DNA of 64,000 nt, from contig RXJJ01000009.1 in assembly GCA_003963145.1 (NCBI GenBank), forward strand, positions 25,733 to 89,732, given 5' to 3'. Source of the stretch: Bradyrhizobiaceae bacterium. GTDB lineage: Bacteria; Pseudomonadota; Alphaproteobacteria; Rhizobiales; Xanthobacteraceae. Below the pieces are notes generated by a model. The model made no database searches. It was not told the DNA's origin and saw only the letters and a list, made by a program, of their open reading frames with translations. Of the stretch, positions 1 through 64,000 are shown piece by piece (positions within the stretch are counted from its first letter, which is position 1; each line of letters starts with the position of its first letter). Both the position numbers and the translations under genes were made by a program.

Positions 1-1
1 T

Positions 2-1186
2 CCGGTATCGCTTTACTTGCTTGTCCCGGTCCTGCCGCTTCTGGCAAAATTATTCGATGCACCGGTTTCGGCCGTGCAGTTGAGTGTCGTGCTGTTCATG
101 ATCGGGCTCGCGATCTCGCAGCTCATCACCGGCCCCCTCTCAGACCGCTTCGGCCGCCGTCCTGTGCTGCTCGGCGGGCTTGGCTTGGGCGTTGCCGCAA
201 CCATCGCCTGCATCTTCGCGCAGACTCTGCCGCAGCTCGTCGTCGCGCGTTTCTTTCAGGCCCTTGGCGGCGCTACCGGCATGGTGATGTGCCGTGCGAT
301 CATCCGCGATATTTATCCGCGCCAGCAGATCGGCGGCATGATCGCACTTGTGACCGCCGTCATGATGATCGCCCAGATGATCAGTCCCCTGATCGGCGGC
401 GCCCTCGATATCTATTTCGGCTGGCATTCGATCTTCTATTTCATGGCTGCCGCGACGCTTCTGGTCACGAGCGGCGTGGCGCTCGGCCTGCCCGAGACAA
501 GACGCCGTCCGGTCTTTTCCGACGATGCGGGCTTCTTCAGGGACGTGCGTGCCCTGTCGTCGAGCCGCGCCTTCATCAGCTACGCGCTTTGCCAGATGCT
601 GGCCTCGGCCATCATCTTTATCTTCGCCGGCGGCGGCCCTTACATCGTGGTCGACCAGATGGCGCGCTCCACTGCCGAATATGGCCTGTGGTATGTGACG
701 GCCGGCTTCTCTTACATGGTCGGAAATCTGGTGTCGGTGCGACTGTCGCCCCGCCATGGCATCGACCGTATGATCTGGCTCGGCCTTGCGGTGCAGATTA
801 CGGGCGCTATCGCCAACACCATCCTGGGCGTCACCGGAATTAATCAGTCGCCGTCATGGCTGTTCGGCACGCATATGATCATCACCTTCGGCAACGCGTT
901 TGTAATGTCGAACGCCTCGGCCGGGGCCATCAGCGTCCGCCCTCAGGCTGCCGGCACGGCAGCCGGCATCATGGGATTCCTGCAATTCGGCTGCGGATCG
1001 CTGTTTTCCGAACTCGGCGCTTTTCTCGGGGGAAACTTCACCACGCCGCTGCCGGTCAATATCGCGATCTTGTTTACCTCAATGACCTGCGCGGCGGTGA
1101 TCGTGTTCATCCTTCCGCGCAACACCGGCGCCGTCAGCGAGGAAACCATGATCGAGGCGGAGGAAAGCGAAGCCGGTATTATGTAG
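2..1186 (+). CDS. Bcr/CflA-type MFS drug exporter, 5'-truncated by window edge
   Basis: Drug:proton antiporter of the major facilitator superfamily, in the inner membrane. The visible part shows the MFS loop 2-3 signature (GPLSDRFGRRPVL), the Bcr-like segment RFFQALGGATGMV followed by RAIIRDIYPR, and about eleven further hydrophobic segments. The frame is open back to base 2, and the residues before the TTG at 17 read like the end of the first membrane helix, so the true start lies outside the window and the TTG is probably not a start. It ends 3 bases before the stop of the convergent ligA. The substrate cannot be told from sequence; Bcr/CflA proteins export bicyclomycin, chloramphenicol, sulfonamides or small metabolites. 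Confidence 0.88.
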   Translation, partial: PVSLYLLVPVLPLLAKLFDAPVSAVQLSVVLFMIGLAISQLITGPLSDRFGRRPVLLGGLGLGVAATIACIFAQTLPQLVVARFFQALGGATGMVMCRAIIRDIYPRQQIGGMIALVTAVMMIAQMISPLIGGALDIYFGWHSIFYFMAAATLLVTSGVALGLPETRRRPVFSDDAGFFRDVRALSSSRAFISYALCQMLASAIIFIFAGGGPYIVVDQMARSTAEYGLWYVTAGFSYMVGNLVSVRLSPRHGIDRMIWLGLAVQITGAIANTILGVTGINQSPSWLFGTHMIITFGNAFVMSNASAGAISVRPQAAGTAAGIMGFLQFGCGSLFSELGAFLGGNFTTPLPVNIAILFTSMTCAAVIVFILPRNTGAVSEETMIEAEESEAGIM

Positions 1187-1189
1187 CGA

Positions 1190-5013
<3,824 letters not shown>

Positions 5014-5025
5014 TGCCGTGCAATC

Positions 5026-5919
5026 CTATCCAAGGCCGAGCTTCTTGAAAGCCTTGCTGATGTAGGAGCTTTGATTCTCCTGGGGCTCGACGCCGCCCGA
5101 CTTTACAAGATTGTAGGCGTCTTTGTACCACCGGCTATCCGGAAAATTGTGGCCCAGAACGGCGGCGGCGGTCTGCGCCTCACCGACAATGCCGATCGCC
5201 ATATAAGCTTCGGTCAGGCGGGCCAGCGCTTCCTCGACATGGCGCGTAGTCTGATACTGGGTCACCACCACCTTGAAGCGGTTGATGGCAGCGGTGTAGT
5301 CGCGTTTCTCCATGTAATAGCGGCCGACATTCATTTCCTTGCCGGCCAGCTGGTCGCGCGCGCCCTCGATCTTCTTTTTCGCGGTGGTTGCATATTCGGA
5401 GGTCGGATATTTGCGAATCACTTCCTGCAACGCAGCGATCGCCTTTTCGGTCCGCCCCTGATCGCGCGAGACGTCCGGAATCTGGTCGTAGTTCGAGGCC
5501 GCGATCAGATATTGCGCGTAAGCGGCGTCGGGGCTTCCCGGATGCAGACTGATGTAACGGTTGGCCGAGGAGATCGCGTCGTCATAGCTGCCGGCCTCAT
5601 ACGAGGCGTAGGCCGACATCAGCAACGATTTGCGGGCGAGGTCCGAATAGGGATGCTGGCGATCCACTTCCTCGAATTTCTTCACCGCCTCGCGCTTGTC
5701 GTTCTTTTCGTTCAGAAGGTACAGACCCTCATTGTAGAGCTTGTCGGCCGGCTCATCGACAAAGACCTCGTCCTTCTTGAAGAACTTGTCGTAGAGGTCG
5801 GCGGTGCCGCAGCCGCCGAGCGGCGCGGCCATCACGGCGATGCCCGCTGCCAGCCACAACCGGCGGCCGATGCGATCCTGAAAAAGACGCTTCGCAAGCA
5901 TACGTGTTTCAACCGTCAT
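5026..5919 (-). CDS. bamD: Outer membrane assembly lipoprotein BamD (ComL/YfiO)
   Basis: Essential lipoprotein of the BAM complex, which folds beta-barrel proteins into the outer membrane. From the ATG at 5919 the protein is 297 residues with a signal peptide ending in a lipobox LGGC, lipidated at about C37. The mature part has TPR-like helical repeats (for example KLYNEGLYLLN, DLARKSLLMSAYASYEAG, YAQYLIAASNYDQIPD), as in YfiO. The ORF track opens at an upstream GTG; I prefer the ATG at 5919 because it gives a normal-length signal peptide, with an ATG at 5901 as the alternative. It lies between lpxC and recN on the same strand. Confidence 0.94.
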   Translation of the reverse strand: MTVETRMLAKRLFQDRIGRRLWLAAGIAVMAAPLGGCGTADLYDKFFKKDEVFVDEPADKLYNEGLYLLNEKNDKREAVKKFEEVDRQHPYSDLARKSLLMSAYASYEAGSYDDAISSANRYISLHPGSPDAAYAQYLIAASNYDQIPDVSRDQGRTEKAIAALQEVIRKYPTSEYATTAKKKIEGARDQLAGKEMNVGRYYMEKRDYTAAINRFKVVVTQYQTTRHVEEALARLTEAYMAIGIVGEAQTAAAVLGHNFPDSRWYKDAYNLVKSGGVEPQENQSSYISKAFKKLGLG

Positions 5920-6093
5920 GAATTCTGCAGACCCGGCCACCCGCCGATGCCGCCTATTTAGCCGAAAATGAGTTTCCGACCAACCGGATAGGCATACATT
6001 TCGCCTGCATTAAGGCCGGACATCGTGCCGGAAAACAGACTTTCCAGCTCATTATGCCCTGAAATATTTGAACCGGGAGTGTCGGAAAGAGGC

Positions 6094-7056
6094 TCAGGAG
6101 ACGTCCGGAGCAAAGGCCGGGGCCACGATACCGCCCGCAAGCAGACCGCCAACAGCGTCCGCGGTCACGCGCGGACGGCGCGCCGGCTCGGCTTCGACCA
6201 CCCGCCAGGCATGGCGATCGGCCAAAAGCGAGGTCAGAACGGCATGGTTGAGCTTGTGGCCGCCACGCACCGAACGGTACAGGCCAAGCAGCGGCAAACC
6301 GGCCAATGCAAGATCGCCGACGACGTCGAGCACCTTGTGGCGGACGCATTCGTCGGCGTAGCGCAGGCCTTCGGTATTGAGCAGACGATCCTCGTCGAAC
6401 ACCACCGAATTCTCGAACGAGGCACCGCGGGCGTAACCAGCGCTCCACAGTGCGGCGACATCCTTCATGCAGCCGAACGTGCGGGCACGGCAGACATCGC
6501 GGCGGAAGGTCTCGGGGGTCATGTCGAGATGCATGGCCTGACGGCCGATCAGCGGATTGCTGAAATTGATTTCGATTTCGGCACGGAAACCGCCGGCATA
6601 GGGCCGCAGTTCGCCGAAGGATTCGCCAATGGCGACCTGAATGGGCTTGAGAACCTCGATGAAACGGCGGGCGGCAGATTGCTGAACAATTCCGACTTCA
6701 TCGATCGCGGCAACGAAAGGCGCCGCGCTGCCGTCCATGATCGGAACTTCAGGACCATCAACCTCGACGGTGGCGTTATCGACGCCCATCCCGCGCAGAG
6801 CGGCGAGAACGTGTTCGGCAGTGGAAACCAGCGGACCGGTGTGGTCACCCAGCACGGTGGCGAGTTCGGTCGCAGTGACGGCGGAGGCGACGGCTTTGAC
6901 TTCGCGGTCGGCACCTTCAAGTCCGGTGCGGACGAAAACATAACCATCGTTGATTTTTGCAGGACAGAGAGTGAGATGAACTGGAGCACCGGAGTGGACC
7001 CCAACGCCCGTCAAGGTGACAGACGACCGAAGCGTTGTTTGCCGGCTGAATTTCAT
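6094..7056 (-). CDS. lpxC: UDP-3-O-acyl-N-acetylglucosamine deacetylase LpxC
   Basis: Zinc deacetylase that catalyses the committed step of lipid A synthesis in the cytoplasm. The family motifs are present: STAEHVLAAL carrying the first zinc histidine, RHKVLDVVGDLAL carrying the HxxxD zinc ligands, and GHKLNHAVL carrying the catalytic histidine. I start at the ATG at 7056 (MKFSRQTTL), giving 320 residues; the track's longer version begins at a TTG with no alignment value. It follows ftsZ, as in many proteobacteria, but is separated from it by about 350 bases that include a terminator hairpin, so it probably has its own promoter. Confidence 0.96.
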   Translation of the reverse strand: MKFSRQTTLRSSVTLTGVGVHSGAPVHLTLCPAKINDGYVFVRTGLEGADREVKAVASAVTATELATVLGDHTGPLVSTAEHVLAALRGMGVDNATVEVDGPEVPIMDGSAAPFVAAIDEVGIVQQSAARRFIEVLKPIQVAIGESFGELRPYAGGFRAEIEINFSNPLIGRQAMHLDMTPETFRRDVCRARTFGCMKDVAALWSAGYARGASFENSVVFDEDRLLNTEGLRYADECVRHKVLDVVGDLALAGLPLLGLYRSVRGGHKLNHAVLTSLLADRHAWRVVEAEPARRPRVTADAVGGLLAGGIVAPAFAPDVS

Positions 7057-7071
7057 CCCAACTTCGCCCAA

Positions 7072-7341
7072 TTTCTACACGACCTCGGAACCTTCGGCTT
7101 TCGCCGCACGACCGTTTTCCGGCCCTTCTGATTCCTTGTCGTCCCCAATGTGGAGGGACCTTGGCCCATTGCCGCTTCAGGCGCCACTCACGCTTGTTTA
7201 CGGATTGTTACCCCAAACCCGCCGCATTCCTCCATGCTGGCGCCATAATCCGGCAGCGAAATCCGTCGACATTTCCCGTATTACGCACGATAAATCAATA
7301 ACTTAATTGAGTTTCGGTCGCCGGATTGGGTGCAAAGCAAA
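7072..7341. other. Gene-free stretch upstream of lpxC
   Basis: This is most of the roughly 350-base gap between the end of ftsZ and the start of lpxC. It holds no convincing reading frame and should contain the lpxC promoter on the minus strand. It includes an A/T-rich segment around 7285-7312 (ATAAATCAATAACTTAATT) that would be a natural promoter region, but I see no clean -35/-10 pair. A weak TTTA-N7-TTAC pattern near 7197-7211 recalls a CtrA site but is too degenerate to call. Confidence 0.5.
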
Positions 7342-7367
7342 ATGCCCCGGGTGAAAGCCCGGGGCAT
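7342..7367 (-). terminator. Rho-independent terminator after ftsZ
   Basis: A perfect 10-bp inverted repeat, ATGCCCCGGG and CCCGGGGCAT, is separated by a 6-base loop. On the minus strand it is followed by TTTGCTTTGC. It lies 38 bases past the ftsZ stop, so it should end ftsZ transcripts and separate ftsZ from lpxC. Confidence 0.85.
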
Positions 7368-7405
7368 CAACCATTGTCACATTCAGAGCACACCTTGCCG
7401 TGAAC

Positions 7406-9160
7406 TTAGCTCGATTGCCGCCGCAGGAAAGCGGGGATGTCCAGATGATCGTCCGAGGGGGCTGCTGGGGCGACCGGCGCCGGACGTCCATGCGAATCAA
7501 GGCCCTGAGGCGCCGGACGGCGGCCATATTCAGATACCGGCTCACCACCGTATTCTGGCGGGATCGGACGCGGAGGCTTACGGGTCTGCAGTGGCGGCAT
7601 CTGCGGCATGGCGGGAGCAGAGGCGCGGGCGGCAATCGGCGGCTCATTGTCCTCATCGCGGCGGCCAAGGCCAACATTGGCCAGGCGCTGCAAGAGCGAG
7701 GTGCGGGTCTTTTGCGGATGCTCTTCCGGCATCTCGCCGCGGGCGCGGCGGATCTCGTTCTGGGCCGGTACCGGCAATTCCTCGAACGCAGGCATCCGCG
7801 GCGCGCGATGCGGCATCCGCTCGGCGGACGGCGGAATGAAAGCGGTCGGCGGAGCGGGCTCGTTCAGCTCCATGGGCTCATCGTGATCCGGGAACAAGGA
7901 CGGCTTCGGCGGGATCGGGCGAATGCTGACATCGCCATAGGCCGCCGGCTGGGCCGGAGCGTGCGGCGCACGGGCGGGAAAAGTCGGAGACACGGCTTCG
8001 GCGATCGCGGCGAGCGCAGCGCGGTCGATCTGATCGGCGCGCGCCGGAGCGGGTTGGGCTGGACGCGCGGCCTCCTTTTGCTGCGCGGCAATGCGATGGT
8101 TGTCGGCGCGCAGGCGCGCGGTGAGTTCGGCCAGACGGCTTTCCGGGGCACCGGACGAAGCCGTCGCCTGCGGGGCCGGCATGGCGACACGCGCAGTCTG
8201 GTCAATGCCGGTCGCGACGACGGACACCCGGATAATGCCGTCAAGGGATTCGTCGAAGGTCGCGCCGACAATGATGTTGGCGTCGTTATCGACCTCCTCG
8301 CGAATGCGGGTAGCCGCTTCGTCGACCTCGAACAGAGTCAGGTCCTTGCCACCGGTAATCGACACCAGCAGACCCTTCGCACCCCGCATCGAGGAATCGT
8401 CGATCAGGGGATTGGCGATCGCGGCCTCGGCGGCGGTCAGCGCCCGCTTCTCACCGGTCGATTCGCCGGTGCCCATCATTGCCTTGCCCATCTCCTTCAT
8501 CACCGCGCGGACGTCGGCGAAGTCGAGATTGATCAGGCCTTCCTTGACCATCAGATCGGTGATGCAGGCGACGCCCGAATAGAGCACCTGATCGGCCATC
8601 GCAAAGGCGTCGGCGAAGGTGGTCTTTTCGTTGGCGACACGGAACAGGTTCTGGTTCGGAATGATCAGCAGCGTGTCGACCACCTTCTGGAGTTCGGCAA
8701 TGCCGATCTCGGCGGTACGCATGCGGCGCTGACCCTCGAAGTGGAACGGCTTGGTAACGACGCCGACGGTGAGGATGCCCATCTCTCGCGCGGTCGCGGC
8801 GATCACGGGAGCCGCACCGGTGCCAGTGCCGCCACCCATGCCGGCGGTAACGAACACCATGTTCGCGCCGGTCAGATGATCGCGAATCTCGTCGATGACT
8901 TCCTGCGCCGCGGCCGCGCCGATATCCGGCTGCGATCCCGCGCCAAGACCCTGCGTCACGACGGTGCCCATCTGCACGAGACGTTCGGCCTTGGACATCG
9001 TCAGGGCCTGCGCGTCCGTGTTGGCGACAACGAAATCGACCCCCTGAAGGCCCGCCGTGATCATGTTGTTGACGGCATTGCCACCGGCGCCGCCGACGCC
9101 AAACACGGTGATGCGCGGCTTCAGCTCGCTGATTTCGGGCTTCTGAAGATCAAGTGTCAT
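7406..9160 (-). CDS. ftsZ: Cell division GTPase FtsZ with long C-terminal linker
   Basis: Tubulin-like GTPase that forms the Z-ring at midcell. The globular domain covers about residues 1-330, with the tubulin signature GGGTGTG at 109-115 and the N-terminal [13 protein letters not shown] loop. After it comes an unusually long linker of about 240 residues rich in Pro, Ala and Arg, ending in the short conserved tail DIPAFLRRQ that binds FtsA and other partners. The 584-residue length is well above the roughly 380 of E. coli but is expected in alphaproteobacteria related to Bradyrhizobium. It lies 87 bases after ftsA and is followed by a strong terminator. Confidence 0.98.
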
Positions 9161-9247
9161 GTTTGCCTCTCGATTACGCGCGCGCGTTGATGATTCGACG
9201 ATACGCCGAAGAAGTTGAAGAATTTGATAAGGTTAATGGACCGGCCA

Positions 9248-10573
9248 TCAGAACCCCTCGCGAAGCCATCGCCCGACCTTTCCGATGTAACCGCCGTCTG
9301 TCCCTGTCATGAGCGGCCGCTTATGACGCGGCTCGACATGTTCGAGTTGAGCGAATTGCGGATAGACCAGAAGTCCCGCGGGAACCGCGAAGGACGCGCT
9401 TTTCGCTTCATTAGGCAGGCGGCTGAAGCCGAGCGGGCGGCCGACGCGAACGTCGCGGCCCAGGATGCGGCTGGCCAGTTCGGGAACTCCGGTCAGTTGC
9501 GAGGCGCCGCCGCTGAGGACGACCCGGGCACGCGGCTCTGCCGCAAAGGGGGACTCCACGAGGCGGTCCCTGACCATTTCAAAAATCTCCTCAACCCGCT
9601 GCCGGACGATGTTCGAAATCGTGGCACGGGAGAAAATATGCGGCGCATCACGCTCGTGACCGGCCGCCGCCTTCACGCTGACCATCTCGCGCGCATCGGA
9701 GCCGCCCGTCAGCACCGTGCCATATAAAGTCTTGATTCGCTCGGCATCCGCAATGGACGCGCCGATGCCACGTGCAAGATCCATCGTGACGTGTTGCCCA
9801 CCGAGCGCAAATCCGCTGGCATGGACGAAATGACCGCCGGAATAGACCGCGATCGTGGTTGTGCCCGCCCCCATCTCGACGACAGCCGCGCCGAGATCGG
9901 CCTCATCGTCGGTCAATAGCGAAAGACCCGCGAGATAGGGGCTTGCAGCCATGGCCTCGACGTTCAGATGACAGCGTTCCACCACCAGCATCAAGTTTTT
10001 TGCTGCAGGTGCGTCGGCGGTGACGACGTTCATGTCAACGCCGAACTGGTGCGCCACCATGCCGCGCGGATCGCGCACGCCCTTCACGCCGTCCAGCGCG
10101 TAACTCACGGGCAGCGCATGCAGAATGGTGCGGCCTTCGGCGGTCGCGTGGCGCATGCCCGCGCCAATCACGCGGTCGATATCGGATTGCGCGACCGCGC
10201 CATTGCGGGTTTCGGCAGAGGCTTCGATCAGCTGGCCGCTCAGCCGGCCGGCCGAGACCGACAGCAGAACCGACTCGACCCGTACCTTGGCCATGCGCTC
10301 GGCCAGCGCCACCGCGTGGCGCACCGAGTGCTCACATTCGTTCAGATCGCTTACCGCGCCGGCCTTGACCCCACGCGAGCGCACATGGCTCATGCCGATC
10401 AGTTCGACCGAATGGGTTCGGCCGCGCAGCATCTCGCTTGAGGGACAGGGCTTCAACCGCGCGATCAGGCACGCAATCTTGCTGGTGCCAATGTCGAGTG
10501 CGGCCACCAGCGCCGTCTTGTTCGGCGGCATCTGGCGCGTCTTCGGTGTCTGGCGGCCATTGAGCATGGTCAT
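9248..10573 (-). CDS. ftsA: Cell division protein FtsA
   Basis: Actin-like ATPase that tethers FtsZ to the membrane and recruits later division proteins. The protein (441 residues) has the phosphate-1 motif ALDIGTSKIACLIA near residue 25, an inserted 1C (SHS2) domain, the phosphate-2 and adenosine segments, for example AAVVEMGAGTTTIAVY and VVLSGGASQLTG, and a C-terminal amphipathic helix ending VGRWLREGF, the usual membrane anchor. The ATG overlaps the ftsQ stop by four bases (ATGA), so the pair is translationally coupled. A second in-frame ATG two codons on is also possible. Confidence 0.96.
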   Translation of the reverse strand: MTMLNGRQTPKTRQMPPNKTALVAALDIGTSKIACLIARLKPCPSSEMLRGRTHSVELIGMSHVRSRGVKAGAVSDLNECEHSVRHAVALAERMAKVRVESVLLSVSAGRLSGQLIEASAETRNGAVAQSDIDRVIGAGMRHATAEGRTILHALPVSYALDGVKGVRDPRGMVAHQFGVDMNVVTADAPAAKNLMLVVERCHLNVEAMAASPYLAGLSLLTDDEADLGAAVVEMGAGTTTIAVYSGGHFVHASGFALGGQHVTMDLARGIGASIADAERIKTLYGTVLTGGSDAREMVSVKAAAGHERDAPHIFSRATISNIVRQRVEEIFEMVRDRLVESPFAAEPRARVVLSGGASQLTGVPELASRILGRDVRVGRPLGFSRLPNEAKSASFAVPAGLLVYPQFAQLEHVEPRHKRPLMTGTDGGYIGKVGRWLREGF

Positions 10574-11574
10574 GCGTCACCTGCCTTGCGTTTCGGCTTG
10601 GCGGCGTTGATGGCGTCCATGCGCGCCTTTGCGGCGTCCTCCGACAGGCGGACCGTCAAACGGTCCGGCAGGCGCATGTCGATCGCGGTGATGTCGCGCG
10701 AGAATAATTGTTCTTCGCTGTCGAGCCTGGACAGCGTCGCCAGCGCTTTATCGACGCCGTTTTCCGGCAGGCGCACGTCAAGGCCGTTGGCGAGACGCAA
10801 ATTCCAGCGCCGCTCGCCGACAAATACGATGGCCTTCACGCTCGATGAAATCTGCGGATATTGCGCGATCAGATCGAGAAAATCGCGGGCCCGGGTTTCA
10901 GCGCCCTTGCCGACGACCAGCGGCAGGTTCACGAAGCGCCGCGCCACATAAGGCTCCAGCACCGTGCCATCCTCGGAGATCACCGACAATTTGCCGTCCT
11001 GCTGCCACAACGCAAACGGCGCGCGCTCGGTAATCTCGATCTGCAAACGGCCGGGATAAAGTTTCTGAACGGTGGCTTCGCGGATCCAGGGATCGGCTTG
11101 CAGCCGCTCGCGCATGGTTGCAGCGTCGAGAAACAGCAGCGAGGAGCGGCCATTGACGCCGCCGACAGCAAGAATTTCGTCCTGGGTGAGCTGCTTGCGG
11201 CCGGTGATGGCGACGGAGGTGATGCGGAACCCGGCGGCATTGGCCATCGCGTTGCGGGTATCGCTCAGGGCGCCGGTGACGTCATCGGCATAACCGCCCT
11301 TCATCACGCCCAGCACGCCAGCGCAGAACAACAGCGCAAAGGTCGCGCCGGTGCCGACACCGCGCGGCAGCCATCGCTCGAGTGTGGCGATCAAGCCGTT
11401 ACGGTGCTGGTCGTTGAAATCGCGAGCCGTAAAAGCCGGTTCGGGAAGCAAGGTCGGCTTCAGATCGGAGACACGCGCCTTCGATGCCCTGGAAGCGGCC
11501 CTCTTCGTCTTCGCCGGATCGGACCGTCGCTGCGGCTGTTTTACCGGCCGAGAGAGGCGTCCTCCACCATCCAT
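10570..11574 (-). CDS. ftsQ: Cell division protein FtsQ
   Basis: Bitopic inner-membrane protein that links the early and late divisome through the FtsQLB subcomplex. The 334-residue product has a basic cytoplasmic tail of about 80 residues, one membrane helix (GATFALLFCAGVLGVMKGG), a POTRA domain beginning FRITSVAITGRKQLT and a beta domain to the end. The ATG lies inside the end of ddl, overlapping it by 34 bases, and the stop overlaps ftsA by four, so ddl-ftsQ-ftsA reads as one coupled unit. Confidence 0.94.
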   Translation of the reverse strand: MDGGGRLSRPVKQPQRRSDPAKTKRAASRASKARVSDLKPTLLPEPAFTARDFNDQHRNGLIATLERWLPRGVGTGATFALLFCAGVLGVMKGGYADDVTGALSDTRNAMANAAGFRITSVAITGRKQLTQDEILAVGGVNGRSSLLFLDAATMRERLQADPWIREATVQKLYPGRLQIEITERAPFALWQQDGKLSVISEDGTVLEPYVARRFVNLPLVVGKGAETRARDFLDLIAQYPQISSSVKAIVFVGERRWNLRLANGLDVRLPENGVDKALATLSRLDSEEQLFSRDITAIDMRLPDRLTVRLSEDAAKARMDAINAAKPKRKAGDA

Positions 11575-12464
11575 TGCACCAACTCGTCAAATGTTACGCC
11601 CGCATACGCTGCAAGCTCTGGAACAAGTGACGTCTCGGTCATGCCGGGCTGGGTATTGACTTCGAGGCAGATCAATCCCCCCGTCCCCTCGATGCGGTCG
11701 TCGTAACGGAAATCCGCACGGCTCACGCCCCGGCAGCCAAGCGCCAGATGCGCCGCCAAGGTGAACCTTCGGACTTCCTGGTAAACAAAAGGTAAAATCG
11801 GCGCGGGCAGGATGTGTTTTGATGCGCCTTTTGAATACTTTGCCTCGTAATCATAAAATTTTACGAGAGGCACGATCTCGATTACGTCGCTCGCCTCGCC
11901 CTTGATGACCGCACAGGTCAGTTCCTTGCCAGCGACGTATTTTTCGACCAGGAGCTGGTCGCCATGAGGCCAGTCGTCGCGGAACAGCTCCTGCGGGGGA
12001 TGGGCATGCTCTTCGGTCACGATGAACACCCCGACGCTCGAGCCATCCGCCACTGGCTTGATGACGTAAGGCGGCTTCATCGCATGGCCCTTGGCCACCT
12101 CCGCGCGCGACAGGGTGAGACCTTCGGCAACTGGAACGCCCGCCGTGGCCAGCACGGTTTTGGCGAGATCCTTCTGCATGGCCAGTGAGGATGCGAGCAC
12201 ACCGGAATGGGAATAGGGAATCGCCAGTGTCTCGAGCACGCCCTGAATCGTCCCGTCCTCGCCCGGCCGTCCGTGCAGCATGACCAGCGCCACGTCCGGC
12301 CGGAGTTGATCGAGCACGGTGGCGATGTCGCGTTTCACGTCGATGCGGGTCACGCGATAGCCTTTGCGCTCGAGGGCCCCGGCACATGCCTCGCCCGACC
12401 GCAGCGAAACCTCGCGTTCCGACGACCATCCACCCATCAGGACTGCAACGTGTTTTGCACTCAT
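11541..12464 (-). CDS. ddl: D-alanine--D-alanine ligase
   Basis: ATP-grasp enzyme that joins two D-alanines to make the dipeptide added by MurF. I use the ATG at 12464 (MSAKHVAVLMGGWSSERE), which follows a clear AGGAG site and gives 307 residues, the usual DdlB length; the longer ORF in the track has a non-homologous N-terminus. Motifs include the N-terminal GGWSSEREVSLRSG, the central ATP-grasp loop region around EKYVAGKELTCAV, and the Mg/ATP segment LEVNTQPGMTETS. It is divergent from the DUF4239 gene, 145 bases away, so it may have a promoter of its own in addition to read-through from murB. Confidence 0.96.
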   Translation of the reverse strand: MSAKHVAVLMGGWSSEREVSLRSGEACAGALERKGYRVTRIDVKRDIATVLDQLRPDVALVMLHGRPGEDGTIQGVLETLAIPYSHSGVLASSLAMQKDLAKTVLATAGVPVAEGLTLSRAEVAKGHAMKPPYVIKPVADGSSVGVFIVTEEHAHPPQELFRDDWPHGDQLLVEKYVAGKELTCAVIKGEASDVIEIVPLVKFYDYEAKYSKGASKHILPAPILPFVYQEVRRFTLAAHLALGCRGVSRADFRYDDRIEGTGGLICLEVNTQPGMTETSLVPELAAYAGVTFDELVQWMVEDASLGR

Positions 12465-12609
12465 GCTTGCTCCTTTGCGCGCCCTACCTACGCTGATTTG
12501 GCAGAGTGTCCAAGGGGACGACGGCACGCATTCCGGGCGCCAAAACAAAGACGCCGCAATAAAAATATGCCAAAACCCCGGCGGTCTCACGCTCGCGAAT
12601 GGAAACGCA

Positions 12610-13389
12610 ATGATCAGAGCCTGGCTCGATTTGTCGGCCCCCGGCATATTTGCCGTGCTTATCACGCTTTACTTTGGGATCGTGCTTCTGCTCACGCTTG
12701 TCGTATTCCACTCGCCCCTCAAAAGGCCGCTACAATCACTCAACGGCGTGGTCGCGCCGTTTTTCAGCTCGATTGCTATTCTGTTCGCGCTTCTGACCGG
12801 CTTTCTCGCCAACGACGTCAGCGACCGTAACCGCCAGGCCGTTCGCGCCGTTCAGACGGAGGCCGCCGAGTTGCACAATCTCTACACGCTCAGCGTCGCC
12901 TCTGTCTCCGACATGAGTGCCATCCGCGCCAAATGGGAGACCTACGTCAATTCTGTTGTAACGCGGGAATGGCCGGCGATGTCCGACAATCATCTCTCGC
13001 CGCAAACCTACACAGCGTATGACGATCTCCTGAAAGAGGTGAGCAATCCATCGATTGCCAAAAGCTCGGGCCAGGCGGTTCACGCGGCGCTTCTGAACAC
13101 TGGGGTTCGAATCGGCACCGCACGCAGCGACCGGCTCGCGCTGGCGTCGGACACCACGAACGATCTGAAATGGATCGTGGTGATCGTGCTCGGCGTTTTC
13201 ACCCAGATCGGAATTGCGCTGGTCCATCTCGATCGCCTGCGTGCTTTTATCGCGGCGCTCGTCGTGTTTTCCAGCGCGGCGATCGTGGCGCTTGGCTTCA
13301 TCGCAATGCAGGAATATCCGTTCTATGGCCCGCTGCAGATATCGGTTGCTCCGATTGCGGCCCAGATGTCGCTGGTGGAACAACAGTGA
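12610..13389 (+). CDS. DUF4239-family membrane protein inserted in the dcw cluster
   Basis: Unknown function. The protein (259 residues from the ATG at 12610, with GGAAA upstream) has two N-terminal membrane helices (about 10-32 and 47-67), a soluble helical middle of about 130 residues, and two C-terminal helices ending near MQEYPFYGPLQI. This layout and the final P-F-x-G motif fit the DUF4239 (bestrophin-like) family. It is the only plus-strand gene in the 26-kb division cluster. Its stop is 3 bases from the murB stop and its start faces ddl, so transcripts running from murB to ddl would be antisense to it. The longer track ORF starts inside ddl and is not supported. Confidence 0.78.
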   Translation: MIRAWLDLSAPGIFAVLITLYFGIVLLLTLVVFHSPLKRPLQSLNGVVAPFFSSIAILFALLTGFLANDVSDRNRQAVRAVQTEAAELHNLYTLSVASVSDMSAIRAKWETYVNSVVTREWPAMSDNHLSPQTYTAYDDLLKEVSNPSIAKSSGQAVHAALLNTGVRIGTARSDRLALASDTTNDLKWIVVIVLGVFTQIGIALVHLDRLRAFIAALVVFSSAAIVALGFIAMQEYPFYGPLQISVAPIAAQMSLVEQQ

Positions 13390-13392
13390 AAA

Positions 13393-14310
13393 TCAGGCGA
13401 CCCCGATCCGCTTGATTTCCCATTGCAGTTCGATGCCGGAATTTTCCTTCACGCGCGCACGCACGGTCTCACCAAGCGTTTCGATGTCATGACCCGTCGC
13501 ATCGCCCGTGTTGATAAGAAAGTTGCAGTGCATTTCAGAGACCTGCGCACCGCCAACTCGGAAGCCGCGCATTCCCGCAGCATCGATCAGTTTCCATGCG
13601 CTATGACCGGGCGGATTTTTGAACGTCGATCCGCCGGTCTTTTCGCGAATCGGCTGCGCCGTCTCGCGATGATTCTGCACCTCGACCATTCGCGCACGGA
13701 TTTTTTCAGGATCGGTGGTTTTTCCGCGAAACAGCGCCGAGGTAAACACGATCGACGGATCGACGCCGGAGTTGCGATAGACGAATTTCATCTCGGCGTT
13801 TGAAAATGTCACACGCTCGCCGCTGCGTGTCACGCCCGTCGCCTCGACCAGTACGTCCTTGGTCTCGCCGCCATTGGCGCCTGCATTCATGCGCAGCGCG
13901 CCACCGATCGAGCCGGGAATGCCGAAATAGAACTCCAGCCCGCCGATATTCGCCGCTGCAGCAGCTTCCGCGACGCGCTTGTCGAGCGCGGCCGTGCCCG
14001 CACGCACACTATCGCCATCCGCCTTGATTTCGCCGAAGCCGCGCGGCGACAGGCGAATGATCACGCCCTCGACACCGCCGTCGCGCACAATCAGATTGGA
14101 GCCGACGCCGACAGTATAAACCGCAACGTCGGCTGGCAGACGTTTTAGGAAATAAACCAAGTCATCTTCATCGGCGGGCGTGAACAGAATTTGCGCGACG
14201 CCGCCGACACGAAACCATGTCAAAGGCGCGAGCGGCTCGTTCGCGAGCAGGCGTCCGCGCAACTCAGGCATCGCGGATTTCAGATTGGCGCTGATGTCGG
14301 GAAAAGCCAC
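13393..14310 (-). CDS. murB: UDP-N-acetylenolpyruvoylglucosamine reductase MurB
   Basis: FAD enzyme that reduces UDP-GlcNAc-enolpyruvate to UDP-MurNAc with NADPH. Visible motifs are the FAD-binding [14 protein letters not shown] and [20 protein letters not shown], and the catalytic serine region [11 protein letters not shown] chose the GTG at 14310 ([10 protein letters not shown]), 5 bases after the murC stop with GGGATAA upstream, giving 305 residues; the track's ATG at 14385 would overlap murC by 70 bases. An ATG 13 codons further in is the other option. The gene is convergent with the DUF4239 gene. Confidence 0.94.
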
Positions 14311-14315
14311 GGCGT

Positions 14316-15719
14316 TTATCCCAAAGCCTTCAACTCGCCCGGCAAGGCGTAGGCCCATTGCGTGATATTGCCCGCGCCGAGGCACACGACAAAATCGTCA
14401 GGCTTGGCAACGCTTTTGATGAGCGGTGCGAGACTGGCGGCGCCGGGAAGCGGGATTACTTCGCGATGGCCGTGCGCGCGCAGGCCCAGCACGAAGGCAT
14501 CGCGGTCAACGCCGGGGATCGGTGCCTCGCCCGCTGCATAGACATCAGCGACGATCACGGCATCGGCGTCGTTGAAGCAGGTGCAGAATTCCTCGAACAA
14601 CGACTGCAGGCGGGTGTAGCGGTGCGGCTGCACCACGGCAATGACACGGCCTTTCGCGGTGTCGCGCGCGGCCTTGAGCACTGCGGCGATCTCCACCGGA
14701 TGATGACCGTAATCGTCGATAATGGTGACGCCGTTCCATTCGCCGGTCTTGGTGAAGCGGCGCTTAACGCCGCCGAAATCCGCGATGGCCTTGCGGATCG
14801 CATCGTCTGAAATGCCGATCTCGTGCGCCACCGCGATGGCAGCCGTGGCATTCAGCGCGTTGTGACGGCCCGGCATCGGCAGAACGAGATTCGCGATTTC
14901 GTGGGCGGCGCCGGTGCTGCGATTGCGGAATTCGACCTTGAATTTCGAACCTCCGGTGAACGGTTCAAGATCGGCGAGCCGCGCATCGGCCTGCGGGTTC
15001 TCGCCATAGGTGATGATTCGGCGATCCTCGATCTTGCCGACCAGCGCCTGCACCACCGGATGATCGGTGCACATCACCGCGAAGCCGTAAAACGGCACGC
15101 CTTCGACAAAACTGCGAAACGCGTCCTGCACCGCTTCGAAGGTCTTGAAATGATCGAGGTGCTCGGGATCGACATTGGTGACGATGGCGACGTCAGCCGG
15201 CAATTTCAGAAACGTGCCGTCGCTCTCGTCGGCTTCGACCACCATCCAGTCGCCCGCGCCGAGCCGCGCGTTGGTGCCATAGGCATTGATGATGCCGCCA
15301 TTGATGACGGTGGGATCGAGGTTGCCGGCATCGAGCAAAGTAGCCACCATCGACGTCGTCGTGGTCTTCCCGTGGGTACCGGCGATCGCAATGCAGCTTT
15401 TCAGCCGCATCAGTTCGGCGAGCATTTCGGCGCGGCGCACCACTGGAATGCGCAGGCCTCGTGCCGCGATCAGTTCCGGATTGTCGCGCTTGATCGCGGT
15501 CGACACCACAAGCACATCAGCGCCGGTGACGTTGTCCGCGCTGTGCCCGACAACGACCTTGATGCCCTTGTCGCGCAGGCGTGCGACGTTGGCATTTTCC
15601 GAAGCATCGGAGCCCTGCACCGTATAGCCGAGATTGCACAGCACTTCGGCGATGCCGCTCATGCCGATGCCGCCGATACCGACGAAGTGAATGGGGCCGA
15701 TTTCGCGCGGCAGTCTCAT
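14316..15719 (-). CDS. murC: UDP-N-acetylmuramate--L-alanine ligase MurC
   Basis: Cytoplasmic ATP-dependent ligase that adds the first amino acid, L-Ala, to UDP-MurNAc. The 467-residue protein shows the N-terminal UDP-binding loop [15 protein letters not shown], the ATP P-loop [11 protein letters not shown], and the C-terminal domain with [10 protein letters not shown] typical of MurC. A purine-rich AGAGAGA sequence lies before the ATG. It is followed closely by murB. Upstream, the usual neighbour murG is displaced by a secreted hydrolase gene, so murC probably needs a promoter in the 175-base gap ahead of it. Confidence 0.97.
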
Positions 15720-15786
15720 CAGGCTCTCTCTGGTCTGGCCCGGTCAAAACCGGACGAATCTCCCTCTCTTCTGACAAGACACGGTG

Positions 15787-15803
15787 GCCGGGACAAGCCC
15801 GGC
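15787..15803. repeat. Small palindromic intergenic element
   Basis: The sequence GCCGGGACAAGCCCGGC forms a 6-bp perfect hairpin within a longer motif (GGTGGCCGGGACAAGCCCGGCATGACGG) that resembles dispersed intergenic repeats common in Bradyrhizobium-type genomes. Only one copy is evident in this window. The dispersed-repeat identity is from memory of such genomes, not from a search. Confidence 0.4.
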
Positions 15804-15850
15804 ATGACGGAAAATGGAGCTTCACGGCGGTCCCGATCTGATGGCGACCA

Positions 15851-15881
15851 AGGTCCGGACACCCCAAGGACGCCCGGACCT
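15851..15881 (-). terminator. Hairpin after the secreted hydrolase gene
   Basis: An 8-bp perfect inverted repeat, AGGTCCGG and CCGGACCT, with a 15-base loop lies 14 bases past the stop of the hydrolase gene. It lacks a T run on the minus strand, so it may be a weak or factor-assisted terminator or only an mRNA end hairpin. Confidence 0.35.
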
Positions 15882-15894
15882 ATTATAGGGCAAA

Positions 15895-16677
15895 TCAGTA
15901 GAGCGCCTTGCGACCGGCCGCCTCAAGGATCAGGCTGGCGATTTCCCTGGGGTGAGACACCATGGCCAGGTGGCCGGCATCAACTTCAATGGTCTTGGCA
16001 TTCATGCGCTTGGCGAGAAAACGTTCCAGACCCGGATCAATCGTCTTGTCTTGCTTGGCCACTGCATAGAACGTCGGCTTGGTGTGCCACGCCGCAACCG
16101 TTGTCCGGTCAGCAAAGATCGAAGCTGCTGTATCGCCCTGCACCGCATAAAGCACCTTGGCCTGCTTTTCCGGTACGCCGTTGGCAAAATATTTCAGGAA
16201 CGCATCTTCCGACACGCGCGTGTAACCATCAAAATTCTGGACGCCGGCGCGAACCGGACCCGTTGGGAACTTTTTTGACAGCTCAACGAAATCCTCGTCG
16301 GCATCCGGTGCGCGCGCAGCGATATAGACCAGCGCGCTGATCTTGGGATCGCCACCGACCTGATTGACAACAGTCCCACTCCAGGAGTGTCCGACAAGCA
16401 CCGTCGGGCCGTCCTGCCGATCAATGACCCGCTGCGCCGCCTCGGCCGAATCCTTCAGCGAGCTGAGTGGATTTTGAACTGCCGTCACGTTGAGACCGGC
16501 TTTCTGCAAATAAGGGATAACTTCTGCCCAGCTCGAACCATCTGCCCATGCGCCATGCACAAGCACAACGTTCTTTGCCTGCACCGGCGTCGTTGTTTGT
16601 GCGTCGGCGCTGGCACCAGTGAAAATGGCTGCAAGCAACGTTGCTGTGGCAACCATAATCGTTCGATAGCTTTTCAT
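15895..16677 (-). CDS. Secreted alpha/beta hydrolase
   Basis: Predicted periplasmic serine hydrolase of unknown substrate. From the ATG at 16677, which has GAGGAC upstream, the protein is 260 residues with a signal peptide (cleavage near ASADAQ). The alpha/beta hydrolase features are the oxyanion region VLVHGAWADGSSW, the nucleophile elbow GHSWSG and the late histidine in DAGHLAMVSHP. It resembles the small esterases of the MhpC/methylesterase type. It sits between murG and murC on the same strand, with 177 and 175 bases on either side, so it looks like a separate unit inserted in the cluster, not a cell wall synthesis gene. Confidence 0.85.
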   Translation of the reverse strand: MKSYRTIMVATATLLAAIFTGASADAQTTTPVQAKNVVLVHGAWADGSSWAEVIPYLQKAGLNVTAVQNPLSSLKDSAEAAQRVIDRQDGPTVLVGHSWSGTVVNQVGGDPKISALVYIAARAPDADEDFVELSKKFPTGPVRAGVQNFDGYTRVSEDAFLKYFANGVPEKQAKVLYAVQGDTAASIFADRTTVAAWHTKPTFYAVAKQDKTIDPGLERFLAKRMNAKTIEVDAGHLAMVSHPREIASLILEAAGRKALY

Positions 16678-16854
16678 GATTAAATGTCCTCGGGTTTGGT
16701 GAGGCGATTGCCTCGTACAAACACAAGTTCGATTCACAACGCGCGCGCGTTACGCGCACGCAAATGAGGTACGATCACAACATTGTTCCCGGAAAAAGAG
16801 CCTCGAGCCGACTTGGCCGGGAATAGTCTGAAGTCATCCAAGGGCGATCCGGGA

Positions 16855-17979
16855 TCAGATATGAGCAATGCTGGCGACCAGATCGGCCAGCCGCTCGGCC
16901 GCATCGAGGCGGCCCGCGCCGCGTGCGCTATTGGCCATTGCGGCAAGACGCGATGGCTCGGCGGCGAGCGCGGAAATTTCCGCAGCGAGGCGGTCCGGCG
17001 TGAAGTCACTCTGCGGAATCCGAATCGCTCCGCCCGCATCGGACAACACGCCGGCATTGGCGAACTGGTCCTGGTCGATGGCGCCGGGCAGCGGCACGAG
17101 AATTGACGGCCGCCCGATGGCGGCGAGTTCGGCCACCGTGCCCGCCCCCGAACGCGAAATGACAAGGTGGCTCGATGCAAGGCGCGCCAGAAGATCGCTG
17201 AAGAACGGCGCCAGTTCGGCATCGATCTTCAGCCTGCCGTAGACGTTGCGCACCCGGGCCATGTCTTCGTCCCGCACCTGCTGGGTGAGTTTCAGCCTGT
17301 TCCACAACGCCGGCTCAAGGCGCTCTATGGCGGGTGGTACGATGTCGGCCATCACGCGCGCGCCCTGACTGCCGCCGACGACGAGAAGTTTCAGCGGACC
17401 CGCCGGGTCCGGAGCGGCATAAGCCACCGCCGCCGCATCGAGAATCGCGGGCCGCATCGGCGTTCCGGTCACGGTGGCTTTTCCGGCAAGCGCAGGATCG
17501 CGATCGAACACGCCGGGCAGCGAGGTCGCAATCGCATTGACGCGAGACGCCAGCAGGCGATTGGCACGGCCGAGCACCGCGTTGGAATCGTGAATGACGG
17601 TTGGAATGCCGAGCAGTTTCGCGGCGAACAACGGCGGCAATGTCGGATAGCCGCCGAAGCCTATCACCACGGCCGGCTTCAGACGCGACATCAACGCAAC
17701 CGAAGCCGCAACGCCGGCGGACAGCATGACGGCGGTTCGCGCCAGCGAGATCGGATCGCGGCCGCGGATGGTTTCGCTCGGCACCACGTCGAGCATGTCC
17801 TTGGCGAACAAACCCGTATAGCGGGCAGCCCGGCTGTCGGTGACAAGGCGCACGCGCATGCCGCGCTTTATCAGTTCGCTGCCAAGCGCCTCGGCGGGAA
17901 ACAAATGGCCGCCAGTGCCGCCGGCAGCCAGCAGCACCAGAGGAGCGGGTTCGTTGAGGGCGGATTTGCTGTCAGGCAA
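16855..17979 (-). CDS. murG: Lipid II synthase MurG (GT28 glycosyltransferase)
   Basis: Peripheral inner-membrane enzyme that transfers GlcNAc from UDP-GlcNAc to lipid I, making lipid II. The 374-residue product has the N-terminal glycine loop LAAGGTGGHLFPAEAL, the motif VIGFGGYPTLPP and the C-terminal UDP-GlcNAc site region ISRSGAGTVAELAAIGRPSILVPLP. The start is a TTG that overlaps the end of ftsW by 8 bases; no strong ribosome site is visible, so coupling to ftsW is likely. It ends 177 bases before the inserted hydrolase gene. Confidence 0.96.
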   Translation of the reverse strand: MPDSKSALNEPAPLVLLAAGGTGGHLFPAEALGSELIKRGMRVRLVTDSRAARYTGLFAKDMLDVVPSETIRGRDPISLARTAVMLSAGVAASVALMSRLKPAVVIGFGGYPTLPPLFAAKLLGIPTVIHDSNAVLGRANRLLASRVNAIATSLPGVFDRDPALAGKATVTGTPMRPAILDAAAVAYAAPDPAGPLKLLVVGGSQGARVMADIVPPAIERLEPALWNRLKLTQQVRDEDMARVRNVYGRLKIDAELAPFFSDLLARLASSHLVISRSGAGTVAELAAIGRPSILVPLPGAIDQDQFANAGVLSDAGGAIRIPQSDFTPDRLAAEISALAAEPSRLAAMANSARGAGRLDAAERLADLVASIAHI

Positions 17980-19123
17980 AGGCGCGCACGGCGTTGGATG
18001 CTCCGATCGATTCCATCTCGACGCGCGGGCGTTGCCGCGTCAAAGCCAGCAGCATGCCGATGCCGTAGGCGAGCGACACCATCGACGAGCCGCCATAGGA
18101 AATGAACGGAAGAGTCATACCCTTCGCCGGAATCAGATGCAAATTCACCGAAATATTGATCGCCGCCTGTGTGCCGAACATGATGGCCAGTCCGGCGATG
18201 GCGAAGCGCGAGAACAGGTCTTCGGTCGCATAGGCGCGCGCCAGCGAGCGCAACACAATGAAGGCGAATAATGCGAGAAGCGCGAGGCAAAGAATGATGC
18301 CGAATTCTTCCGCAGCCACGGCATAAACAAAATCGGTATGACTGTCCGGCAACAGGCGCTTTACGGTGCCCTCGCCCGGCCCCTGCCCGAACCAGCCGCC
18401 GCGCATGAAGGAATCCATCGCCAGATCGACCTGAAAGGTGTCGCCGGACGCGGGGTCCATAAACCTTTTAATGCGCCCCGCGACATGCGGCACCAGAAGA
18501 TAGGCGCTGAACAATCCGACAGCGGAGACCCCGACCAGACCAAACACCCAGATCATCCGCATGCCCGCGATGAAGAACAGCGAGCCCCACACGGTGGCGA
18601 CCAGCATCGTCTGGCCGAAGTCAGGCTCCATCACCAGAAGCGACACCAGCATGATCAGCAGGATCAGCGCCATGGATGTCGCCGGCATTTCCGGACGGCG
18701 CGCGGATTCGGAAAACAGCCACGCCACCAGAACCACGAAGGCGGGCTTGGCGGCTTCCGAGGCCTGAATGTTGACCCCGAGAACCGTGATCCAGCGCCGC
18801 GCGCCCTTGACCTCCGGTCCGAACATCAGAGTCGCGACAATCAGGATGATGCTGATCGCGAATACGATCAGCGCACTGCGGCGAACGTGCTTGGGCGACA
18901 GAAACGATGTCGCGATCATCACGATGATCGACGGAATCAGGAAAAGAACGTGACGATTGAAGAAATGAAACGGATCAAGCCCGATACGCGCGGCGACCGG
19001 CGGACTCGCCGCAAGCGACAGGATGACGCCGGCCAAAATCAGGGCCATGATCGCCGCCAAAAGCAGGCGATCGATCGTCCACCACCATTCGCTCAAGGGC
19101 GTGCGTTGTTCGCGAGAAATCAT
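17972..19123 (-). CDS. ftsW: Septal peptidoglycan glycosyltransferase FtsW (SEDS)
   Basis: Polytopic SEDS-family polymerase that works with FtsI to build septal peptidoglycan. The 383-residue protein has about ten membrane helices, the extracellular GPGEGTVKRLLPDSHTDFV segment that is the SEDS signature, and the late FISYGGSSMV motif. An AGGGAC site precedes the ATG. It is 85 bases after murD and overlaps murG by 8 bases. Confidence 0.96.
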   Translation of the reverse strand: MISREQRTPLSEWWWTIDRLLLAAIMALILAGVILSLAASPPVAARIGLDPFHFFNRHVLFLIPSIIVMIATSFLSPKHVRRSALIVFAISIILIVATLMFGPEVKGARRWITVLGVNIQASEAAKPAFVVLVAWLFSESARRPEMPATSMALILLIMLVSLLVMEPDFGQTMLVATVWGSLFFIAGMRMIWVFGLVGVSAVGLFSAYLLVPHVAGRIKRFMDPASGDTFQVDLAMDSFMRGGWFGQGPGEGTVKRLLPDSHTDFVYAVAAEEFGIILCLALLALFAFIVLRSLARAYATEDLFSRFAIAGLAIMFGTQAAINISVNLHLIPAKGMTLPFISYGGSSMVSLAYGIGMLLALTRQRPRVEMESIGASNAVRAFA

Positions 19124-19208
19124 GAATCGTCCCTGGGCGAATATCAGCCCATTGGTCGCCCATCATGGTTGCCAGAGTGTTAATGCCAGGTGAATTTCCC
19201 GCGCCCTC

Positions 19209-20606
19209 TTACGCCACGGGCTTAATCCCGGGCAAGGCCTGCACAAGCTTGCGGAAATAATCGCCGCGCACCTCGAAATTCGGAAACTGGTCGAAGGACG
19301 CGCAGGCGGGCGAGAGCAAAACCACCGCATTTTGAAGGTTTGAGGCCTCGGCATCGCTGGCGGCGTGCGGCACCGCCTCATCGAGCGTGCCGCTGATCTC
19401 GTGTGCCACGCCGCCGAGCGTCGCTGCAAACTCCTTCGCTGCCTCACCGATCAGATACGCCTTGCGGATACGGGGAAAGAATTCGCGCAGCGATTCGATG
19501 CCGCCGCTCTTCGGCTTGCCACCGGCAATCCAGAAAATATCGCCGAAGGACGATAATGCCCGCGCCGCCGCATCCGCGTTGGTGCCTTTCGAGTCGTTGA
19601 CGAACAGGACGTTGCCCTTCACGCCGATCTGCTCCATGCGGTGGGCAAGCCCGGGAAAGCTGCGAAGCCCCTTTTGCATGACATCGAACGGAACACCGAG
19701 CGCCAGCGCCGCGCTCGCGGCGCAGGCGGCGTTCTGTGCGTTGTGACGTCCGCGCAGCGAGCCGATGCCATGAAGATCGGCGATCAACGCCGTTTCATTC
19801 GCCGCACTCCGGAAAAGTTTCTCGCCCTCGAGCCAGACGCCGTTTTCAAGCTTGCGTTGAACCGAAATGCGAACGGTATGAATACCCGCGTGATCGGCGC
19901 GGTCGGCGGTCGCGGCGCTGAAGGGATCGTCCACGCCAACGATGGCCGTGCCTCCGCGCTGCACGCCCATCACGAGACGCTCCTTCACCGCGGCGTAATG
20001 CTCGATGCTGCCGTGCCGGTCGATGTGATCCTCGGTGACATTCAGCAGAATACCGACGCTCGGGTGCAACGATGGCGTCAGATCGATCTGATAGGACGAC
20101 ATCTCGATCACATGCACACGACCGAGCGCCGGCGGATCGAGCGACAGGATCGCGGTTCCGATATTGCCGCCCATCTGGGTATCGAAACCGGCTTCGCGCA
20201 TCAGATGCGCGATCAGGGCGGTCGTGGTCGATTTACCGTTGGTGCCGGTGATTGCGACAAAGGGCGCACTCGGCGCGACGCGCCGCCGCTCGCGGCAGAA
20301 TAGTTCGATGTCGCCGATGACTTCGACACCGGCGGCCCTCGCCATCTCCACCGTCCAGTGCGGTTTCGGATGAGTCAGCGGCACGCCCGGCGTCAGCACC
20401 AGCGCCGAAAAATGACTCCACGATACCGTGCGAAGATCGGCGGTGGTGAATCCGGCGCGCGCGGCCGCGGCAAGCTTGTCGGCGCTGTCATCGCTCGCGA
20501 TGACGTCCACACCGCCCGCCCTCAGCGCATCGCAGCTCGCAAGTCCCGATCCGCCAAGGCCGAAGACAGCAACGGTTTTGCCAGCGAAACTGGTGACCGG
20601 GATCAC
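19209..20606 (-). CDS. murD: UDP-N-acetylmuramoyl-L-alanine--D-glutamate ligase MurD
   Basis: Adds D-glutamate to UDP-MurNAc-L-Ala in the cytoplasm. The 465-residue protein has the nucleotide-sugar loop [14 protein letters not shown], the ATP P-loop [13 protein letters not shown] and the C-terminal Mur ligase domain around [16 protein letters not shown], including the conserved NDSKgTN stretch of MurD. The start is a GTG lying 4 bases after the mraY stop. Confidence 0.97.
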
Positions 20607-20610
20607 GCTC

Positions 20611-21696
20611 TCACCGCAACTTCAGCGTGGACAGGCCGGCCAGCGCCAGCATCACCGAGATGATCCAGAACCGGATCACGATCTGCGGTTCGGTCCAGCC
20701 GAGCTGCTCGAAATGATGATGGATCGGCGCCATCTTGAAAATGCGTTTCCCGGTGAGCTTGAAGGATGCCACCTGCACGATCACCGAGACCGCTTCCAGC
20801 ACGAACAGGCCGCCGATCACCGCCAGCACGATCTCGTGCTTGGTCGCGACCGCGATCGCGCCGAGCATGCCGCCGAGCGCGAGCGAGCCGGTATCGCCCA
20901 TGAAGATCGAGGCAGGCGGCGCATTGAACCATAAAAAGCCAAGTCCCGCGCCGAGCACCGCGCCACACAGCACGGCGAGTTCGCCGGTGCCCGCGACATA
21001 GCGGATTTGCAGATATTCGGCGAACACCGCGTTGCCGACGAGATAGGCGATCATGCCGAAGCTCGCCGCCGCGATCATCACCGGAACGATGGCGAGACCG
21101 TCGAGGCCGTCGGTGAGATTCACCGCATTGCCGGCGCCGACCATGATGAAGGTGCCGAAAATAATGAAGAACCAGCCGAATTTGAGCGCGAAATCCTTGA
21201 AGAAGGGAATCGCCAGGATCGTCGTCGTGGTGTCGCGACCGACCCAGACGATGATCGTGCAGGCGATCAGCGCAATCACCGATTCGACCGCCAATCGCGT
21301 GCGCCCCGAAAACCCGGCATGGGTCTGCTTGGTGACCTTCAGATAGTCGTCATAGAAACCGACGAAGCCGAAACCGAGCGTGACGAACAGAACGACCCAC
21401 ACATAGGGATTGCGCAGATTGGCCCACAGCAAGGTCGCCACCAGAAGGCCAGACAGGATCATCAGGCCGCCCATCGTCGGCGTGCCTTTTTTGGTGACGA
21501 GATGGGTCGGCGGGCCGTCGGCGCGGATCGGCTGGCCCTTGCCCTGCGCGAGGCGCAGATGGTCGATGATCCACGGACCGAACATGAACACGAACAGCGC
21601 GCCGGTCAGCATCGCCCCGCCGGTGCGAAATGTGATGTATCGAAAAACATTGATGCCGGGAATCGTGCCGACCAAATCAGTGAGCCAGTAAAACAT
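20611..21696 (-). CDS. mraY: Phospho-N-acetylmuramoyl-pentapeptide transferase MraY
   Basis: Inner-membrane enzyme that transfers phospho-MurNAc-pentapeptide to undecaprenyl phosphate, making lipid I. The 361-residue protein has about ten helices and the family motifs [20 protein letters not shown] with the catalytic aspartates, [12 protein letters not shown] and the cytoplasmic PIHHHFE triple-histidine loop. It lies 9 bases after murF and 4 before murD. Confidence 0.97.
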
Positions 21697-21705
21697 TCAA
21701 ACCGC

Positions 21706-23142
21706 CTATACCGTCAGATCGTCGAGTGGGGCTTTGGAGGGAAATCGCTTTTCGAGTGCCGTGACGATCAGTTTCATGCGCGAACCGAGAGACCCCTTGA
21801 CCATGATGGCGTCGCCCGGACCGATTGCGGAGATGACCTGCGGCTCCAGCGCCGCGGACGTGTCGGCATAGCCGCCCTTCTTCGCTGAAGGAAGGGCCTC
21901 CCACAAATAACGCATCAACGGACCACAGCAGAATACCGCATCGATCCTGTTGACTTCGATGGCCTTGCCCAGACCGCGGTGAAGCTCTCCGCCCGCCGCA
22001 CCCAGTTCCAGCATGTCGCCCAGCACCGCAATGCGCCGTCCCCGCGCGCCAAGTTCAGCCTGACCCAGTACATTGAGTGCGGCGGCCATCGAGGCGGGAT
22101 TGGCATTGTAGCTTTCGTCGATCAAAGTCGCGGTCCCGCTCTCGACTTCGAGAATTTGCCGCACGCCGCGACCGCTCGCCGGCTTGAAGCGCGTGAGCGC
22201 GAGCGCTGAGAGAGCAAGGTCCGCGCCGGCAAGCGACGCCGCAGCGAGCACGGCCAGCGAATTCACCGCAATGTGCCGGCCCGGCACGCCGATTTTGTAA
22301 GCAACATGCTGCCCGAGAATGTCAGCATGCACGGCCGAGTCGGCCGGCTGCAGGGCGACATCGATCAGGCGCGCATCCGCCTTGTCCGCCGCTCCAAATG
22401 AGACGATGCGAGAGATACCGGCCGCTTTGGCCTTGTCCCGAAGCCGGGCGAATTGCGAATTGTCGATATTGAGAATGGCCGTTCCGTCCGGTTCGACGCC
22501 GGTAAAAATCTCAGCCTTGGCATCCGCAATCGCCTCGATCCCGGAGAAGAACTCCAGATGCACCGGCTCGACCGTGGTGACGATGGCAATGTGCGGCCGC
22601 ACCATTTTCACCAGCGGCTCGATTTCGCCGGCATGGTTCATGCCGATTTCAAAGATCGCAAATTTCGCGCTGGCCGGGCAGCGCGCCAGCGACAGCGGCA
22701 CACCCCAATGATTGTTAAATGAGGCGGCCGAGGCGTGAGTTTCGCCTTGATCCTGCAGCACGCAGCGCAAAGCTTCCTTGGTCGATGTCTTGCCGACCGA
22801 GCCAGTCACCGCGATGATTTTTGCCTGCAAGCGCGCGCGCGAAGCGCGGGCAAGATCGACCAGACCGGCAAGAACATCAGGCACGATCAGCAGCGGCAGA
22901 TCGCCGGAAAACCGGTCGCGATGCTGTTCGTCGATCACCGCAACACCGCCGCCATTCTTTAATGCGGCCTCGACGAAATCGTGGCCGTCATGCACGTCGC
23001 CCTTGATCGCGAAATAAGCTTCTCCGGGCGCAATGGTGCGGCTGTCGATGGAGAGACCCGTGGCGATCTCAGGCAACGTCCCGCTGCGCGCGGCCCGCAT
23101 CGCATCCGCCACCGCACCGATGGTCCATAATGGTCCACTCAT
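21706..23142 (-). CDS. murF: UDP-MurNAc-tripeptide--D-Ala-D-Ala ligase MurF
   Basis: Adds the D-Ala-D-Ala made by Ddl to the UDP-MurNAc-tripeptide. The 478-residue protein shows an N-terminal substrate domain (SIDSRTIAPGEAYFAIKG), the P-loop VTGSVGKTSTKEAL, the EIGMNHAGEI motif characteristic of MurF and the C-terminal domain (DESYNANPASM). The ATG overlaps the murE stop by four bases, so MurE and MurF are translationally coupled. Confidence 0.97.
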   Translation of the reverse strand: MSGPLWTIGAVADAMRAARSGTLPEIATGLSIDSRTIAPGEAYFAIKGDVHDGHDFVEAALKNGGGVAVIDEQHRDRFSGDLPLLIVPDVLAGLVDLARASRARLQAKIIAVTGSVGKTSTKEALRCVLQDQGETHASAASFNNHWGVPLSLARCPASAKFAIFEIGMNHAGEIEPLVKMVRPHIAIVTTVEPVHLEFFSGIEAIADAKAEIFTGVEPDGTAILNIDNSQFARLRDKAKAAGISRIVSFGAADKADARLIDVALQPADSAVHADILGQHVAYKIGVPGRHIAVNSLAVLAAASLAGADLALSALALTRFKPASGRGVRQILEVESGTATLIDESYNANPASMAAALNVLGQAELGARGRRIAVLGDMLELGAAGGELHRGLGKAIEVNRIDAVFCCGPLMRYLWEALPSAKKGGYADTSAALEPQVISAIGPGDAIMVKGSLGSRMKLIVTALEKRFPSKAPLDDLTV

Positions 23143-24587
23143 GCGGCATGCTCCGCAAGCGCGGCCAGCGCAGTTTCGTGATCGCTGAAGGGAAGCACCT
23201 TGTCTCCGACGATCTGCCCTGTCTCGTGACCCTTGCCCGCGATCAGCAAGGCATCACCTGCCTGAAGCTGCGCGACAGCAGTGCGGATCGCCTGCGCACG
23301 GTCGCCGATTTCCCTTGCGCCCGTCGCCTCAGCGAGAATCGCGGCTCGGATCGCGGCGGGATTTTCACTGCGCGGGTTGTCGTCAGTGACGATCACCACA
23401 TCGGCCCCTGCAGCGGCGACGGCCCCCATCAAGGGCCGCTTGCCGGAATCGCGATCGCCGCCCGCGCCGAACACCACGACAAGCTTGCGGCTGGCATAAG
23501 GCCGCAGGGCTTCGAGCGCCTTCGCCAGCGCGTCGGGCTTGTGCGCGTAATCGACGAACACCGGCGCGCCGTTTCGCGAGCCGACCAGTTCGAGACGGCC
23601 TCTGGCGCCCTCGAGCTGCTCCAGCGCCGCGAACGCCTTGTCGGCATCGCCGCCCGTGCCGATGGCGAGACCCGCCGACACCAGCGCGTTCTCGATCTGG
23701 AATTCGCCGACCAGCGGTAGCCGCAAACGATATTTGCGGCCGTTGTGCTCCACCGAGATGATCTGGCCGAAACCCTCGATGGCCGCATCGCGCAGCGTGA
23801 TTGCAGTTCCCTTGCGTCCGACGGTCATGACATCGAGTCCGCGCTTGCGCGAGGCAGCAATCACGGTTTCGGAATGGTCGTGATCCGCGGCGATCACGGC
23901 AGGTCCGCCGGCGGCGACGAGATCGCTGAACAGCCTCAGCTTGGCGGCAAGATAATGCTCGACGGTCGGGTGATAATCCATGTGGTCGCGCGACAGATTG
24001 GTGAAGGCTCCGGCGCCGATGCGAACGCCATCCAGCCGATGCTGGTCGAGACCGTGCGACGAGGCTTCGAGCGCCAGATGGGTGACGCCCTCACCCGCGA
24101 TCTCGTCCAGCGAGCGATGCAGCGCAATCGGATCTGGCGTGGTGAGCGAGCCGTAGACCGTGCGCTTGGGCGAAACGAGCCCGATGGTGCCGATGCTGGC
24201 GGCCTGATGGCCGAGCCGTTCCCAGATCTGTCGGGTGAAGGCTGCGACCGAGGTCTTGCCGCTGGTGCCGGTGACGGCGGCAATGATCTGCGGCTGGCGG
24301 GGAAAGAATCTCGCGGCGGCGAGCGCCAGACTGCGCCTGGGATTCGCGCTTGTGACAAACACCGCCCGAGAATCTGCCTGCGGCAAACGGTCACCGACAA
24401 TGGCGACTGCGCCCCTGCCGATGGCCTGATCGATAAAGTGCACGCCGTCGAGTTTGGCCCCGCTGAGCGCGAAAAAGACATCGCCGGGCTTCACGGCGCG
24501 GCTGTCCACGGCCAGCCCGGCGGCCTCGACCTGCGCGGTCGGGACCGTCACTCCGGCATCGCCGCTGAAAAGGTCGCGAAGTTTCAA
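23139..24587 (-). CDS. murE: UDP-MurNAc-L-Ala-D-Glu--meso-diaminopimelate ligase MurE
   Basis: Adds the third residue of the stem peptide. The motif DNPR (in [11 protein letters not shown]) marks use of meso-diaminopimelate. The P-loop is [13 protein letters not shown] and the N-terminal domain carries [18 protein letters not shown] place the start at a TTG at 24587 (LKLRDLFSG), 46 bases after the ftsI stop with GGGGA upstream, giving 482 residues. The track's longer ORF begins inside ftsI and its first 100 residues look like out-of-frame shadow of ftsI. Confidence 0.94.
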
Positions 24588-24633
24588 GGAGTCCCCGCCT
24601 CGTGATCCGGTTCGCGTTCGTCCCGCCTCGCGA

Positions 24634-26379
24634 TTACCGGTTATCCTTCGATGCCGCAAGAATAAGGCGGTCGGACGGCGGCAGGTCGAAGCGCGGGGCG
24701 ATCCCGAGCAGTGGCGCGATTCGGGCAATGACATTGCCCCCGGTTGGCACGGCGTTCCAGCCGGAGGTGATAAAACCGTGGGTTTCAGGGAGCGCCTGCG
24801 GCTCGTCCAGCATGACCAGCAGCTGGTATTTCGGGTTGTCGGCCGGCAGGATGGCGGTGAAAGCATTGAGCACGCGCTTCTTGGCATATTTGCCGTTGAT
24901 GACCTTTTCAGCGGTGCCTGTCTTACCCCCGATATAATACCCTTTGACGTCAGCCTTCTTGGCGGTGCCGACTTCGGCGTTGAGGCGCATCAGGTAGCGC
25001 ATCTTGTCGCTGGTTTCGGTCTTGATGACCTTGCGCGCCAGCGCCATGGCTTCGGCTTCGGTGCGCTTGAGAAAGGTCGGCGGAATGAGATAGCCGCCAT
25101 TCACCAAGGCATCGATGCCCATCACCGCCTGCAGCGGCGCCACCGCCATGCCGTGACCGAACGCAATGGTGATGGTGTTGAGATCACTCCAGTGGCGCGG
25201 CAACAGCGGCGAGGCGCTTTCCGGCAATTCGGTGCGAAGGCGCGTCATCTGTCCCATCTTGGCGAGGAACGCCTTGTGCGCCTCGACGCCTTGCTGAAGC
25301 GCGACGCGCGCTGCGCCGACGTTGGATGAGTAGGTGAAGACTTCCTTGATGTTGATGAAGCGGCCGAGCGGATGGTCGTCGTGAATCGTGAACTTGCCGT
25401 ATTGCAGAGGCCCGCGGGCATCCACCGTCGAGTTCAGATTGATCTTGCCGGAATCCAGACCCATCGCCAGCGTGAAGGCCTTGAAGGTCGATCCCATTTC
25501 GTACACGCCCGTCGTCAGGCGGTTGATGCGGTCGGGATCGTTGGCCTCCTTGGGATTGTTCGGATCGAAGTCCGGCAATGAGACCATGGCGACGATCTCG
25601 CCGGTCCTGACATTTGAGACCAGACCCGATGCCGCCTTGGCGTGAAATTTGTCCTTGGCCTTGATGAGTTCATCGCGCAGCGCATGCTCGACACGCAAAT
25701 CGACCGCGAGCTGGATCGGTTCCTGCTGCCGGTCGGTGGCGAAGCCCGCGCGGTGCAGATCGGCAAGGCCGTTGCCGTCGAGCCATTTCTCGATGCCGGC
25801 GATGCCCTGGTTGTCGATATTGACCAGACCGATCAGATGCGAAACTTCCGGCCCGGTCGGATAGACACGCTTGTTCTCGCGCAAAAAACCGACGCCGGGC
25901 AGACCGAGCTTGAACACATCGCGCTGCTGCTGCGGCGTGAGCTCACGTTTGAGCCAGACAAAGCCCTTGCGCGACGACAGGCGGTCGCGCACTTCGCCGG
26001 CATCAAGATCGGGCAGCGTGCCGGTGAGAAGCTCGATAGCCTCGTCCTTGTCGATCAGCTTGCGCGGCTCGGCGAACAGCGAAGACGCCTTCACGTCGGT
26101 CGCGAGAATTTCGCCGTTGCGATCCAGGATATCTGGGCGCGCGGTGGCGATAGCATCCTGCGAGGAGGCGCGCCGCGTGCCATGGCTGTCGCCGATAATC
26201 GCATACATCATCAACCGTGCGGCGATGACCGCGAACACCATCGCGAAGGCGAGGATGGCGAGCCCGACACGCGCACGAGCCTTGGCGGCCCTGTCGACGT
26301 TGCGGCCATAGAGAAGCGTGCGGATCAGGCGCTGCCGCAGCGACTCTGAGGGTTTTCCGATGTGGATCACGTGGGTCAC
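24634..26379 (-). CDS. ftsI: Septal transpeptidase FtsI (PBP3, class B PBP)
   Basis: Penicillin-binding transpeptidase that cross-links septal peptidoglycan together with FtsW. The 581-residue protein has a basic cytoplasmic tail, one membrane anchor (about 38-62), a PBP dimerisation domain and the transpeptidase domain with all three active-site motifs: STFK (S297, K300), SSN (351-353) and KTG (486-488). The GTG start overlaps the ftsL stop by four bases. Confidence 0.97.
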
Positions 26380-26768
26380 CGCGGCATCCCCTGCTTTGGC
26401 ACGGAGCCGGTGGTGTCCGGAGCGGCATTATCGCCCGCAATCGTATCGATCATGGTACCGAGCGGGTCCGGATCGCCGGGTTTGGTAAAGCTCGGCGGAC
26501 GCGGCGGCAGATTCTTCAGCTGATCGAACTGCGATGCGTCGATCGGCCTCAATGTGAGGTGACGTTCGGCAAGACCCTGCAGGCGGCGCGGCGATGTCAG
26601 CGTCGACCATTCGGCGCGCAGCGCCGCGATCTGGTTGCGTTCCTCGCGAATATCGGCGCGCAGGCGGACGACACGTTCGGTCTGCACCGTCGATTCCATC
26701 TTGATGCGGTAGACATAGGCGGCCGCGACCACCAGCGAACAAATGACAAGGAAGTGGATGATCCTCAC
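26376..26768 (-). CDS. ftsL: Cell division protein FtsL
   Basis: Small bitopic protein of the FtsQLB divisome complex. The 130-residue product begins with a membrane helix ([18 protein letters not shown]) followed by a coiled coil ([24 protein letters not shown]) and the conserved [12 protein letters not shown] region. The identification rests on this layout and on the position between rsmH and ftsI, since FtsL sequences vary. The GTG start overlaps rsmH and the stop overlaps ftsI, both by four bases. The Pro-rich C-terminal tail of about 40 residues is longer than in E. coli. Confidence 0.87.
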
Positions 26769-27769
26769 GACCGCCCTCCCCTCATCACGCTCGCCAATGT
26801 CGGCCAGCCGAAGGGTTCGTCTTCAGGATATGCCAGAGCCTGCGTGCGCCGGGCGGCGCGCAGCTTCGCCGATCGCGCGCGCGGGTTGGCCGCGACTTCG
26901 GCTTCACTTGCGACTACCGGACGCTTGGTCAAAATCTCGAAACTTGGTTCGACCCTCCGGGCTTCGGGCAAGTGACGCGAGCCGCCGCCGCCCTTCGCCC
27001 GCTCGTTGAGAAAATTCTTCACGATGCGGTCTTCGAGCGAATGGAATGTCACCACCACCAGACGGCCGTCCGGCTTCAGCACATGTTCGGAGGCCGTCAG
27101 CGCGGTCCGCAATTCGTCGAGTTCTTCATTGACGAAAATCCGCAAACCCTGAAACGTCCGCGTCGCCGGATGAATTTCACCGGGCTTGGCGCGCACCACG
27201 CGGGCGACGATGTCGGCCAATGCCCTGGTGGTCGTGATCGGTGCTTCGGTCCGCGCCTTAACAATGGCCCGTGCGACGGCGCGTGAGTGACGTTCCTCGC
27301 CGAAGATATAGATGACGTTGGCAAGATCGGCTTCCGAGGCTTTCGCAACCACATCGGCGGCGGACGGTCCGTCCGATCCCATCCGCATGTCGAGCGGCCC
27401 GTCATTGCGGAACGAGAAACCGCGTTCGGCGCGGTCGAGCTGCATCGACGACACGCCGATATCCATGACGACGCCATCGACCTTGCCGCCGGCCTGCGCG
27501 GCACAGATCGCCTCGAGATTGGAAAAGCGATCCTCCACCAGCGTGAGACGACCCTTAAAGCGATCGACCAGGTCGAACCCGCCTGCAATGGCGGTGCGAT
27601 CGCGATCGATGCCGATCACACGCGTGCCGGGTACATCGAGAATAGCGCGGCTGTAGCCGCCGGCGCCGAATGTCGCGTCCACATAAAGAGCGCCATCATG
27701 CGGAGCCAGAAAGTTCACAGCCTCCTGGCCGAGAACGGGGATATGGCGTGCGTCTGTGCGTGCGATCAT
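26765..27769 (-). CDS. rsmH: 16S rRNA m4C1402 methyltransferase RsmH (MraW)
   Basis: Methylates N4 of C1402 in the 16S rRNA decoding centre using S-adenosylmethionine. The protein begins [13 protein letters not shown] and has the SAM-binding motif [16 protein letters not shown], the [15 protein letters not shown] segment and the late [12 protein letters not shown] motif. I prefer the ATG at 27769 (334 residues), with GAGGGAG about 11 bases upstream; the track's ATG at 27808 lacks a site. It is the first gene of the dcw transcription unit here. No mraZ is seen upstream; the next gene is an AraC regulator on the same strand. Confidence 0.95.
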
Positions 27770-28010
27770 CCCGCGTCGTGCTCCCTCGGCAAGACTGGCA
27801 GTCCGCATGAAATTTGATGGTCTGCCATGGGAGTTCGAGCACCAATGGAACCGCGGATGGCGCGAATTTGGGCGCGATTCTTCACCCTTTAGTAGCGGTA
27901 ATTATCCTTAAGGAATCGTTGACGGACCGGAAATAGCCGCCCGCATGAAGCACCCGGCGGTTCAATCCATTTTCAGCCGGATTGGCTGGTAAGCCGGCTT
28001 GAAATCACCC

Positions 28011-28931
28011 TCAACGGGATTGCCGGAACTGTCCTGGTGTTGCACCGACCAGCCGCCTGAAAACGGTTGAAAGGTGACTCTGGCTGGAAAATCCGGTTTC
28101 CAGCGCGATGTTCACCACCGAGGTGTCGGTGGCAAGTAGCAAATGCTTGGCGCGTTCAAGCCGGCGCGTCAGGACGTATTGGTGGATGGTTAATCCAAAC
28201 ACCTCGCGGAAAGATCGCGTGAGGGCCTGCGGAGACAGGCCTGCCTCGCGGGCGAGGCTCGCGATGTCAAGATTCTCGCCGAGATGCGCCTCGATATACT
28301 CCGGCAAACGCCGCAACGCGGGCGTGTCGGCGACAAGCATCGAATCGGCTTTCGCCACAGAGCCGGTCTGCCGTTGCAGCAGATGAAGAATGAGCGCGTT
28401 GACCAGACCGTCGACATACAAATTCGAGACGCCTGTCTCCGGCGCTTGAACCGCCTGCAGAAGCGACAGCGCGATCTGCTCCATGAACGGATCGTTCGAC
28501 CCGAGGCTGAGCTCGAGTGCGACACTGTCTTGCGCCTGGCTTGATGCCGCGCGGGCTAATTCATCGATCAACTCCTGTCGAAGATACAGCATCAGCATGT
28601 CCGACGATCCGTGCCGCAGCCAATCCATCCCTTCATGAGCGGGAAGAATGAAAAACTCGCGCGGACGGATCGTGGCCTGTTCGATCTGCCCGGTGTTTTC
28701 GAGACGGCGGTAAAGATAAGCGGGACGGTGCAGGCAATATGCGAGACAAGGATGGCCGGTCGATTGCAACGATCCCGACCAGCTGTTGACTTGGGCCAGC
28801 GCGGCGTAGACGTTTTTCCAGCCCCGGCCGGCGCTTTCGATCAGCAGGGTGTTCATCGGCATGTACGCGATCTTGTGAGTATCGCTTACGCCGAGTTCAG
28901 CCTCGAATTTCTGGGTCTGAGGAAACTGCAT
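28011..28931 (-). CDS. AraC-family transcriptional regulator
   Basis: DNA-binding regulator. From the ATG at 28931 (GAAAGAA upstream) it has 306 residues: an N-terminal AraC-binding-like (cupin-type) sensing domain of about 180 residues and a C-terminal double helix-turn-helix domain (about 200-306) with DIASLAREAGLSPQALTRSFREVFG and the second HTH ending in FSSQSHLSTVFRRLVGATP. It is divergent from an MFS transporter, and the intergenic region holds several copies of a TTGTTGG-type motif, so it probably controls that transporter and the following cupin gene. The ligand is not known. The track's longer start runs back into the intergenic repeats. Confidence 0.88.
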   Translation of the reverse strand: MQFPQTQKFEAELGVSDTHKIAYMPMNTLLIESAGRGWKNVYAALAQVNSWSGSLQSTGHPCLAYCLHRPAYLYRRLENTGQIEQATIRPREFFILPAHEGMDWLRHGSSDMLMLYLRQELIDELARAASSQAQDSVALELSLGSNDPFMEQIALSLLQAVQAPETGVSNLYVDGLVNALILHLLQRQTGSVAKADSMLVADTPALRRLPEYIEAHLGENLDIASLAREAGLSPQALTRSFREVFGLTIHQYVLTRRLERAKHLLLATDTSVVNIALETGFSSQSHLSTVFRRLVGATPGQFRQSR

Positions 28932-29015
28932 TTCTTTCGTCCAGGCGCATGTTTTTCGCGCCAGCGCAGGTTTCCGAATTTGATCACACCCAAGTTTTTT
29001 TTGAAAGAACAAGAA

Positions 29016-29064
29016 TTGTTGGATCGCTAGCTTTCGAGAGAGTTCGCAAAAGCCGATCCAACAA
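29016..29064. promoter_or_regulatory. 11-bp inverted repeat in AraC/MFS intergenic region
   Basis: TTGTTGGATCG (29016-29026) and CGATCCAACAA (29054-29064) are perfect inverted copies with a 27-base spacer, between the divergent araC-type and MFS genes. The half-site recurs further toward the MFS gene. This is a likely binding site for the neighbouring AraC protein, although a transcript hairpin cannot be excluded. Confidence 0.55.
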
Positions 29065-29116
29065 ACAGGCAAATGATCGCCGGTTGAGCAGGTTTTGCAG
29101 TTCAAATGTGCAGAGG

Positions 29117-29133
29117 CCAACAAAATTCGTTGG
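29117..29133. promoter_or_regulatory. Second CCAACAA / TCGTTGG site before the MFS gene
   Basis: CCAACAAAATTCGTTGG has 5-bp inverted arms CCAAC/GTTGG. CCAACAAA is a direct repeat of the element at 29058-29065, 59 bases away. It lies 54 bases before the MFS start codon, where a regulator could contact RNA polymerase or block it. Confidence 0.45.
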
Positions 29134-29186
29134 TTCATCCGCTGCCCGGAACAATGTTTGAAACACAGTTCAAAGCGAGGAATGAA

Positions 29187-30875
29187 ATGGTGAGCATTAC
29201 GATGTCCACGTCAGCGCAAGCCGCCCCGACGGACAATGTCCCGCATCAGGGCCTCACGCGTGAAGAATTCAAGATCATCAGCGCATCGTGCGTCGGAACG
29301 GTGATCGAGTGGTATGACTTCATACTTTTCGGTGCAATTGCGCCCGTCATCGGCAAGCAGTTTTTCGCAAGCACCAATCCCACAACCGGACTGATCTTCG
29401 CGCTGCTCGCGTTCTCCGCGGCGTTCATCATCCGCCCGTTCGGCGCGATCGTGTTTGGCCGTATCGGCGACCTGATCGGCAGGAAATATACGTTTCTGAT
29501 AACGATCCTGATCATGGGCTTGTCGACATTTGCGGTCGGCCTGCTGCCGACCTATGCCAGCATCGGTATCGCCGCTCCCTGCATTCTTATCGCAATGCGC
29601 CTGCTGCAGGGTCTCGCCATCGGCGGCGAGTATGGCGGCGCGGCGGTGTTCGTTGCCGAACATTCACCCGACGGCAAGCGCGGTCTTTATACGTCATGGA
29701 TTCAGACAACCGGAACGCTCGGTGTCTTCCTCTCGCTGTTCGCCATCTTCGTCACGCGCTCTTACTTCGGAGAGCAGGCACTGGCCGACTGGGCCTGGCG
29801 CCTGCCGTTCCTGGTCTCGATCCTGCTTCTGGCAATTTCTGTATGGATGCGACTTGCGATGCAGGAGTCGCCGGTATTTCTCCAGATGAAGGCCGAAGGC
29901 CGCCAGTCGAACGCGCCGATCAGTGAGGCGTTCGGCCAATGGAAAAATCTTAAAATCGTGATCGTCGCGTTCGTGCTGTCCGCCGGCTTCGGCGTGATCT
30001 GGTACACGACACAACTCTACACGCTGATCTTCATGACCCAGACGCTGAAGATCGATGGCTGGACCGCCAATCTGATTGTGATGTTGTCACTGCTGCTCGC
30101 AACGCCATTTTTTGTGGCGTTCGGCTGGTTGTCCGACAAAATCGGACGCAAGAAGGTGATCCTGTCGGGGATTTTCCTCGCCGCCCTCGCGCTGTTCCCG
30201 ACCTTCAAAGCGATGACCCATTTCGCCAATCCCGCGCTGGAGCGCGCCGTTGCATCTTCGCCCGTGACAGTGATCGCCGACCCGGCTGATTGCCAGTTTC
30301 AGTTCAATCTGACCGGAACTTCGAAATTCACCTCGTCGTGCGACGTTGCGAAAGCCAAGCTGGTCTCGCTCGGCGTCAGCTACCGCAATGAAGCAGGCGC
30401 GAGCGGCCAGCCTGCGAGTATCCGGATCGGAAATACGGTCATCCCCTCCATCGACATCGCCCAGCTCTCCAAGGAAGACGGCGTCAAGCAGATGGCTGCG
30501 TTTTCGAGCGCCGTAACGAAGGCGATCGCGGATGCCGGCTATCCGTCAAAAGCCGACCCGGCCCAGGTGAATGTGCCGATGCTGTTGGCATTGAACTTCA
30601 TGCTGGTTTTCCTGCTCGCGGTTGCCTACGGCCCCGTCCCCGCGCTTTTGGTCGAACTGTTCCCCACTCGCATCCGCTATTCGTCACTGTCGCTGCCCTA
30701 CCATCTGGGGACCGGCTGGTTTGGCGGCATGGTCCCGACCATCGCCGTCGCGATGGTCGCCTACACCGGCAACATTTACTTCGGACTGTGGTTTCCGGTC
30801 GCCGTGGCGCTGTTCGCGGTCACCGTGAACTTCTTCTGCCTCCGCGAAACCAATGGAACTGACATCAAGGCTTGA
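29187..30875 (+). CDS. MHS-type MFS transporter with large periplasmic insert
   Basis: Inner-membrane solute:proton symporter of the metabolite:H+ symporter type. From the ATG at 29187 (GCGAGGA upstream) it has 562 residues and 12 predicted helices, with the MHS segments GTVIEWYDFILFGAIAP and FGRIGDLIGRKY. A stretch of about 120 residues without a membrane helix separates helices 9 and 10; by topology it is periplasmic, and it holds two cysteines 14 residues apart (ADCQF and SSCDV). Family members usually have 430-470 residues. The substrate is unknown, though relatives move organic acids, betaines or aromatic acids. The divergent AraC gene and the cupin 4 bases downstream suggest a regulated uptake unit. 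Confidence 0.88.
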   Translation: MVSITMSTSAQAAPTDNVPHQGLTREEFKIISASCVGTVIEWYDFILFGAIAPVIGKQFFASTNPTTGLIFALLAFSAAFIIRPFGAIVFGRIGDLIGRKYTFLITILIMGLSTFAVGLLPTYASIGIAAPCILIAMRLLQGLAIGGEYGGAAVFVAEHSPDGKRGLYTSWIQTTGTLGVFLSLFAIFVTRSYFGEQALADWAWRLPFLVSILLLAISVWMRLAMQESPVFLQMKAEGRQSNAPISEAFGQWKNLKIVIVAFVLSAGFGVIWYTTQLYTLIFMTQTLKIDGWTANLIVMLSLLLATPFFVAFGWLSDKIGRKKVILSGIFLAALALFPTFKAMTHFANPALERAVASSPVTVIADPADCQFQFNLTGTSKFTSSCDVAKAKLVSLGVSYRNEAGASGQPASIRIGNTVIPSIDIAQLSKEDGVKQMAAFSSAVTKAIADAGYPSKADPAQVNVPMLLALNFMLVFLLAVAYGPVPALLVELFPTRIRYSSLSLPYHLGTGWFGGMVPTIAVAMVAYTGNIYFGLWFPVAVALFAVTVNFFCLRETNGTDIKA

Positions 30876-30879
30876 TCCC

Positions 30880-31329
30880 ATGACACTCCATCAACGCAAG
30901 AAACCCGACGCCATGTTCAAAAAAATCGCTGTGACTCCTGAGGAAGTCGACACCATCGTCTCGAGCTGGACCACAGCCAAGACACTCTGCGACCCGGAAC
31001 AAACTGGCGGCAACATCAGTGCTGTCGCGCTCTACTTCAAACCGGGTCAGGGCCATGCGCGTCACAATCATCCCGAAACCGAGCAGCTGATCTATGTGAT
31101 ATCGGGCAAAGGCGAGATGATGATCGAGGAACCGGATGGAACCCAGATCAAGCAGACGATCACCGGTGGAAGTCTGGTCAATATTCCCAAGGGCGCCTAT
31201 CACTCGACGTTCAACACCGGTTGGGAAGCGTTACGTGTTTTCGCGGTCTATTCGCCTCCCGGACCGGAATCGGTGATGCGCAATTCGCCCGAGTTCACGA
31301 TTTTTCCACCGGGTGAAGTGCCTCGCTAA
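30880..31329 (+). CDS. Cupin-domain protein
   Basis: Small single-domain cupin of about 149 residues with the metal-binding motif 1 (HARHNHPETEQLIYVISGKGE) and motif 2 region (NIPKGAYHSTFNTG). Such proteins can be isomerases, dioxygenases or ligand-binding proteins; the sequence alone does not decide. It starts 4 bases after the transporter stop, so the two are co-transcribed, and it is followed by a strong terminator. It may act on the compound imported by the transporter; this is inference. An internal ATG at 30913 is an alternative start. Confidence 0.8.
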   Translation: MTLHQRKKPDAMFKKIAVTPEEVDTIVSSWTTAKTLCDPEQTGGNISAVALYFKPGQGHARHNHPETEQLIYVISGKGEMMIEEPDGTQIKQTITGGSLVNIPKGAYHSTFNTGWEALRVFAVYSPPGPESVMRNSPEFTIFPPGEVPR

Positions 31330-31355
31330 CGGCAACAGTATATTCCGAAAAAATG

Positions 31356-31384
31356 CGCCGTCCGAAATTTCGGACGGCGTTTTT
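31356..31384 (+). terminator. Rho-independent terminator of the MFS-cupin unit
   Basis: CGCCGTCCGAAA is followed directly by its reverse complement TTTCGGACGGCG, a perfect 24-base palindrome, and then by TTTTTG. It lies 26 bases past the cupin stop. An A run on the other side could also let it work on the minus strand. Confidence 0.9.
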
Positions 31385-31614
31385 GTCGGCTATCAAAGCA
31401 TCGGCACAGACGTCACAAGTTCGGGTGTGGATAAATCCGGTTCCATCCGGAGATTGAATTGCTCGTGACGGTTCATGACGAAATAGTGACAGCAGTATCA
31501 GGGTGCCGCCGCTCTCCTGCCTGGATTGGTTGTCAAATGTCGTTTTCACCAGCCTTCGCCGAACCGCCCCGTGCAGCGGCGCGCGTTCCGCATCGTCCAG
31601 GATTCAAGAGCGAC

Positions 31615-32409
31615 ATGAGTTTTCTGCCGGATTCGTCCGTCGTCTCCGACGTGACGCCGTCGGCCAATTTCAACGACCGCAAGAACGGCCGTGCGCCCGA
31701 CATGATCGTACTGCACTACACCGGCATGGCCGACGCTGAGAGCGCGATCTCGCGTCTGTATACTGCGGGCACCGAAGTGTCCGCCCATTACGTCGTGCTG
31801 GAGGATGGCGGCATCGTGCAATGCGTGAAGGAGAGTTTGCGGGCCTGGCACGCCGGTTCTTCGTCATGGGCGGGCGAAACCGATATCAATTCCGCCTCCA
31901 TCGGAATCGAGATCGTCAATCGCGGCCACGATCTTGGCTATCCGGATTTTCCGCTGCGCCAGATCGCAGCCGTGATTGCACTGTGCAAGGGTATCTCGCT
32001 GCGGCGAAATATCCCGAAACATCGCGTGCTGGCGCATTCGGATATCGCCCCCGGACGCAAGAAGGATCCCGGCGAGAAATTTCCCTGGCGGTTGCTTGCG
32101 GATTCCGGCGTCGGGCACTGGGTCGAGCCCGCGCCCATCGTCCGCAGTGAAAGCAAGATGCTCGGCGCCAGCGGCGATGAAGTGATGTCACTCCAGCGCG
32201 CGTTGGCCAATTACGGCTATGACGTGCGGCCATCGGGACAGTATGACGGCATGACAATGGATGCGGTGGCGGCCTTCCAGCGTCACTTCCGTCCCGACCG
32301 CGTGGACGGCGTGGCGGATTACTCCACACTGGCGACGTTGCGCCAGCTTCTGGAAACAATCCCGGCCGAAACCGGCAAGCCGGATTTGCTTCACCATCTC
32401 GCCTTTTAA
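31615..32409 (+). CDS. N-acetylmuramoyl-L-alanine amidase, AmpD/AmiD-like, with peptidoglycan-binding domain
   Basis: Zinc amidase that cuts the bond between MurNAc and L-Ala in peptidoglycan or its fragments. From the ATG at 31615 it has 264 residues: an Amidase_2 domain (about 20-165) with zinc ligands H34 (VLHYTG) and H141 with D151 (AHSDIAPGRKKDPG), then a C-terminal peptidoglycan-binding type 1 domain (about 180-250). The added binding domain fits the AmiD-like branch better than cytoplasmic AmpD. No signal peptide is obvious with this start; an upstream ATG at 31537 does not add a clear one. It ends 24 bases before the rnpB promoter. Confidence 0.88.
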   Translation: MSFLPDSSVVSDVTPSANFNDRKNGRAPDMIVLHYTGMADAESAISRLYTAGTEVSAHYVVLEDGGIVQCVKESLRAWHAGSSSWAGETDINSASIGIEIVNRGHDLGYPDFPLRQIAAVIALCKGISLRRNIPKHRVLAHSDIAPGRKKDPGEKFPWRLLADSGVGHWVEPAPIVRSESKMLGASGDEVMSLQRALANYGYDVRPSGQYDGMTMDAVAAFQRHFRPDRVDGVADYSTLATLRQLLETIPAETGKPDLLHHLAF

Positions 32410-32433
32410 CCGCTGCCACCTGCGCTCCACGCC

Positions 32434-32462
32434 TTGACGCATCGCGCCGCAGACGTCATGTC
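32434..32462 (+). promoter_or_regulatory. Putative sigma-70-type promoter of rnpB
   Basis: TTGACG (32434-32439) and CATGTC (32457-32462) are separated by 17 bases. The expected start point, about 7 bases further, coincides with the first base of the RNase P P1 helix at 32469. The -35 is strong and the -10 is weak. Confidence 0.6.
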
Positions 32463-32468
32463 ATCGGT

Positions 32469-32887
32469 GTCAGTCGGCCGGACGGCCGCTCTCGCAAGGA
32501 TCGAAAGGTCGCGGGGGAGGAAAGTCCGGGCTCCATCGACATACGGTGCCGGATAACGTCCGGCGGGGGCGACCCCAGGGACAGTGCCACAGAGAACGAA
32601 CCGCCTTTGTTTCGATAAAGGTAAGGGTGAAAAGGTGCGGTAAGAGCGCACCGGATGTCCGGCAACGGAGATCGCATGGCAAACCCCACCGGGAGCAAGA
32701 CCGAATAGGGACGGCATAGCGGCAAGTTCGTTTTCGAACGATAACTCCGCGGGGCGATGTCAGGCTCGCTGTCCGGGTAGGTTGCTTGAGGCGCGGGGTA
32801 ACTCGCGTCCCAGAGGAATGGCCGTCACGTCTTGAACGGTGCGAACCATTCAGGGCCCTACAGAACCCGGCTTACAGGCTGGCTGAC
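32469..32887 (+). ncRNA. rnpB: RNase P RNA (bacterial class A)
   Basis: Catalytic RNA that matures the 5' ends of tRNAs. The conserved core is unmistakable: GAGGAAAGTCCGGGCT near the 5' end, ACAGAGAACGAACCGCC, AAGGGTGAAAAGGTGCGGTAAGAGCGCACCG, the CCCCACCGGGAGCAAGACC region and AGAGGAATGGCCGTCA. The 3' end carries ACAGAACCCGGCTTACAGGC. The ends are set by the P1 helix, where GTCAGTCGGCC at the 5' end pairs with GGCTGGCTGAC at the 3' end, allowing two wobbles. The length of about 419 bases suits alphaproteobacteria. ORFs in the track across this gene are spurious. Confidence 0.97.
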
Positions 32888-32937
32888 GACCGCATGAACA
32901 CGCAATTAAACCGGCGTGAACTGTCATGTGGACCAAT

Positions 32938-32969
32938 GAGGGGTCCGGCGCGAACACGCCGGACCCCTC
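32938..32969. terminator. Strong hairpin between rnpB and emrB-like gene
   Basis: A perfect 13-bp inverted repeat, GAGGGGTCCGGCG and CGCCGGACCCCTC, with a 6-base loop lies 50 bases past rnpB and 20 bases past the stop of the convergent efflux gene. There is no long T run, but the position suggests it ends both transcripts. Confidence 0.7.
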
Positions 32970-32989
32970 TCCATTTCCGGATCGAGAAT

Positions 32990-34588
32990 CTAGTGCGCGC
33001 CGCCGCCCGCGCCGGCGCCCGCCTTCGGCTTGTTGACGAACACCACGAGGATGCTGAGCCCGACATAGAAGAATGTCAGCATGTAAAACGCATCGCCGAA
33101 CGCCATCACCGTCGCCTGCCGGTGCGCGATCATCGACAGTTCCTTCAGCGCCATCATCGCCGCATCGCCCATACCCTGAAATTTCTGCGTCAGCGTGTTG
33201 AGCAAATCGACCGCGGCGGCGCTGCCCCAGTTCATCCGGTCATGCAGGCGATCAATGTGAAAATCCGTTCTGTCGTTGAGAACTTCATTGATGAGAGCAA
33301 GTCCGACCGCGCCGCCAAGATTACGCGTCAGGTTGAAGAGGCCGGAGGCGTTCTTCATCATCGAGGGCGCCAGCGTGCCGAGCGCGATGTTGTTGACCGG
33401 GATCATCGCCAGCATGATGCCGACGCCGCGGAAGATCTGCGGCCACAAGAGTTCGTAGAAATCGAAATCGCGGGTAATCCACGTCATCTGCCAGGTGCTG
33501 GCGGCGAAGATCAGAAGTCCGGCCGCGATCATGTAGCGCGGATCGAGCCGCGTCATCAGCCGGCCGGCCAGCGGCGCCGCCACGAACATCGCAAGACCCG
33601 ACACGAACATGGTCTCGCCGATCATCACCGGGCTATAGCCGCGCACCTCGGCGAGATAGCGCGGATACATATAAGTCATGCCATAAAGGCCGATGCCGAC
33701 GCAGAACGAGAAGATGCTGCCGATGGCGAAGTTGCGGTTGGTGAAGGCGCGGATATCGACGATCGGCTCTTTCGCGGTCAGCACGCGCCAGAAGAACAGC
33801 ACCGTGGACACCGCGCAGATCATGCCCATGATCGCGACGGACTCGTCCTGGAACCACTGATATTGCGGCCCCTCTTCCAGCACATATTCCATTGCGCCGA
33901 GAAAGCCCGCCATCGTAATGAGGCCGAACCAGTCGAAATGATCGAGCAGCGCCAGATTCGGCTCGTCGAAATCGACCAGCGCCAGCACGCCGAGCGTGAC
34001 GCCGATGCCGGGCAGCACGTTGATGAAGAAAAGCCAGTGCCACGACATCACGTCGGTGATGTAGCCGCCCACCGTCGGGCCGATGGTCGGCGCGAGCGTC
34101 GCGACAAGGCCGATCACGGGCGTGACGATCGGCAGCTTGCTGCGCGGGAAGATCGTATAGGCGGAGGCGAACACCGTCGGGATCATGCCCGCGCCGAGAA
34201 AGCCCTGCACCGCGCGCCACAGGATCATCTGATCGATGTCGGAGGTCAGGCCGCACATGAAGCTCGCGCCGGTAAAGCCGGCGGCGGACATCGCGAACAG
34301 GATGCGGGTGCCGAACGCGCGGGACAGGAAGCCCGACAGCGGAATCGCGATGACCTCGGCGATCAGATAGGCGGTCTGCACCCACGACACTTCGGTGGAG
34401 GACGCGGACAGCCCGGCCTGAATGTCGGAGAGCGATGCGGAGACGATCTGAATGTCCAGGATCGACATGAACATGCCGAACACCATGATGACAAACGCGA
34501 TCATCCGCTTCGGATCGACCGCTTCCTCGGAAGCAGCCACCGAAGGCGCGGGAATATCGGCCGGTCCTGTTACTGTTGTGGAGGACAT
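32990..34588 (-). CDS. EmrB/QacA-type DHA2 multidrug efflux transporter
   Basis: Inner-membrane drug:proton antiporter with 14 predicted helices (532 residues), the DHA2 pattern. Typical segments include LDIQIVSASLSDIQAGL in helix 1, the loop SGFLSRAFGTRILF and GPTVGGYITDVMSWHWLFFINV in helix 5 (motif C). A GCGAGG site precedes the ATG. It lies 39 bases after the emrA-like gene and should form with it and an outer-membrane channel a three-part pump; no TolC-type gene is present here. A divergent TetR gene with a palindromic operator probably represses the pair. Confidence 0.92.
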   Translation of the reverse strand: MSSTTVTGPADIPAPSVAASEEAVDPKRMIAFVIMVFGMFMSILDIQIVSASLSDIQAGLSASSTEVSWVQTAYLIAEVIAIPLSGFLSRAFGTRILFAMSAAGFTGASFMCGLTSDIDQMILWRAVQGFLGAGMIPTVFASAYTIFPRSKLPIVTPVIGLVATLAPTIGPTVGGYITDVMSWHWLFFINVLPGIGVTLGVLALVDFDEPNLALLDHFDWFGLITMAGFLGAMEYVLEEGPQYQWFQDESVAIMGMICAVSTVLFFWRVLTAKEPIVDIRAFTNRNFAIGSIFSFCVGIGLYGMTYMYPRYLAEVRGYSPVMIGETMFVSGLAMFVAAPLAGRLMTRLDPRYMIAAGLLIFAASTWQMTWITRDFDFYELLWPQIFRGVGIMLAMIPVNNIALGTLAPSMMKNASGLFNLTRNLGGAVGLALINEVLNDRTDFHIDRLHDRMNWGSAAAVDLLNTLTQKFQGMGDAAMMALKELSMIAHRQATVMAFGDAFYMLTFFYVGLSILVVFVNKPKAGAGAGGGAH

Positions 34589-34627
34589 GACGTGCCTCGC
34601 CCGATGGCGCTTAGCGCCGCCGCGCTC

Positions 34628-35911
34628 TTAGTTCGCGGCGGATTTCGATGATGTCTCTTGTGCCGCCGCGTTCTGTGCCGACTGCGGTTCGGCTTTTGTG
34701 TTGACGCTGACGATCACCGACATGCCCGCGCGCATCAGATGCTCCTTGGCATCGGCTTCCGAAACGTGGACACGAACCGGCAACCGCTGCACGATCTTGG
34801 TGAAGTTGCCCGTCGCATTGTCCGGCGGCAGCAAAGTGAATACCGAGCCGGACGCCGGCGCGAGGCTTTCCACTACGCCGTCGAAAGTGCGGCCACTGAC
34901 AGCATCAACAGAAATGCTCACATGCTGCCCGGGGCGGATCCGCCCAAGCTGGGTCTCCTTGAAATTGGCGTCGATATAGACGTCATTCAGCGGCACCACA
35001 TTGGCAAGACGCTGGCCGACCTGAATGTAATCGCCCGCGTTGACCATGCGGTTGGAGAACACGCCGTCCACCGGCGCACGCACCGTGGTGAACGCAAGAT
35101 CGCGCTCCGCCTTGGCGAGCGAGGTCTTCAGTTCGGCAAGCTGGCCCTTGGCCTCGGCCTGCTGCGCGTTGATGACGTCAACCTGCGCCTGCGCGGCATC
35201 GAGCTGTGCCTGCGCGCCCTGCAGGCTGGCGACCGCCTGATCGCGGCCGGCCTTCGACACATCATAGGTGGCTTTCGATGCGAATCCCTTTGCGCTCAAT
35301 TCTTCCTGACGGGCGAAATCGGCCTGCGTGCGCTCGACCGCCGCCTGCGCCGAAGCCACCTGCGATTTTGCCTGATCAACCGCGCTCTGCTGCGCCAGCG
35401 CCTGCTTGCCGATGCGTTCGATCGTCGCTTCCTGCGTTCCGATCCTGGCCTTGGCATTGTTGACGGCGATCACGTAGTCACCATCGTCGATCTGGAACAG
35501 CAGATCGCCTGCCTTCACTTCACTGTTATCGCCAGCTGCAATTTTTGAAATGTATCCCGCAACCTTGGCGCCCAGCACGGTGTTGTTCGCACGCACATAG
35601 GCGTCGTCGGTCGTCACCCAGAAGCGTCCGACGAGCAGGTAGTGAATGCCGAAATAGACCGCGGCGAGCGCCGCCAGCGCGCCAATGCCCATAAACACCT
35701 TGCGGCGAAGTCCGGATTTGGCCGGGGCGGCCTTCTTTTGCTTTTTACCTTTCACCGGCGCTTCGACCACAGGTGCTTCGGCCGGAGCCTTGCCGGTCTC
35801 CCGAGGGGCGGAAGGCTGCTGCGGCCGCGCGGGTTCTGCCGCTGCAGATCCATCAGTCTCCTCGATAGGGCGAAGCAACCGGGCAGCTTGATCGCGTGCA
35901 GGGAGGGCCAT
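34628..35911 (-). CDS. EmrA/HlyD-type membrane fusion protein
   Basis: Periplasmic adaptor of the adjacent DHA2 exporter. The 427-residue protein has a Pro/Ala/Lys-rich cytoplasmic tail of about 70 residues, a membrane helix (VFMGIGALAALAAVYFGIHYLL), a lipoyl-like half motif (VTTDDAYVRANNTVLGAKVAGYI), a long alpha-hairpin coiled coil (about 145-245) and the second half (RAPVDGVFSNRMVNAGDYIQVGQ). It is the first gene of the efflux pair, and the palindrome at 36008-36030 lies about 100 bases upstream. Confidence 0.92.
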   Translation of the reverse strand: MALPARDQAARLLRPIEETDGSAAAEPARPQQPSAPRETGKAPAEAPVVEAPVKGKKQKKAAPAKSGLRRKVFMGIGALAALAAVYFGIHYLLVGRFWVTTDDAYVRANNTVLGAKVAGYISKIAAGDNSEVKAGDLLFQIDDGDYVIAVNNAKARIGTQEATIERIGKQALAQQSAVDQAKSQVASAQAAVERTQADFARQEELSAKGFASKATYDVSKAGRDQAVASLQGAQAQLDAAQAQVDVINAQQAEAKGQLAELKTSLAKAERDLAFTTVRAPVDGVFSNRMVNAGDYIQVGQRLANVVPLNDVYIDANFKETQLGRIRPGQHVSISVDAVSGRTFDGVVESLAPASGSVFTLLPPDNATGNFTKIVQRLPVRVHVSEADAKEHLMRAGMSVIVSVNTKAEPQSAQNAAAQETSSKSAAN

Positions 35912-36007
35912 CGCTATGATCCTGAACCATTATTCTGGCAAAAGGCCGGATAATGCCAATCGGCACGCTTTCTGGCCCTGTTGAAACCTCGGTAAATAGC
36001 ATTTAGG

Positions 36008-36030
36008 ATTGACCGAACCGTTCGGTCAAT
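36008..36030. promoter_or_regulatory. Perfect 23-bp palindromic operator for the TetR regulator
   Basis: ATTGACCGAAC-C-GTTCGGTCAAT has 11-bp perfect arms around one central base. It lies in the 202-base gap between the divergent efflux and TetR genes, the usual place for a TetR-family operator that controls both. Confidence 0.8.
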
Positions 36031-36113
36031 AGTAAATACGTCTCAGTCTTCAAATATTTTGATCCATATCTACCAATGGCTTCGGGGTTCCCATTATAGG
36101 TTAGTGTACAGCC

Positions 36114-36752
36114 ATGAACTCACCTGCCCCCTCCATGCCGGTCGCCGCCGGCGACGAAGACAGTGCCAAACGCCGCCAAATCCTTTTGGGCGCGCGGCAG
36201 GTTTTTCTCGATCTCGGTTTCGATGGCGCCAGCATGGGCGAGATTGCCAAGGCGGCGGGCGTTTCCAAGGGTACGCTCTACGTTTACTTCACCGACAAGC
36301 ACACGCTGTTCGAAGCGATGTGCGAATGCGAGATGCGCGTCCAGGGCATCGAGAAGCTGAGCATCAATCCGGACGATGATGTCGCCAGCGTGCTACGCAA
36401 ATTTGGACAGAGCTATATGGAGCTGCTCTGCCGGCCCCAGGGCGGCTCAACCATCCGCACCATCATGGCAATCGCGGAGCGCATGCCCGAGCTTGGGCGT
36501 CGCTATTATCATAACGTCCCGGCCAACTGGATCGGCAAGCTGGCGGACTATCTCAACAACCAGACCGCCGCCGGCCGTCTCGACATCGGCAATACGGAGC
36601 TTGCGGCTTCGCAGTTTCTGATGAGCTGTCAGGCTACGCTGTTCCTGCCCTTCATCATGCAGGTGTCGCCGCCGCCGAGCAGCGAGCGGATCGCCGAGGT
36701 GGTCGAGAGCGCGGTGCGGATGTTCTTGGCGGCGTATCAGGTCAAGTCGTAG
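36114..36752 (+). CDS. TetR-family transcriptional regulator
   Basis: DNA-binding repressor of 212 residues with an N-terminal HTH (about 20-66; ILLGARQVFLDLGFDGASMGEIAKAAGVSKGTLYVYF is the classical TetR signature region) and a C-terminal ligand domain similar to the AcrR-type C-terminal family. It is divergent from the emrAB-like pair, and the perfect palindrome between them is the likely operator, so the protein probably represses the pump and itself until a substrate binds. Its 3' end faces the extensin-like gene 17 bases away. Confidence 0.93.
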   Translation: MNSPAPSMPVAAGDEDSAKRRQILLGARQVFLDLGFDGASMGEIAKAAGVSKGTLYVYFTDKHTLFEAMCECEMRVQGIEKLSINPDDDVASVLRKFGQSYMELLCRPQGGSTIRTIMAIAERMPELGRRYYHNVPANWIGKLADYLNNQTAAGRLDIGNTELAASQFLMSCQATLFLPFIMQVSPPPSSERIAEVVESAVRMFLAAYQVKS

Positions 36753-36769
36753 ACGGACTGGTCGGCAAG

Positions 36770-38008
36770 TCAGTCGCGATCGCCGATCCGCGATTCATCC
36801 TCGATGGTTGCCCGGTCGTCCTTCGACAATGGGCCCTTGGCGACAAAACGCTTCCCGCGCGTTCCGATCGATCCAGTGACGCCGTTGTCGCGCATGTCAC
36901 GGCTGGCATAGGGACGGCCGCCGGCGCGCGCGGCGACTTCCTCGCCTGACACCGCAGCCGGTTCGCAGATCACACGCCCGCTCGCGCGGCGCATCAGATC
37001 GACGTGAATGTGATTGTAGTGATAGATGTTCGCGCCTGGCCCGAGCACCGTGGTGAAGCGCTGGCACGCCGCGCCCTGAACATCGCGCAGAAAGCCCTGC
37101 TCTTCCGGCAGGCCCTTCCAGCCGTTCTGCACCGAAATGTAGCGTCCGTCCGCGAGCGTGAAGCCCGCGACATCGAGTGCGTTGCCGAACGCGTGCTCGG
37201 AAATATGCGCGTTCGGATTGCCGTTCATGCCGCGGCACGAATAGGCGGAGATCTGCTTGATCTCGACCACCCGCGCGCCGAACCAGCGGATCGCCGCCGG
37301 TTGCACGGCCTCGCTGATCCAGCCGTCCAGCGCGGAAACGATCGGACAGGCCAGCGTCGCAGTCGGCTTCAACGCAACGGGACCGACGGCCGACACCGGA
37401 TTTCCAACCGGACCGAGGCGCGGCAGCGAAGCGTTTGGCAGCGGATAATTCGAGGACGCGGAAGACGGTCGCGCCGTGTAGGGCGAACGTGAGGCCCCTG
37501 CGTTCGGATAGCGCTGCTGCGATGGCGCGCCGTAAGCCGCGTTGTCTTCATCGTCCGGCGGCTGTGCCACGCCGGGCGGGTTCAGAGACGTCGGCGCGCC
37601 GGGCGATGCGCCCTGATAGTTCGGCGGCGGATAGGACGACGAAGCGGGCGGCGAGGAAGAGTAAGACGGCTGCGCGTAGGATGGCTGCGGCTGCGACACC
37701 GGCCAGCGCGGCTGCGCGTTGCCGACGGCATTGGGTGGGCGCATGTCATCGACATAACCAAGCGAGGAGTTGCTTTCGCCGAGGGCTGCGACCTTCAGCG
37801 GAAACTCCGCGCCGCAAACCCCGGGACCGGCAATCGGGTCGATCCGCACAAGGTCCGGGCCTTCCTTCACCGCGCCGGATTTCAGGCAAGCGGCCTCCGC
37901 CTCGGCGCGCCAGGGTTCGCGTTCGGCCTGAAAGAAACCACGGCCGCAACCCGCCAGCGAGACAAGGACGAAGGAGCCGACAAGATACAAACGAACTCCG
38001 CGCGTCAT
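36770..38008 (-). CDS. Extensin-like family lipoprotein with M15-like metal-site motif
   Basis: Function unknown; envelope protein. From the ATG at 38008 it has 412 residues, a signal peptide with lipobox LAGC, a Pro/Ser/Tyr/Gln-rich low-complexity middle (about 110-220) and a C-terminal extensin-like domain. That domain has H272 and D279 in SEHAFGNALDV and H333/H335 in NHIHVD, the same spacing style as the zinc ligands of M15/VanY-type peptidoglycan peptidases, so a metal-dependent wall hydrolase role is a reasonable inference. The track's longer start at 38095 adds a tail with no signal peptide logic. The gene is divergent from the FecR-domain gene. Confidence 0.82.
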   Translation of the reverse strand: MTRGVRLYLVGSFVLVSLAGCGRGFFQAEREPWRAEAEAACLKSGAVKEGPDLVRIDPIAGPGVCGAEFPLKVAALGESNSSLGYVDDMRPPNAVGNAQPRWPVSQPQPSYAQPSYSSSPPASSSYPPPNYQGASPGAPTSLNPPGVAQPPDDEDNAAYGAPSQQRYPNAGASRSPYTARPSSASSNYPLPNASLPRLGPVGNPVSAVGPVALKPTATLACPIVSALDGWISEAVQPAAIRWFGARVVEIKQISAYSCRGMNGNPNAHISEHAFGNALDVAGFTLADGRYISVQNGWKGLPEEQGFLRDVQGAACQRFTTVLGPGANIYHYNHIHVDLMRRASGRVICEPAAVSGEEVAARAGGRPYASRDMRDNGVTGSIGTRGKRFVAKGPLSKDDRATIEDESRIGDRD

Positions 38009-38288
38009 CCGCGCAACGTCTGCGAATAAACTTAAGGACTCTTCAACGCGTTGTTTTTCAAGGTTTTTTAACCACGATGAGACCTTGCCGCGCAATCCTC
38101 GGACGCGCCCTTCGCATGTCCGGCGGCAGCGGCTGCGCGGCAGCCGTCATTCCGCTTGCTGTAATCGGGGCTGTTGTAAGGCGGACTCCGAGGAAATTCC
38201 TGTCGAACGGAAACATGCGCGGCTTTGCCGGAGCGCGTTTTGCTCTAGAATCACAGCCGGTAACGAGACAGGGCAACAGGATCGGCGC

Positions 38289-39533
38289 GTGACATTCAGC
38301 AGGTTTGCTCCCGCGCTGGCGTTCGGTCTGGCTCTCGGTGCGCTGATCGCCACATCGCCGGGTCTGGCGCAAAACAGCGTATCAACCCCCGCTCCTTCCG
38401 TGTCTCCCGTGCCACCGGCAACCGCTCCAGCCACGCCGCCATCGCAGGATCAGCCCCCTTCAAATCCCGCTCCAACGACGCCCGCGCCATCGGGCCAGCC
38501 TGCGCAAGGCGCGGCGGCTTCCAACATCCTGCCGCCGGCTGGCGATCCGGTCGGCAATATCGCAACGCTAACCGGCAGTGCGACGGTGTCGCGGTTCGGC
38601 AAGTCGAGCCCGCTGAAGACCGACGACGATATCTATATGGGCGACACGCTGCAGACCGGGGCCAATTCGGCGCTCAGCGTCACCTTCACCGACGACACCA
38701 CGTTCAAACTCAGCGCCAGCGCGCGGATCGTGGTGAATAAATATCTCTACGAGGAAGGCGGCAAGAACAACGCGGCGCTCTATAATGTCGCGCGCGGCAC
38801 CGTCGCCTTCGTCGCCAGCGCCGTGGCGAAAACCGGCGACATGAAGATCGCGACGCCGACCGCGACGCTCGGCATTCGCGGCACCACCGGCGTGATCGAC
38901 GTGCCGGACAATGTTTCGGCCAGCAGCGATGTCGCGATCAAACTCTATCCCGACGCGGATGGCCGTGTCGGGCATATCGAGGTGAACGGACGCGATGGCG
39001 CACGCCTCGGCCTGCTCTCGCAGGCGTCCAGCGGTTTTTCGATTCGCCCCGGCGCAGGCGGACGTTTCACCGCAGCGCCACTGCAGATTTCGCCGCAGAT
39101 CGCCGCGCGCGATCTCGGCTATGTGCGTCAGGTGCATGCCGCGCAGGGCATCGGACGGCAGATCGTGACGCGCCAGCGCGACCTTCGCCTGCAAAACCCG
39201 GCGCGGAAAAACGGACCGCAGCGCGGTCCCGGCAATCTGCAGCGTCCGCAAAACGCACCCGGCGGCCAGCGGCAAGGCGGGCCTCAACGTCCGCAGCCGG
39301 GACAGCGCCCCGAAGGCCGGCCGCAACTGCCCAGCGCTCCGGCGGCAAAGCCGGGCCAGCGCGCCAGCGAGACGCATGCGCCGCCGCTCCCGCAGCGGCC
39401 CGGCGCGCAGCAGCAGCGCATGCCGGGAACGCCGAATATGGGACGGCCTCGTGCGCCGCGGCAGCCCGGCCTGCCGCGCCGCGCGCCGCAGGGCATATCA
39501 AAGCCGCAAAAGACGCCGAAAAACGCGCACTGA
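38289..39533 (+). CDS. Secreted FecR-domain protein with Pro/Gln/Arg-rich tail
   Basis: Exported protein of unknown role. I start at the GTG at 38289 (MTFSRFAPALAFGLALG), with ACAGGA upstream, because it gives a clean signal peptide ending near GLAQ; the protein is then 414 residues. A Pro/Ala-rich stretch follows, then a FecR domain (about 90-200: LTGSATVSRFGKSSPL, GDTLQTGANSALSVTF, ATLGIRGTTGV). The last 120 residues are low complexity, rich in Pro, Gln, Arg and Gly. There is no sigma factor or TonB receptor next to it, so it is not a classical FecR anti-sigma protein. A DUF4403 gene follows 91 bases later on the same strand. Confidence 0.8.
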   Translation: MTFSRFAPALAFGLALGALIATSPGLAQNSVSTPAPSVSPVPPATAPATPPSQDQPPSNPAPTTPAPSGQPAQGAAASNILPPAGDPVGNIATLTGSATVSRFGKSSPLKTDDDIYMGDTLQTGANSALSVTFTDDTTFKLSASARIVVNKYLYEEGGKNNAALYNVARGTVAFVASAVAKTGDMKIATPTATLGIRGTTGVIDVPDNVSASSDVAIKLYPDADGRVGHIEVNGRDGARLGLLSQASSGFSIRPGAGGRFTAAPLQISPQIAARDLGYVRQVHAAQGIGRQIVTRQRDLRLQNPARKNGPQRGPGNLQRPQNAPGGQRQGGPQRPQPGQRPEGRPQLPSAPAAKPGQRASETHAPPLPQRPGAQQQRMPGTPNMGRPRAPRQPGLPRRAPQGISKPQKTPKNAH

Positions 39534-39624
39534 ATTTTGCCTGGGCCACACGCCGCACCGCTTCGGGGTGGCGGGCGCTGGTCAGCAGCGGTAAAACGCC
39601 AGCGAGGCCGCAGCCGGAAAATCC

Positions 39625-41166
39625 ATGAACCTGAAATCAATCGCGCTTGGATCGGTCATCATCGCCCTGTCGTTTTTCGCCAGCCTGCAAGCGATGAATT
39701 ATTTCTGGCCGATCGAGATCAAGCGGCTGGAGCTTGCGCCATTGCCGCCGCTGCCGCCCGTGGCACGGCAATCGGAGATTGTCGCGCCCGTCCGGATTTC
39801 ACTGGCGACCGTCAGCGCCGCGCTCGACCGCGCCACGCCGCGCAACATGAGCGGCAAGGCGCCGAATCCGGCCCCGCAACTTCTGAAGAACGCCGATCTC
39901 GACTGGACCGTGCAGCGCGGCGCCATCGCCACCAGCGGCGCGCAAAACACGCTGGCGCTGTCCACGCCGCTGAACGGGACTTTGACTGTGACGGGGTCGC
40001 TCAATACGGGCGAAGGCAGCCAGATCGGCAACGCGCTCGGCAATATCCTGGGCGGCAACGCCGCCAAGCAGATCGGCAACATCTCGATCAAATCGCTCAA
40101 CGCCAACGCGCAAATCCAGGGCAATCTGTCGATGACCGCGCGACCGGAGATCGCGCCGGGCTGGCGGGTCGATCCGAAGATCACCGCGCAGGTCGATCTC
40201 AACGACTCCACGCTCTCCGTCGCGGGCGCGAAGATGGCGGTGCCGGCGCAGGTCAAGCCGATGATCGACAAGAACGTCAGCGAGCAGATCGAGCGTTTCC
40301 AGGAGCGGCTGCGCAACGATACGTCGTTCGAGCAGACCATGCGCCGCGAATGGGACAAGATCTGCCGCTCGATTCCGCTTCCATCCTCATCGCCCGGCGC
40401 GCAGGGCCTGTTCATCGAAATGCGTCCCGTCAGGGCCATCGCCGCGCAGCCGCAGATCGACACCCGCAACATCACGCTCACCGTCGGGCTTCAAGCCGAG
40501 ACCCGCATCACTGGCGTGAAGACCAAACCCGACTGCCCATTTCCCGACAAGCTCGACATCGTGCCGACGCCCAATACCGGCCGCGTCGCCGTCGCGGTGC
40601 CCATCGACCTGCCCTTCACGGAAATCAGCCGCGTCGTCGAGGCGCAATTGCGCGACCGCACGTTTCCCGAGGATGGCAACGGCTCGGTGTCGGTACGCGT
40701 GAAGCGCGTCGAAATCGATGCCTCCGGCAACCGGCTGCTCGTCTCGCTGCTGGTGAACGCACGCGAGCGGACGAGCTGGTTCGGTCTCGGTGGCGACGCC
40801 ACAGTGCGGATCTGGGGCCGGCCCGTGCTCGACGAGCAGCAACAGATCCTGCGGCTGGCGGATCTCGATGTCGCGGTGGATGCCGGCGGCCTGATGAATA
40901 GAGCCGCCCAGGCGGCCACACCCTATCTGAAAAAAGCGTTGGCCGAGCACGCCACGGTCGATCTGAAGGCGATCGCGGCGGACGCGCAGCGCAAATTGTC
41001 CTCGATCATCACCGGCTTCCGCGCCATGGACAACGGCGTGCGCGTGAGCGCGGACGTCAACAATCTGCGCCTCGGCGATATCGCGTTCGATTCCGACACG
41101 CTGCGCGTCATCGCCGAGGCGACCGGTTCGATCGACGTGACCCTTACGGCGCTGCCGAACTTCTAG
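39625..41166 (+). CDS. DUF4403-family envelope protein
   Basis: Unknown function. The 513-residue protein has a single N-terminal hydrophobic segment (SIALGSVIIALSFFASLQAM), a membrane anchor or uncleaved signal, and a long soluble part that would lie in the periplasm. It matches the DUF4403 pattern by its two-part layout and repeated beta-rich segments such as SLNTGEGSQIGNALGN and VPIDLPFTEISRVVEAQL. It follows the FecR-domain gene by 91 bases and ends 13 bases from the convergent ClpP-like gene. The family call is from recognition of sequence style, not a search. Confidence 0.7.
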   Translation: MNLKSIALGSVIIALSFFASLQAMNYFWPIEIKRLELAPLPPLPPVARQSEIVAPVRISLATVSAALDRATPRNMSGKAPNPAPQLLKNADLDWTVQRGAIATSGAQNTLALSTPLNGTLTVTGSLNTGEGSQIGNALGNILGGNAAKQIGNISIKSLNANAQIQGNLSMTARPEIAPGWRVDPKITAQVDLNDSTLSVAGAKMAVPAQVKPMIDKNVSEQIERFQERLRNDTSFEQTMRREWDKICRSIPLPSSSPGAQGLFIEMRPVRAIAAQPQIDTRNITLTVGLQAETRITGVKTKPDCPFPDKLDIVPTPNTGRVAVAVPIDLPFTEISRVVEAQLRDRTFPEDGNGSVSVRVKRVEIDASGNRLLVSLLVNARERTSWFGLGGDATVRIWGRPVLDEQQQILRLADLDVAVDAGGLMNRAAQAATPYLKKALAEHATVDLKAIAADAQRKLSSIITGFRAMDNGVRVSADVNNLRLGDIAFDSDTLRVIAEATGSIDVTLTALPNF

Positions 41167-41179
41167 CGCGGCTGAGTTG

Positions 41180-42028
41180 CTAGCGCGCCTTGCCCGCGCC
41201 GCTGGCGCTGGAGGCCACGGGCATATCGCCGGCTGTCACGATGTTGAGCGATTTGAGTTCGTCGGGCTTGAACACGAACAGCTTGTCCTTCGGCGTTTCC
41301 ATCGCATGAATCCACATCTGCGTATTCACGCCCATGTCGGTGAGATAACGCTGGCAGCGCGCGGAAATGCGCTGGGCGTCGCTCATGTCGTCATGCTGAA
41401 CCTGGCTATCCTTCGCAGACGTCATGGAGAACACCTGATGGACGCCGATGGCCGCCTTCGCACCGGCCCGGCGCTCGACGCCGCCGGCGAACATCAGCGG
41501 GCACGATGACGCGCAGATTTTTCCCGATTCCACCTCGGTCGCCAGCTTGCGTTCGCGGATCAGCTTTCCCATCGCCAGCGCGTCGGCGACCGATCCGCCC
41601 GGTGAATTCAGCACCACGGTCTTGATGTAGTCGCCACGCTTGTTCACCTCGGACGCGAAGCTCTCGGAAATGCCAGGTGTGATGGTCCCGGTCGCCATCA
41701 GCTTGCCCTCGCCGACAAGTTCGAACGTCATCGGCTTGCCGAGCACGCCCTGCGATTGCGGCATCGGCATCAGCCGGCGGTCGCCGCCCGGCAGCAGCGG
41801 CGCGAGGATCGACGGGACGAGACCAGGCGAGGATGGAGCCGCGTCGTCGTCCGGCCTGGTCAGCGCCGCGTCGGCATTGCCGACGAGACCGTTCATCGAT
41901 GCGAGATCGGCCGCCAGCACAGCGACAGTCACCGCCAGAACGCCACGGAAAATCCAGCGCAGCACCTGCTCGTCGGGATTGCCCGACAACCATGCGTGTA
42001 ACCTGTCCTTCCATGAAGACAACGTCAT
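41180..42028 (-). CDS. ClpP-like periplasmic protein (COG3904-type)
   Basis: Predicted membrane-anchored protein of 282 residues. After a short cytoplasmic tail and one helix (VLRWIFRGVLAVTVAVLAADLA), the periplasmic part has a ClpP/crotonase-like core: VLNSPGGSVADALAMGKLI followed by EVESGKICASSCPLMFAGG, where the serine of CASSC sits at the place of the ClpP nucleophile, and IGVHQVF further on. This layout matches the uncharacterised COG3904 family. Whether it is a protease is not proven. It lies 6 bases downstream of a coiled-coil membrane protein gene and is probably co-transcribed with it. Confidence 0.75.
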   Translation of the reverse strand: MTLSSWKDRLHAWLSGNPDEQVLRWIFRGVLAVTVAVLAADLASMNGLVGNADAALTRPDDDAAPSSPGLVPSILAPLLPGGDRRLMPMPQSQGVLGKPMTFELVGEGKLMATGTITPGISESFASEVNKRGDYIKTVVLNSPGGSVADALAMGKLIRERKLATEVESGKICASSCPLMFAGGVERRAGAKAAIGVHQVFSMTSAKDSQVQHDDMSDAQRISARCQRYLTDMGVNTQMWIHAMETPKDKLFVFKPDELKSLNIVTAGDMPVASSASGAGKAR

Positions 42029-42034
42029 GGCGAT

Positions 42035-43330
42035 TTACTTATGAGGCCGCGCCGAGGACAACGGCGTAACGTTCTCCTCATCGCTCGCAGCAGGCTTCGT
42101 CTCGACCGCCGGATCGTGCGCCGGCTGCGCCGGAGGATGCGTGGCCGCCTGCCGCGCCGCCTCGACATCGCGCGCCATGCGAAGCGCGGACATCAGTTCG
42201 CCCGCCGTCATGTTGGCTGCACTGGGTTCGGGCAGGCCCTCGCGGCGAATTGCGGCGTGAACCACGCAGAGGATCAGCACCAGCACCGCCGGCATCAGGT
42301 CGATGGAGATCGCGCCGGCCCAGCTCGGGATGAAATCGCCCGCATAGCGCAGCACCGCCTCCGCCGGCGACATCGACTGGAAGCGCGCCGGCTCGACCTT
42401 CGGCGTCGCCAAAATCTTGTCGGCGGCGTCGGCGAGCGAAGCCGATTGCGCGGCGATCGCGCCTTCGACCTTGCCGACCACTGCCGTCTGACGCTCGGCG
42501 AGGTCGGATGTCCGCCCGCCCGCGGCCGGGGCGATGAAGCCGGACATCAGGCTGGTCGCCGCGCGTTTGACGGAAGGAGCAACCGAAGTCTGCTGCAGAT
42601 TGGCGACGATGCCCGACACCGCCAGCGACTCGGTGGCGAACGCATCGCTGCGCGCCGCGATGGGTCCGCGATCTGAAATCAACTCGCGCATCTTGGTGAG
42701 GTGCTTGCCGCCTTCCTCGAACAGCGCGGTCGCGCGCTTGCCGGAGGCCTGCACCTCCTGCGCGAGACTATCGAGCTGGCTCGACATCTGGGTGAGCAAC
42801 TGAACCACCGTGCCCGAACCCGATGTTCCGGTCAGCGACCCGGCCCGCTCGGCTTCGGCGAGTTTGGAAAATCGCGTCGAGGCCATCTGGATATCCGGCA
42901 GCAGACTTTGCGCGGCGATGGCGTTGGAGTTCGCAGTGTCGAGATCGCGGGTATAATTCTGCACCGTGATCGCAAGATGCTGCTGGATCGCCGCCGCGCC
43001 GGCCAGCGCCGAAGCGTTGAGCCATGACGACATCGCCACGATCATCAGCGAGCCGAGCAGCATGCAGCCGAACATCAGGTTGCGCCCGGTGCGGTTCACC
43101 ACATGCGGCATGAACTGCATCAGGAAGACCCAGAACGCGTAAATGCCGACCGACACGGCGACCGAGTAGATCACGGCCGCGAAAAACACCGTGGTGGCGC
43201 TGCCATTCAGCAGCTCGCGCACGCCGAGATAGGTGTAAACGCCAGCCGCAAGCGCGAGGATCGCTGTCGTGATCTTGAGCGTCACTTCGAGGCGCTCAAC
43301 CCCTTTGGTTAACAGCAGTGATGTGGACAT
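42035..43330 (-). CDS. Unknown four-helix membrane protein with long helical domain
   Basis: I do not recognise this 431-residue protein. It has three membrane helices in the first 110 residues (about 22-42, 48-72, 83-105), then about 220 residues rich in Ala, Gln and Leu that should form coiled coils (DSLAQEVQASGKRATALFEE), a fourth helix (IDLMPAVLVLILCVVHAAI) and a short Pro-rich charged C-terminal tail. It is the first gene of a pair with the ClpP-like protein, 6 bases apart. A scaffold or partner role for that protein is inference. Confidence 0.6.
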   Translation of the reverse strand: MSTSLLLTKGVERLEVTLKITTAILALAAGVYTYLGVRELLNGSATTVFFAAVIYSVAVSVGIYAFWVFLMQFMPHVVNRTGRNLMFGCMLLGSLMIVAMSSWLNASALAGAAAIQQHLAITVQNYTRDLDTANSNAIAAQSLLPDIQMASTRFSKLAEAERAGSLTGTSGSGTVVQLLTQMSSQLDSLAQEVQASGKRATALFEEGGKHLTKMRELISDRGPIAARSDAFATESLAVSGIVANLQQTSVAPSVKRAATSLMSGFIAPAAGGRTSDLAERQTAVVGKVEGAIAAQSASLADAADKILATPKVEPARFQSMSPAEAVLRYAGDFIPSWAGAISIDLMPAVLVLILCVVHAAIRREGLPEPSAANMTAGELMSALRMARDVEAARQAATHPPAQPAHDPAVETKPAASDEENVTPLSSARPHK

Positions 43331-43560
43331 GATTCATTCCGTCGGCTCCCCAAAAGCCGCGCCAAGCATCGCCCCCGCTGTACGTAAGTCCCTATGATCT
43401 AGCGATAAATTCGGGCGACATGATGTCTCCACATTCGCCTGTCATGGAACCGTCTTCCGCGCGCTGCTTCTGATTTGGGCAGTGCATTGTCCGCGCGTTG
43501 GCCGCCGTTCCGGCCCAGTGCCCCGCCCGGACTCAATTCCACGAACCAGGGACAATCTAC

Positions 43561-44037
43561 ATGAAGAGATTTGCGCTCGCCGCATTCGCGGCGCTGTCGG
43601 CGATTCCGTGCGCGTTCGCACAGGGCGCCGATTATCAGGCCATGGTGGCCAGCCACGCCGCCGCCAACGGCGTTCCCGTCGAGCTCGTTCACCGCGTCAT
43701 CATGCGCGAGAGCCGTTACAACCCCCGCGCCGTCAGCAAAGGCAATTACGGCATGATGCAGATCCGCCTGCAGACCGCACGCGGCCTCGGCTACACCGGA
43801 ACCGCGCAGGGCCTGCTCGATCCCGAAACCAACCTCACCTATGCCGTGAAGTATCTCGCCGGCGCCTACCAGGCGGCGGGCGGCAATTACGACCGCGCCG
43901 TGCATTATTATGCGGCGGGCTATTACGGCGCCACCAAGCGCCAGCGCCTGATGGACGCCAACGCGCAGATGCTGTCCTACGATGACAACGGCAACCCCGT
44001 GCAGCAGGTTCACCGCCGCCATCACCGTCATCACTAA
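43561..44037 (+). CDS. Small lytic transglycosylase (SLT domain)
   Basis: Periplasmic muramidase-like enzyme that cleaves glycan strands to 1,6-anhydro products. From the ATG at 43561 (AGGGACA upstream) it has 158 residues: a signal peptide ending AFAQG, then a goose-lysozyme-like SLT fold with the catalytic glutamate E50 in MRESRYNP, the GNYGMMQI motif and late AYQAAGGNYDRAVHYYAAGYYG. A His/Arg-rich tail (RRHHRHH) ends the protein, which might bind metal or the wall. The minimal size means the catalytic domain is nearly all of it. It is convergent with the thioesterase gene. Confidence 0.9.
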   Translation: MKRFALAAFAALSAIPCAFAQGADYQAMVASHAAANGVPVELVHRVIMRESRYNPRAVSKGNYGMMQIRLQTARGLGYTGTAQGLLDPETNLTYAVKYLAGAYQAAGGNYDRAVHYYAAGYYGATKRQRLMDANAQMLSYDDNGNPVQQVHRRHHRHH

Positions 44038-44061
44038 GCGTTCAGATGATGCCGCTGGCGC

Positions 44062-44502
44062 CTATTGCGCCGGCGGCCCCGGCGGCTTGATCACCTGCGG
44101 GCGGCCGTTTTCGTCGATGGACACATAGGTGAAATTGCCATCGGTCACGAGAATGGTGCCGCTCTCGCCGCGACGCTGCACCCATGCCTCGATATGCACC
44201 GTGATCGAGGTTCGTCCGATATGGACCGTCGAGCCATAGACCGAGACGAGATCGCCGACATAAACGGGTTTGCGAAACGTCATCGCCTCGATGGCGACCG
44301 TCACATTGCGCGACATCGTGGTCTTGTAGGCGAACACGCTTCCCGCGATGTCCATCTGGCTCAGCAGCCAGCCGCCGAAAATATCGCCGTTCTGGTTGGT
44401 ATCCGCCGGCATCGCCAGCGTGCGGATGGACAGTTCGCCGTAGGGTTCGGTGGGAGGATTGGGGCGAGCGGGCGTGGTGCCCGTGACTGGCGCATCCGTC
44501 AT
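44062..44502 (-). CDS. Acyl-CoA thioesterase, YciA-like hotdog fold
   Basis: Hydrolyses acyl-CoA to free acid and CoA, in the cytoplasm. The 146-residue protein has the YciA/acyl-CoA hydrolase motif PADTNQNGDIFGGWLLSQMD, with the aspartate and asparagine of the hotdog active site, and EAMTFRKPVYVGDLVSVYG. It is the last gene after the fadE-fadA-fadB run on the same strand, 28 bases past the fadB-like stop, so it is probably in the same unit and may balance CoA pools during fat breakdown. A near-perfect 11-bp hairpin overlaps its stop codon and may end transcription. Confidence 0.9.
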   Translation of the reverse strand: MTDAPVTGTTPARPNPPTEPYGELSIRTLAMPADTNQNGDIFGGWLLSQMDIAGSVFAYKTTMSRNVTVAIEAMTFRKPVYVGDLVSVYGSTVHIGRTSITVHIEAWVQRRGESGTILVTDGNFTYVSIDENGRPQVIKPPGPPAQ

Positions 44503-44530
44503 CTTTGAATATCCGTCAAGATCATCAGGT

Positions 44531-46615
44531 TTATCGAAAGGTCAGCCAGCCGGCGTCCGGCTTGAAACGGTCGCCATAAAGCTGCACAAGCGCGGCAAGT
44601 GCGTTGGAGACGTTCTCCGGTCCGCGGGTGCGCGCGTAGTTCAGCGGGCCGCCGCGGAACGGCGCGTAACCCGTGCCGAAGATCATCGCGCCGTCCACCA
44701 CGTCGGCATTGTCCACGATGCCCTCGCGCAGGCAGGCGACGCAGACATTCGACATCGGCAGGATCAGCCGGTCGATCATGTCGTCGGTTGGCGGCGCTGC
44801 AAGCGGGCCTTTTTGCACCTTGCCGTTCTTCCAGTCGTAGAAGCCCTTGCCGGTCTTGCGGCCGAGTTCGCCCTTGGCGACTTTCTCGCGCAGCCACGCC
44901 GGGGCCGGCGGCAGCGCCTCACCGAAACGCTCGCGCAACTCGTCGCCGACCGCAAGGCAGATATCGAGGCCGACCTGATCGGCAAGCTCGATCGGACCCA
45001 TCGGCATGCCGAACTTCTCGGCGGCGGCGTCGATGGTGGTCTTGTCGATCTTCTCGTCCATCATCACCATCGCTTCCAGCATGTACGGCGTCAGCGCCCG
45101 GTTGACGAGGAAGCCCGGCGAGCTCTTCACCGGCAGCGGCAGGCGGTCGATGCCGCCGACGAATTTCATCGCGGTCGCCAGCGCGCCCTGGTCGACACCG
45201 TCATGGCTGACGACCTCGACCAGCTGCAGGCGCGACACCGGATTGAAGAAATGCAGGCCGAGCAGGCGCTCCGGATTTTTCAGCGTGGTGCGCAGATCCT
45301 GCAGCGGAATGCTGGAGGTGTTGGTGGCGAGAATGGCGCCGGGCTTCATCACCGCCTCGACACCGGCATAGACTTTCTGTTTCAAAGTCAGCTTTTCCGG
45401 CACCGCCTCGATGATGAGATCGGCGTTGCGCGCGCCGTCGCCGTTCAGATCCGGAATCAGGCGGTCGAGCGCGTCGCGCACGCCGATCTTCTTGCGGATC
45501 ACCTTGCCGTAGAGATCGGCCGCGCGCTTCATCGCGCCCGCGATCGGCTCCGGCTTCATGTCGGCCAGGGTCACGCGAAGACCGCGATTGGCGCACCAGG
45601 CGGCGATGTCGCCGCCCATCGCGCCCGCGCCGATGACGTGAACATGCCGGATCGTGTTCTTGCCGCCGGCGAGCTTTTTCATCTCGTCGCGCAGGAAGAA
45701 CACACGAATGAGATTCCGCGCCGTCGGCGTCACCATCAATTTGGCGAAGGATGGCTGCTCGGCGGCGAGCATGTCCTTGCGGCTGCCGCCATGACGCTCC
45801 CACAGGTCGATCAGCGCATAAGGCGCGGGATAATGATCCTGCGGCGCGGTCTTGTTCGCCTGCGCGCGCATGCGCGAGCCAAGCAGTCCCCGCACCGGCG
45901 CGAAATTCAGGATGCTGACCAGCGCACCCGGTTTGTTGCGGCGCAGGCGGCCGAAGATCGCGTCCTTCACCGCGCCCCGAACATGACGCTCCTGCGTCAC
46001 CGCATCGACAAGGCCGAGCGACTTCGCCTTGCGCGCGTCGATGGTTTTGCCCGTGAGCATCATCGTCATCGCCTCGACGGGATTGACGAGATGGGCGAAG
46101 CGCGCGGTGCCGCCGAAGCCGGGATGCAGGCCGAGCAGCACTTCGGGGAAACCGAAACGGGCGTCGTCGATGGCGATGCGAGCATGGCAGGCGAGCACCA
46201 GTTCAAGCCCGCCGCCGAGGCAGAAGCCGTGGATCACCGCGACGGTCGGAATTTTCAGAGCCTCGAAACGGTCGAGAATCCCGTGAACGCGGCCGATGGC
46301 GCTCTGAACCGTCGCCTCGTCGTTCAGCCCCTTGAACTCGTTGATGTCCGCGCCCGCGACGAAACCGGACTTCTTGGCCGAGCGCAGCACGATACCGGCA
46401 GGGCGGTCAGTCTCCATCGCCGTGACGATGGACGCGAATTCCTCCAGCACTTCGGTCGAGAGCGTGTTGGCGCTGGTGCCGGCGCGGTCGATCAGAACCC
46501 ACGCGATGCCGTCCTCGTCGCGCGTCACCTTGAAGTTCTTGTAAGGCCCGGCGACCGGCTCGGGTCCGAGTTCGAGCACACGGTCCTTCAGGACGTTCAT
46601 GATTTTGCTGTCCAT
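44531..46615 (-). CDS. Bifunctional enoyl-CoA hydratase / 3-hydroxyacyl-CoA dehydrogenase (FadB/FadJ-like)
   Basis: Catalyses steps two and three of beta-oxidation. The 694-residue protein has an N-terminal crotonase domain (about 1-190; GFVAGADINEFKGL and FCLGGGLELVLACHARIA form the oxyanion hole and the glutamate region), a linker, the NAD-binding loop HVIGAGAMGGDIAAWCANRG (about 310-330) and two C-terminal dehydrogenase domains with LLGLHFFNPVSRLQLVEVV. An AAGGGGA site lies before the ATG. It follows the thiolase by 10 bases, so the pair should form the alpha2beta2 trifunctional complex. Confidence 0.95.
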   Translation of the reverse strand: MDSKIMNVLKDRVLELGPEPVAGPYKNFKVTRDEDGIAWVLIDRAGTSANTLSTEVLEEFASIVTAMETDRPAGIVLRSAKKSGFVAGADINEFKGLNDEATVQSAIGRVHGILDRFEALKIPTVAVIHGFCLGGGLELVLACHARIAIDDARFGFPEVLLGLHPGFGGTARFAHLVNPVEAMTMMLTGKTIDARKAKSLGLVDAVTQERHVRGAVKDAIFGRLRRNKPGALVSILNFAPVRGLLGSRMRAQANKTAPQDHYPAPYALIDLWERHGGSRKDMLAAEQPSFAKLMVTPTARNLIRVFFLRDEMKKLAGGKNTIRHVHVIGAGAMGGDIAAWCANRGLRVTLADMKPEPIAGAMKRAADLYGKVIRKKIGVRDALDRLIPDLNGDGARNADLIIEAVPEKLTLKQKVYAGVEAVMKPGAILATNTSSIPLQDLRTTLKNPERLLGLHFFNPVSRLQLVEVVSHDGVDQGALATAMKFVGGIDRLPLPVKSSPGFLVNRALTPYMLEAMVMMDEKIDKTTIDAAAEKFGMPMGPIELADQVGLDICLAVGDELRERFGEALPPAPAWLREKVAKGELGRKTGKGFYDWKNGKVQKGPLAAPPTDDMIDRLILPMSNVCVACLREGIVDNADVVDGAMIFGTGYAPFRGGPLNYARTRGPENVSNALAALVQLYGDRFKPDAGWLTFR

Positions 46616-46625
46616 GATCGTCCCC

Positions 46626-47909
46626 TTAAACCGTTTCGATCAGCATGGCGCCGCCGAGGCCACCGCCGATGCATTCCGTTGCGATGCCGCGTTTGGTGCC
46701 GAGCCGCTTCATCGCGTTGACCAGATGCAGCACGATGCGATTGCCGCTGGTGCCGACCGGATGGCCGAGGCTGATGGCGCCGCCGTCGACATTGAGTCTG
46801 GCGCGGTCGATCTCGCCCGCCGCACCGCTGAGGCCAAGCACCTCGCGGCAGAACTTGTCGTCCTTCCACGCCGCGAGACAGGCCAGCAATTGCGAGGCGA
46901 ACGCCTCGTTGATTTCCCAGGTCTCGATGTCCTGCAATGTCAGATTGTGCTTCTTCAGAAGCTTGGTCGCCGACAGCACCGGCCCGAAGCCCATGATGGA
47001 CGGATCGAGGCCCGCCCACGCGCTGTCGGTGATGACGGCTTTCGGCGTCAGCCCGTGTTTCTTCACCGCGTCTTCGGAAGCGAGAATGGTCCAGCACGCG
47101 CCGTCGGTGATCTGCGAGGAATTGCCCGCCGTCACCTGCCCCCACGGCCGCTCGAACGCCGGCTTGAGCTTGGCGAGCTTGTCCATCGACGAATCCGGCC
47201 GCACGCCGTCATCGTGATCGTAGAACTTGCCATCCCGCGCGAAGGCGGTCTCGATCTCGTTTTTCAGAAAGCCCTGCGACTGCGCGTTGGCGAGACGCTT
47301 GTGGCTCTCGACGGCGTAGGCGTCCGCCTCCTCGCGCGTCACGCCCATCAGATGCGCGACGACCTCGGCGGTCTGGCCCATGTTGAGTTCGGTGACGGGA
47401 TCGGTCAGCCCGCGCTCGAGCCCAATGATCGGCTTGAAGAATGAGGGCCGCACGCCGAGGATCGCACTCAGCCGCGCCATCGCGGTGCGCGCGCTCATGA
47501 GTTTTGCGAACCAGCGCACGCCGGAGGCGGGATAGACCAGCGGCGCGTAGCTCAGCGCCTCGGTGCCGCCCGCGAGAATCATGTCGGCGTCACCGGCCTC
47601 GATGTAGCGGTACGCCGTATCGATCGACTGCATGCCCGAACCGCAATTGATCTGCACGGTGAAGGCGACCATGTCCTCGCCCATGCCGAGCCGCAGCGCG
47701 GCGACGCGCGCCGGATTCATCTCGTCGGCGATGACGTTGACGCAGCCGAGGATGACCTGATCGAACGCTTCCGGCGCAAAGGGCTGGCGCGCGAGAAGCG
47801 GACGCCCCGCCTGCACCGCGAGATCGACCGGGGTGAATGGTCCGGGTCCGCCTTGCGCCTTGAGAAACGGCGTGCGGCTGCCATCGATGATGTAAACGGG
47901 ACGCGCCAT
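46626..47909 (-). CDS. Acetyl-CoA C-acyltransferase (FadA/FadI-like thiolase)
   Basis: Performs the last step of beta-oxidation, splitting 3-ketoacyl-CoA into acetyl-CoA and a shortened acyl-CoA. The 427-residue protein has the thiolase motifs VQINCGSGMQSIDTAYRYI with the nucleophilic cysteine, NEAFASQLLACLAAW, the GHPVGTSGNRIVLHL histidine region and CIGGGLGGAMLIE near the end with the second cysteine. The ATG overlaps the fadE-like stop by one base (TGATG), so the two are coupled. The length is closer to FadI than FadA. Confidence 0.95.
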   Translation of the reverse strand: MARPVYIIDGSRTPFLKAQGGPGPFTPVDLAVQAGRPLLARQPFAPEAFDQVILGCVNVIADEMNPARVAALRLGMGEDMVAFTVQINCGSGMQSIDTAYRYIEAGDADMILAGGTEALSYAPLVYPASGVRWFAKLMSARTAMARLSAILGVRPSFFKPIIGLERGLTDPVTELNMGQTAEVVAHLMGVTREEADAYAVESHKRLANAQSQGFLKNEIETAFARDGKFYDHDDGVRPDSSMDKLAKLKPAFERPWGQVTAGNSSQITDGACWTILASEDAVKKHGLTPKAVITDSAWAGLDPSIMGFGPVLSATKLLKKHNLTLQDIETWEINEAFASQLLACLAAWKDDKFCREVLGLSGAAGEIDRARLNVDGGAISLGHPVGTSGNRIVLHLVNAMKRLGTKRGIATECIGGGLGGAMLIETV

Positions 47910-50164
47910 CAGCTTGCTGCCCTTTCAGGGGAAGAATGCGTTTTCTTGTAGATCGGCGACAGCGCCTCGGGCGCGAAATCGTCGACTTCGACGACCTTCA
48001 TGACCGCCTCGTGCGCGGTCCTGATCGCGCCGGCCTCGTCCGCCGTGATGACGCCGCGTTTTACCGCCTCGTCGGGATCGCGGATACGCGCGGCGCGCAT
48101 TTTCTTCTCGATCGGCGCATTGGCGGTGACCAGCGCGAAGGCGCGCTCCAGCCGCGCGATCGGACCGTCGTCATTCGCGCCGGGCTCATAGAGTCCGGAG
48201 ATCAGACGGTCGCGCGCGGCGGAGGGCTCCAGCACCAGCTGCGCGCAGCGCTGCACCACTTTGTCGGACGGGCCGAGCCCGTTCGCGCCGAACGGCTGCA
48301 CGACGAATTTCAAAATCGCGGCGACAAAACGGTTCGGCAGATTCGCCAGCACTTCGGCGAAGCGATTTTCCATCGTGCGGATGCCGTTCGCCATCACCCA
48401 TTGCAGCGCCGGAAGATCGTCCTGCTGACGGCCCTCGTCCTCCCAGCGCTTGAGCGCGGCGGAGAGCAGATAAAGCTCGGAGAGAATGTCGCCGAGACGG
48501 GCGGACAGCATTTCCTTGCGTTTCAGCGCGCCGCCAAGCGTGAGAAACGCCATGTCGGCGGTGAGCGCGAAGGCGGTCGAATAGCGCGAGAGCTGGCGGT
48601 AATAGCCGGTCGCGGCGCCTGCGTCCGGCGCGGGCGCGAACACGCCGCCGGTCCAGCTACGGCCCCACGCGCGGAAGAAATTCGCAGCCGCGTGCCCGAC
48701 ATGATTCCAGAACGCGGTGTCGAAGGCCTCGAGCCCAGCCTGCTGGTCCGGATTGCCGATCGCTGTCATCTCCTTCAGGAGATAGGGATGCGCGCGCACC
48801 GAGCCCTGCCCGAACACGATCAAATTGCGGGTCAGGATGTTCGCGCCTTCCACCGTGATCGCCACCGGCACCGAGCGGTAGAGATTGCCCATGTAGTTCT
48901 GCGGCCCGTCGATGATCGCCTTGCCGCCGTGAATGTCCATCGCGTCGTCGGTGACAATGCGCAGCCGCTCGGTCGCATGCAGCTTCATGATGCCGGAGAT
49001 CACCGCCGGGTGCTTGCCCTGATTGAGCGCGGCGCAGGTCAGCCGCCGCGCCGCGTCGATCTGGTAGGCCGTGCCGGCAATGCGAGCCAGCGGCTCCTCG
49101 ATGCCCTCGAACTTGCCGATCGGAATATTGAACTGCTCACGGATGCGGGCATAGGCGCCGGCGGCGCGCGCACAATAAGCCGCGCCGGATGCGGATTGCG
49201 AAGGCAGCGAAATGCCGCGCCCTGCCGCGAGCGCGCTCATCAGCATCTTCCAGCCCTGGCCGATGCGCTCCTGCCCGCCGATGACGTAATCGAGCGGAAT
49301 GAAAACATCCTTGCCCCAGTTCGGGCCGTTCTGGAACACCTGCATCGCGGGAAAATGACGGCGACCGATACTGACGCCCGGCAGATGGGTCGGGATCAAC
49401 GCCACCGTAATGCCGAGCTGCTCCTCGTTGCCGATCAGGTGATCAGGGTCGCTTGCCTTGAAGGCAAGGCCGAGCAATGTCGCGACCGGACCGAGCGTGA
49501 TGTAACGCTTGTGCCAGTTGAGGCGCAGGCCGAGGACCTCCTTGCCCTCGAACGTGCCCTTGCAGATCACGCCGGTATCGATCATCGAGGCCGCGTCCGA
49601 TCCGGCCTCCGGACTGGTCAGGCCGAAGCAGGGAATTTCGCGCCCGTCCGCGAGACCCGGCAGCCATTTGTTCTGCTGCTCTTTGGTGCCGAACCGCATC
49701 AGAAGCTCACCCGGCCCGAGCGAATTGGGCACCATCACCGTGACGGCGGCAGTAACCGAACGCGAGGAGATTTTCCGGATCACTTCGGAATGCGCGAAGG
49801 GCGAAAAGCCGAGACCGCCGAATTCCTTCGGAATGATCATGCCGAGAAATTTGTTGTGCCGGATGAAATCCCACACTTCGGGCGGCAGATCGCGCCAATC
49901 CCAGTTGACTTTCCAGTCGTCCACCATGGCGCAGAGTTCGTCGACCGGACCGTTCAGAAACGCGGTTTCCTCATCGGTCAGTTTGGCGGAGGGATAGGCC
50001 AGAAGCTTTGCCCAGTCGGGATTGCCGGTGAAAAGATCGGCGTCCCACCAAACGTCCCCCGCCTCAAGCGCCTCGCGCTCGGTATCGGACATCGAGGGCA
50101 GCACCCTGTGCGCCCATGCGAAAATCGGCTTGGTGAGGACATCGCGGCGGAAGGAGAAGCTCAT
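47909..50164 (-). CDS. Acyl-CoA dehydrogenase, FadE-like
   Basis: FAD enzyme that starts each round of beta-oxidation by making a trans-2-enoyl-CoA. I use the ATG at 50164 (AGAGGA upstream), giving 751 residues, close to the large FadE class and far longer than the usual 380-residue dehydrogenases. The core has WDFIRHNKFLGMIIPKEFGGLGFS, CFGLTSPEAGSDAASM, the AERLRIVTDDAMDIHGGKAI region, and an extra C-terminal DUF1974-type domain. It is the first gene of the fad unit. Tandem 15-base repeats lie about 30-55 bases upstream of the start. Confidence 0.94.
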   Translation of the reverse strand: MSFSFRRDVLTKPIFAWAHRVLPSMSDTEREALEAGDVWWDADLFTGNPDWAKLLAYPSAKLTDEETAFLNGPVDELCAMVDDWKVNWDWRDLPPEVWDFIRHNKFLGMIIPKEFGGLGFSPFAHSEVIRKISSRSVTAAVTVMVPNSLGPGELLMRFGTKEQQNKWLPGLADGREIPCFGLTSPEAGSDAASMIDTGVICKGTFEGKEVLGLRLNWHKRYITLGPVATLLGLAFKASDPDHLIGNEEQLGITVALIPTHLPGVSIGRRHFPAMQVFQNGPNWGKDVFIPLDYVIGGQERIGQGWKMLMSALAAGRGISLPSQSASGAAYCARAAGAYARIREQFNIPIGKFEGIEEPLARIAGTAYQIDAARRLTCAALNQGKHPAVISGIMKLHATERLRIVTDDAMDIHGGKAIIDGPQNYMGNLYRSVPVAITVEGANILTRNLIVFGQGSVRAHPYLLKEMTAIGNPDQQAGLEAFDTAFWNHVGHAAANFFRAWGRSWTGGVFAPAPDAGAATGYYRQLSRYSTAFALTADMAFLTLGGALKRKEMLSARLGDILSELYLLSAALKRWEDEGRQQDDLPALQWVMANGIRTMENRFAEVLANLPNRFVAAILKFVVQPFGANGLGPSDKVVQRCAQLVLEPSAARDRLISGLYEPGANDDGPIARLERAFALVTANAPIEKKMRAARIRDPDEAVKRGVITADEAGAIRTAHEAVMKVVEVDDFAPEALSPIYKKTHSSPERAAS

Positions 50165-50190
50165 GGGACGATCCTCTTTCTCCAAAACGG

Positions 50191-50220
50191 CCAATCGGAC
50201 GGCAACCAATCGGGCGGCAG
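50191..50220. repeat. Tandem 15-bp direct repeat upstream of fadE-like gene
   Basis: CCAATCGGACGGCAA is followed directly by CCAATCGGGCGGCAG, two mismatches in 15 bases. It lies 27-56 bases before the fadE-like start codon, where a regulator or leader element would sit. The function is unknown. Confidence 0.5.
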
Positions 50221-50402
50221 ATAGCCGTTATCCGACTCCTCAGCGGCTGACAATTCCTGACATCAGGGTATCGGGCTCAATTGGCCGTGCATATCTACTG
50301 GGCGGGCGGATCTGAAATACGCTCGTCACATTATATATGAAATCCCACACACCGCAGGTAGTGCAATCGACAGGTATTTCCAGCGTTCCGATCGAATGGT
50401 TG

Positions 50403-51020
50403 TCAGGTCGGCCGTAGCATTTCGAACATCGCGTCGGGCCGGATTTCGGCATAATCGCCGGCGCGGCCGGCGCGCAAAACCGGATGCGCCAGAGCTGTCT
50501 GATACACGCCGTCGACAATCAGCCGGCTGTCGATATGGACCGCGACAACCTCGCCGAGCGCGAGCCACGCCTGCGCCTTGACGCCATCGGCGCCCTGATG
50601 TTGCACGATCTGAGCAAGTTTGCACTCGAACGACACCAGGCTCTCGCCGACACGCGGCACGTTCACGATCCGCGAGGGCACCTCGGTCAATCCGGCAAGT
50701 TCGAATTCGTCCACGCCGTGCGGCACGCTCGCGGATGTGACGTTCATCTGCTCGGCGACATGCTTCGTCACCAGATTCCAGACAAACTCCTTCGTCTCGG
50801 ACACGTTGGCGATGGTGTCTTTCCATGCGGTCGAGGAAAATCCGATGATCGGCGGATGGTAATTGAAGGCATTGAAGAAGCTGTAGGGCGCGAGGTTGAC
50901 CTGCCCTTTTGCGTCGCGCGACGAAATCCAGCCGATCGGGCGCGGTCCGACAATGGCGTTAAAGGGATCGTGCCGCAGGCCGTGCCCCTTCGAGGGTTCA
51001 TAGAAATGCATTTCGTTCAT
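50403..51020 (-). CDS. Flavin reductase-like / FMN-binding split-barrel protein
   Basis: Predicted FMN-binding oxidoreductase. From the ATG at 51020 it has 205 residues and the flavin reductase-like segments DPFNAIVGPRPIGWISSRD, NLAPYSFFNAFNYHPPIIGFS and FVWNLVTKHVAEQMN, which form the FMN phosphate and ring contacts. Members supply reduced flavin to monooxygenases or act on their own; no partner is adjacent. The longer ORF in the track runs into the upstream region and lacks support. Confidence 0.88.
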   Translation of the reverse strand: MNEMHFYEPSKGHGLRHDPFNAIVGPRPIGWISSRDAKGQVNLAPYSFFNAFNYHPPIIGFSSTAWKDTIANVSETKEFVWNLVTKHVAEQMNVTSASVPHGVDEFELAGLTEVPSRIVNVPRVGESLVSFECKLAQIVQHQGADGVKAQAWLALGEVVAVHIDSRLIVDGVYQTALAHPVLRAGRAGDYAEIRPDAMFEMLRPT

Positions 51021-51084
51021 CAGACCGTTCCCAAAACTCGATTTGTTCCATCGCAGATGTCGCAATTTAACCCGGGTTTCGCAA

Positions 51085-51109
51085 GGAACATGCATCGCCA
51101 CGCTCCGTT
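51085..51109 (+). promoter_or_regulatory. EcfG-type general stress promoter of the CsbD gene
   Basis: GGAAC (51085-51089) and CGTT (51106-51109) are separated by 16 bases, matching the alphaproteobacterial sigma-EcfG consensus GGAAC-N16/17-CGTT. It is 31 bases before the CsbD start codon, in the right orientation. Confidence 0.75.
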
Positions 51110-51140
51110 AACAGGGCGAACCTAACGCGAGGAGATCATC

Positions 51141-51356
51141 ATGGGTGCTGTTACCGACAAGATCAAAGGAACGACCAACGAAGCCGTCGGCAAGGCCAAG
51201 CAGGGTATCGGCGAGGCGACTGGCGACGCGAAACTTCGCGGCGAAGGCGCCGTGCAGGAAGCCAAGGGCCATGGCCAGAAGGCTGTTGGCGACGCCAAGG
51301 ATGCGGCGAAGGAAGCCGTCAACAAGGCGGCCGAGCTTGCCAATCGCAAGCTCTGA
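51141..51356 (+). CDS. CsbD-family stress protein
   Basis: Small hydrophilic protein of 71 residues in the CsbD family, rich in Ala, Gly, Lys and Glu and expected to be mostly helical or disordered. The start [21 protein letters not shown] is typical. CsbD proteins are induced by general stress in many bacteria, and their molecular role is unclear. A GCGAGGAG site precedes the ATG, an EcfG-like promoter lies just upstream and a strong terminator follows, so this is a single-gene stress unit. Confidence 0.93.
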
Positions 51357-51381
51357 GAGAAAAGCAAAACTGGAGAAAAAG

Positions 51382-51406
51382 TCGGCCTTTCGGGGCCGAT
51401 TTTTTT
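51382..51406 (+). terminator. Rho-independent terminator of the CsbD gene
   Basis: TCGGCC and GGCCGA form a 6-bp stem with a 6-base loop, followed by seven T residues, 26 bases past the stop. A weaker CCCC-AAAC-GGGG hairpin with a T run follows at 51419-51438. Confidence 0.9.
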
Positions 51407-51633
51407 GTTCAAAAACAGCCCCAAACGGGGTGCTTTTTAAGGTCACTATTTTGGAAAGATAGCTGTCTTGCTCATCAAGTAAATCTTTACCTAGCTATTT
51501 CACGCAAACGCAATTCCCCGCCCTTAATCCATAGGGATACGGCGTCTCAGGACTGCGAGTTATTTCATCGCATTCGGAGCGACGAGACTGGACAGAAGTG
51601 AACAAACACTCGCCGGTCGCTGGGGAGCGATAA

Positions 51634-53511
51634 ATGTCCATCGCGCAGATGATGAAAGACCTCGACGCCGGTCTGAAGCAGACCGGCCAGGACTTTCTGC
51701 ATCAAGGAAAAATTCCCGGGAATACCCGCCCCGGCAACCACAGCCTGCGCCGCAAGCTGTTCATAGGCCTGAGCATCGCCATCGTCTGCACCAGCGTTCT
51801 CGCGGCAAATGTGATCCTCCGCTCTTACGACGACTATAAACTCGCGCGGAAAAACCTTCGGGAGATCGAAACCTACCGGCTGATCCTCGACGTAGCCAAT
51901 GTTCTTTCCGCCGAACGCGGGCCATCCAACAGCGTGCTGGGCGCGGATATTCTCGCCGACAGCGCGCTGCAGGCCAATCTCAGCGAATTCAGGACGCGCA
52001 GCGACGCCGCACTCGACCGGTTGTCGAGCCTCTACCGCGACGCCAGCGGCCCGCATCCGCTCGTCCCGGCAATCCTGCTCAATCCCGTACGTCAGCAGCT
52101 TGCATTCGCACGCTCGCAAGTCGACAGCCTGACCGCCATTCCGCGCGGGATGCGGCCGCTCGAGGACGTGCAATCGGTCATTGAAAGCATGTTCAAGGTG
52201 ATCGACATTTTTCAGGCAGTGATCCGCTGGAAGGTGGCGACCCTGTCCAGTTCCAATCCCGGCCTTGCCGCAGCATTGCAGACCGGCCAGATGCTGGGGG
52301 ACCTGCGCGAATATGGCGGACGTCTGGCGTCGCAGATCATGGCACCCATCGCGGTCAACCAGAAAATTCCGCTGAGCAACCTGGTCGACAACAACCGCAC
52401 GCGCGGCCGGCTCGAACAAATCTGGCAGCTGATCGGCGGCGGCGATTCGATCGGCTATCGCGATCCTCTCCTCGCCAGCGCCCTCCACGAGGCTGACCGC
52501 CTTTTCTTCGGCGACGGGCTTCGGATGACGGACGCGCTGATCGCCCAGGGCCGGCTTTCCGGAAACTACACGATGAGCGCCGCGGACTACACCTCCAATT
52601 ATGTCCGCACGCTCGTGCCGCTCGAACGGCTGCGAACGACCTACCTCGACATCACGATCAAACAACTCGCGGCCGATCAAAACCGCGCGCTGGTCAAACT
52701 GTCATCGGCCATCGCTGTCACGACCATCATTCTCGCCATTCTGATCGGGCTCGTGCTGGTCGCCCAGAAATATATTTTCGGGCCGCTGCTGGTCGCGCGC
52801 GACGAGGTGATCAGTCTCGCCGAGGATCGCCCGACGGCGGCGCGTTCGACGCGGCGATACGCCAGCGAACTGAAAAGCCTGTTCGACGCCATCGACATTC
52901 TGCGAAACAATCTCGCCGAGCGCGCTTCGCTGACGCGGCAACTCAAGCATCAGGCCGAAACCGATGGCCTGACGGGCCTCATGAACCGGCGCGCGCTCGA
53001 CCTGATCGGCGAAAGCCAGACCAGCAATCAGGTGATGGCCAACGGCGTCTGCCTGATCCTGATGGATATCGATCACTTCAAGGCCATAAACGACACTCAC
53101 GGCCATCTGGTCGGCGATCAGGTTCTGAACGAAACGGTTTGCGTCGTTCGCAACATGCTGCGATCCGACGATATCTTTGCCCGTTACGGCGGGGAAGAAT
53201 TCATCCTCATGATTTCCGGCAACGATCTCGCCGCCAGTGTCGCGACGGCCAAGCGTATCCGGAGGACGCTGGAGGCTCATCCCATCCCGCTTCCCGATGG
53301 CGGCACACTCAACATCACCTCCAGCTTCGGCGTGGCGAGCGGTCATCTGGGGCGGCACGCGTGGCCGCGCCTGCTCGAGGCCGCCGACAAGGCGCTTTAT
53401 CGCGCCAAGGCGGACGGACGCAACTGCGTGCGCTTCGCGGCAAGCGACGAACCGGCTTTCGCTCCGGATCAGGACCAGCCGGCACCAGGCCGCCTCGCCG
53501 CCGCCGGTTGA
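51634..53511 (+). CDS. Membrane diguanylate cyclase (GGDEF domain)
   Basis: Makes cyclic di-GMP from two GTP. The 625-residue protein has a short cytoplasmic start, a membrane helix (about 41-63), a periplasmic sensor of about 290 residues, a second helix (about 355-377), a HAMP-like linker and coiled coil, and a GGDEF domain (about 435-600) with an active GGEEF motif at 519-523. The RSDD sequence five residues before it is the inhibitory I-site, so product feedback is expected. No EAL domain is present. The sensor domain resembles no family I can name; it may sense a periplasmic signal. A GGGGAG site precedes the ATG. Confidence 0.93.
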   Translation: MSIAQMMKDLDAGLKQTGQDFLHQGKIPGNTRPGNHSLRRKLFIGLSIAIVCTSVLAANVILRSYDDYKLARKNLREIETYRLILDVANVLSAERGPSNSVLGADILADSALQANLSEFRTRSDAALDRLSSLYRDASGPHPLVPAILLNPVRQQLAFARSQVDSLTAIPRGMRPLEDVQSVIESMFKVIDIFQAVIRWKVATLSSSNPGLAAALQTGQMLGDLREYGGRLASQIMAPIAVNQKIPLSNLVDNNRTRGRLEQIWQLIGGGDSIGYRDPLLASALHEADRLFFGDGLRMTDALIAQGRLSGNYTMSAADYTSNYVRTLVPLERLRTTYLDITIKQLAADQNRALVKLSSAIAVTTIILAILIGLVLVAQKYIFGPLLVARDEVISLAEDRPTAARSTRRYASELKSLFDAIDILRNNLAERASLTRQLKHQAETDGLTGLMNRRALDLIGESQTSNQVMANGVCLILMDIDHFKAINDTHGHLVGDQVLNETVCVVRNMLRSDDIFARYGGEEFILMISGNDLAASVATAKRIRRTLEAHPIPLPDGGTLNITSSFGVASGHLGRHAWPRLLEAADKALYRAKADGRNCVRFAASDEPAFAPDQDQPAPGRLAAAG

Positions 53512-53520
53512 AGCGCCCGC

Positions 53521-53904
53521 TTAAAGCGCGCCTTCAGCCTTGAGAACTTCATGCGCAGCCTTGAACGCTTCCAGCCCCGCCGGAACGCCGCAATACGTCG
53601 TCGCATGGATCAGGACTTCCTTGATCTCATCAACAGTGACGCCATTGGTCAGCGCACCGCGCACATGGAGCTTGAGTTCGGCCGGTTTGCCGAGCGCGGT
53701 GAGCATCGCAAGATTGATCAGGCTGCGCGTCTTGCGGTCGAGACCGGGCCGCGACCAGGCATGGCCCCAGCACCATTCGGTCGTGATGGTCTGAAACGCC
53801 ATCATGAAATCGTCCGCCTTGGCAAGGCTGCCGTCGACATAATCCGTGCCGAGCACCTCGCGGCGCACTTTCAACCCTTTTTCAAATTGCTCGCTGCGGC
53901 TCAT
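53521..53904 (-). CDS. Carboxymuconolactone decarboxylase family protein
   Basis: 127-residue protein of the CMD/AhpD-like fold. It reads throughout like 4-carboxymuconolactone decarboxylase (SEQFEKGLKVRREVLG, FQTITTEWCWGHAWSRPGL, EIKEVLIHATTYCGVPAGLEAF), the PcaC enzyme of the protocatechuate branch of the beta-ketoadipate pathway. No other pca genes are nearby, so a different decarboxylase or hydroperoxidase-like role is possible. It is convergent with the diguanylate cyclase, 9 bases apart, and lies 30 bases downstream of pabC on the same strand. Confidence 0.86.
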   Translation of the reverse strand: MSRSEQFEKGLKVRREVLGTDYVDGSLAKADDFMMAFQTITTEWCWGHAWSRPGLDRKTRSLINLAMLTALGKPAELKLHVRGALTNGVTVDEIKEVLIHATTYCGVPAGLEAFKAAHEVLKAEGAL

Positions 53905-53934
53905 TTGTTCGTCTCCCGGTGTTCGTGACAGTAT

Positions 53935-54726
53935 TTATTCGTAGATCGGCAGGTCCGGCAGCGACCCCTGCAACGGACGGCCTTCAAGACTTGCGATGGC
54001 GGTGCAGCCCAGACTGTTGCTGATGAACGCCGCATCAGCCCGCACGAGATCCGGTTCTGTCAGCTTTATCTCGCTTGCCGCTATCCGAGGAATGATTTTC
54101 GCCCGCGCGAGACCCGGAAGAATACCGCTCGCCAGTTGCGGCGTGAGCCACCGCCCACCGATGCGGACGAATATATTGCCGACCGTGGCGCAGGCCACCT
54201 CGCCCTTGGTGTTGAGCATCAGGGCATCGGTCGCGCCTTTCGCAACCGCTTCGCGCCGCGCCAGAATGTTGTCACCGTAATTGAGCGATTTGATTCCGGA
54301 CAAGGGCGAGTATTCGTTGCGGCGCGTGGCGCGGCAGATCACCAGATGCTGCGGCGGCAATTGCCCCGCTGCGGCTGCGGTGATGAGCAGCGTCGGGTAG
54401 CCGGGATTGTCGGAGCTCCACAGCCCGCGCTGCGAGGTCGGCCCGCGCGTCAGCGTGATACGCACCGCGCTCGCGGCATGACCGTGATTGGTCAGCAGGC
54501 TGGTCACCGCAGCTTCTATCGCGCTGTCATCATAGGGCACGCTCAGACCGAGGCATTCGGCGCCCGCGCGCAGGCGCGCCAGATGGTCCGCGAACCATAG
54601 CGGCCTGTTGCCCGCGGCACGCAGGGTTTCAAACACACCGTCGGCCAGCGTGAAGCCGCGATCGCTGACCGCGATCCTCGCCTCGCTTTGCGCGATCAAC
54701 CTGCCATTGCACCAGACAAACGGCAT
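53935..54726 (-). CDS. pabC: Aminodeoxychorismate lyase / class IV aminotransferase
   Basis: PLP enzyme that turns aminodeoxychorismate into p-aminobenzoate and pyruvate for folate. The 263-residue protein has the fold-type IV features LADGVFETLRA, the lysine region SGIKSLNYGDNILARREA and EVACATVGNIFVRIGGRWLTP with SGILPGLAR. The position right after the pabA-pabB fusion, with a one-base TGATG overlap, favours PabC over a D-amino-acid or branched-chain aminotransferase. Confidence 0.88.
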   Translation of the reverse strand: MPFVWCNGRLIAQSEARIAVSDRGFTLADGVFETLRAAGNRPLWFADHLARLRAGAECLGLSVPYDDSAIEAAVTSLLTNHGHAASAVRITLTRGPTSQRGLWSSDNPGYPTLLITAAAAGQLPPQHLVICRATRRNEYSPLSGIKSLNYGDNILARREAVAKGATDALMLNTKGEVACATVGNIFVRIGGRWLTPQLASGILPGLARAKIIPRIAASEIKLTEPDLVRADAAFISNSLGCTAIASLEGRPLQGSLPDLPIYE

Positions 54727-56864
54727 CAGGAGCGCGATCCGCCGGCTTTTCGCGTGCCGCCGCGCAATGACGCGCCGGAGGACACAAGGCGATAGAGCTT
54801 GTCATCAAATCGGCCGTACAGCGCGGTCACGATGGCTGCGATGGATGCTTTCGCCTTCAACAGCATCTCCTGATATTCACGATCGGGTGTCGAGGCCGCC
54901 ACCACGCCGCCGCCGGTGCCCATGGTCAGCCGGCCATTCATGGCGACGATGGTGCGGATGACAATGCTGAGATCGGCCGCGCCGTCATCGCCGATCCAGC
55001 CGAGACACCCGGAGTAGATGCCGCGCGGCCGTTGCTCCAGTGCGTCGATGAACTCGACCGTGCAGTATTTCGGCGCGCCGGTCATCGAGCCACCTGGAAA
55101 CGCATCACGTAAAAGGTCGGCAACGCTCCGGTCCGGTTTCAGGTTGCCGCGCACCGTGCTGACCATCTGATGCACCGTCTCGAAGCTTTCGATGTCGAAC
55201 AGTTTCGGCACCTGCACGCTGCCGACCTCGCAACTGTGCGACAGATCGTTGCGCAACAGATCGACGATCATGCCGTTTTCGGCGCGATCCTTTTCGCTAG
55301 CGCGCAGTTCATCGGCCAGCGCGCGATCGCGCACCGGATTGGCGTCGCGCCGGATCGTACCCTTGATCGGCTTGGTCTCGACATGCCCCATGGCATCAGC
55401 GGACAGAAAACGCTCGGGCGACGCGCTGAGCACCGCGCCATCCGGCCAGCGGATCAAGGCCGCGAATGGCGCGGGGTTGAGACGGCGGACGGTGCGGTAC
55501 AAAACGAACGGATCGATATCCGCCGAACACGACAGTTCGTTGGTGAGGCAGACCTGATAGGTTTCGCCGCGCGCGATCAGGTCGAGGCATTGCCGGACAT
55601 GATCGAGATATTGCGCCTCGTCCTGATCCATCGCGATGGAGAGAGGCTCGCGCGGAGCGCTGGTTTTCGGCATTGGCGGGACCGCAGCCGTCTCGATGCG
55701 GGCGATGGTGGACGCGATCCATTGCTCTGCGCTCGCAGCCTCATCGGGAGGCGCGATGACGCAGACATAGGTTTTGCCGTCGACATGATCGACAGCGATG
55801 AAGCGGTCGGCGCGGATCAGCAGGGCGTCGGGCGCGGGCGACACGCGGCTTGCTGGATAACCGCAGTCGCTGCGCAATTCATAGCCGAACCAGCCGACAT
55901 ACCCGCCCCTGAACGGATAGGGCGGCGGCGTCTGCGGGGCGCTTCGTTCCTGCTTGTCGAGATAGGACAGGATCTCTGTTTTTTCGCTACGCGTGCCGCC
56001 TGCGGTCGTGACGTCCAATATCCTGTCGCGCGCGTTGTAGCGCAGCACCTGCGTACGCGGCCCGGACGCATCGCCGATATAGGACCAGCGCGCGCTCGCG
56101 CGATCGGCAACATTGCTGTCGAGCCAGAACGAATAAGGCGCGTCCGTGCAGAGCGCGGCGTAGGCGGCTTCGGTGTCCACCGCGCGCGGCAATTCGCGCC
56201 AGAACGCCTTGCGTGCGTCCGAAGCCGGCGCCGCCGCGCGCCTGTTTTTCGCAGGAGGCGAAAACGAAAAGGACTTGCGGCTGGAGACCTGCAGCGACAG
56301 GTCGCGGAAATTCTGTATCAGCAGCCGGCCGTGTTCGGTCAGCACCGACTCGGGATGAAACTGCACGCCCCATTGCGGACGCTCCCGGTGCGCCACGCCC
56401 ATCACCAGACCGTCCTCGGTCCACGCCGTTTCGAGAAGGACGCGCGGCAGCGGCCGCCGGATCAGAAACGAATGATAGCGCGCACCTTCGAAGGGCGAGG
56501 GCAGGCCCTTGAACAATCCCTGCCCGTGATGATGAATACGCGAGGCCAGCCCGTGCACCAGCGACGGCGCCTGCGCCAGTACGCCGCCTTCGGCCTGCGC
56601 GAGACCCTGATGGCCAAGGCACACGCCGAGCAGCGGCGTCTGCGAACGCGCAATCACGTCGCTGCAGACGCCGAAATCTCCGGATGTGTCCGCCCGGCCC
56701 GGCCCCGGAGAAATCACGATGTTGTCGAAATGGCGCGCGGCGAGTTCAGCCCATGTCGTTTCGTCGTTACGCACGACCACGGGCTCCTCCTGATTGATCT
56801 CTGCAATCAGGTGAACGAGGTTGTAGGTGAACGAATCGTAATTATCGATGACCAGCGTCTTCAT
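54726..56864 (-). CDS. pabAB: Fused aminodeoxychorismate synthase (PabA-PabB)
   Basis: Makes 4-amino-4-deoxychorismate from chorismate and glutamine. From the ATG at 56864 the protein has 712 residues: an N-terminal class I glutamine amidotransferase (about 1-195) with catalytic C82 in GVCLGHQG and the GVQFHPES histidine-glutamate, and a C-terminal chorismate-binding domain (about 250-700). The motif PIKGTIRR contains the lysine that marks PabB and separates it from anthranilate synthase, which has PIAGT. The fusion guarantees ammonia channelling. The track's start 53 codons earlier has no supporting similarity. Confidence 0.93.
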   Translation of the reverse strand: MKTLVIDNYDSFTYNLVHLIAEINQEEPVVVRNDETTWAELAARHFDNIVISPGPGRADTSGDFGVCSDVIARSQTPLLGVCLGHQGLAQAEGGVLAQAPSLVHGLASRIHHHGQGLFKGLPSPFEGARYHSFLIRRPLPRVLLETAWTEDGLVMGVAHRERPQWGVQFHPESVLTEHGRLLIQNFRDLSLQVSSRKSFSFSPPAKNRRAAAPASDARKAFWRELPRAVDTEAAYAALCTDAPYSFWLDSNVADRASARWSYIGDASGPRTQVLRYNARDRILDVTTAGGTRSEKTEILSYLDKQERSAPQTPPPYPFRGGYVGWFGYELRSDCGYPASRVSPAPDALLIRADRFIAVDHVDGKTYVCVIAPPDEAASAEQWIASTIARIETAAVPPMPKTSAPREPLSIAMDQDEAQYLDHVRQCLDLIARGETYQVCLTNELSCSADIDPFVLYRTVRRLNPAPFAALIRWPDGAVLSASPERFLSADAMGHVETKPIKGTIRRDANPVRDRALADELRASEKDRAENGMIVDLLRNDLSHSCEVGSVQVPKLFDIESFETVHQMVSTVRGNLKPDRSVADLLRDAFPGGSMTGAPKYCTVEFIDALEQRPRGIYSGCLGWIGDDGAADLSIVIRTIVAMNGRLTMGTGGGVVAASTPDREYQEMLLKAKASIAAIVTALYGRFDDKLYRLVSSGASLRGGTRKAGGSRS

Positions 56865-57108
56865 AAGACAGGCAGACTCGAGACAGGAAGCTCGCGCGAC
56901 TCGCGGCAGGCGCTCCGCCACAGGCCGGACAAGGCGATTGGAAAATTGGTCCGCAAGCCCGTTCACGGTGGCAACGCAGGAGCACGGCGAGACGGTTGCC
57001 GACGCCAATATATTCGCTCGCATCGCCCAAGAATAGACCGAAGAACAGACTAAAGAACTGACCCCGCTTCCGCGCCTTCCTGCGCGCCGGCTAAAGATCC
57101 GACAGATC

Positions 57109-57471
57109 TCAGTCCCACTTCGCGTCCAGCTCCACCGGCATCCGTATCTGAGCGGCCCGCTCTCCGTGGTCAGGGCGCGGCAGAACCGCGTCGTCCCTGT
57201 CCTCGAGCAGATAGCTGTAGGGAATACCGTGCCACATCAGTTCTCTCTGCAAACGGCGGAACTTCGCCGACACGATCGCTCTGTGAATCGAAACATAGAT
57301 TCCCCGGACCCAGCCGGCGGCGGCACGCAAAACCGAAGGCGCGCGCGCGACCGCGCGCCGGACATGTGCGCCTTCGCCGTCCCGTTCTATCGGTGGCTGA
57401 TTCCGGCTGATCAGATAAGTCCGGTCATCGTCGGTATATGGACCCTGACGTCCGTGATCCAAAAGTGCCAT
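57109..57471 (-). CDS. Hypothetical protein, basic, 120 residues
   Basis: I do not recognise it. From the ATG at 57471, which follows a perfect AGGAGG site, it has 120 residues, many Arg, Asp and Glu, no signal peptide and one moderately hydrophobic stretch (VLRAAAGWVRGIYVSIHRAIV) that may be amphipathic. The excellent ribosome site and normal composition support a real gene. It stands alone between pabAB and the DHA2 exporter gene. Confidence 0.6.
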   Translation of the reverse strand: MALLDHGRQGPYTDDDRTYLISRNQPPIERDGEGAHVRRAVARAPSVLRAAAGWVRGIYVSIHRAIVSAKFRRLQRELMWHGIPYSYLLEDRDDAVLPRPDHGERAAQIRMPVELDAKWD

Positions 57472-57758
57472 GTGAGCACCTCCTGAGCGGCGGCGAAGTC
57501 GCCGCGACAGATCACAAGATGCGGAGCAGACCATAGGAATTCGAGACGGTCGCCGGCCCTGTGTTATATGCGCGGCATAAACGTGGGACTTTTGCCTCGA
57601 AAGAGCGCCTCAACGGATAATTCCCGCTGATGCCCGGATTACGCCTGACAGGCATTCTGTTTCACGCATTGATCCACCCCCGGGATGACGCCTATCAACG
57701 CGGACCGTCACAAAAGGCCGCACGCATCGCCTTCTGACGGTTCGGAGAACTTCCTGAC

Positions 57759-59153
57759 ATGGATGCGAGCGTAGAACCACGGCCCACACTGGCTGCCGGC
57801 GATCTTCCTCCTGAACGGAGAATGTGGGCGGCGATTGCAGTGTTCGCCGCGCTGGCGATGGCGTCACTGGATACCGCAATCGCCAACGTCGCGCTTCCCG
57901 CCATTTCCACCAATCTGAATACCAGCCCCGCCGATGCGGTCTGGGTGGTCAACGTCTATCAAATCGGGCTTATGGTCACGCTGCTGCCGCTCGGCGCGCT
58001 CGGCGAGATCATCGGCCACAAGCGGATCTATCTCGCCGGCCTGATCCTGTTCACTGTCGCCTCGCTGCTGTGCGCGCTGGCTTGGTCGCTTCCGACGCTG
58101 CTGGTCGGACGCGCCCTGCAGGGCCTCGGCGCCGGCGGCATCATGAGTGTGAATACGGCGTTGGTCCGCTTCATCTATCCTCCGCACCGGCTGGGGCAAG
58201 GCTATGGACACAATGCCCTCGTGGTCGGCACGGCCTTCACGCTCGGCCCCACGGTCGCCTCCGGCATCCTGTCGATCGGCTCATGGCCCTGGCTGTTCGC
58301 CATCAACGTTCCATTTGGAATCGCCGCCCTGGCGATCGGCTTCAGGATGCTGCCCCAGACGCCCCGCGCATCGCATCAATTCGATTTTCCTGCCGCGTTT
58401 CTGGCGGCCGGCTGCATCGGCCTGTTCGTGACCGGCATCGGCAGTGCGGCGCACGGCGCCACATTGTCGCTGGTGTTGATGGGTATCGCCGCAGCCACCG
58501 TGCTCGGATGGATTCTGATCCGTCGGCAGGCCGATCATCCCGCGCCGATGCTGCCGATCGATCTTTTCCGCCGTCCGATGTTCGCGCTCTCGACCGGCAC
58601 CGCGGTCTGTTCCTTCGCGGTGCAGGGACTCGCCTTCGTGTCGCTGCCGTTTTACTTCGAGGACATTCTGGGCCGCTCGCAAGTCGAGACCGGCTTCTTC
58701 ATCACCCCCTGGCCGCTGGTGGTCGCGGTGATGGCGCCTATTGCTGGCAGGCTGGCAGACCGCTACCACGCCGGCGGATTGGGCGGCGGCGGTCTTTTCA
58801 TACTGAGCATCGGCATGGCGCTGCTGGCGATGCTGCCGGACAATCCCGGCATCCCAAACATTATCTGGCGCATCGCGCTATGCGGCATCGGATTCGGCTT
58901 TTTTCAGGCTCCCAATATGAAGGCGATCATGACCAGCGCGCCGCCGTCGCGCGCCGGTGGCGCGAGCAGCATTGTCGCCACCGCGCGCCTGACAGGCCAG
59001 ACGACCGGTGCTGCACTGGCCGCGTTGTGCTTCAATGTCGCCGGGCACGAAGGCGCGACACTCGCTTTGGCGCTCGGCGCGATCTTCGCGGCGATCGGCT
59101 CAGCTACGAGTTTCATTCGCCTGATCGCGGCTCCGAACGAATCCCGCGAATAA
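57759..59153 (+). CDS. DHA2-type MFS exporter
   Basis: Inner-membrane drug:proton antiporter of 464 residues with about 14 helices. Typical segments are SLDTAIANVALPAI in helix 1, LLPLGALGEIIGHKRIYLAG in loop 2-3 and LGPTVASGILSIGSWPWLFAINVP (motif C). A GGAG site precedes the ATG. It is 52 bases upstream of a FabH-like gene on the same strand, so it may export a product related to that enzyme. There is no adaptor protein next to it. It is distinct in sequence from the EmrB-like protein of this window. Confidence 0.9.
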   Translation: MDASVEPRPTLAAGDLPPERRMWAAIAVFAALAMASLDTAIANVALPAISTNLNTSPADAVWVVNVYQIGLMVTLLPLGALGEIIGHKRIYLAGLILFTVASLLCALAWSLPTLLVGRALQGLGAGGIMSVNTALVRFIYPPHRLGQGYGHNALVVGTAFTLGPTVASGILSIGSWPWLFAINVPFGIAALAIGFRMLPQTPRASHQFDFPAAFLAAGCIGLFVTGIGSAAHGATLSLVLMGIAAATVLGWILIRRQADHPAPMLPIDLFRRPMFALSTGTAVCSFAVQGLAFVSLPFYFEDILGRSQVETGFFITPWPLVVAVMAPIAGRLADRYHAGGLGGGGLFILSIGMALLAMLPDNPGIPNIIWRIALCGIGFGFFQAPNMKAIMTSAPPSRAGGASSIVATARLTGQTTGAALAALCFNVAGHEGATLALALGAIFAAIGSATSFIRLIAAPNESRE

Positions 59154-59205
59154 ACGCGCGCCTGTAAAACTTTGATATACCGCGCTTTTGAGTTAATGAG
59201 CCCGC

Positions 59206-60198
59206 ATGACGCAAGCTCGATCAAGCCGCCTCGGGGGATTCGGTCACGCGGCCCCTGAAAACAGGGTCGAGAACGCGGTCATCGAGGACCAGCTCGGCCT
59301 TGCGCGCGGCTGGATCGAGCGCCGCACCGGCATCAAGGCGCGGCGCTGGGTGCTGCCCGGTGAAACGCTGAGCGGCCTTGCAGCAAAGGCCGGCGCTCAC
59401 GCGCTCGATGACGCAGGCGTGGCGCGGCAGGACATCGCGCTGACCATATTGGCGACCTCGACGCCGGATCATCTGCTGCCGCCATCCGCGCCCCTGCTGA
59501 CGCATCAGCTCGACTTGCGCAATTCCGGCGCTGTCGATCTCGCAGGCGCCTGCTCGGGCTTCGTCTATGCACTCATTCTGGCGGATGGCTTCGTCAGGAC
59601 ACAGGGCAAGCCGGCCCTCGTGGTCGCCGCAAACATCCTGAGCCGCCGCATCAATCCGCAGGAACGCGCCTCCAGCGTCGTGTTCGCCGACGCCGCGGGC
59701 GCCGTGGTTCTCGTGCCATCGGACGATCCCGGCAAGGGCCTGCTCGGGAGCGACCTCGCGGCCGACGGCACGCATTACGATTTGATCAAGATCCCGGCAG
59801 GCGGCAGCACTATGCCCTTCGAACCCGGAATCGACCCGCGTGAATTCCTGATGGCGATGCCGGATGGCAAAAAGGTCTTCACCAACGCGGTCAACATCAT
59901 GACCCGCTGCGGGAAGGCCGCACTCGCAAACGCCGGCACAGAAGCCGGAGACATGCACCGTTTCGTGCCGCATCAGGCCAACATGCGAATCTTCGAAGCC
60001 GTGCGCGACAATCTCGGACTTTCCGATGCCTGCGAGACGGTGCGGACGATCGACGAATACGGCAATTCGTCGGCCGCGACGGTGGCGCTGTCGCTGTCGG
60101 TTGCCAATCAGCGAAAGCCATTCGCGCCGGGTGAGCGGATTCTTCTGACCGCTGCGGGCGCAGGCCTGACCGGCGCCGCGGCTGTCGTGGGAATTTAA
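59206..60198 (+). CDS. FabH-like 3-oxoacyl-ACP synthase III
   Basis: Thiolase-fold condensing enzyme of 330 residues. The triad is complete: C116 in [12 protein letters not shown]256 in [11 protein letters not shown] and N287 in [11 protein letters not shown], so it should be active. True FabH starts fatty acid synthesis from acetyl-CoA and malonyl-ACP and usually sits with plsX; here it follows an exporter, so it may be a paralogue for a specialised acyl product. The assignment to FabH proper is uncertain. It ends 7 bases from the convergent RND pump gene. Confidence 0.85.
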
Positions 60199-60205
60199 CC
60201 CAGCC

Positions 60206-63200
60206 TCAGTGCTGCGAATCCGCCTTGGGATCGTTGCCGCCCTGCCTGCTGAACCACTCCTTCGTCTTTTCCCGCATCCGCTGAATGGTCACATACAGCA
60301 TCGGAATGATGAAAACGCCGATCGAGCTGGCGGCGAGCATGCCGCCGAACACCGCCGTGCCGACCGCGCGGCGGCTGAGCTGGGCGGCGCCGGTCGCAAT
60401 GACCAGCGGCACAAGACCGAGAATGAAGGCGATCGACGTCATCATCACCGCACGGAATCGCATTTTCGCTCCGAGCGCCGCAGCCTCCTCGATGCTGAGA
60501 CCCGCCTCGCGCTGCTCCTTGGCGAATTCGACGATCAGAATGCCGTTCTTCGCCGCGAGCGCGATCAGCACCACAAGACCGATCTGGCCGTAAAGATCGA
60601 GGTTGAGGCCCGCGATCTTGATGCCGAGGTAGGAGCCGAGCACGCCGACGACAACGGACAGCAGGACGGGGATCGGAATCGACCAGCTTTCATAGAGCGC
60701 CACCAGGAACAGGTAGGCGAACAGCACCGCGAGCGCGAGAATGATTCCGGTCTGGCCCGAAGCCTGCTGTTCCTGAAACGCCGTGCCGGTCCATTCAAAG
60801 CCGTAGCCCTGCGGTAGCGTCGTGTCGGCGAGCTGCGCCATCGTCGCAATCGCGGTGCCCGACGACACGCCGGGCGCGGGGCTGCCGTTGATGGTCACCG
60901 CGCGGAAATTGTTATAACGGGTGATGACCTGCGGCCCGGTGACGACTTTCAGGCCCGCGATCGAACGCATCGGCACCATGTCGCCCTTGGCGTTGCGGAC
61001 ATAGATCTTCCAGATGTCGCGGATATCGCGGCGGTCATTTTCCAGTCCCTGGATATTGACCTGCCAGGTGCGGCCGAACAGGTTGAAGTTGTTGACGTAG
61101 AATCCGCCGAGCGTCGATTGCAGCGACGAAAACACGTCACTCATGTTCAGCCCGAGCACCTGCGCCTTCGAACGATCAATATCGAGATAGAGCGACGGAT
61201 TCGTCGCGGTGAAGGTGGAGAACACACGCGCGAGCGTCGGCTCGCGGTTGGCGGCTCCGATCAGGCCGTTCATGACGCTGCCGAGTTGGACCGGATCCTG
61301 TCCTTCCAGCGCCTCGAGGATGAATTCAAAGCCACCGCTGGTTGAAAGTCCGATGATCGGCGGCAGGTTGAAGGGCAGCACGTTGGCCGTTCTGATCTTT
61401 GAGCCTCCCGCAAAGACTTGCCCGATCAGGGCCTGGGCGGATTCGGCAGCCGCGCGCCGGTCCGCGAACGGCTTGAGGCGCGCGACCATGAAGGCCGCAT
61501 TCGGCTCGTTGCCGCCGTCAAGCAGCGAGAAGCCGATGATCGACAGCGTATGCTCGATGGATGGAATCTGCTTCAGCAGATCCTCCACCTGCTTGGCCGC
61601 GGCGCTCGAGCGTGCCACCGATGCGCCGTCGGGCAATTGCAGGGCGATAAAGAACGCGCCCTGATCTTCCTCGGGCAGGAAGCCTGTCGGCGTGATCTTC
61701 GACAGCCCGAAGATGCTGCCGGCAAAGACCAGCACGACCACCAGCGACACAATGGCCACGCGGATCAGCCGATGCACGACATCGGAGTAGCGGTCGCGCA
61801 CCCAGTCGATGCCGCCGAGCACGCGTGCCATGATGCCGCGTTTCGGCCCCGTATGTCGCAGGAACACGGCGCACAGAGCCGGTGACAGCGTCAGCGCGTT
61901 CAGCGCGGAAATCAGCATCGCGCAGCTGATGGTGACAGCGAACTGGCGGAACAGCGTGCCTGAAATACCCGGAATGAACGCAATCGGGACGAACACCGAC
62001 AGCAGAACGAGCGTAATGGCGATGATCGGCGCGGTGATCTGCTCCATCGCCTTTTTGGTCGCGTCCGCCGGCGATATGTCCGGCTCCTCTTCCATCACGC
62101 GCTCGACGTTCTCGACCACGACGATGGCGTCATCCACCACGATGCCGATGGCGAGCACCATGGCGAGCAGCGACACCGTGTTCGCCGAATAGCCGAGCGT
62201 CAGAAGCAGCGCGAACGTGCCGATCAGGCTGACCGGAACGGCGATGGCGGGGATGATGGTCGCGCGCAGATTGCCGAGGAAGAGATACACGACGATCACA
62301 ACCAGCACGAATGCTTCGCCGAGCGTCTTGAGCACTTCGGAGATGGTGTCGGTCACGAAGGTGGTGGAATCGTACTGGACGAGATAGGTCAGGCCCGGCG
62401 GAAAGCGGGTAGACAGTTTCTGGAGTGTCGCCTGCACTGCTTTCGCTGTCGTCACCGCATTGGCGCCGGGCGACAGGTAGATGCCGATCGGCACGCCGGG
62501 GCGGCCGTCGATGCGCGATTCGCTGTCGAGATTCTGCGCGCCGATCTCGACATGCGCGACGTCGCTGATCCGCAGCACCGAGCCGTCCGGGTTCGCGCGC
62601 AGCACGATCTTGCCGAACTGCTCCGCGGTTGTCAGGCGGCCCTGGGTCTGGACGTTGAACTGGAATTGCTGATCTTCCCCGATCGGCCGCGCGCCGATGC
62701 GCCCGACCGGCGCCTGCACGCTTTGCGCGCGGATCGCGGCGATCACGTCCGATGGCGCAAGATTGAGACTCGTCAAGCGCTGCGTATCGAACCAGATCCG
62801 CATCGAATAGTTCATCTTCGCGAACAGCGTCGCCTGTCCGACACCGGGCGTGCGGGAAATCGCGTCCAGCACGTTGATGATCGCATAGTTGGTGATGAAC
62901 AGCGGGTCCTGCTGGCCGTTGTCGCTGTACAGCACGATGAATTGCAGCACCGCGGAGGATTTCTTCTGGACGACGAGCCCCTGCGCCTGCACCTCGGTCG
63001 GCAATTGCGACAGCGCAGTCTGCACGCGGTTGTTGACGTTGACGGTGTTGATGTCGGGGTTGGTGCCGAGCGCGAACGACACCGTCAGCGTGTAGCTGCC
63101 GTCATTGCCGCTGGTCGATTTCATGTAGAGCGCGCGGTCGACGCCGACCACCTGCGCTTCGAGCGGCTGGGCAACGCTGGATTCCACCACGTCCGCGGAA

Positions 63201-63358
63201 GCGCCGGGGAAGGTGCCGGTGACCGTCACCTGCGGCGGCACGATGTCCGGAAACTGCGCGACGGGAATTTGCAGCAGCGCAAGACCGCCGGCGAGCGTGA
63301 TAACGATCGCGATGACGATGGCGAGCCGGGGACGGTCGACGAAAACGGCTGAAATCAT
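60206..63358 (-). CDS. RND multidrug efflux transporter (AcrB/MexB-type)
   Basis: Trimeric inner-membrane pump that exports drugs using the proton gradient. The 1050-residue length, the 12-helix layout and the two large periplasmic loops fit the HAE1 family. Key segments are [19 protein letters not shown] in helix 4, which carries the proton-relay aspartates, [28 protein letters not shown] near the start, and [23 protein letters not shown] in the second half. The ATG overlaps the adaptor stop by four bases. No outer-membrane channel gene lies downstream. Confidence 0.96.
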
Positions 63359-64000
63359 GGAGTCGTGCTCGGCGGCTTGGCGCTCGGAGTGCCGGCGGGT
63401 TCATTCTGAACATGTCCGTCGCTTGGCGCGGCCTTCATGCTCTGCTCGATCAGCGCGCTGACGGGACCCGGCGTGACAGCGGCTCCCGGACGCACGCGCT
63501 GCAGGCCCTCGACAATCACCTTGTCGCCGACCGAAAGGCCATTCATCACCGCTGCAATCGTCGCGGTCGATTGACCCAGATGAATGCGGCGCTGCTCTGC
63601 CTTGTTGTCGGGGCCGAGAAGAAAGACGTAATCGCCCTGCTGGTCGGTCAGAACCGCCGCACGCGGAATTGCAACGACTTCCACCGGCTGCACACCTTCC
63701 AGAAGGACGGTGACGAATTCGCCGTCGGTCAGTTCACGCAGGGTGTTGGTTTTCGGGGCCGAGGGAAAAACCATCGGATTTTTGATCACACCGCGCAGGG
63801 TGATGGTGTCGGTGCTCTGGGAAATCGTATTGTTGACGAAATTCAACTGGCCGCTCTCATTGTACATGCGCCCGTCCGGCAGCTGCAGGCGGATGATGAC
63901 CGCACCGAATCCCTCCTTGCCGTAACGCGCGCGCAGATCCAGCGCCTCGCGCACCGACACCGGGAAGGTCACGTACATCGGATCCTGGCTCACGATCGTC
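63355..64000 (-). CDS. RND efflux periplasmic adaptor (AcrA-type), truncated by window edge
   Basis: Membrane fusion protein that links the adjacent pump to an outer-membrane channel. Only the C-terminal half is inside the window: the beta-barrel part ([38 protein letters not shown]) and the membrane-proximal domain ([16 protein letters not shown]). The frame stays open through base 64000, reading [10 protein letters not shown], so the start and the lipoyl and hairpin domains lie outside and the ATG in the track is internal. The tail is Pro/Ser-rich. The stop overlaps the pump start as ATGA. Confidence 0.93.

Follow-up and report, generated by a model that had tools for sequence, protein, structure and literature searches.

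A reversed bestrophin-like membrane protein gene between murB and ddl in the dcw cluster of Afipia and relatives

Among bacteria, few gene orders are as well conserved as that of the dcw cluster. In the 64,000-nucleotide stretch of Bradyrhizobiaceae DNA analysed here (the window), its genes murD, ftsW, murG, murC, murB, ddl, ftsQ, ftsA, ftsZ and lpxC lie on the minus strand, and a membrane protein gene stands on the plus strand between murB and ddl. How did this conserved order come to be split by a reversed gene that has been kept in place across several genera, and what does the split mean for the genes downstream? Both the protein family and arrangements of this general kind are already known. 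Our literature search, which left out most subscription papers, returned no report of a reversed gene conserved within the dcw cluster in this bacterial family; DUF4239 came up in two papers, both unrelated. What is new is a near-invariant, genome-unique promoter-like element facing ddl in Afipia, the genus of the window, and in one sister genus. Natural relatives without the gene offer a built-in comparison for the effect of operon splitting on division-gene control, and the locus gives a testable function to a protein family so far described by its fold name only.

Arrangement of the reversed gene

The features under discussion are the following.

12610..13389, plus strand: bestrophin-like (PF14023, formerly DUF4239) membrane protein gene, 259 aa (ORF, Pfam, KpBest-like model, orthologues)
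11541..12464, minus strand: ddl (D-alanine--D-alanine ligase), heading ddl-ftsQ-ftsA-ftsZ (Pfam Dala_Dala_lig_C, 1.9e-39)
13393..14385, minus strand: murB, convergent with the bestrophin-like gene (Pfam MurB_C, 9.8e-36)
7406..11574, minus strand: ftsZ, ftsA and ftsQ, downstream of ddl (ORFs and syntenic homologues in relatives)
12465..12609, no strand: divergent intergenic region of 145 bp between ddl and the bestrophin-like gene (coordinates, alignment of relatives)
12485..12514, minus strand: promoter-like element facing ddl, CTTGG...CAAATCAGCGTAGGTA (candidate promoter; hardly varies across 27 gap-free loci)

The initial annotation described the gene as the only one of opposite orientation over about 26 kb, and a GC3-weighted ORF map agrees: from 1190 to 29138 it is the sole convincing plus-strand gene among minus-strand genes. 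A plus-strand ORF at 6025-7131 was rejected as a gene on the same map, where it appears as an antisense shadow of lpxC. The ATG of the bestrophin-like gene at 12610 and the start of ddl at 12464 face each other across 145 bp; the frame is also open upstream of this ATG, and the start conserved in relatives reads MIRAW. At the other end 3 bp lie between its stop (13389) and the murB stop (13393). Both ends are thus as first described, and geometry and strand also uphold the statement that any read-through from murB to ddl would be antisense to the reversed gene.

The convergent end is similarly tight in many relatives. The gap to murB measures 15 bp or less in about 26 of 57 loci, including five in which the stops overlap by 4 bp; this leaves no room for a terminator between the genes, and a 3' overlap of the murB and bestrophin-like transcripts is to be expected. 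A terminator scan at the region performed no better than on shuffled sequence. At some loci, 1-2.4 kb and further genes separate the bestrophin-like gene from murB. The long convergent gaps of six loci (L031, L040, L094, L098, L101, L126) contain palindromic repeat-like filler (GTCGTCCCCGCGAAGGCGGGGAC..., GTCATTCCGGG...CCCGGAATGAC). Elsewhere in the cluster, murC and murG are separated by an alpha/beta hydrolase gene (Abhydrolase_6; 15895-16737, minus strand), which has close homologues at the same place in genome G003 (L028) and beside murC in G006 (L168).

Protein family and predicted fold

Assignment of the protein to the DUF4239 membrane proteins proved correct. The 259-aa sequence matches PF14023 ('Bestrophin-like') with E 6.2e-58 and 196.5 bits, compared with a gathering cut-off of 32, over model positions 2-231 of 232, and all 18 of the 18 aligned orthologues match the same family. 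Its hydropathy maxima are consistent with four membrane helices. An AlphaFold2 monomer model, computed with the 18 orthologues as input, is all-helical with a mean pLDDT of 88.7, and in it a single helix from residue 45 to 97 passes through and past the membrane. When this predicted structure was searched with Foldseek against solved structures, every one of the best 50 matches was a chain of the bacterial bestrophin channel KpBest (probability 1.00, best E 1.2e-3), with TM scores of 0.58-0.71 and 11-16% identity in the structural alignment.

Homology to the canonical bestrophins (PF01062) at the level of sequence profiles was rejected as not significant. PF01062 gave zero matches to the bestrophin-like proteins at E up to 10, and the hhalign comparison of the profiles reached a probability of 0.3%; kinship with canonical bestrophins thus cannot be based on sequence comparison alone. 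A PF01062 profile search of 61 family genomes returned nothing above cut-off, with the positive control silent too, and a second genome search for PF01062 gave the same outcome, its control again silent, so that absence of canonical bestrophins from these genomes is unproven. Visual comparison suggests a likeness between the pore helix APFFSSIAILFALLTGFLANDVSDR and APFSILGVAIAIFLGFRNNAGYAR of E. coli YneE. The neck of KpBest consists of three hydrophobic residues spaced i, i+4, i+8, namely I62/I66/F70 (PMC8496536). In a manual alignment, for which the corresponding profile alignment is not significant, I57-L61-F65 of the window protein fall on these neck positions (V/I62-I66-F70 in KpBest/YneE) and GFxxN....R follows in both; L61 and F65 are invariant.

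The protein thus resembles KpBest and YneE in predicted fold, length, number of membrane helices (four) and, in the manual alignment, pore-helix motif, and differs from them in belonging to PF14023 instead of PF01062, in showing no significant sequence match, and in that its oligomer and ion selectivity are hypothetical, a KpBest-type channel being by definition a pentamer that conducts ions through neck and aperture. We propose that it is a bestrophin-fold inner-membrane protein and probably a homo-oligomeric ion channel, with channel activity inferred. KpBest is described as a Na+ channel (PMC8496536), and we therefore claim no ion selectivity for the window protein. A bestrophin fold serving another purpose, for example as a membrane scaffold or sensor, would agree with the non-significant homology to PF01062 and with the 11-16% structural identity; the neck-like motif in the manual alignment speaks against it, and we regard it as a doubtful reading. 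The initial annotation had called the function of the family unknown. This can be narrowed, since the predicted fold is bestrophin-like.

Distribution and inheritance

We surveyed 200 genomes of the family, each at least 90% complete, and defined a strong orthologue by E below 1e-60. Such an orthologue occurs in 69 of the 200. Besides Afipia, Tardiphaga and Rhodopseudomonas rhenobacensis are among the carriers of the gene. By the coordinates of murB and ddl and by individual loci, 65 of the 69 have it between murB and ddl, and its 3' end then always points at murB; three g64 genomes and one g48 genome carry it elsewhere. Within the genus of the window, 21 of 28 other genomes hold an open-frame orthologue, which together with low dN/dS in close pairs marks the ORF as a genuine gene. 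In Afipia genomes without it (G006, G009, G011; L167-L169), the stop of murB adjoins or overlaps the start of ddl; these clusters are otherwise conventional in gene set and order, and in the window a reversed gene and a divergent intergenic region of 145 bp come between the two. Homologues are present in other families of the order, none of them adjoining murB or ddl.

Presence and absence require 13 changes on a core-gene (murC+ftsA) tree of 90 genomes, whereas shuffled labels require 27 on average; patristic distances correlate at 0.76. On these grounds horizontal spread is not favoured as the main mode of inheritance. A single early gain on the murC+ftsA tree would require 17 losses. The gene tree broadly follows genera, but g61 is nested in Afipia (support 0.96), whereas the core-gene tree separates the two with support 1.0; at least one transfer is thus possible. 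In the 19 closest orthologue pairs (dS up to 0.46) dN/dS is 0.01-0.30; over all pairs with dS below 1.2 its median is 0.40, the more distant pairs giving higher values and being near synonymous saturation. The gene is under purifying selection and yet has been lost many times, and its repeated absence makes an essential role unlikely. A comparison of dcw gene orders, proposed with the first description as a check, shows a presence that is neither random nor without conservation.

The murB-ddl gap also receives other genes. It holds a GT87 glycosyltransferase in G033 and an FAD-binding-3 protein in G223 (Pfam; confirmed for L146 and L149), and further ORFs in it appear by eye to be glycosyltransferase-like or monooxygenase-like; the loci with other genes are L146, L149, L161, L159, L153, L109, L113, L139, L140, L110 and L112. 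The gap looks like an insertion hot spot. Since the genes found there are unrelated, a wall-specific role is not implied, and location alone says little about a role in division.

Two departures from the usual arrangement were noted in passing. Genus g34 has two tandem bestrophin-like copies between ddl and murB (L123 3400-5149, L124 4292-5970; murB oriented minus), which share about 51% and 42% identity with the window protein. The orthologue of g64, about 50% identical, lies outside the dcw cluster (L128 6084-6866, minus strand; L129 5824-6606, minus strand; L130), next to genes of carotenoid/bacteriochlorophyll type: phytoene synthase, polyprenyl synthetase, amine-oxidase/CrtI-like, Mg-chelatase and LytB. 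Our literature search found nothing linking a bestrophin with a photosynthesis gene cluster, and this bestrophin-like gene may merit separate study.

The ddl-facing element and competing explanations

The distance between ddl and the bestrophin-like gene is 113-177 bp in most loci. Aligned across Afipia and g61, this region diverges rapidly except for CTACGCTGATTTG...GACCAAG (plus strand). Read towards ddl, the element is CTTGG-N9-11-CAAATCAGCGTAG and stands 36-64 bp before the ddl ATG; a purine-rich, Shine-Dalgarno-like stretch usually lies between the two, and the leader is short. In the window it comprises a putative -35 (TTGGAC, 12513-12508), a 17-bp spacer and a putative -10 (TAGGTA, 12490-12485). 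This -10 is non-canonical and a poor sigma-70 match; a sigma-70 consensus scan, itself no better than on shuffled sequence, reported no promoter at the element, and an Rfam search of the region reported no RNA element. The 13-mer of the element has one exact copy in the window genome, which led us to reject it as a regulon motif, and is absent as an exact match from Afipia G011, a non-carrier of the gene.

With one mismatch allowed and within 330 bp upstream of ddl, the 10-base core was found in every Afipia and g61 carrier examined and in some carriers of g49, g56 and g52, and in 0 of 32 loci without the bestrophin-like gene, carriers and non-carriers not being phylogenetically independent. 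In the Afipia non-carriers G006, G009 and G011, the murB-ddl junction has no room for it. At the majority of Tardiphaga-, Rhodopseudomonas- and g34-type loci no core turned up, and the architecture therefore varies. In Afipia G016 (L029) the element is still present although ddl there is a different gene, 33% identical; it is thus tied to the place and not to the ddl coding sequence. Most simply read, the element would be a ddl promoter that arrived with the split or arose there. By eye, L035 shows TGACC, 16 bp and GATAAT readable towards the reversed gene; in some Afipia loci GACCAAG could double as a -35 for that gene, giving overlapping promoters, which we offer as a lead only.

The position of the element 36-64 bp before ddl, together with the absence of its core from the 32 non-carrier loci, indicates that one operon probably became two units through the insertion. 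We propose that the gene arrived, in reverse orientation, at the ancestral murB-ddl junction at an early stage of the Xanthobacteraceae/Bradyrhizobiaceae radiation; its descent since then would have been mainly vertical, with losses on repeated occasions. Its arrival would have divided an ancestral murC-murB-ddl-ftsQ-ftsA-ftsZ run into two transcription units, of which ddl-ftsQ-ftsA-ftsZ would start, at least in Afipia and the sister genus, at its own promoter in the region of about 145 bp. A promoter of the reversed gene in the same region would let the two units compete or be co-regulated; promoter function and co-regulation are both inferred. This view, in which the operon was split and the two units share a divergent control region, has the best support, and for the whole chain, bestrophin-fold identity included, we hold it to be slightly on the probable side.

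The serious rival is that the gene is a passenger in a permissive junction, its protein unrelated to wall synthesis and its position kept by vertical inheritance alone. The GT87 and FAD-binding-3 genes in the same gap, the orthologues elsewhere in g64 (in the photosynthesis-type cluster) and in the g48 genome, the homologues unlinked to murB or ddl in other families of the order, and some 13-17 gains or losses all suit such a passenger. Other gap genes are sporadic, however, whereas this one keeps its site in nearly all carriers, and in Afipia and g61 the conserved element accompanies it; we judge the passenger reading the less probable, at about the level of a fold without channel function. 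A shared promoter region would fit it as well, and it coincides in part with the operon split that we favour.

Rather less likely, in our estimate, is a noncontiguous operon or excludon, in which murC-murB and ddl-ftsQ-ftsA-ftsZ would be co-transcribed across the reversed gene with mutual repression by polymerase collision and RNase III, so that expression of the membrane protein tunes the wall and division genes. In S. aureus, the noncontiguous operon menE-menC-MW1733-ytkD-MW1731 (PMC7154746) likewise has a single reversed gene within a run of co-directional, functionally related genes, and the 3' transcript overlap expected from the short convergent gaps would fit. Here, however, the downstream genes have a promoter-like element of their own in front of them, which suggests that ddl-ftsQ-ftsA-ftsZ may be independent of read-through; the loci with extra genes and 1-2.4 kb before murB also argue against it. 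Coupling, if any, would more likely run through the shared region than through the murB-to-ddl antisense read-through by which the initial annotation held that the genes may interfere.

An extension of the operon split, which we consider the least likely of the ideas raised here, is that the putative ion-channel gene and ddl-ftsQ-ftsA-ftsZ might fire from back-to-back promoters at one conserved site in Afipia and relatives, as a mutually exclusive switch between ion permeability and late wall-precursor and division proteins, and that loss of the gene might restore direct murB-ddl coupling. What has long been kept is the position and direction of the gene and, in Afipia, the adjoining control DNA; the gene can be lost, and its link to division is putative.

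Regarding ddl itself, the native gene beside ftsQ has been replaced in many relatives (L044-L049, L098-L108, L110-L116, L132-L147, L029, L062/L086). At these loci a divergent ddl lies upstream, with an identity of about 30-35% to the window Ddl. Many of them still have part of the native ddl next to ftsQ, a decayed 3' piece covering about residues 200-307, and there the ftsQ start overlaps the ddl end.
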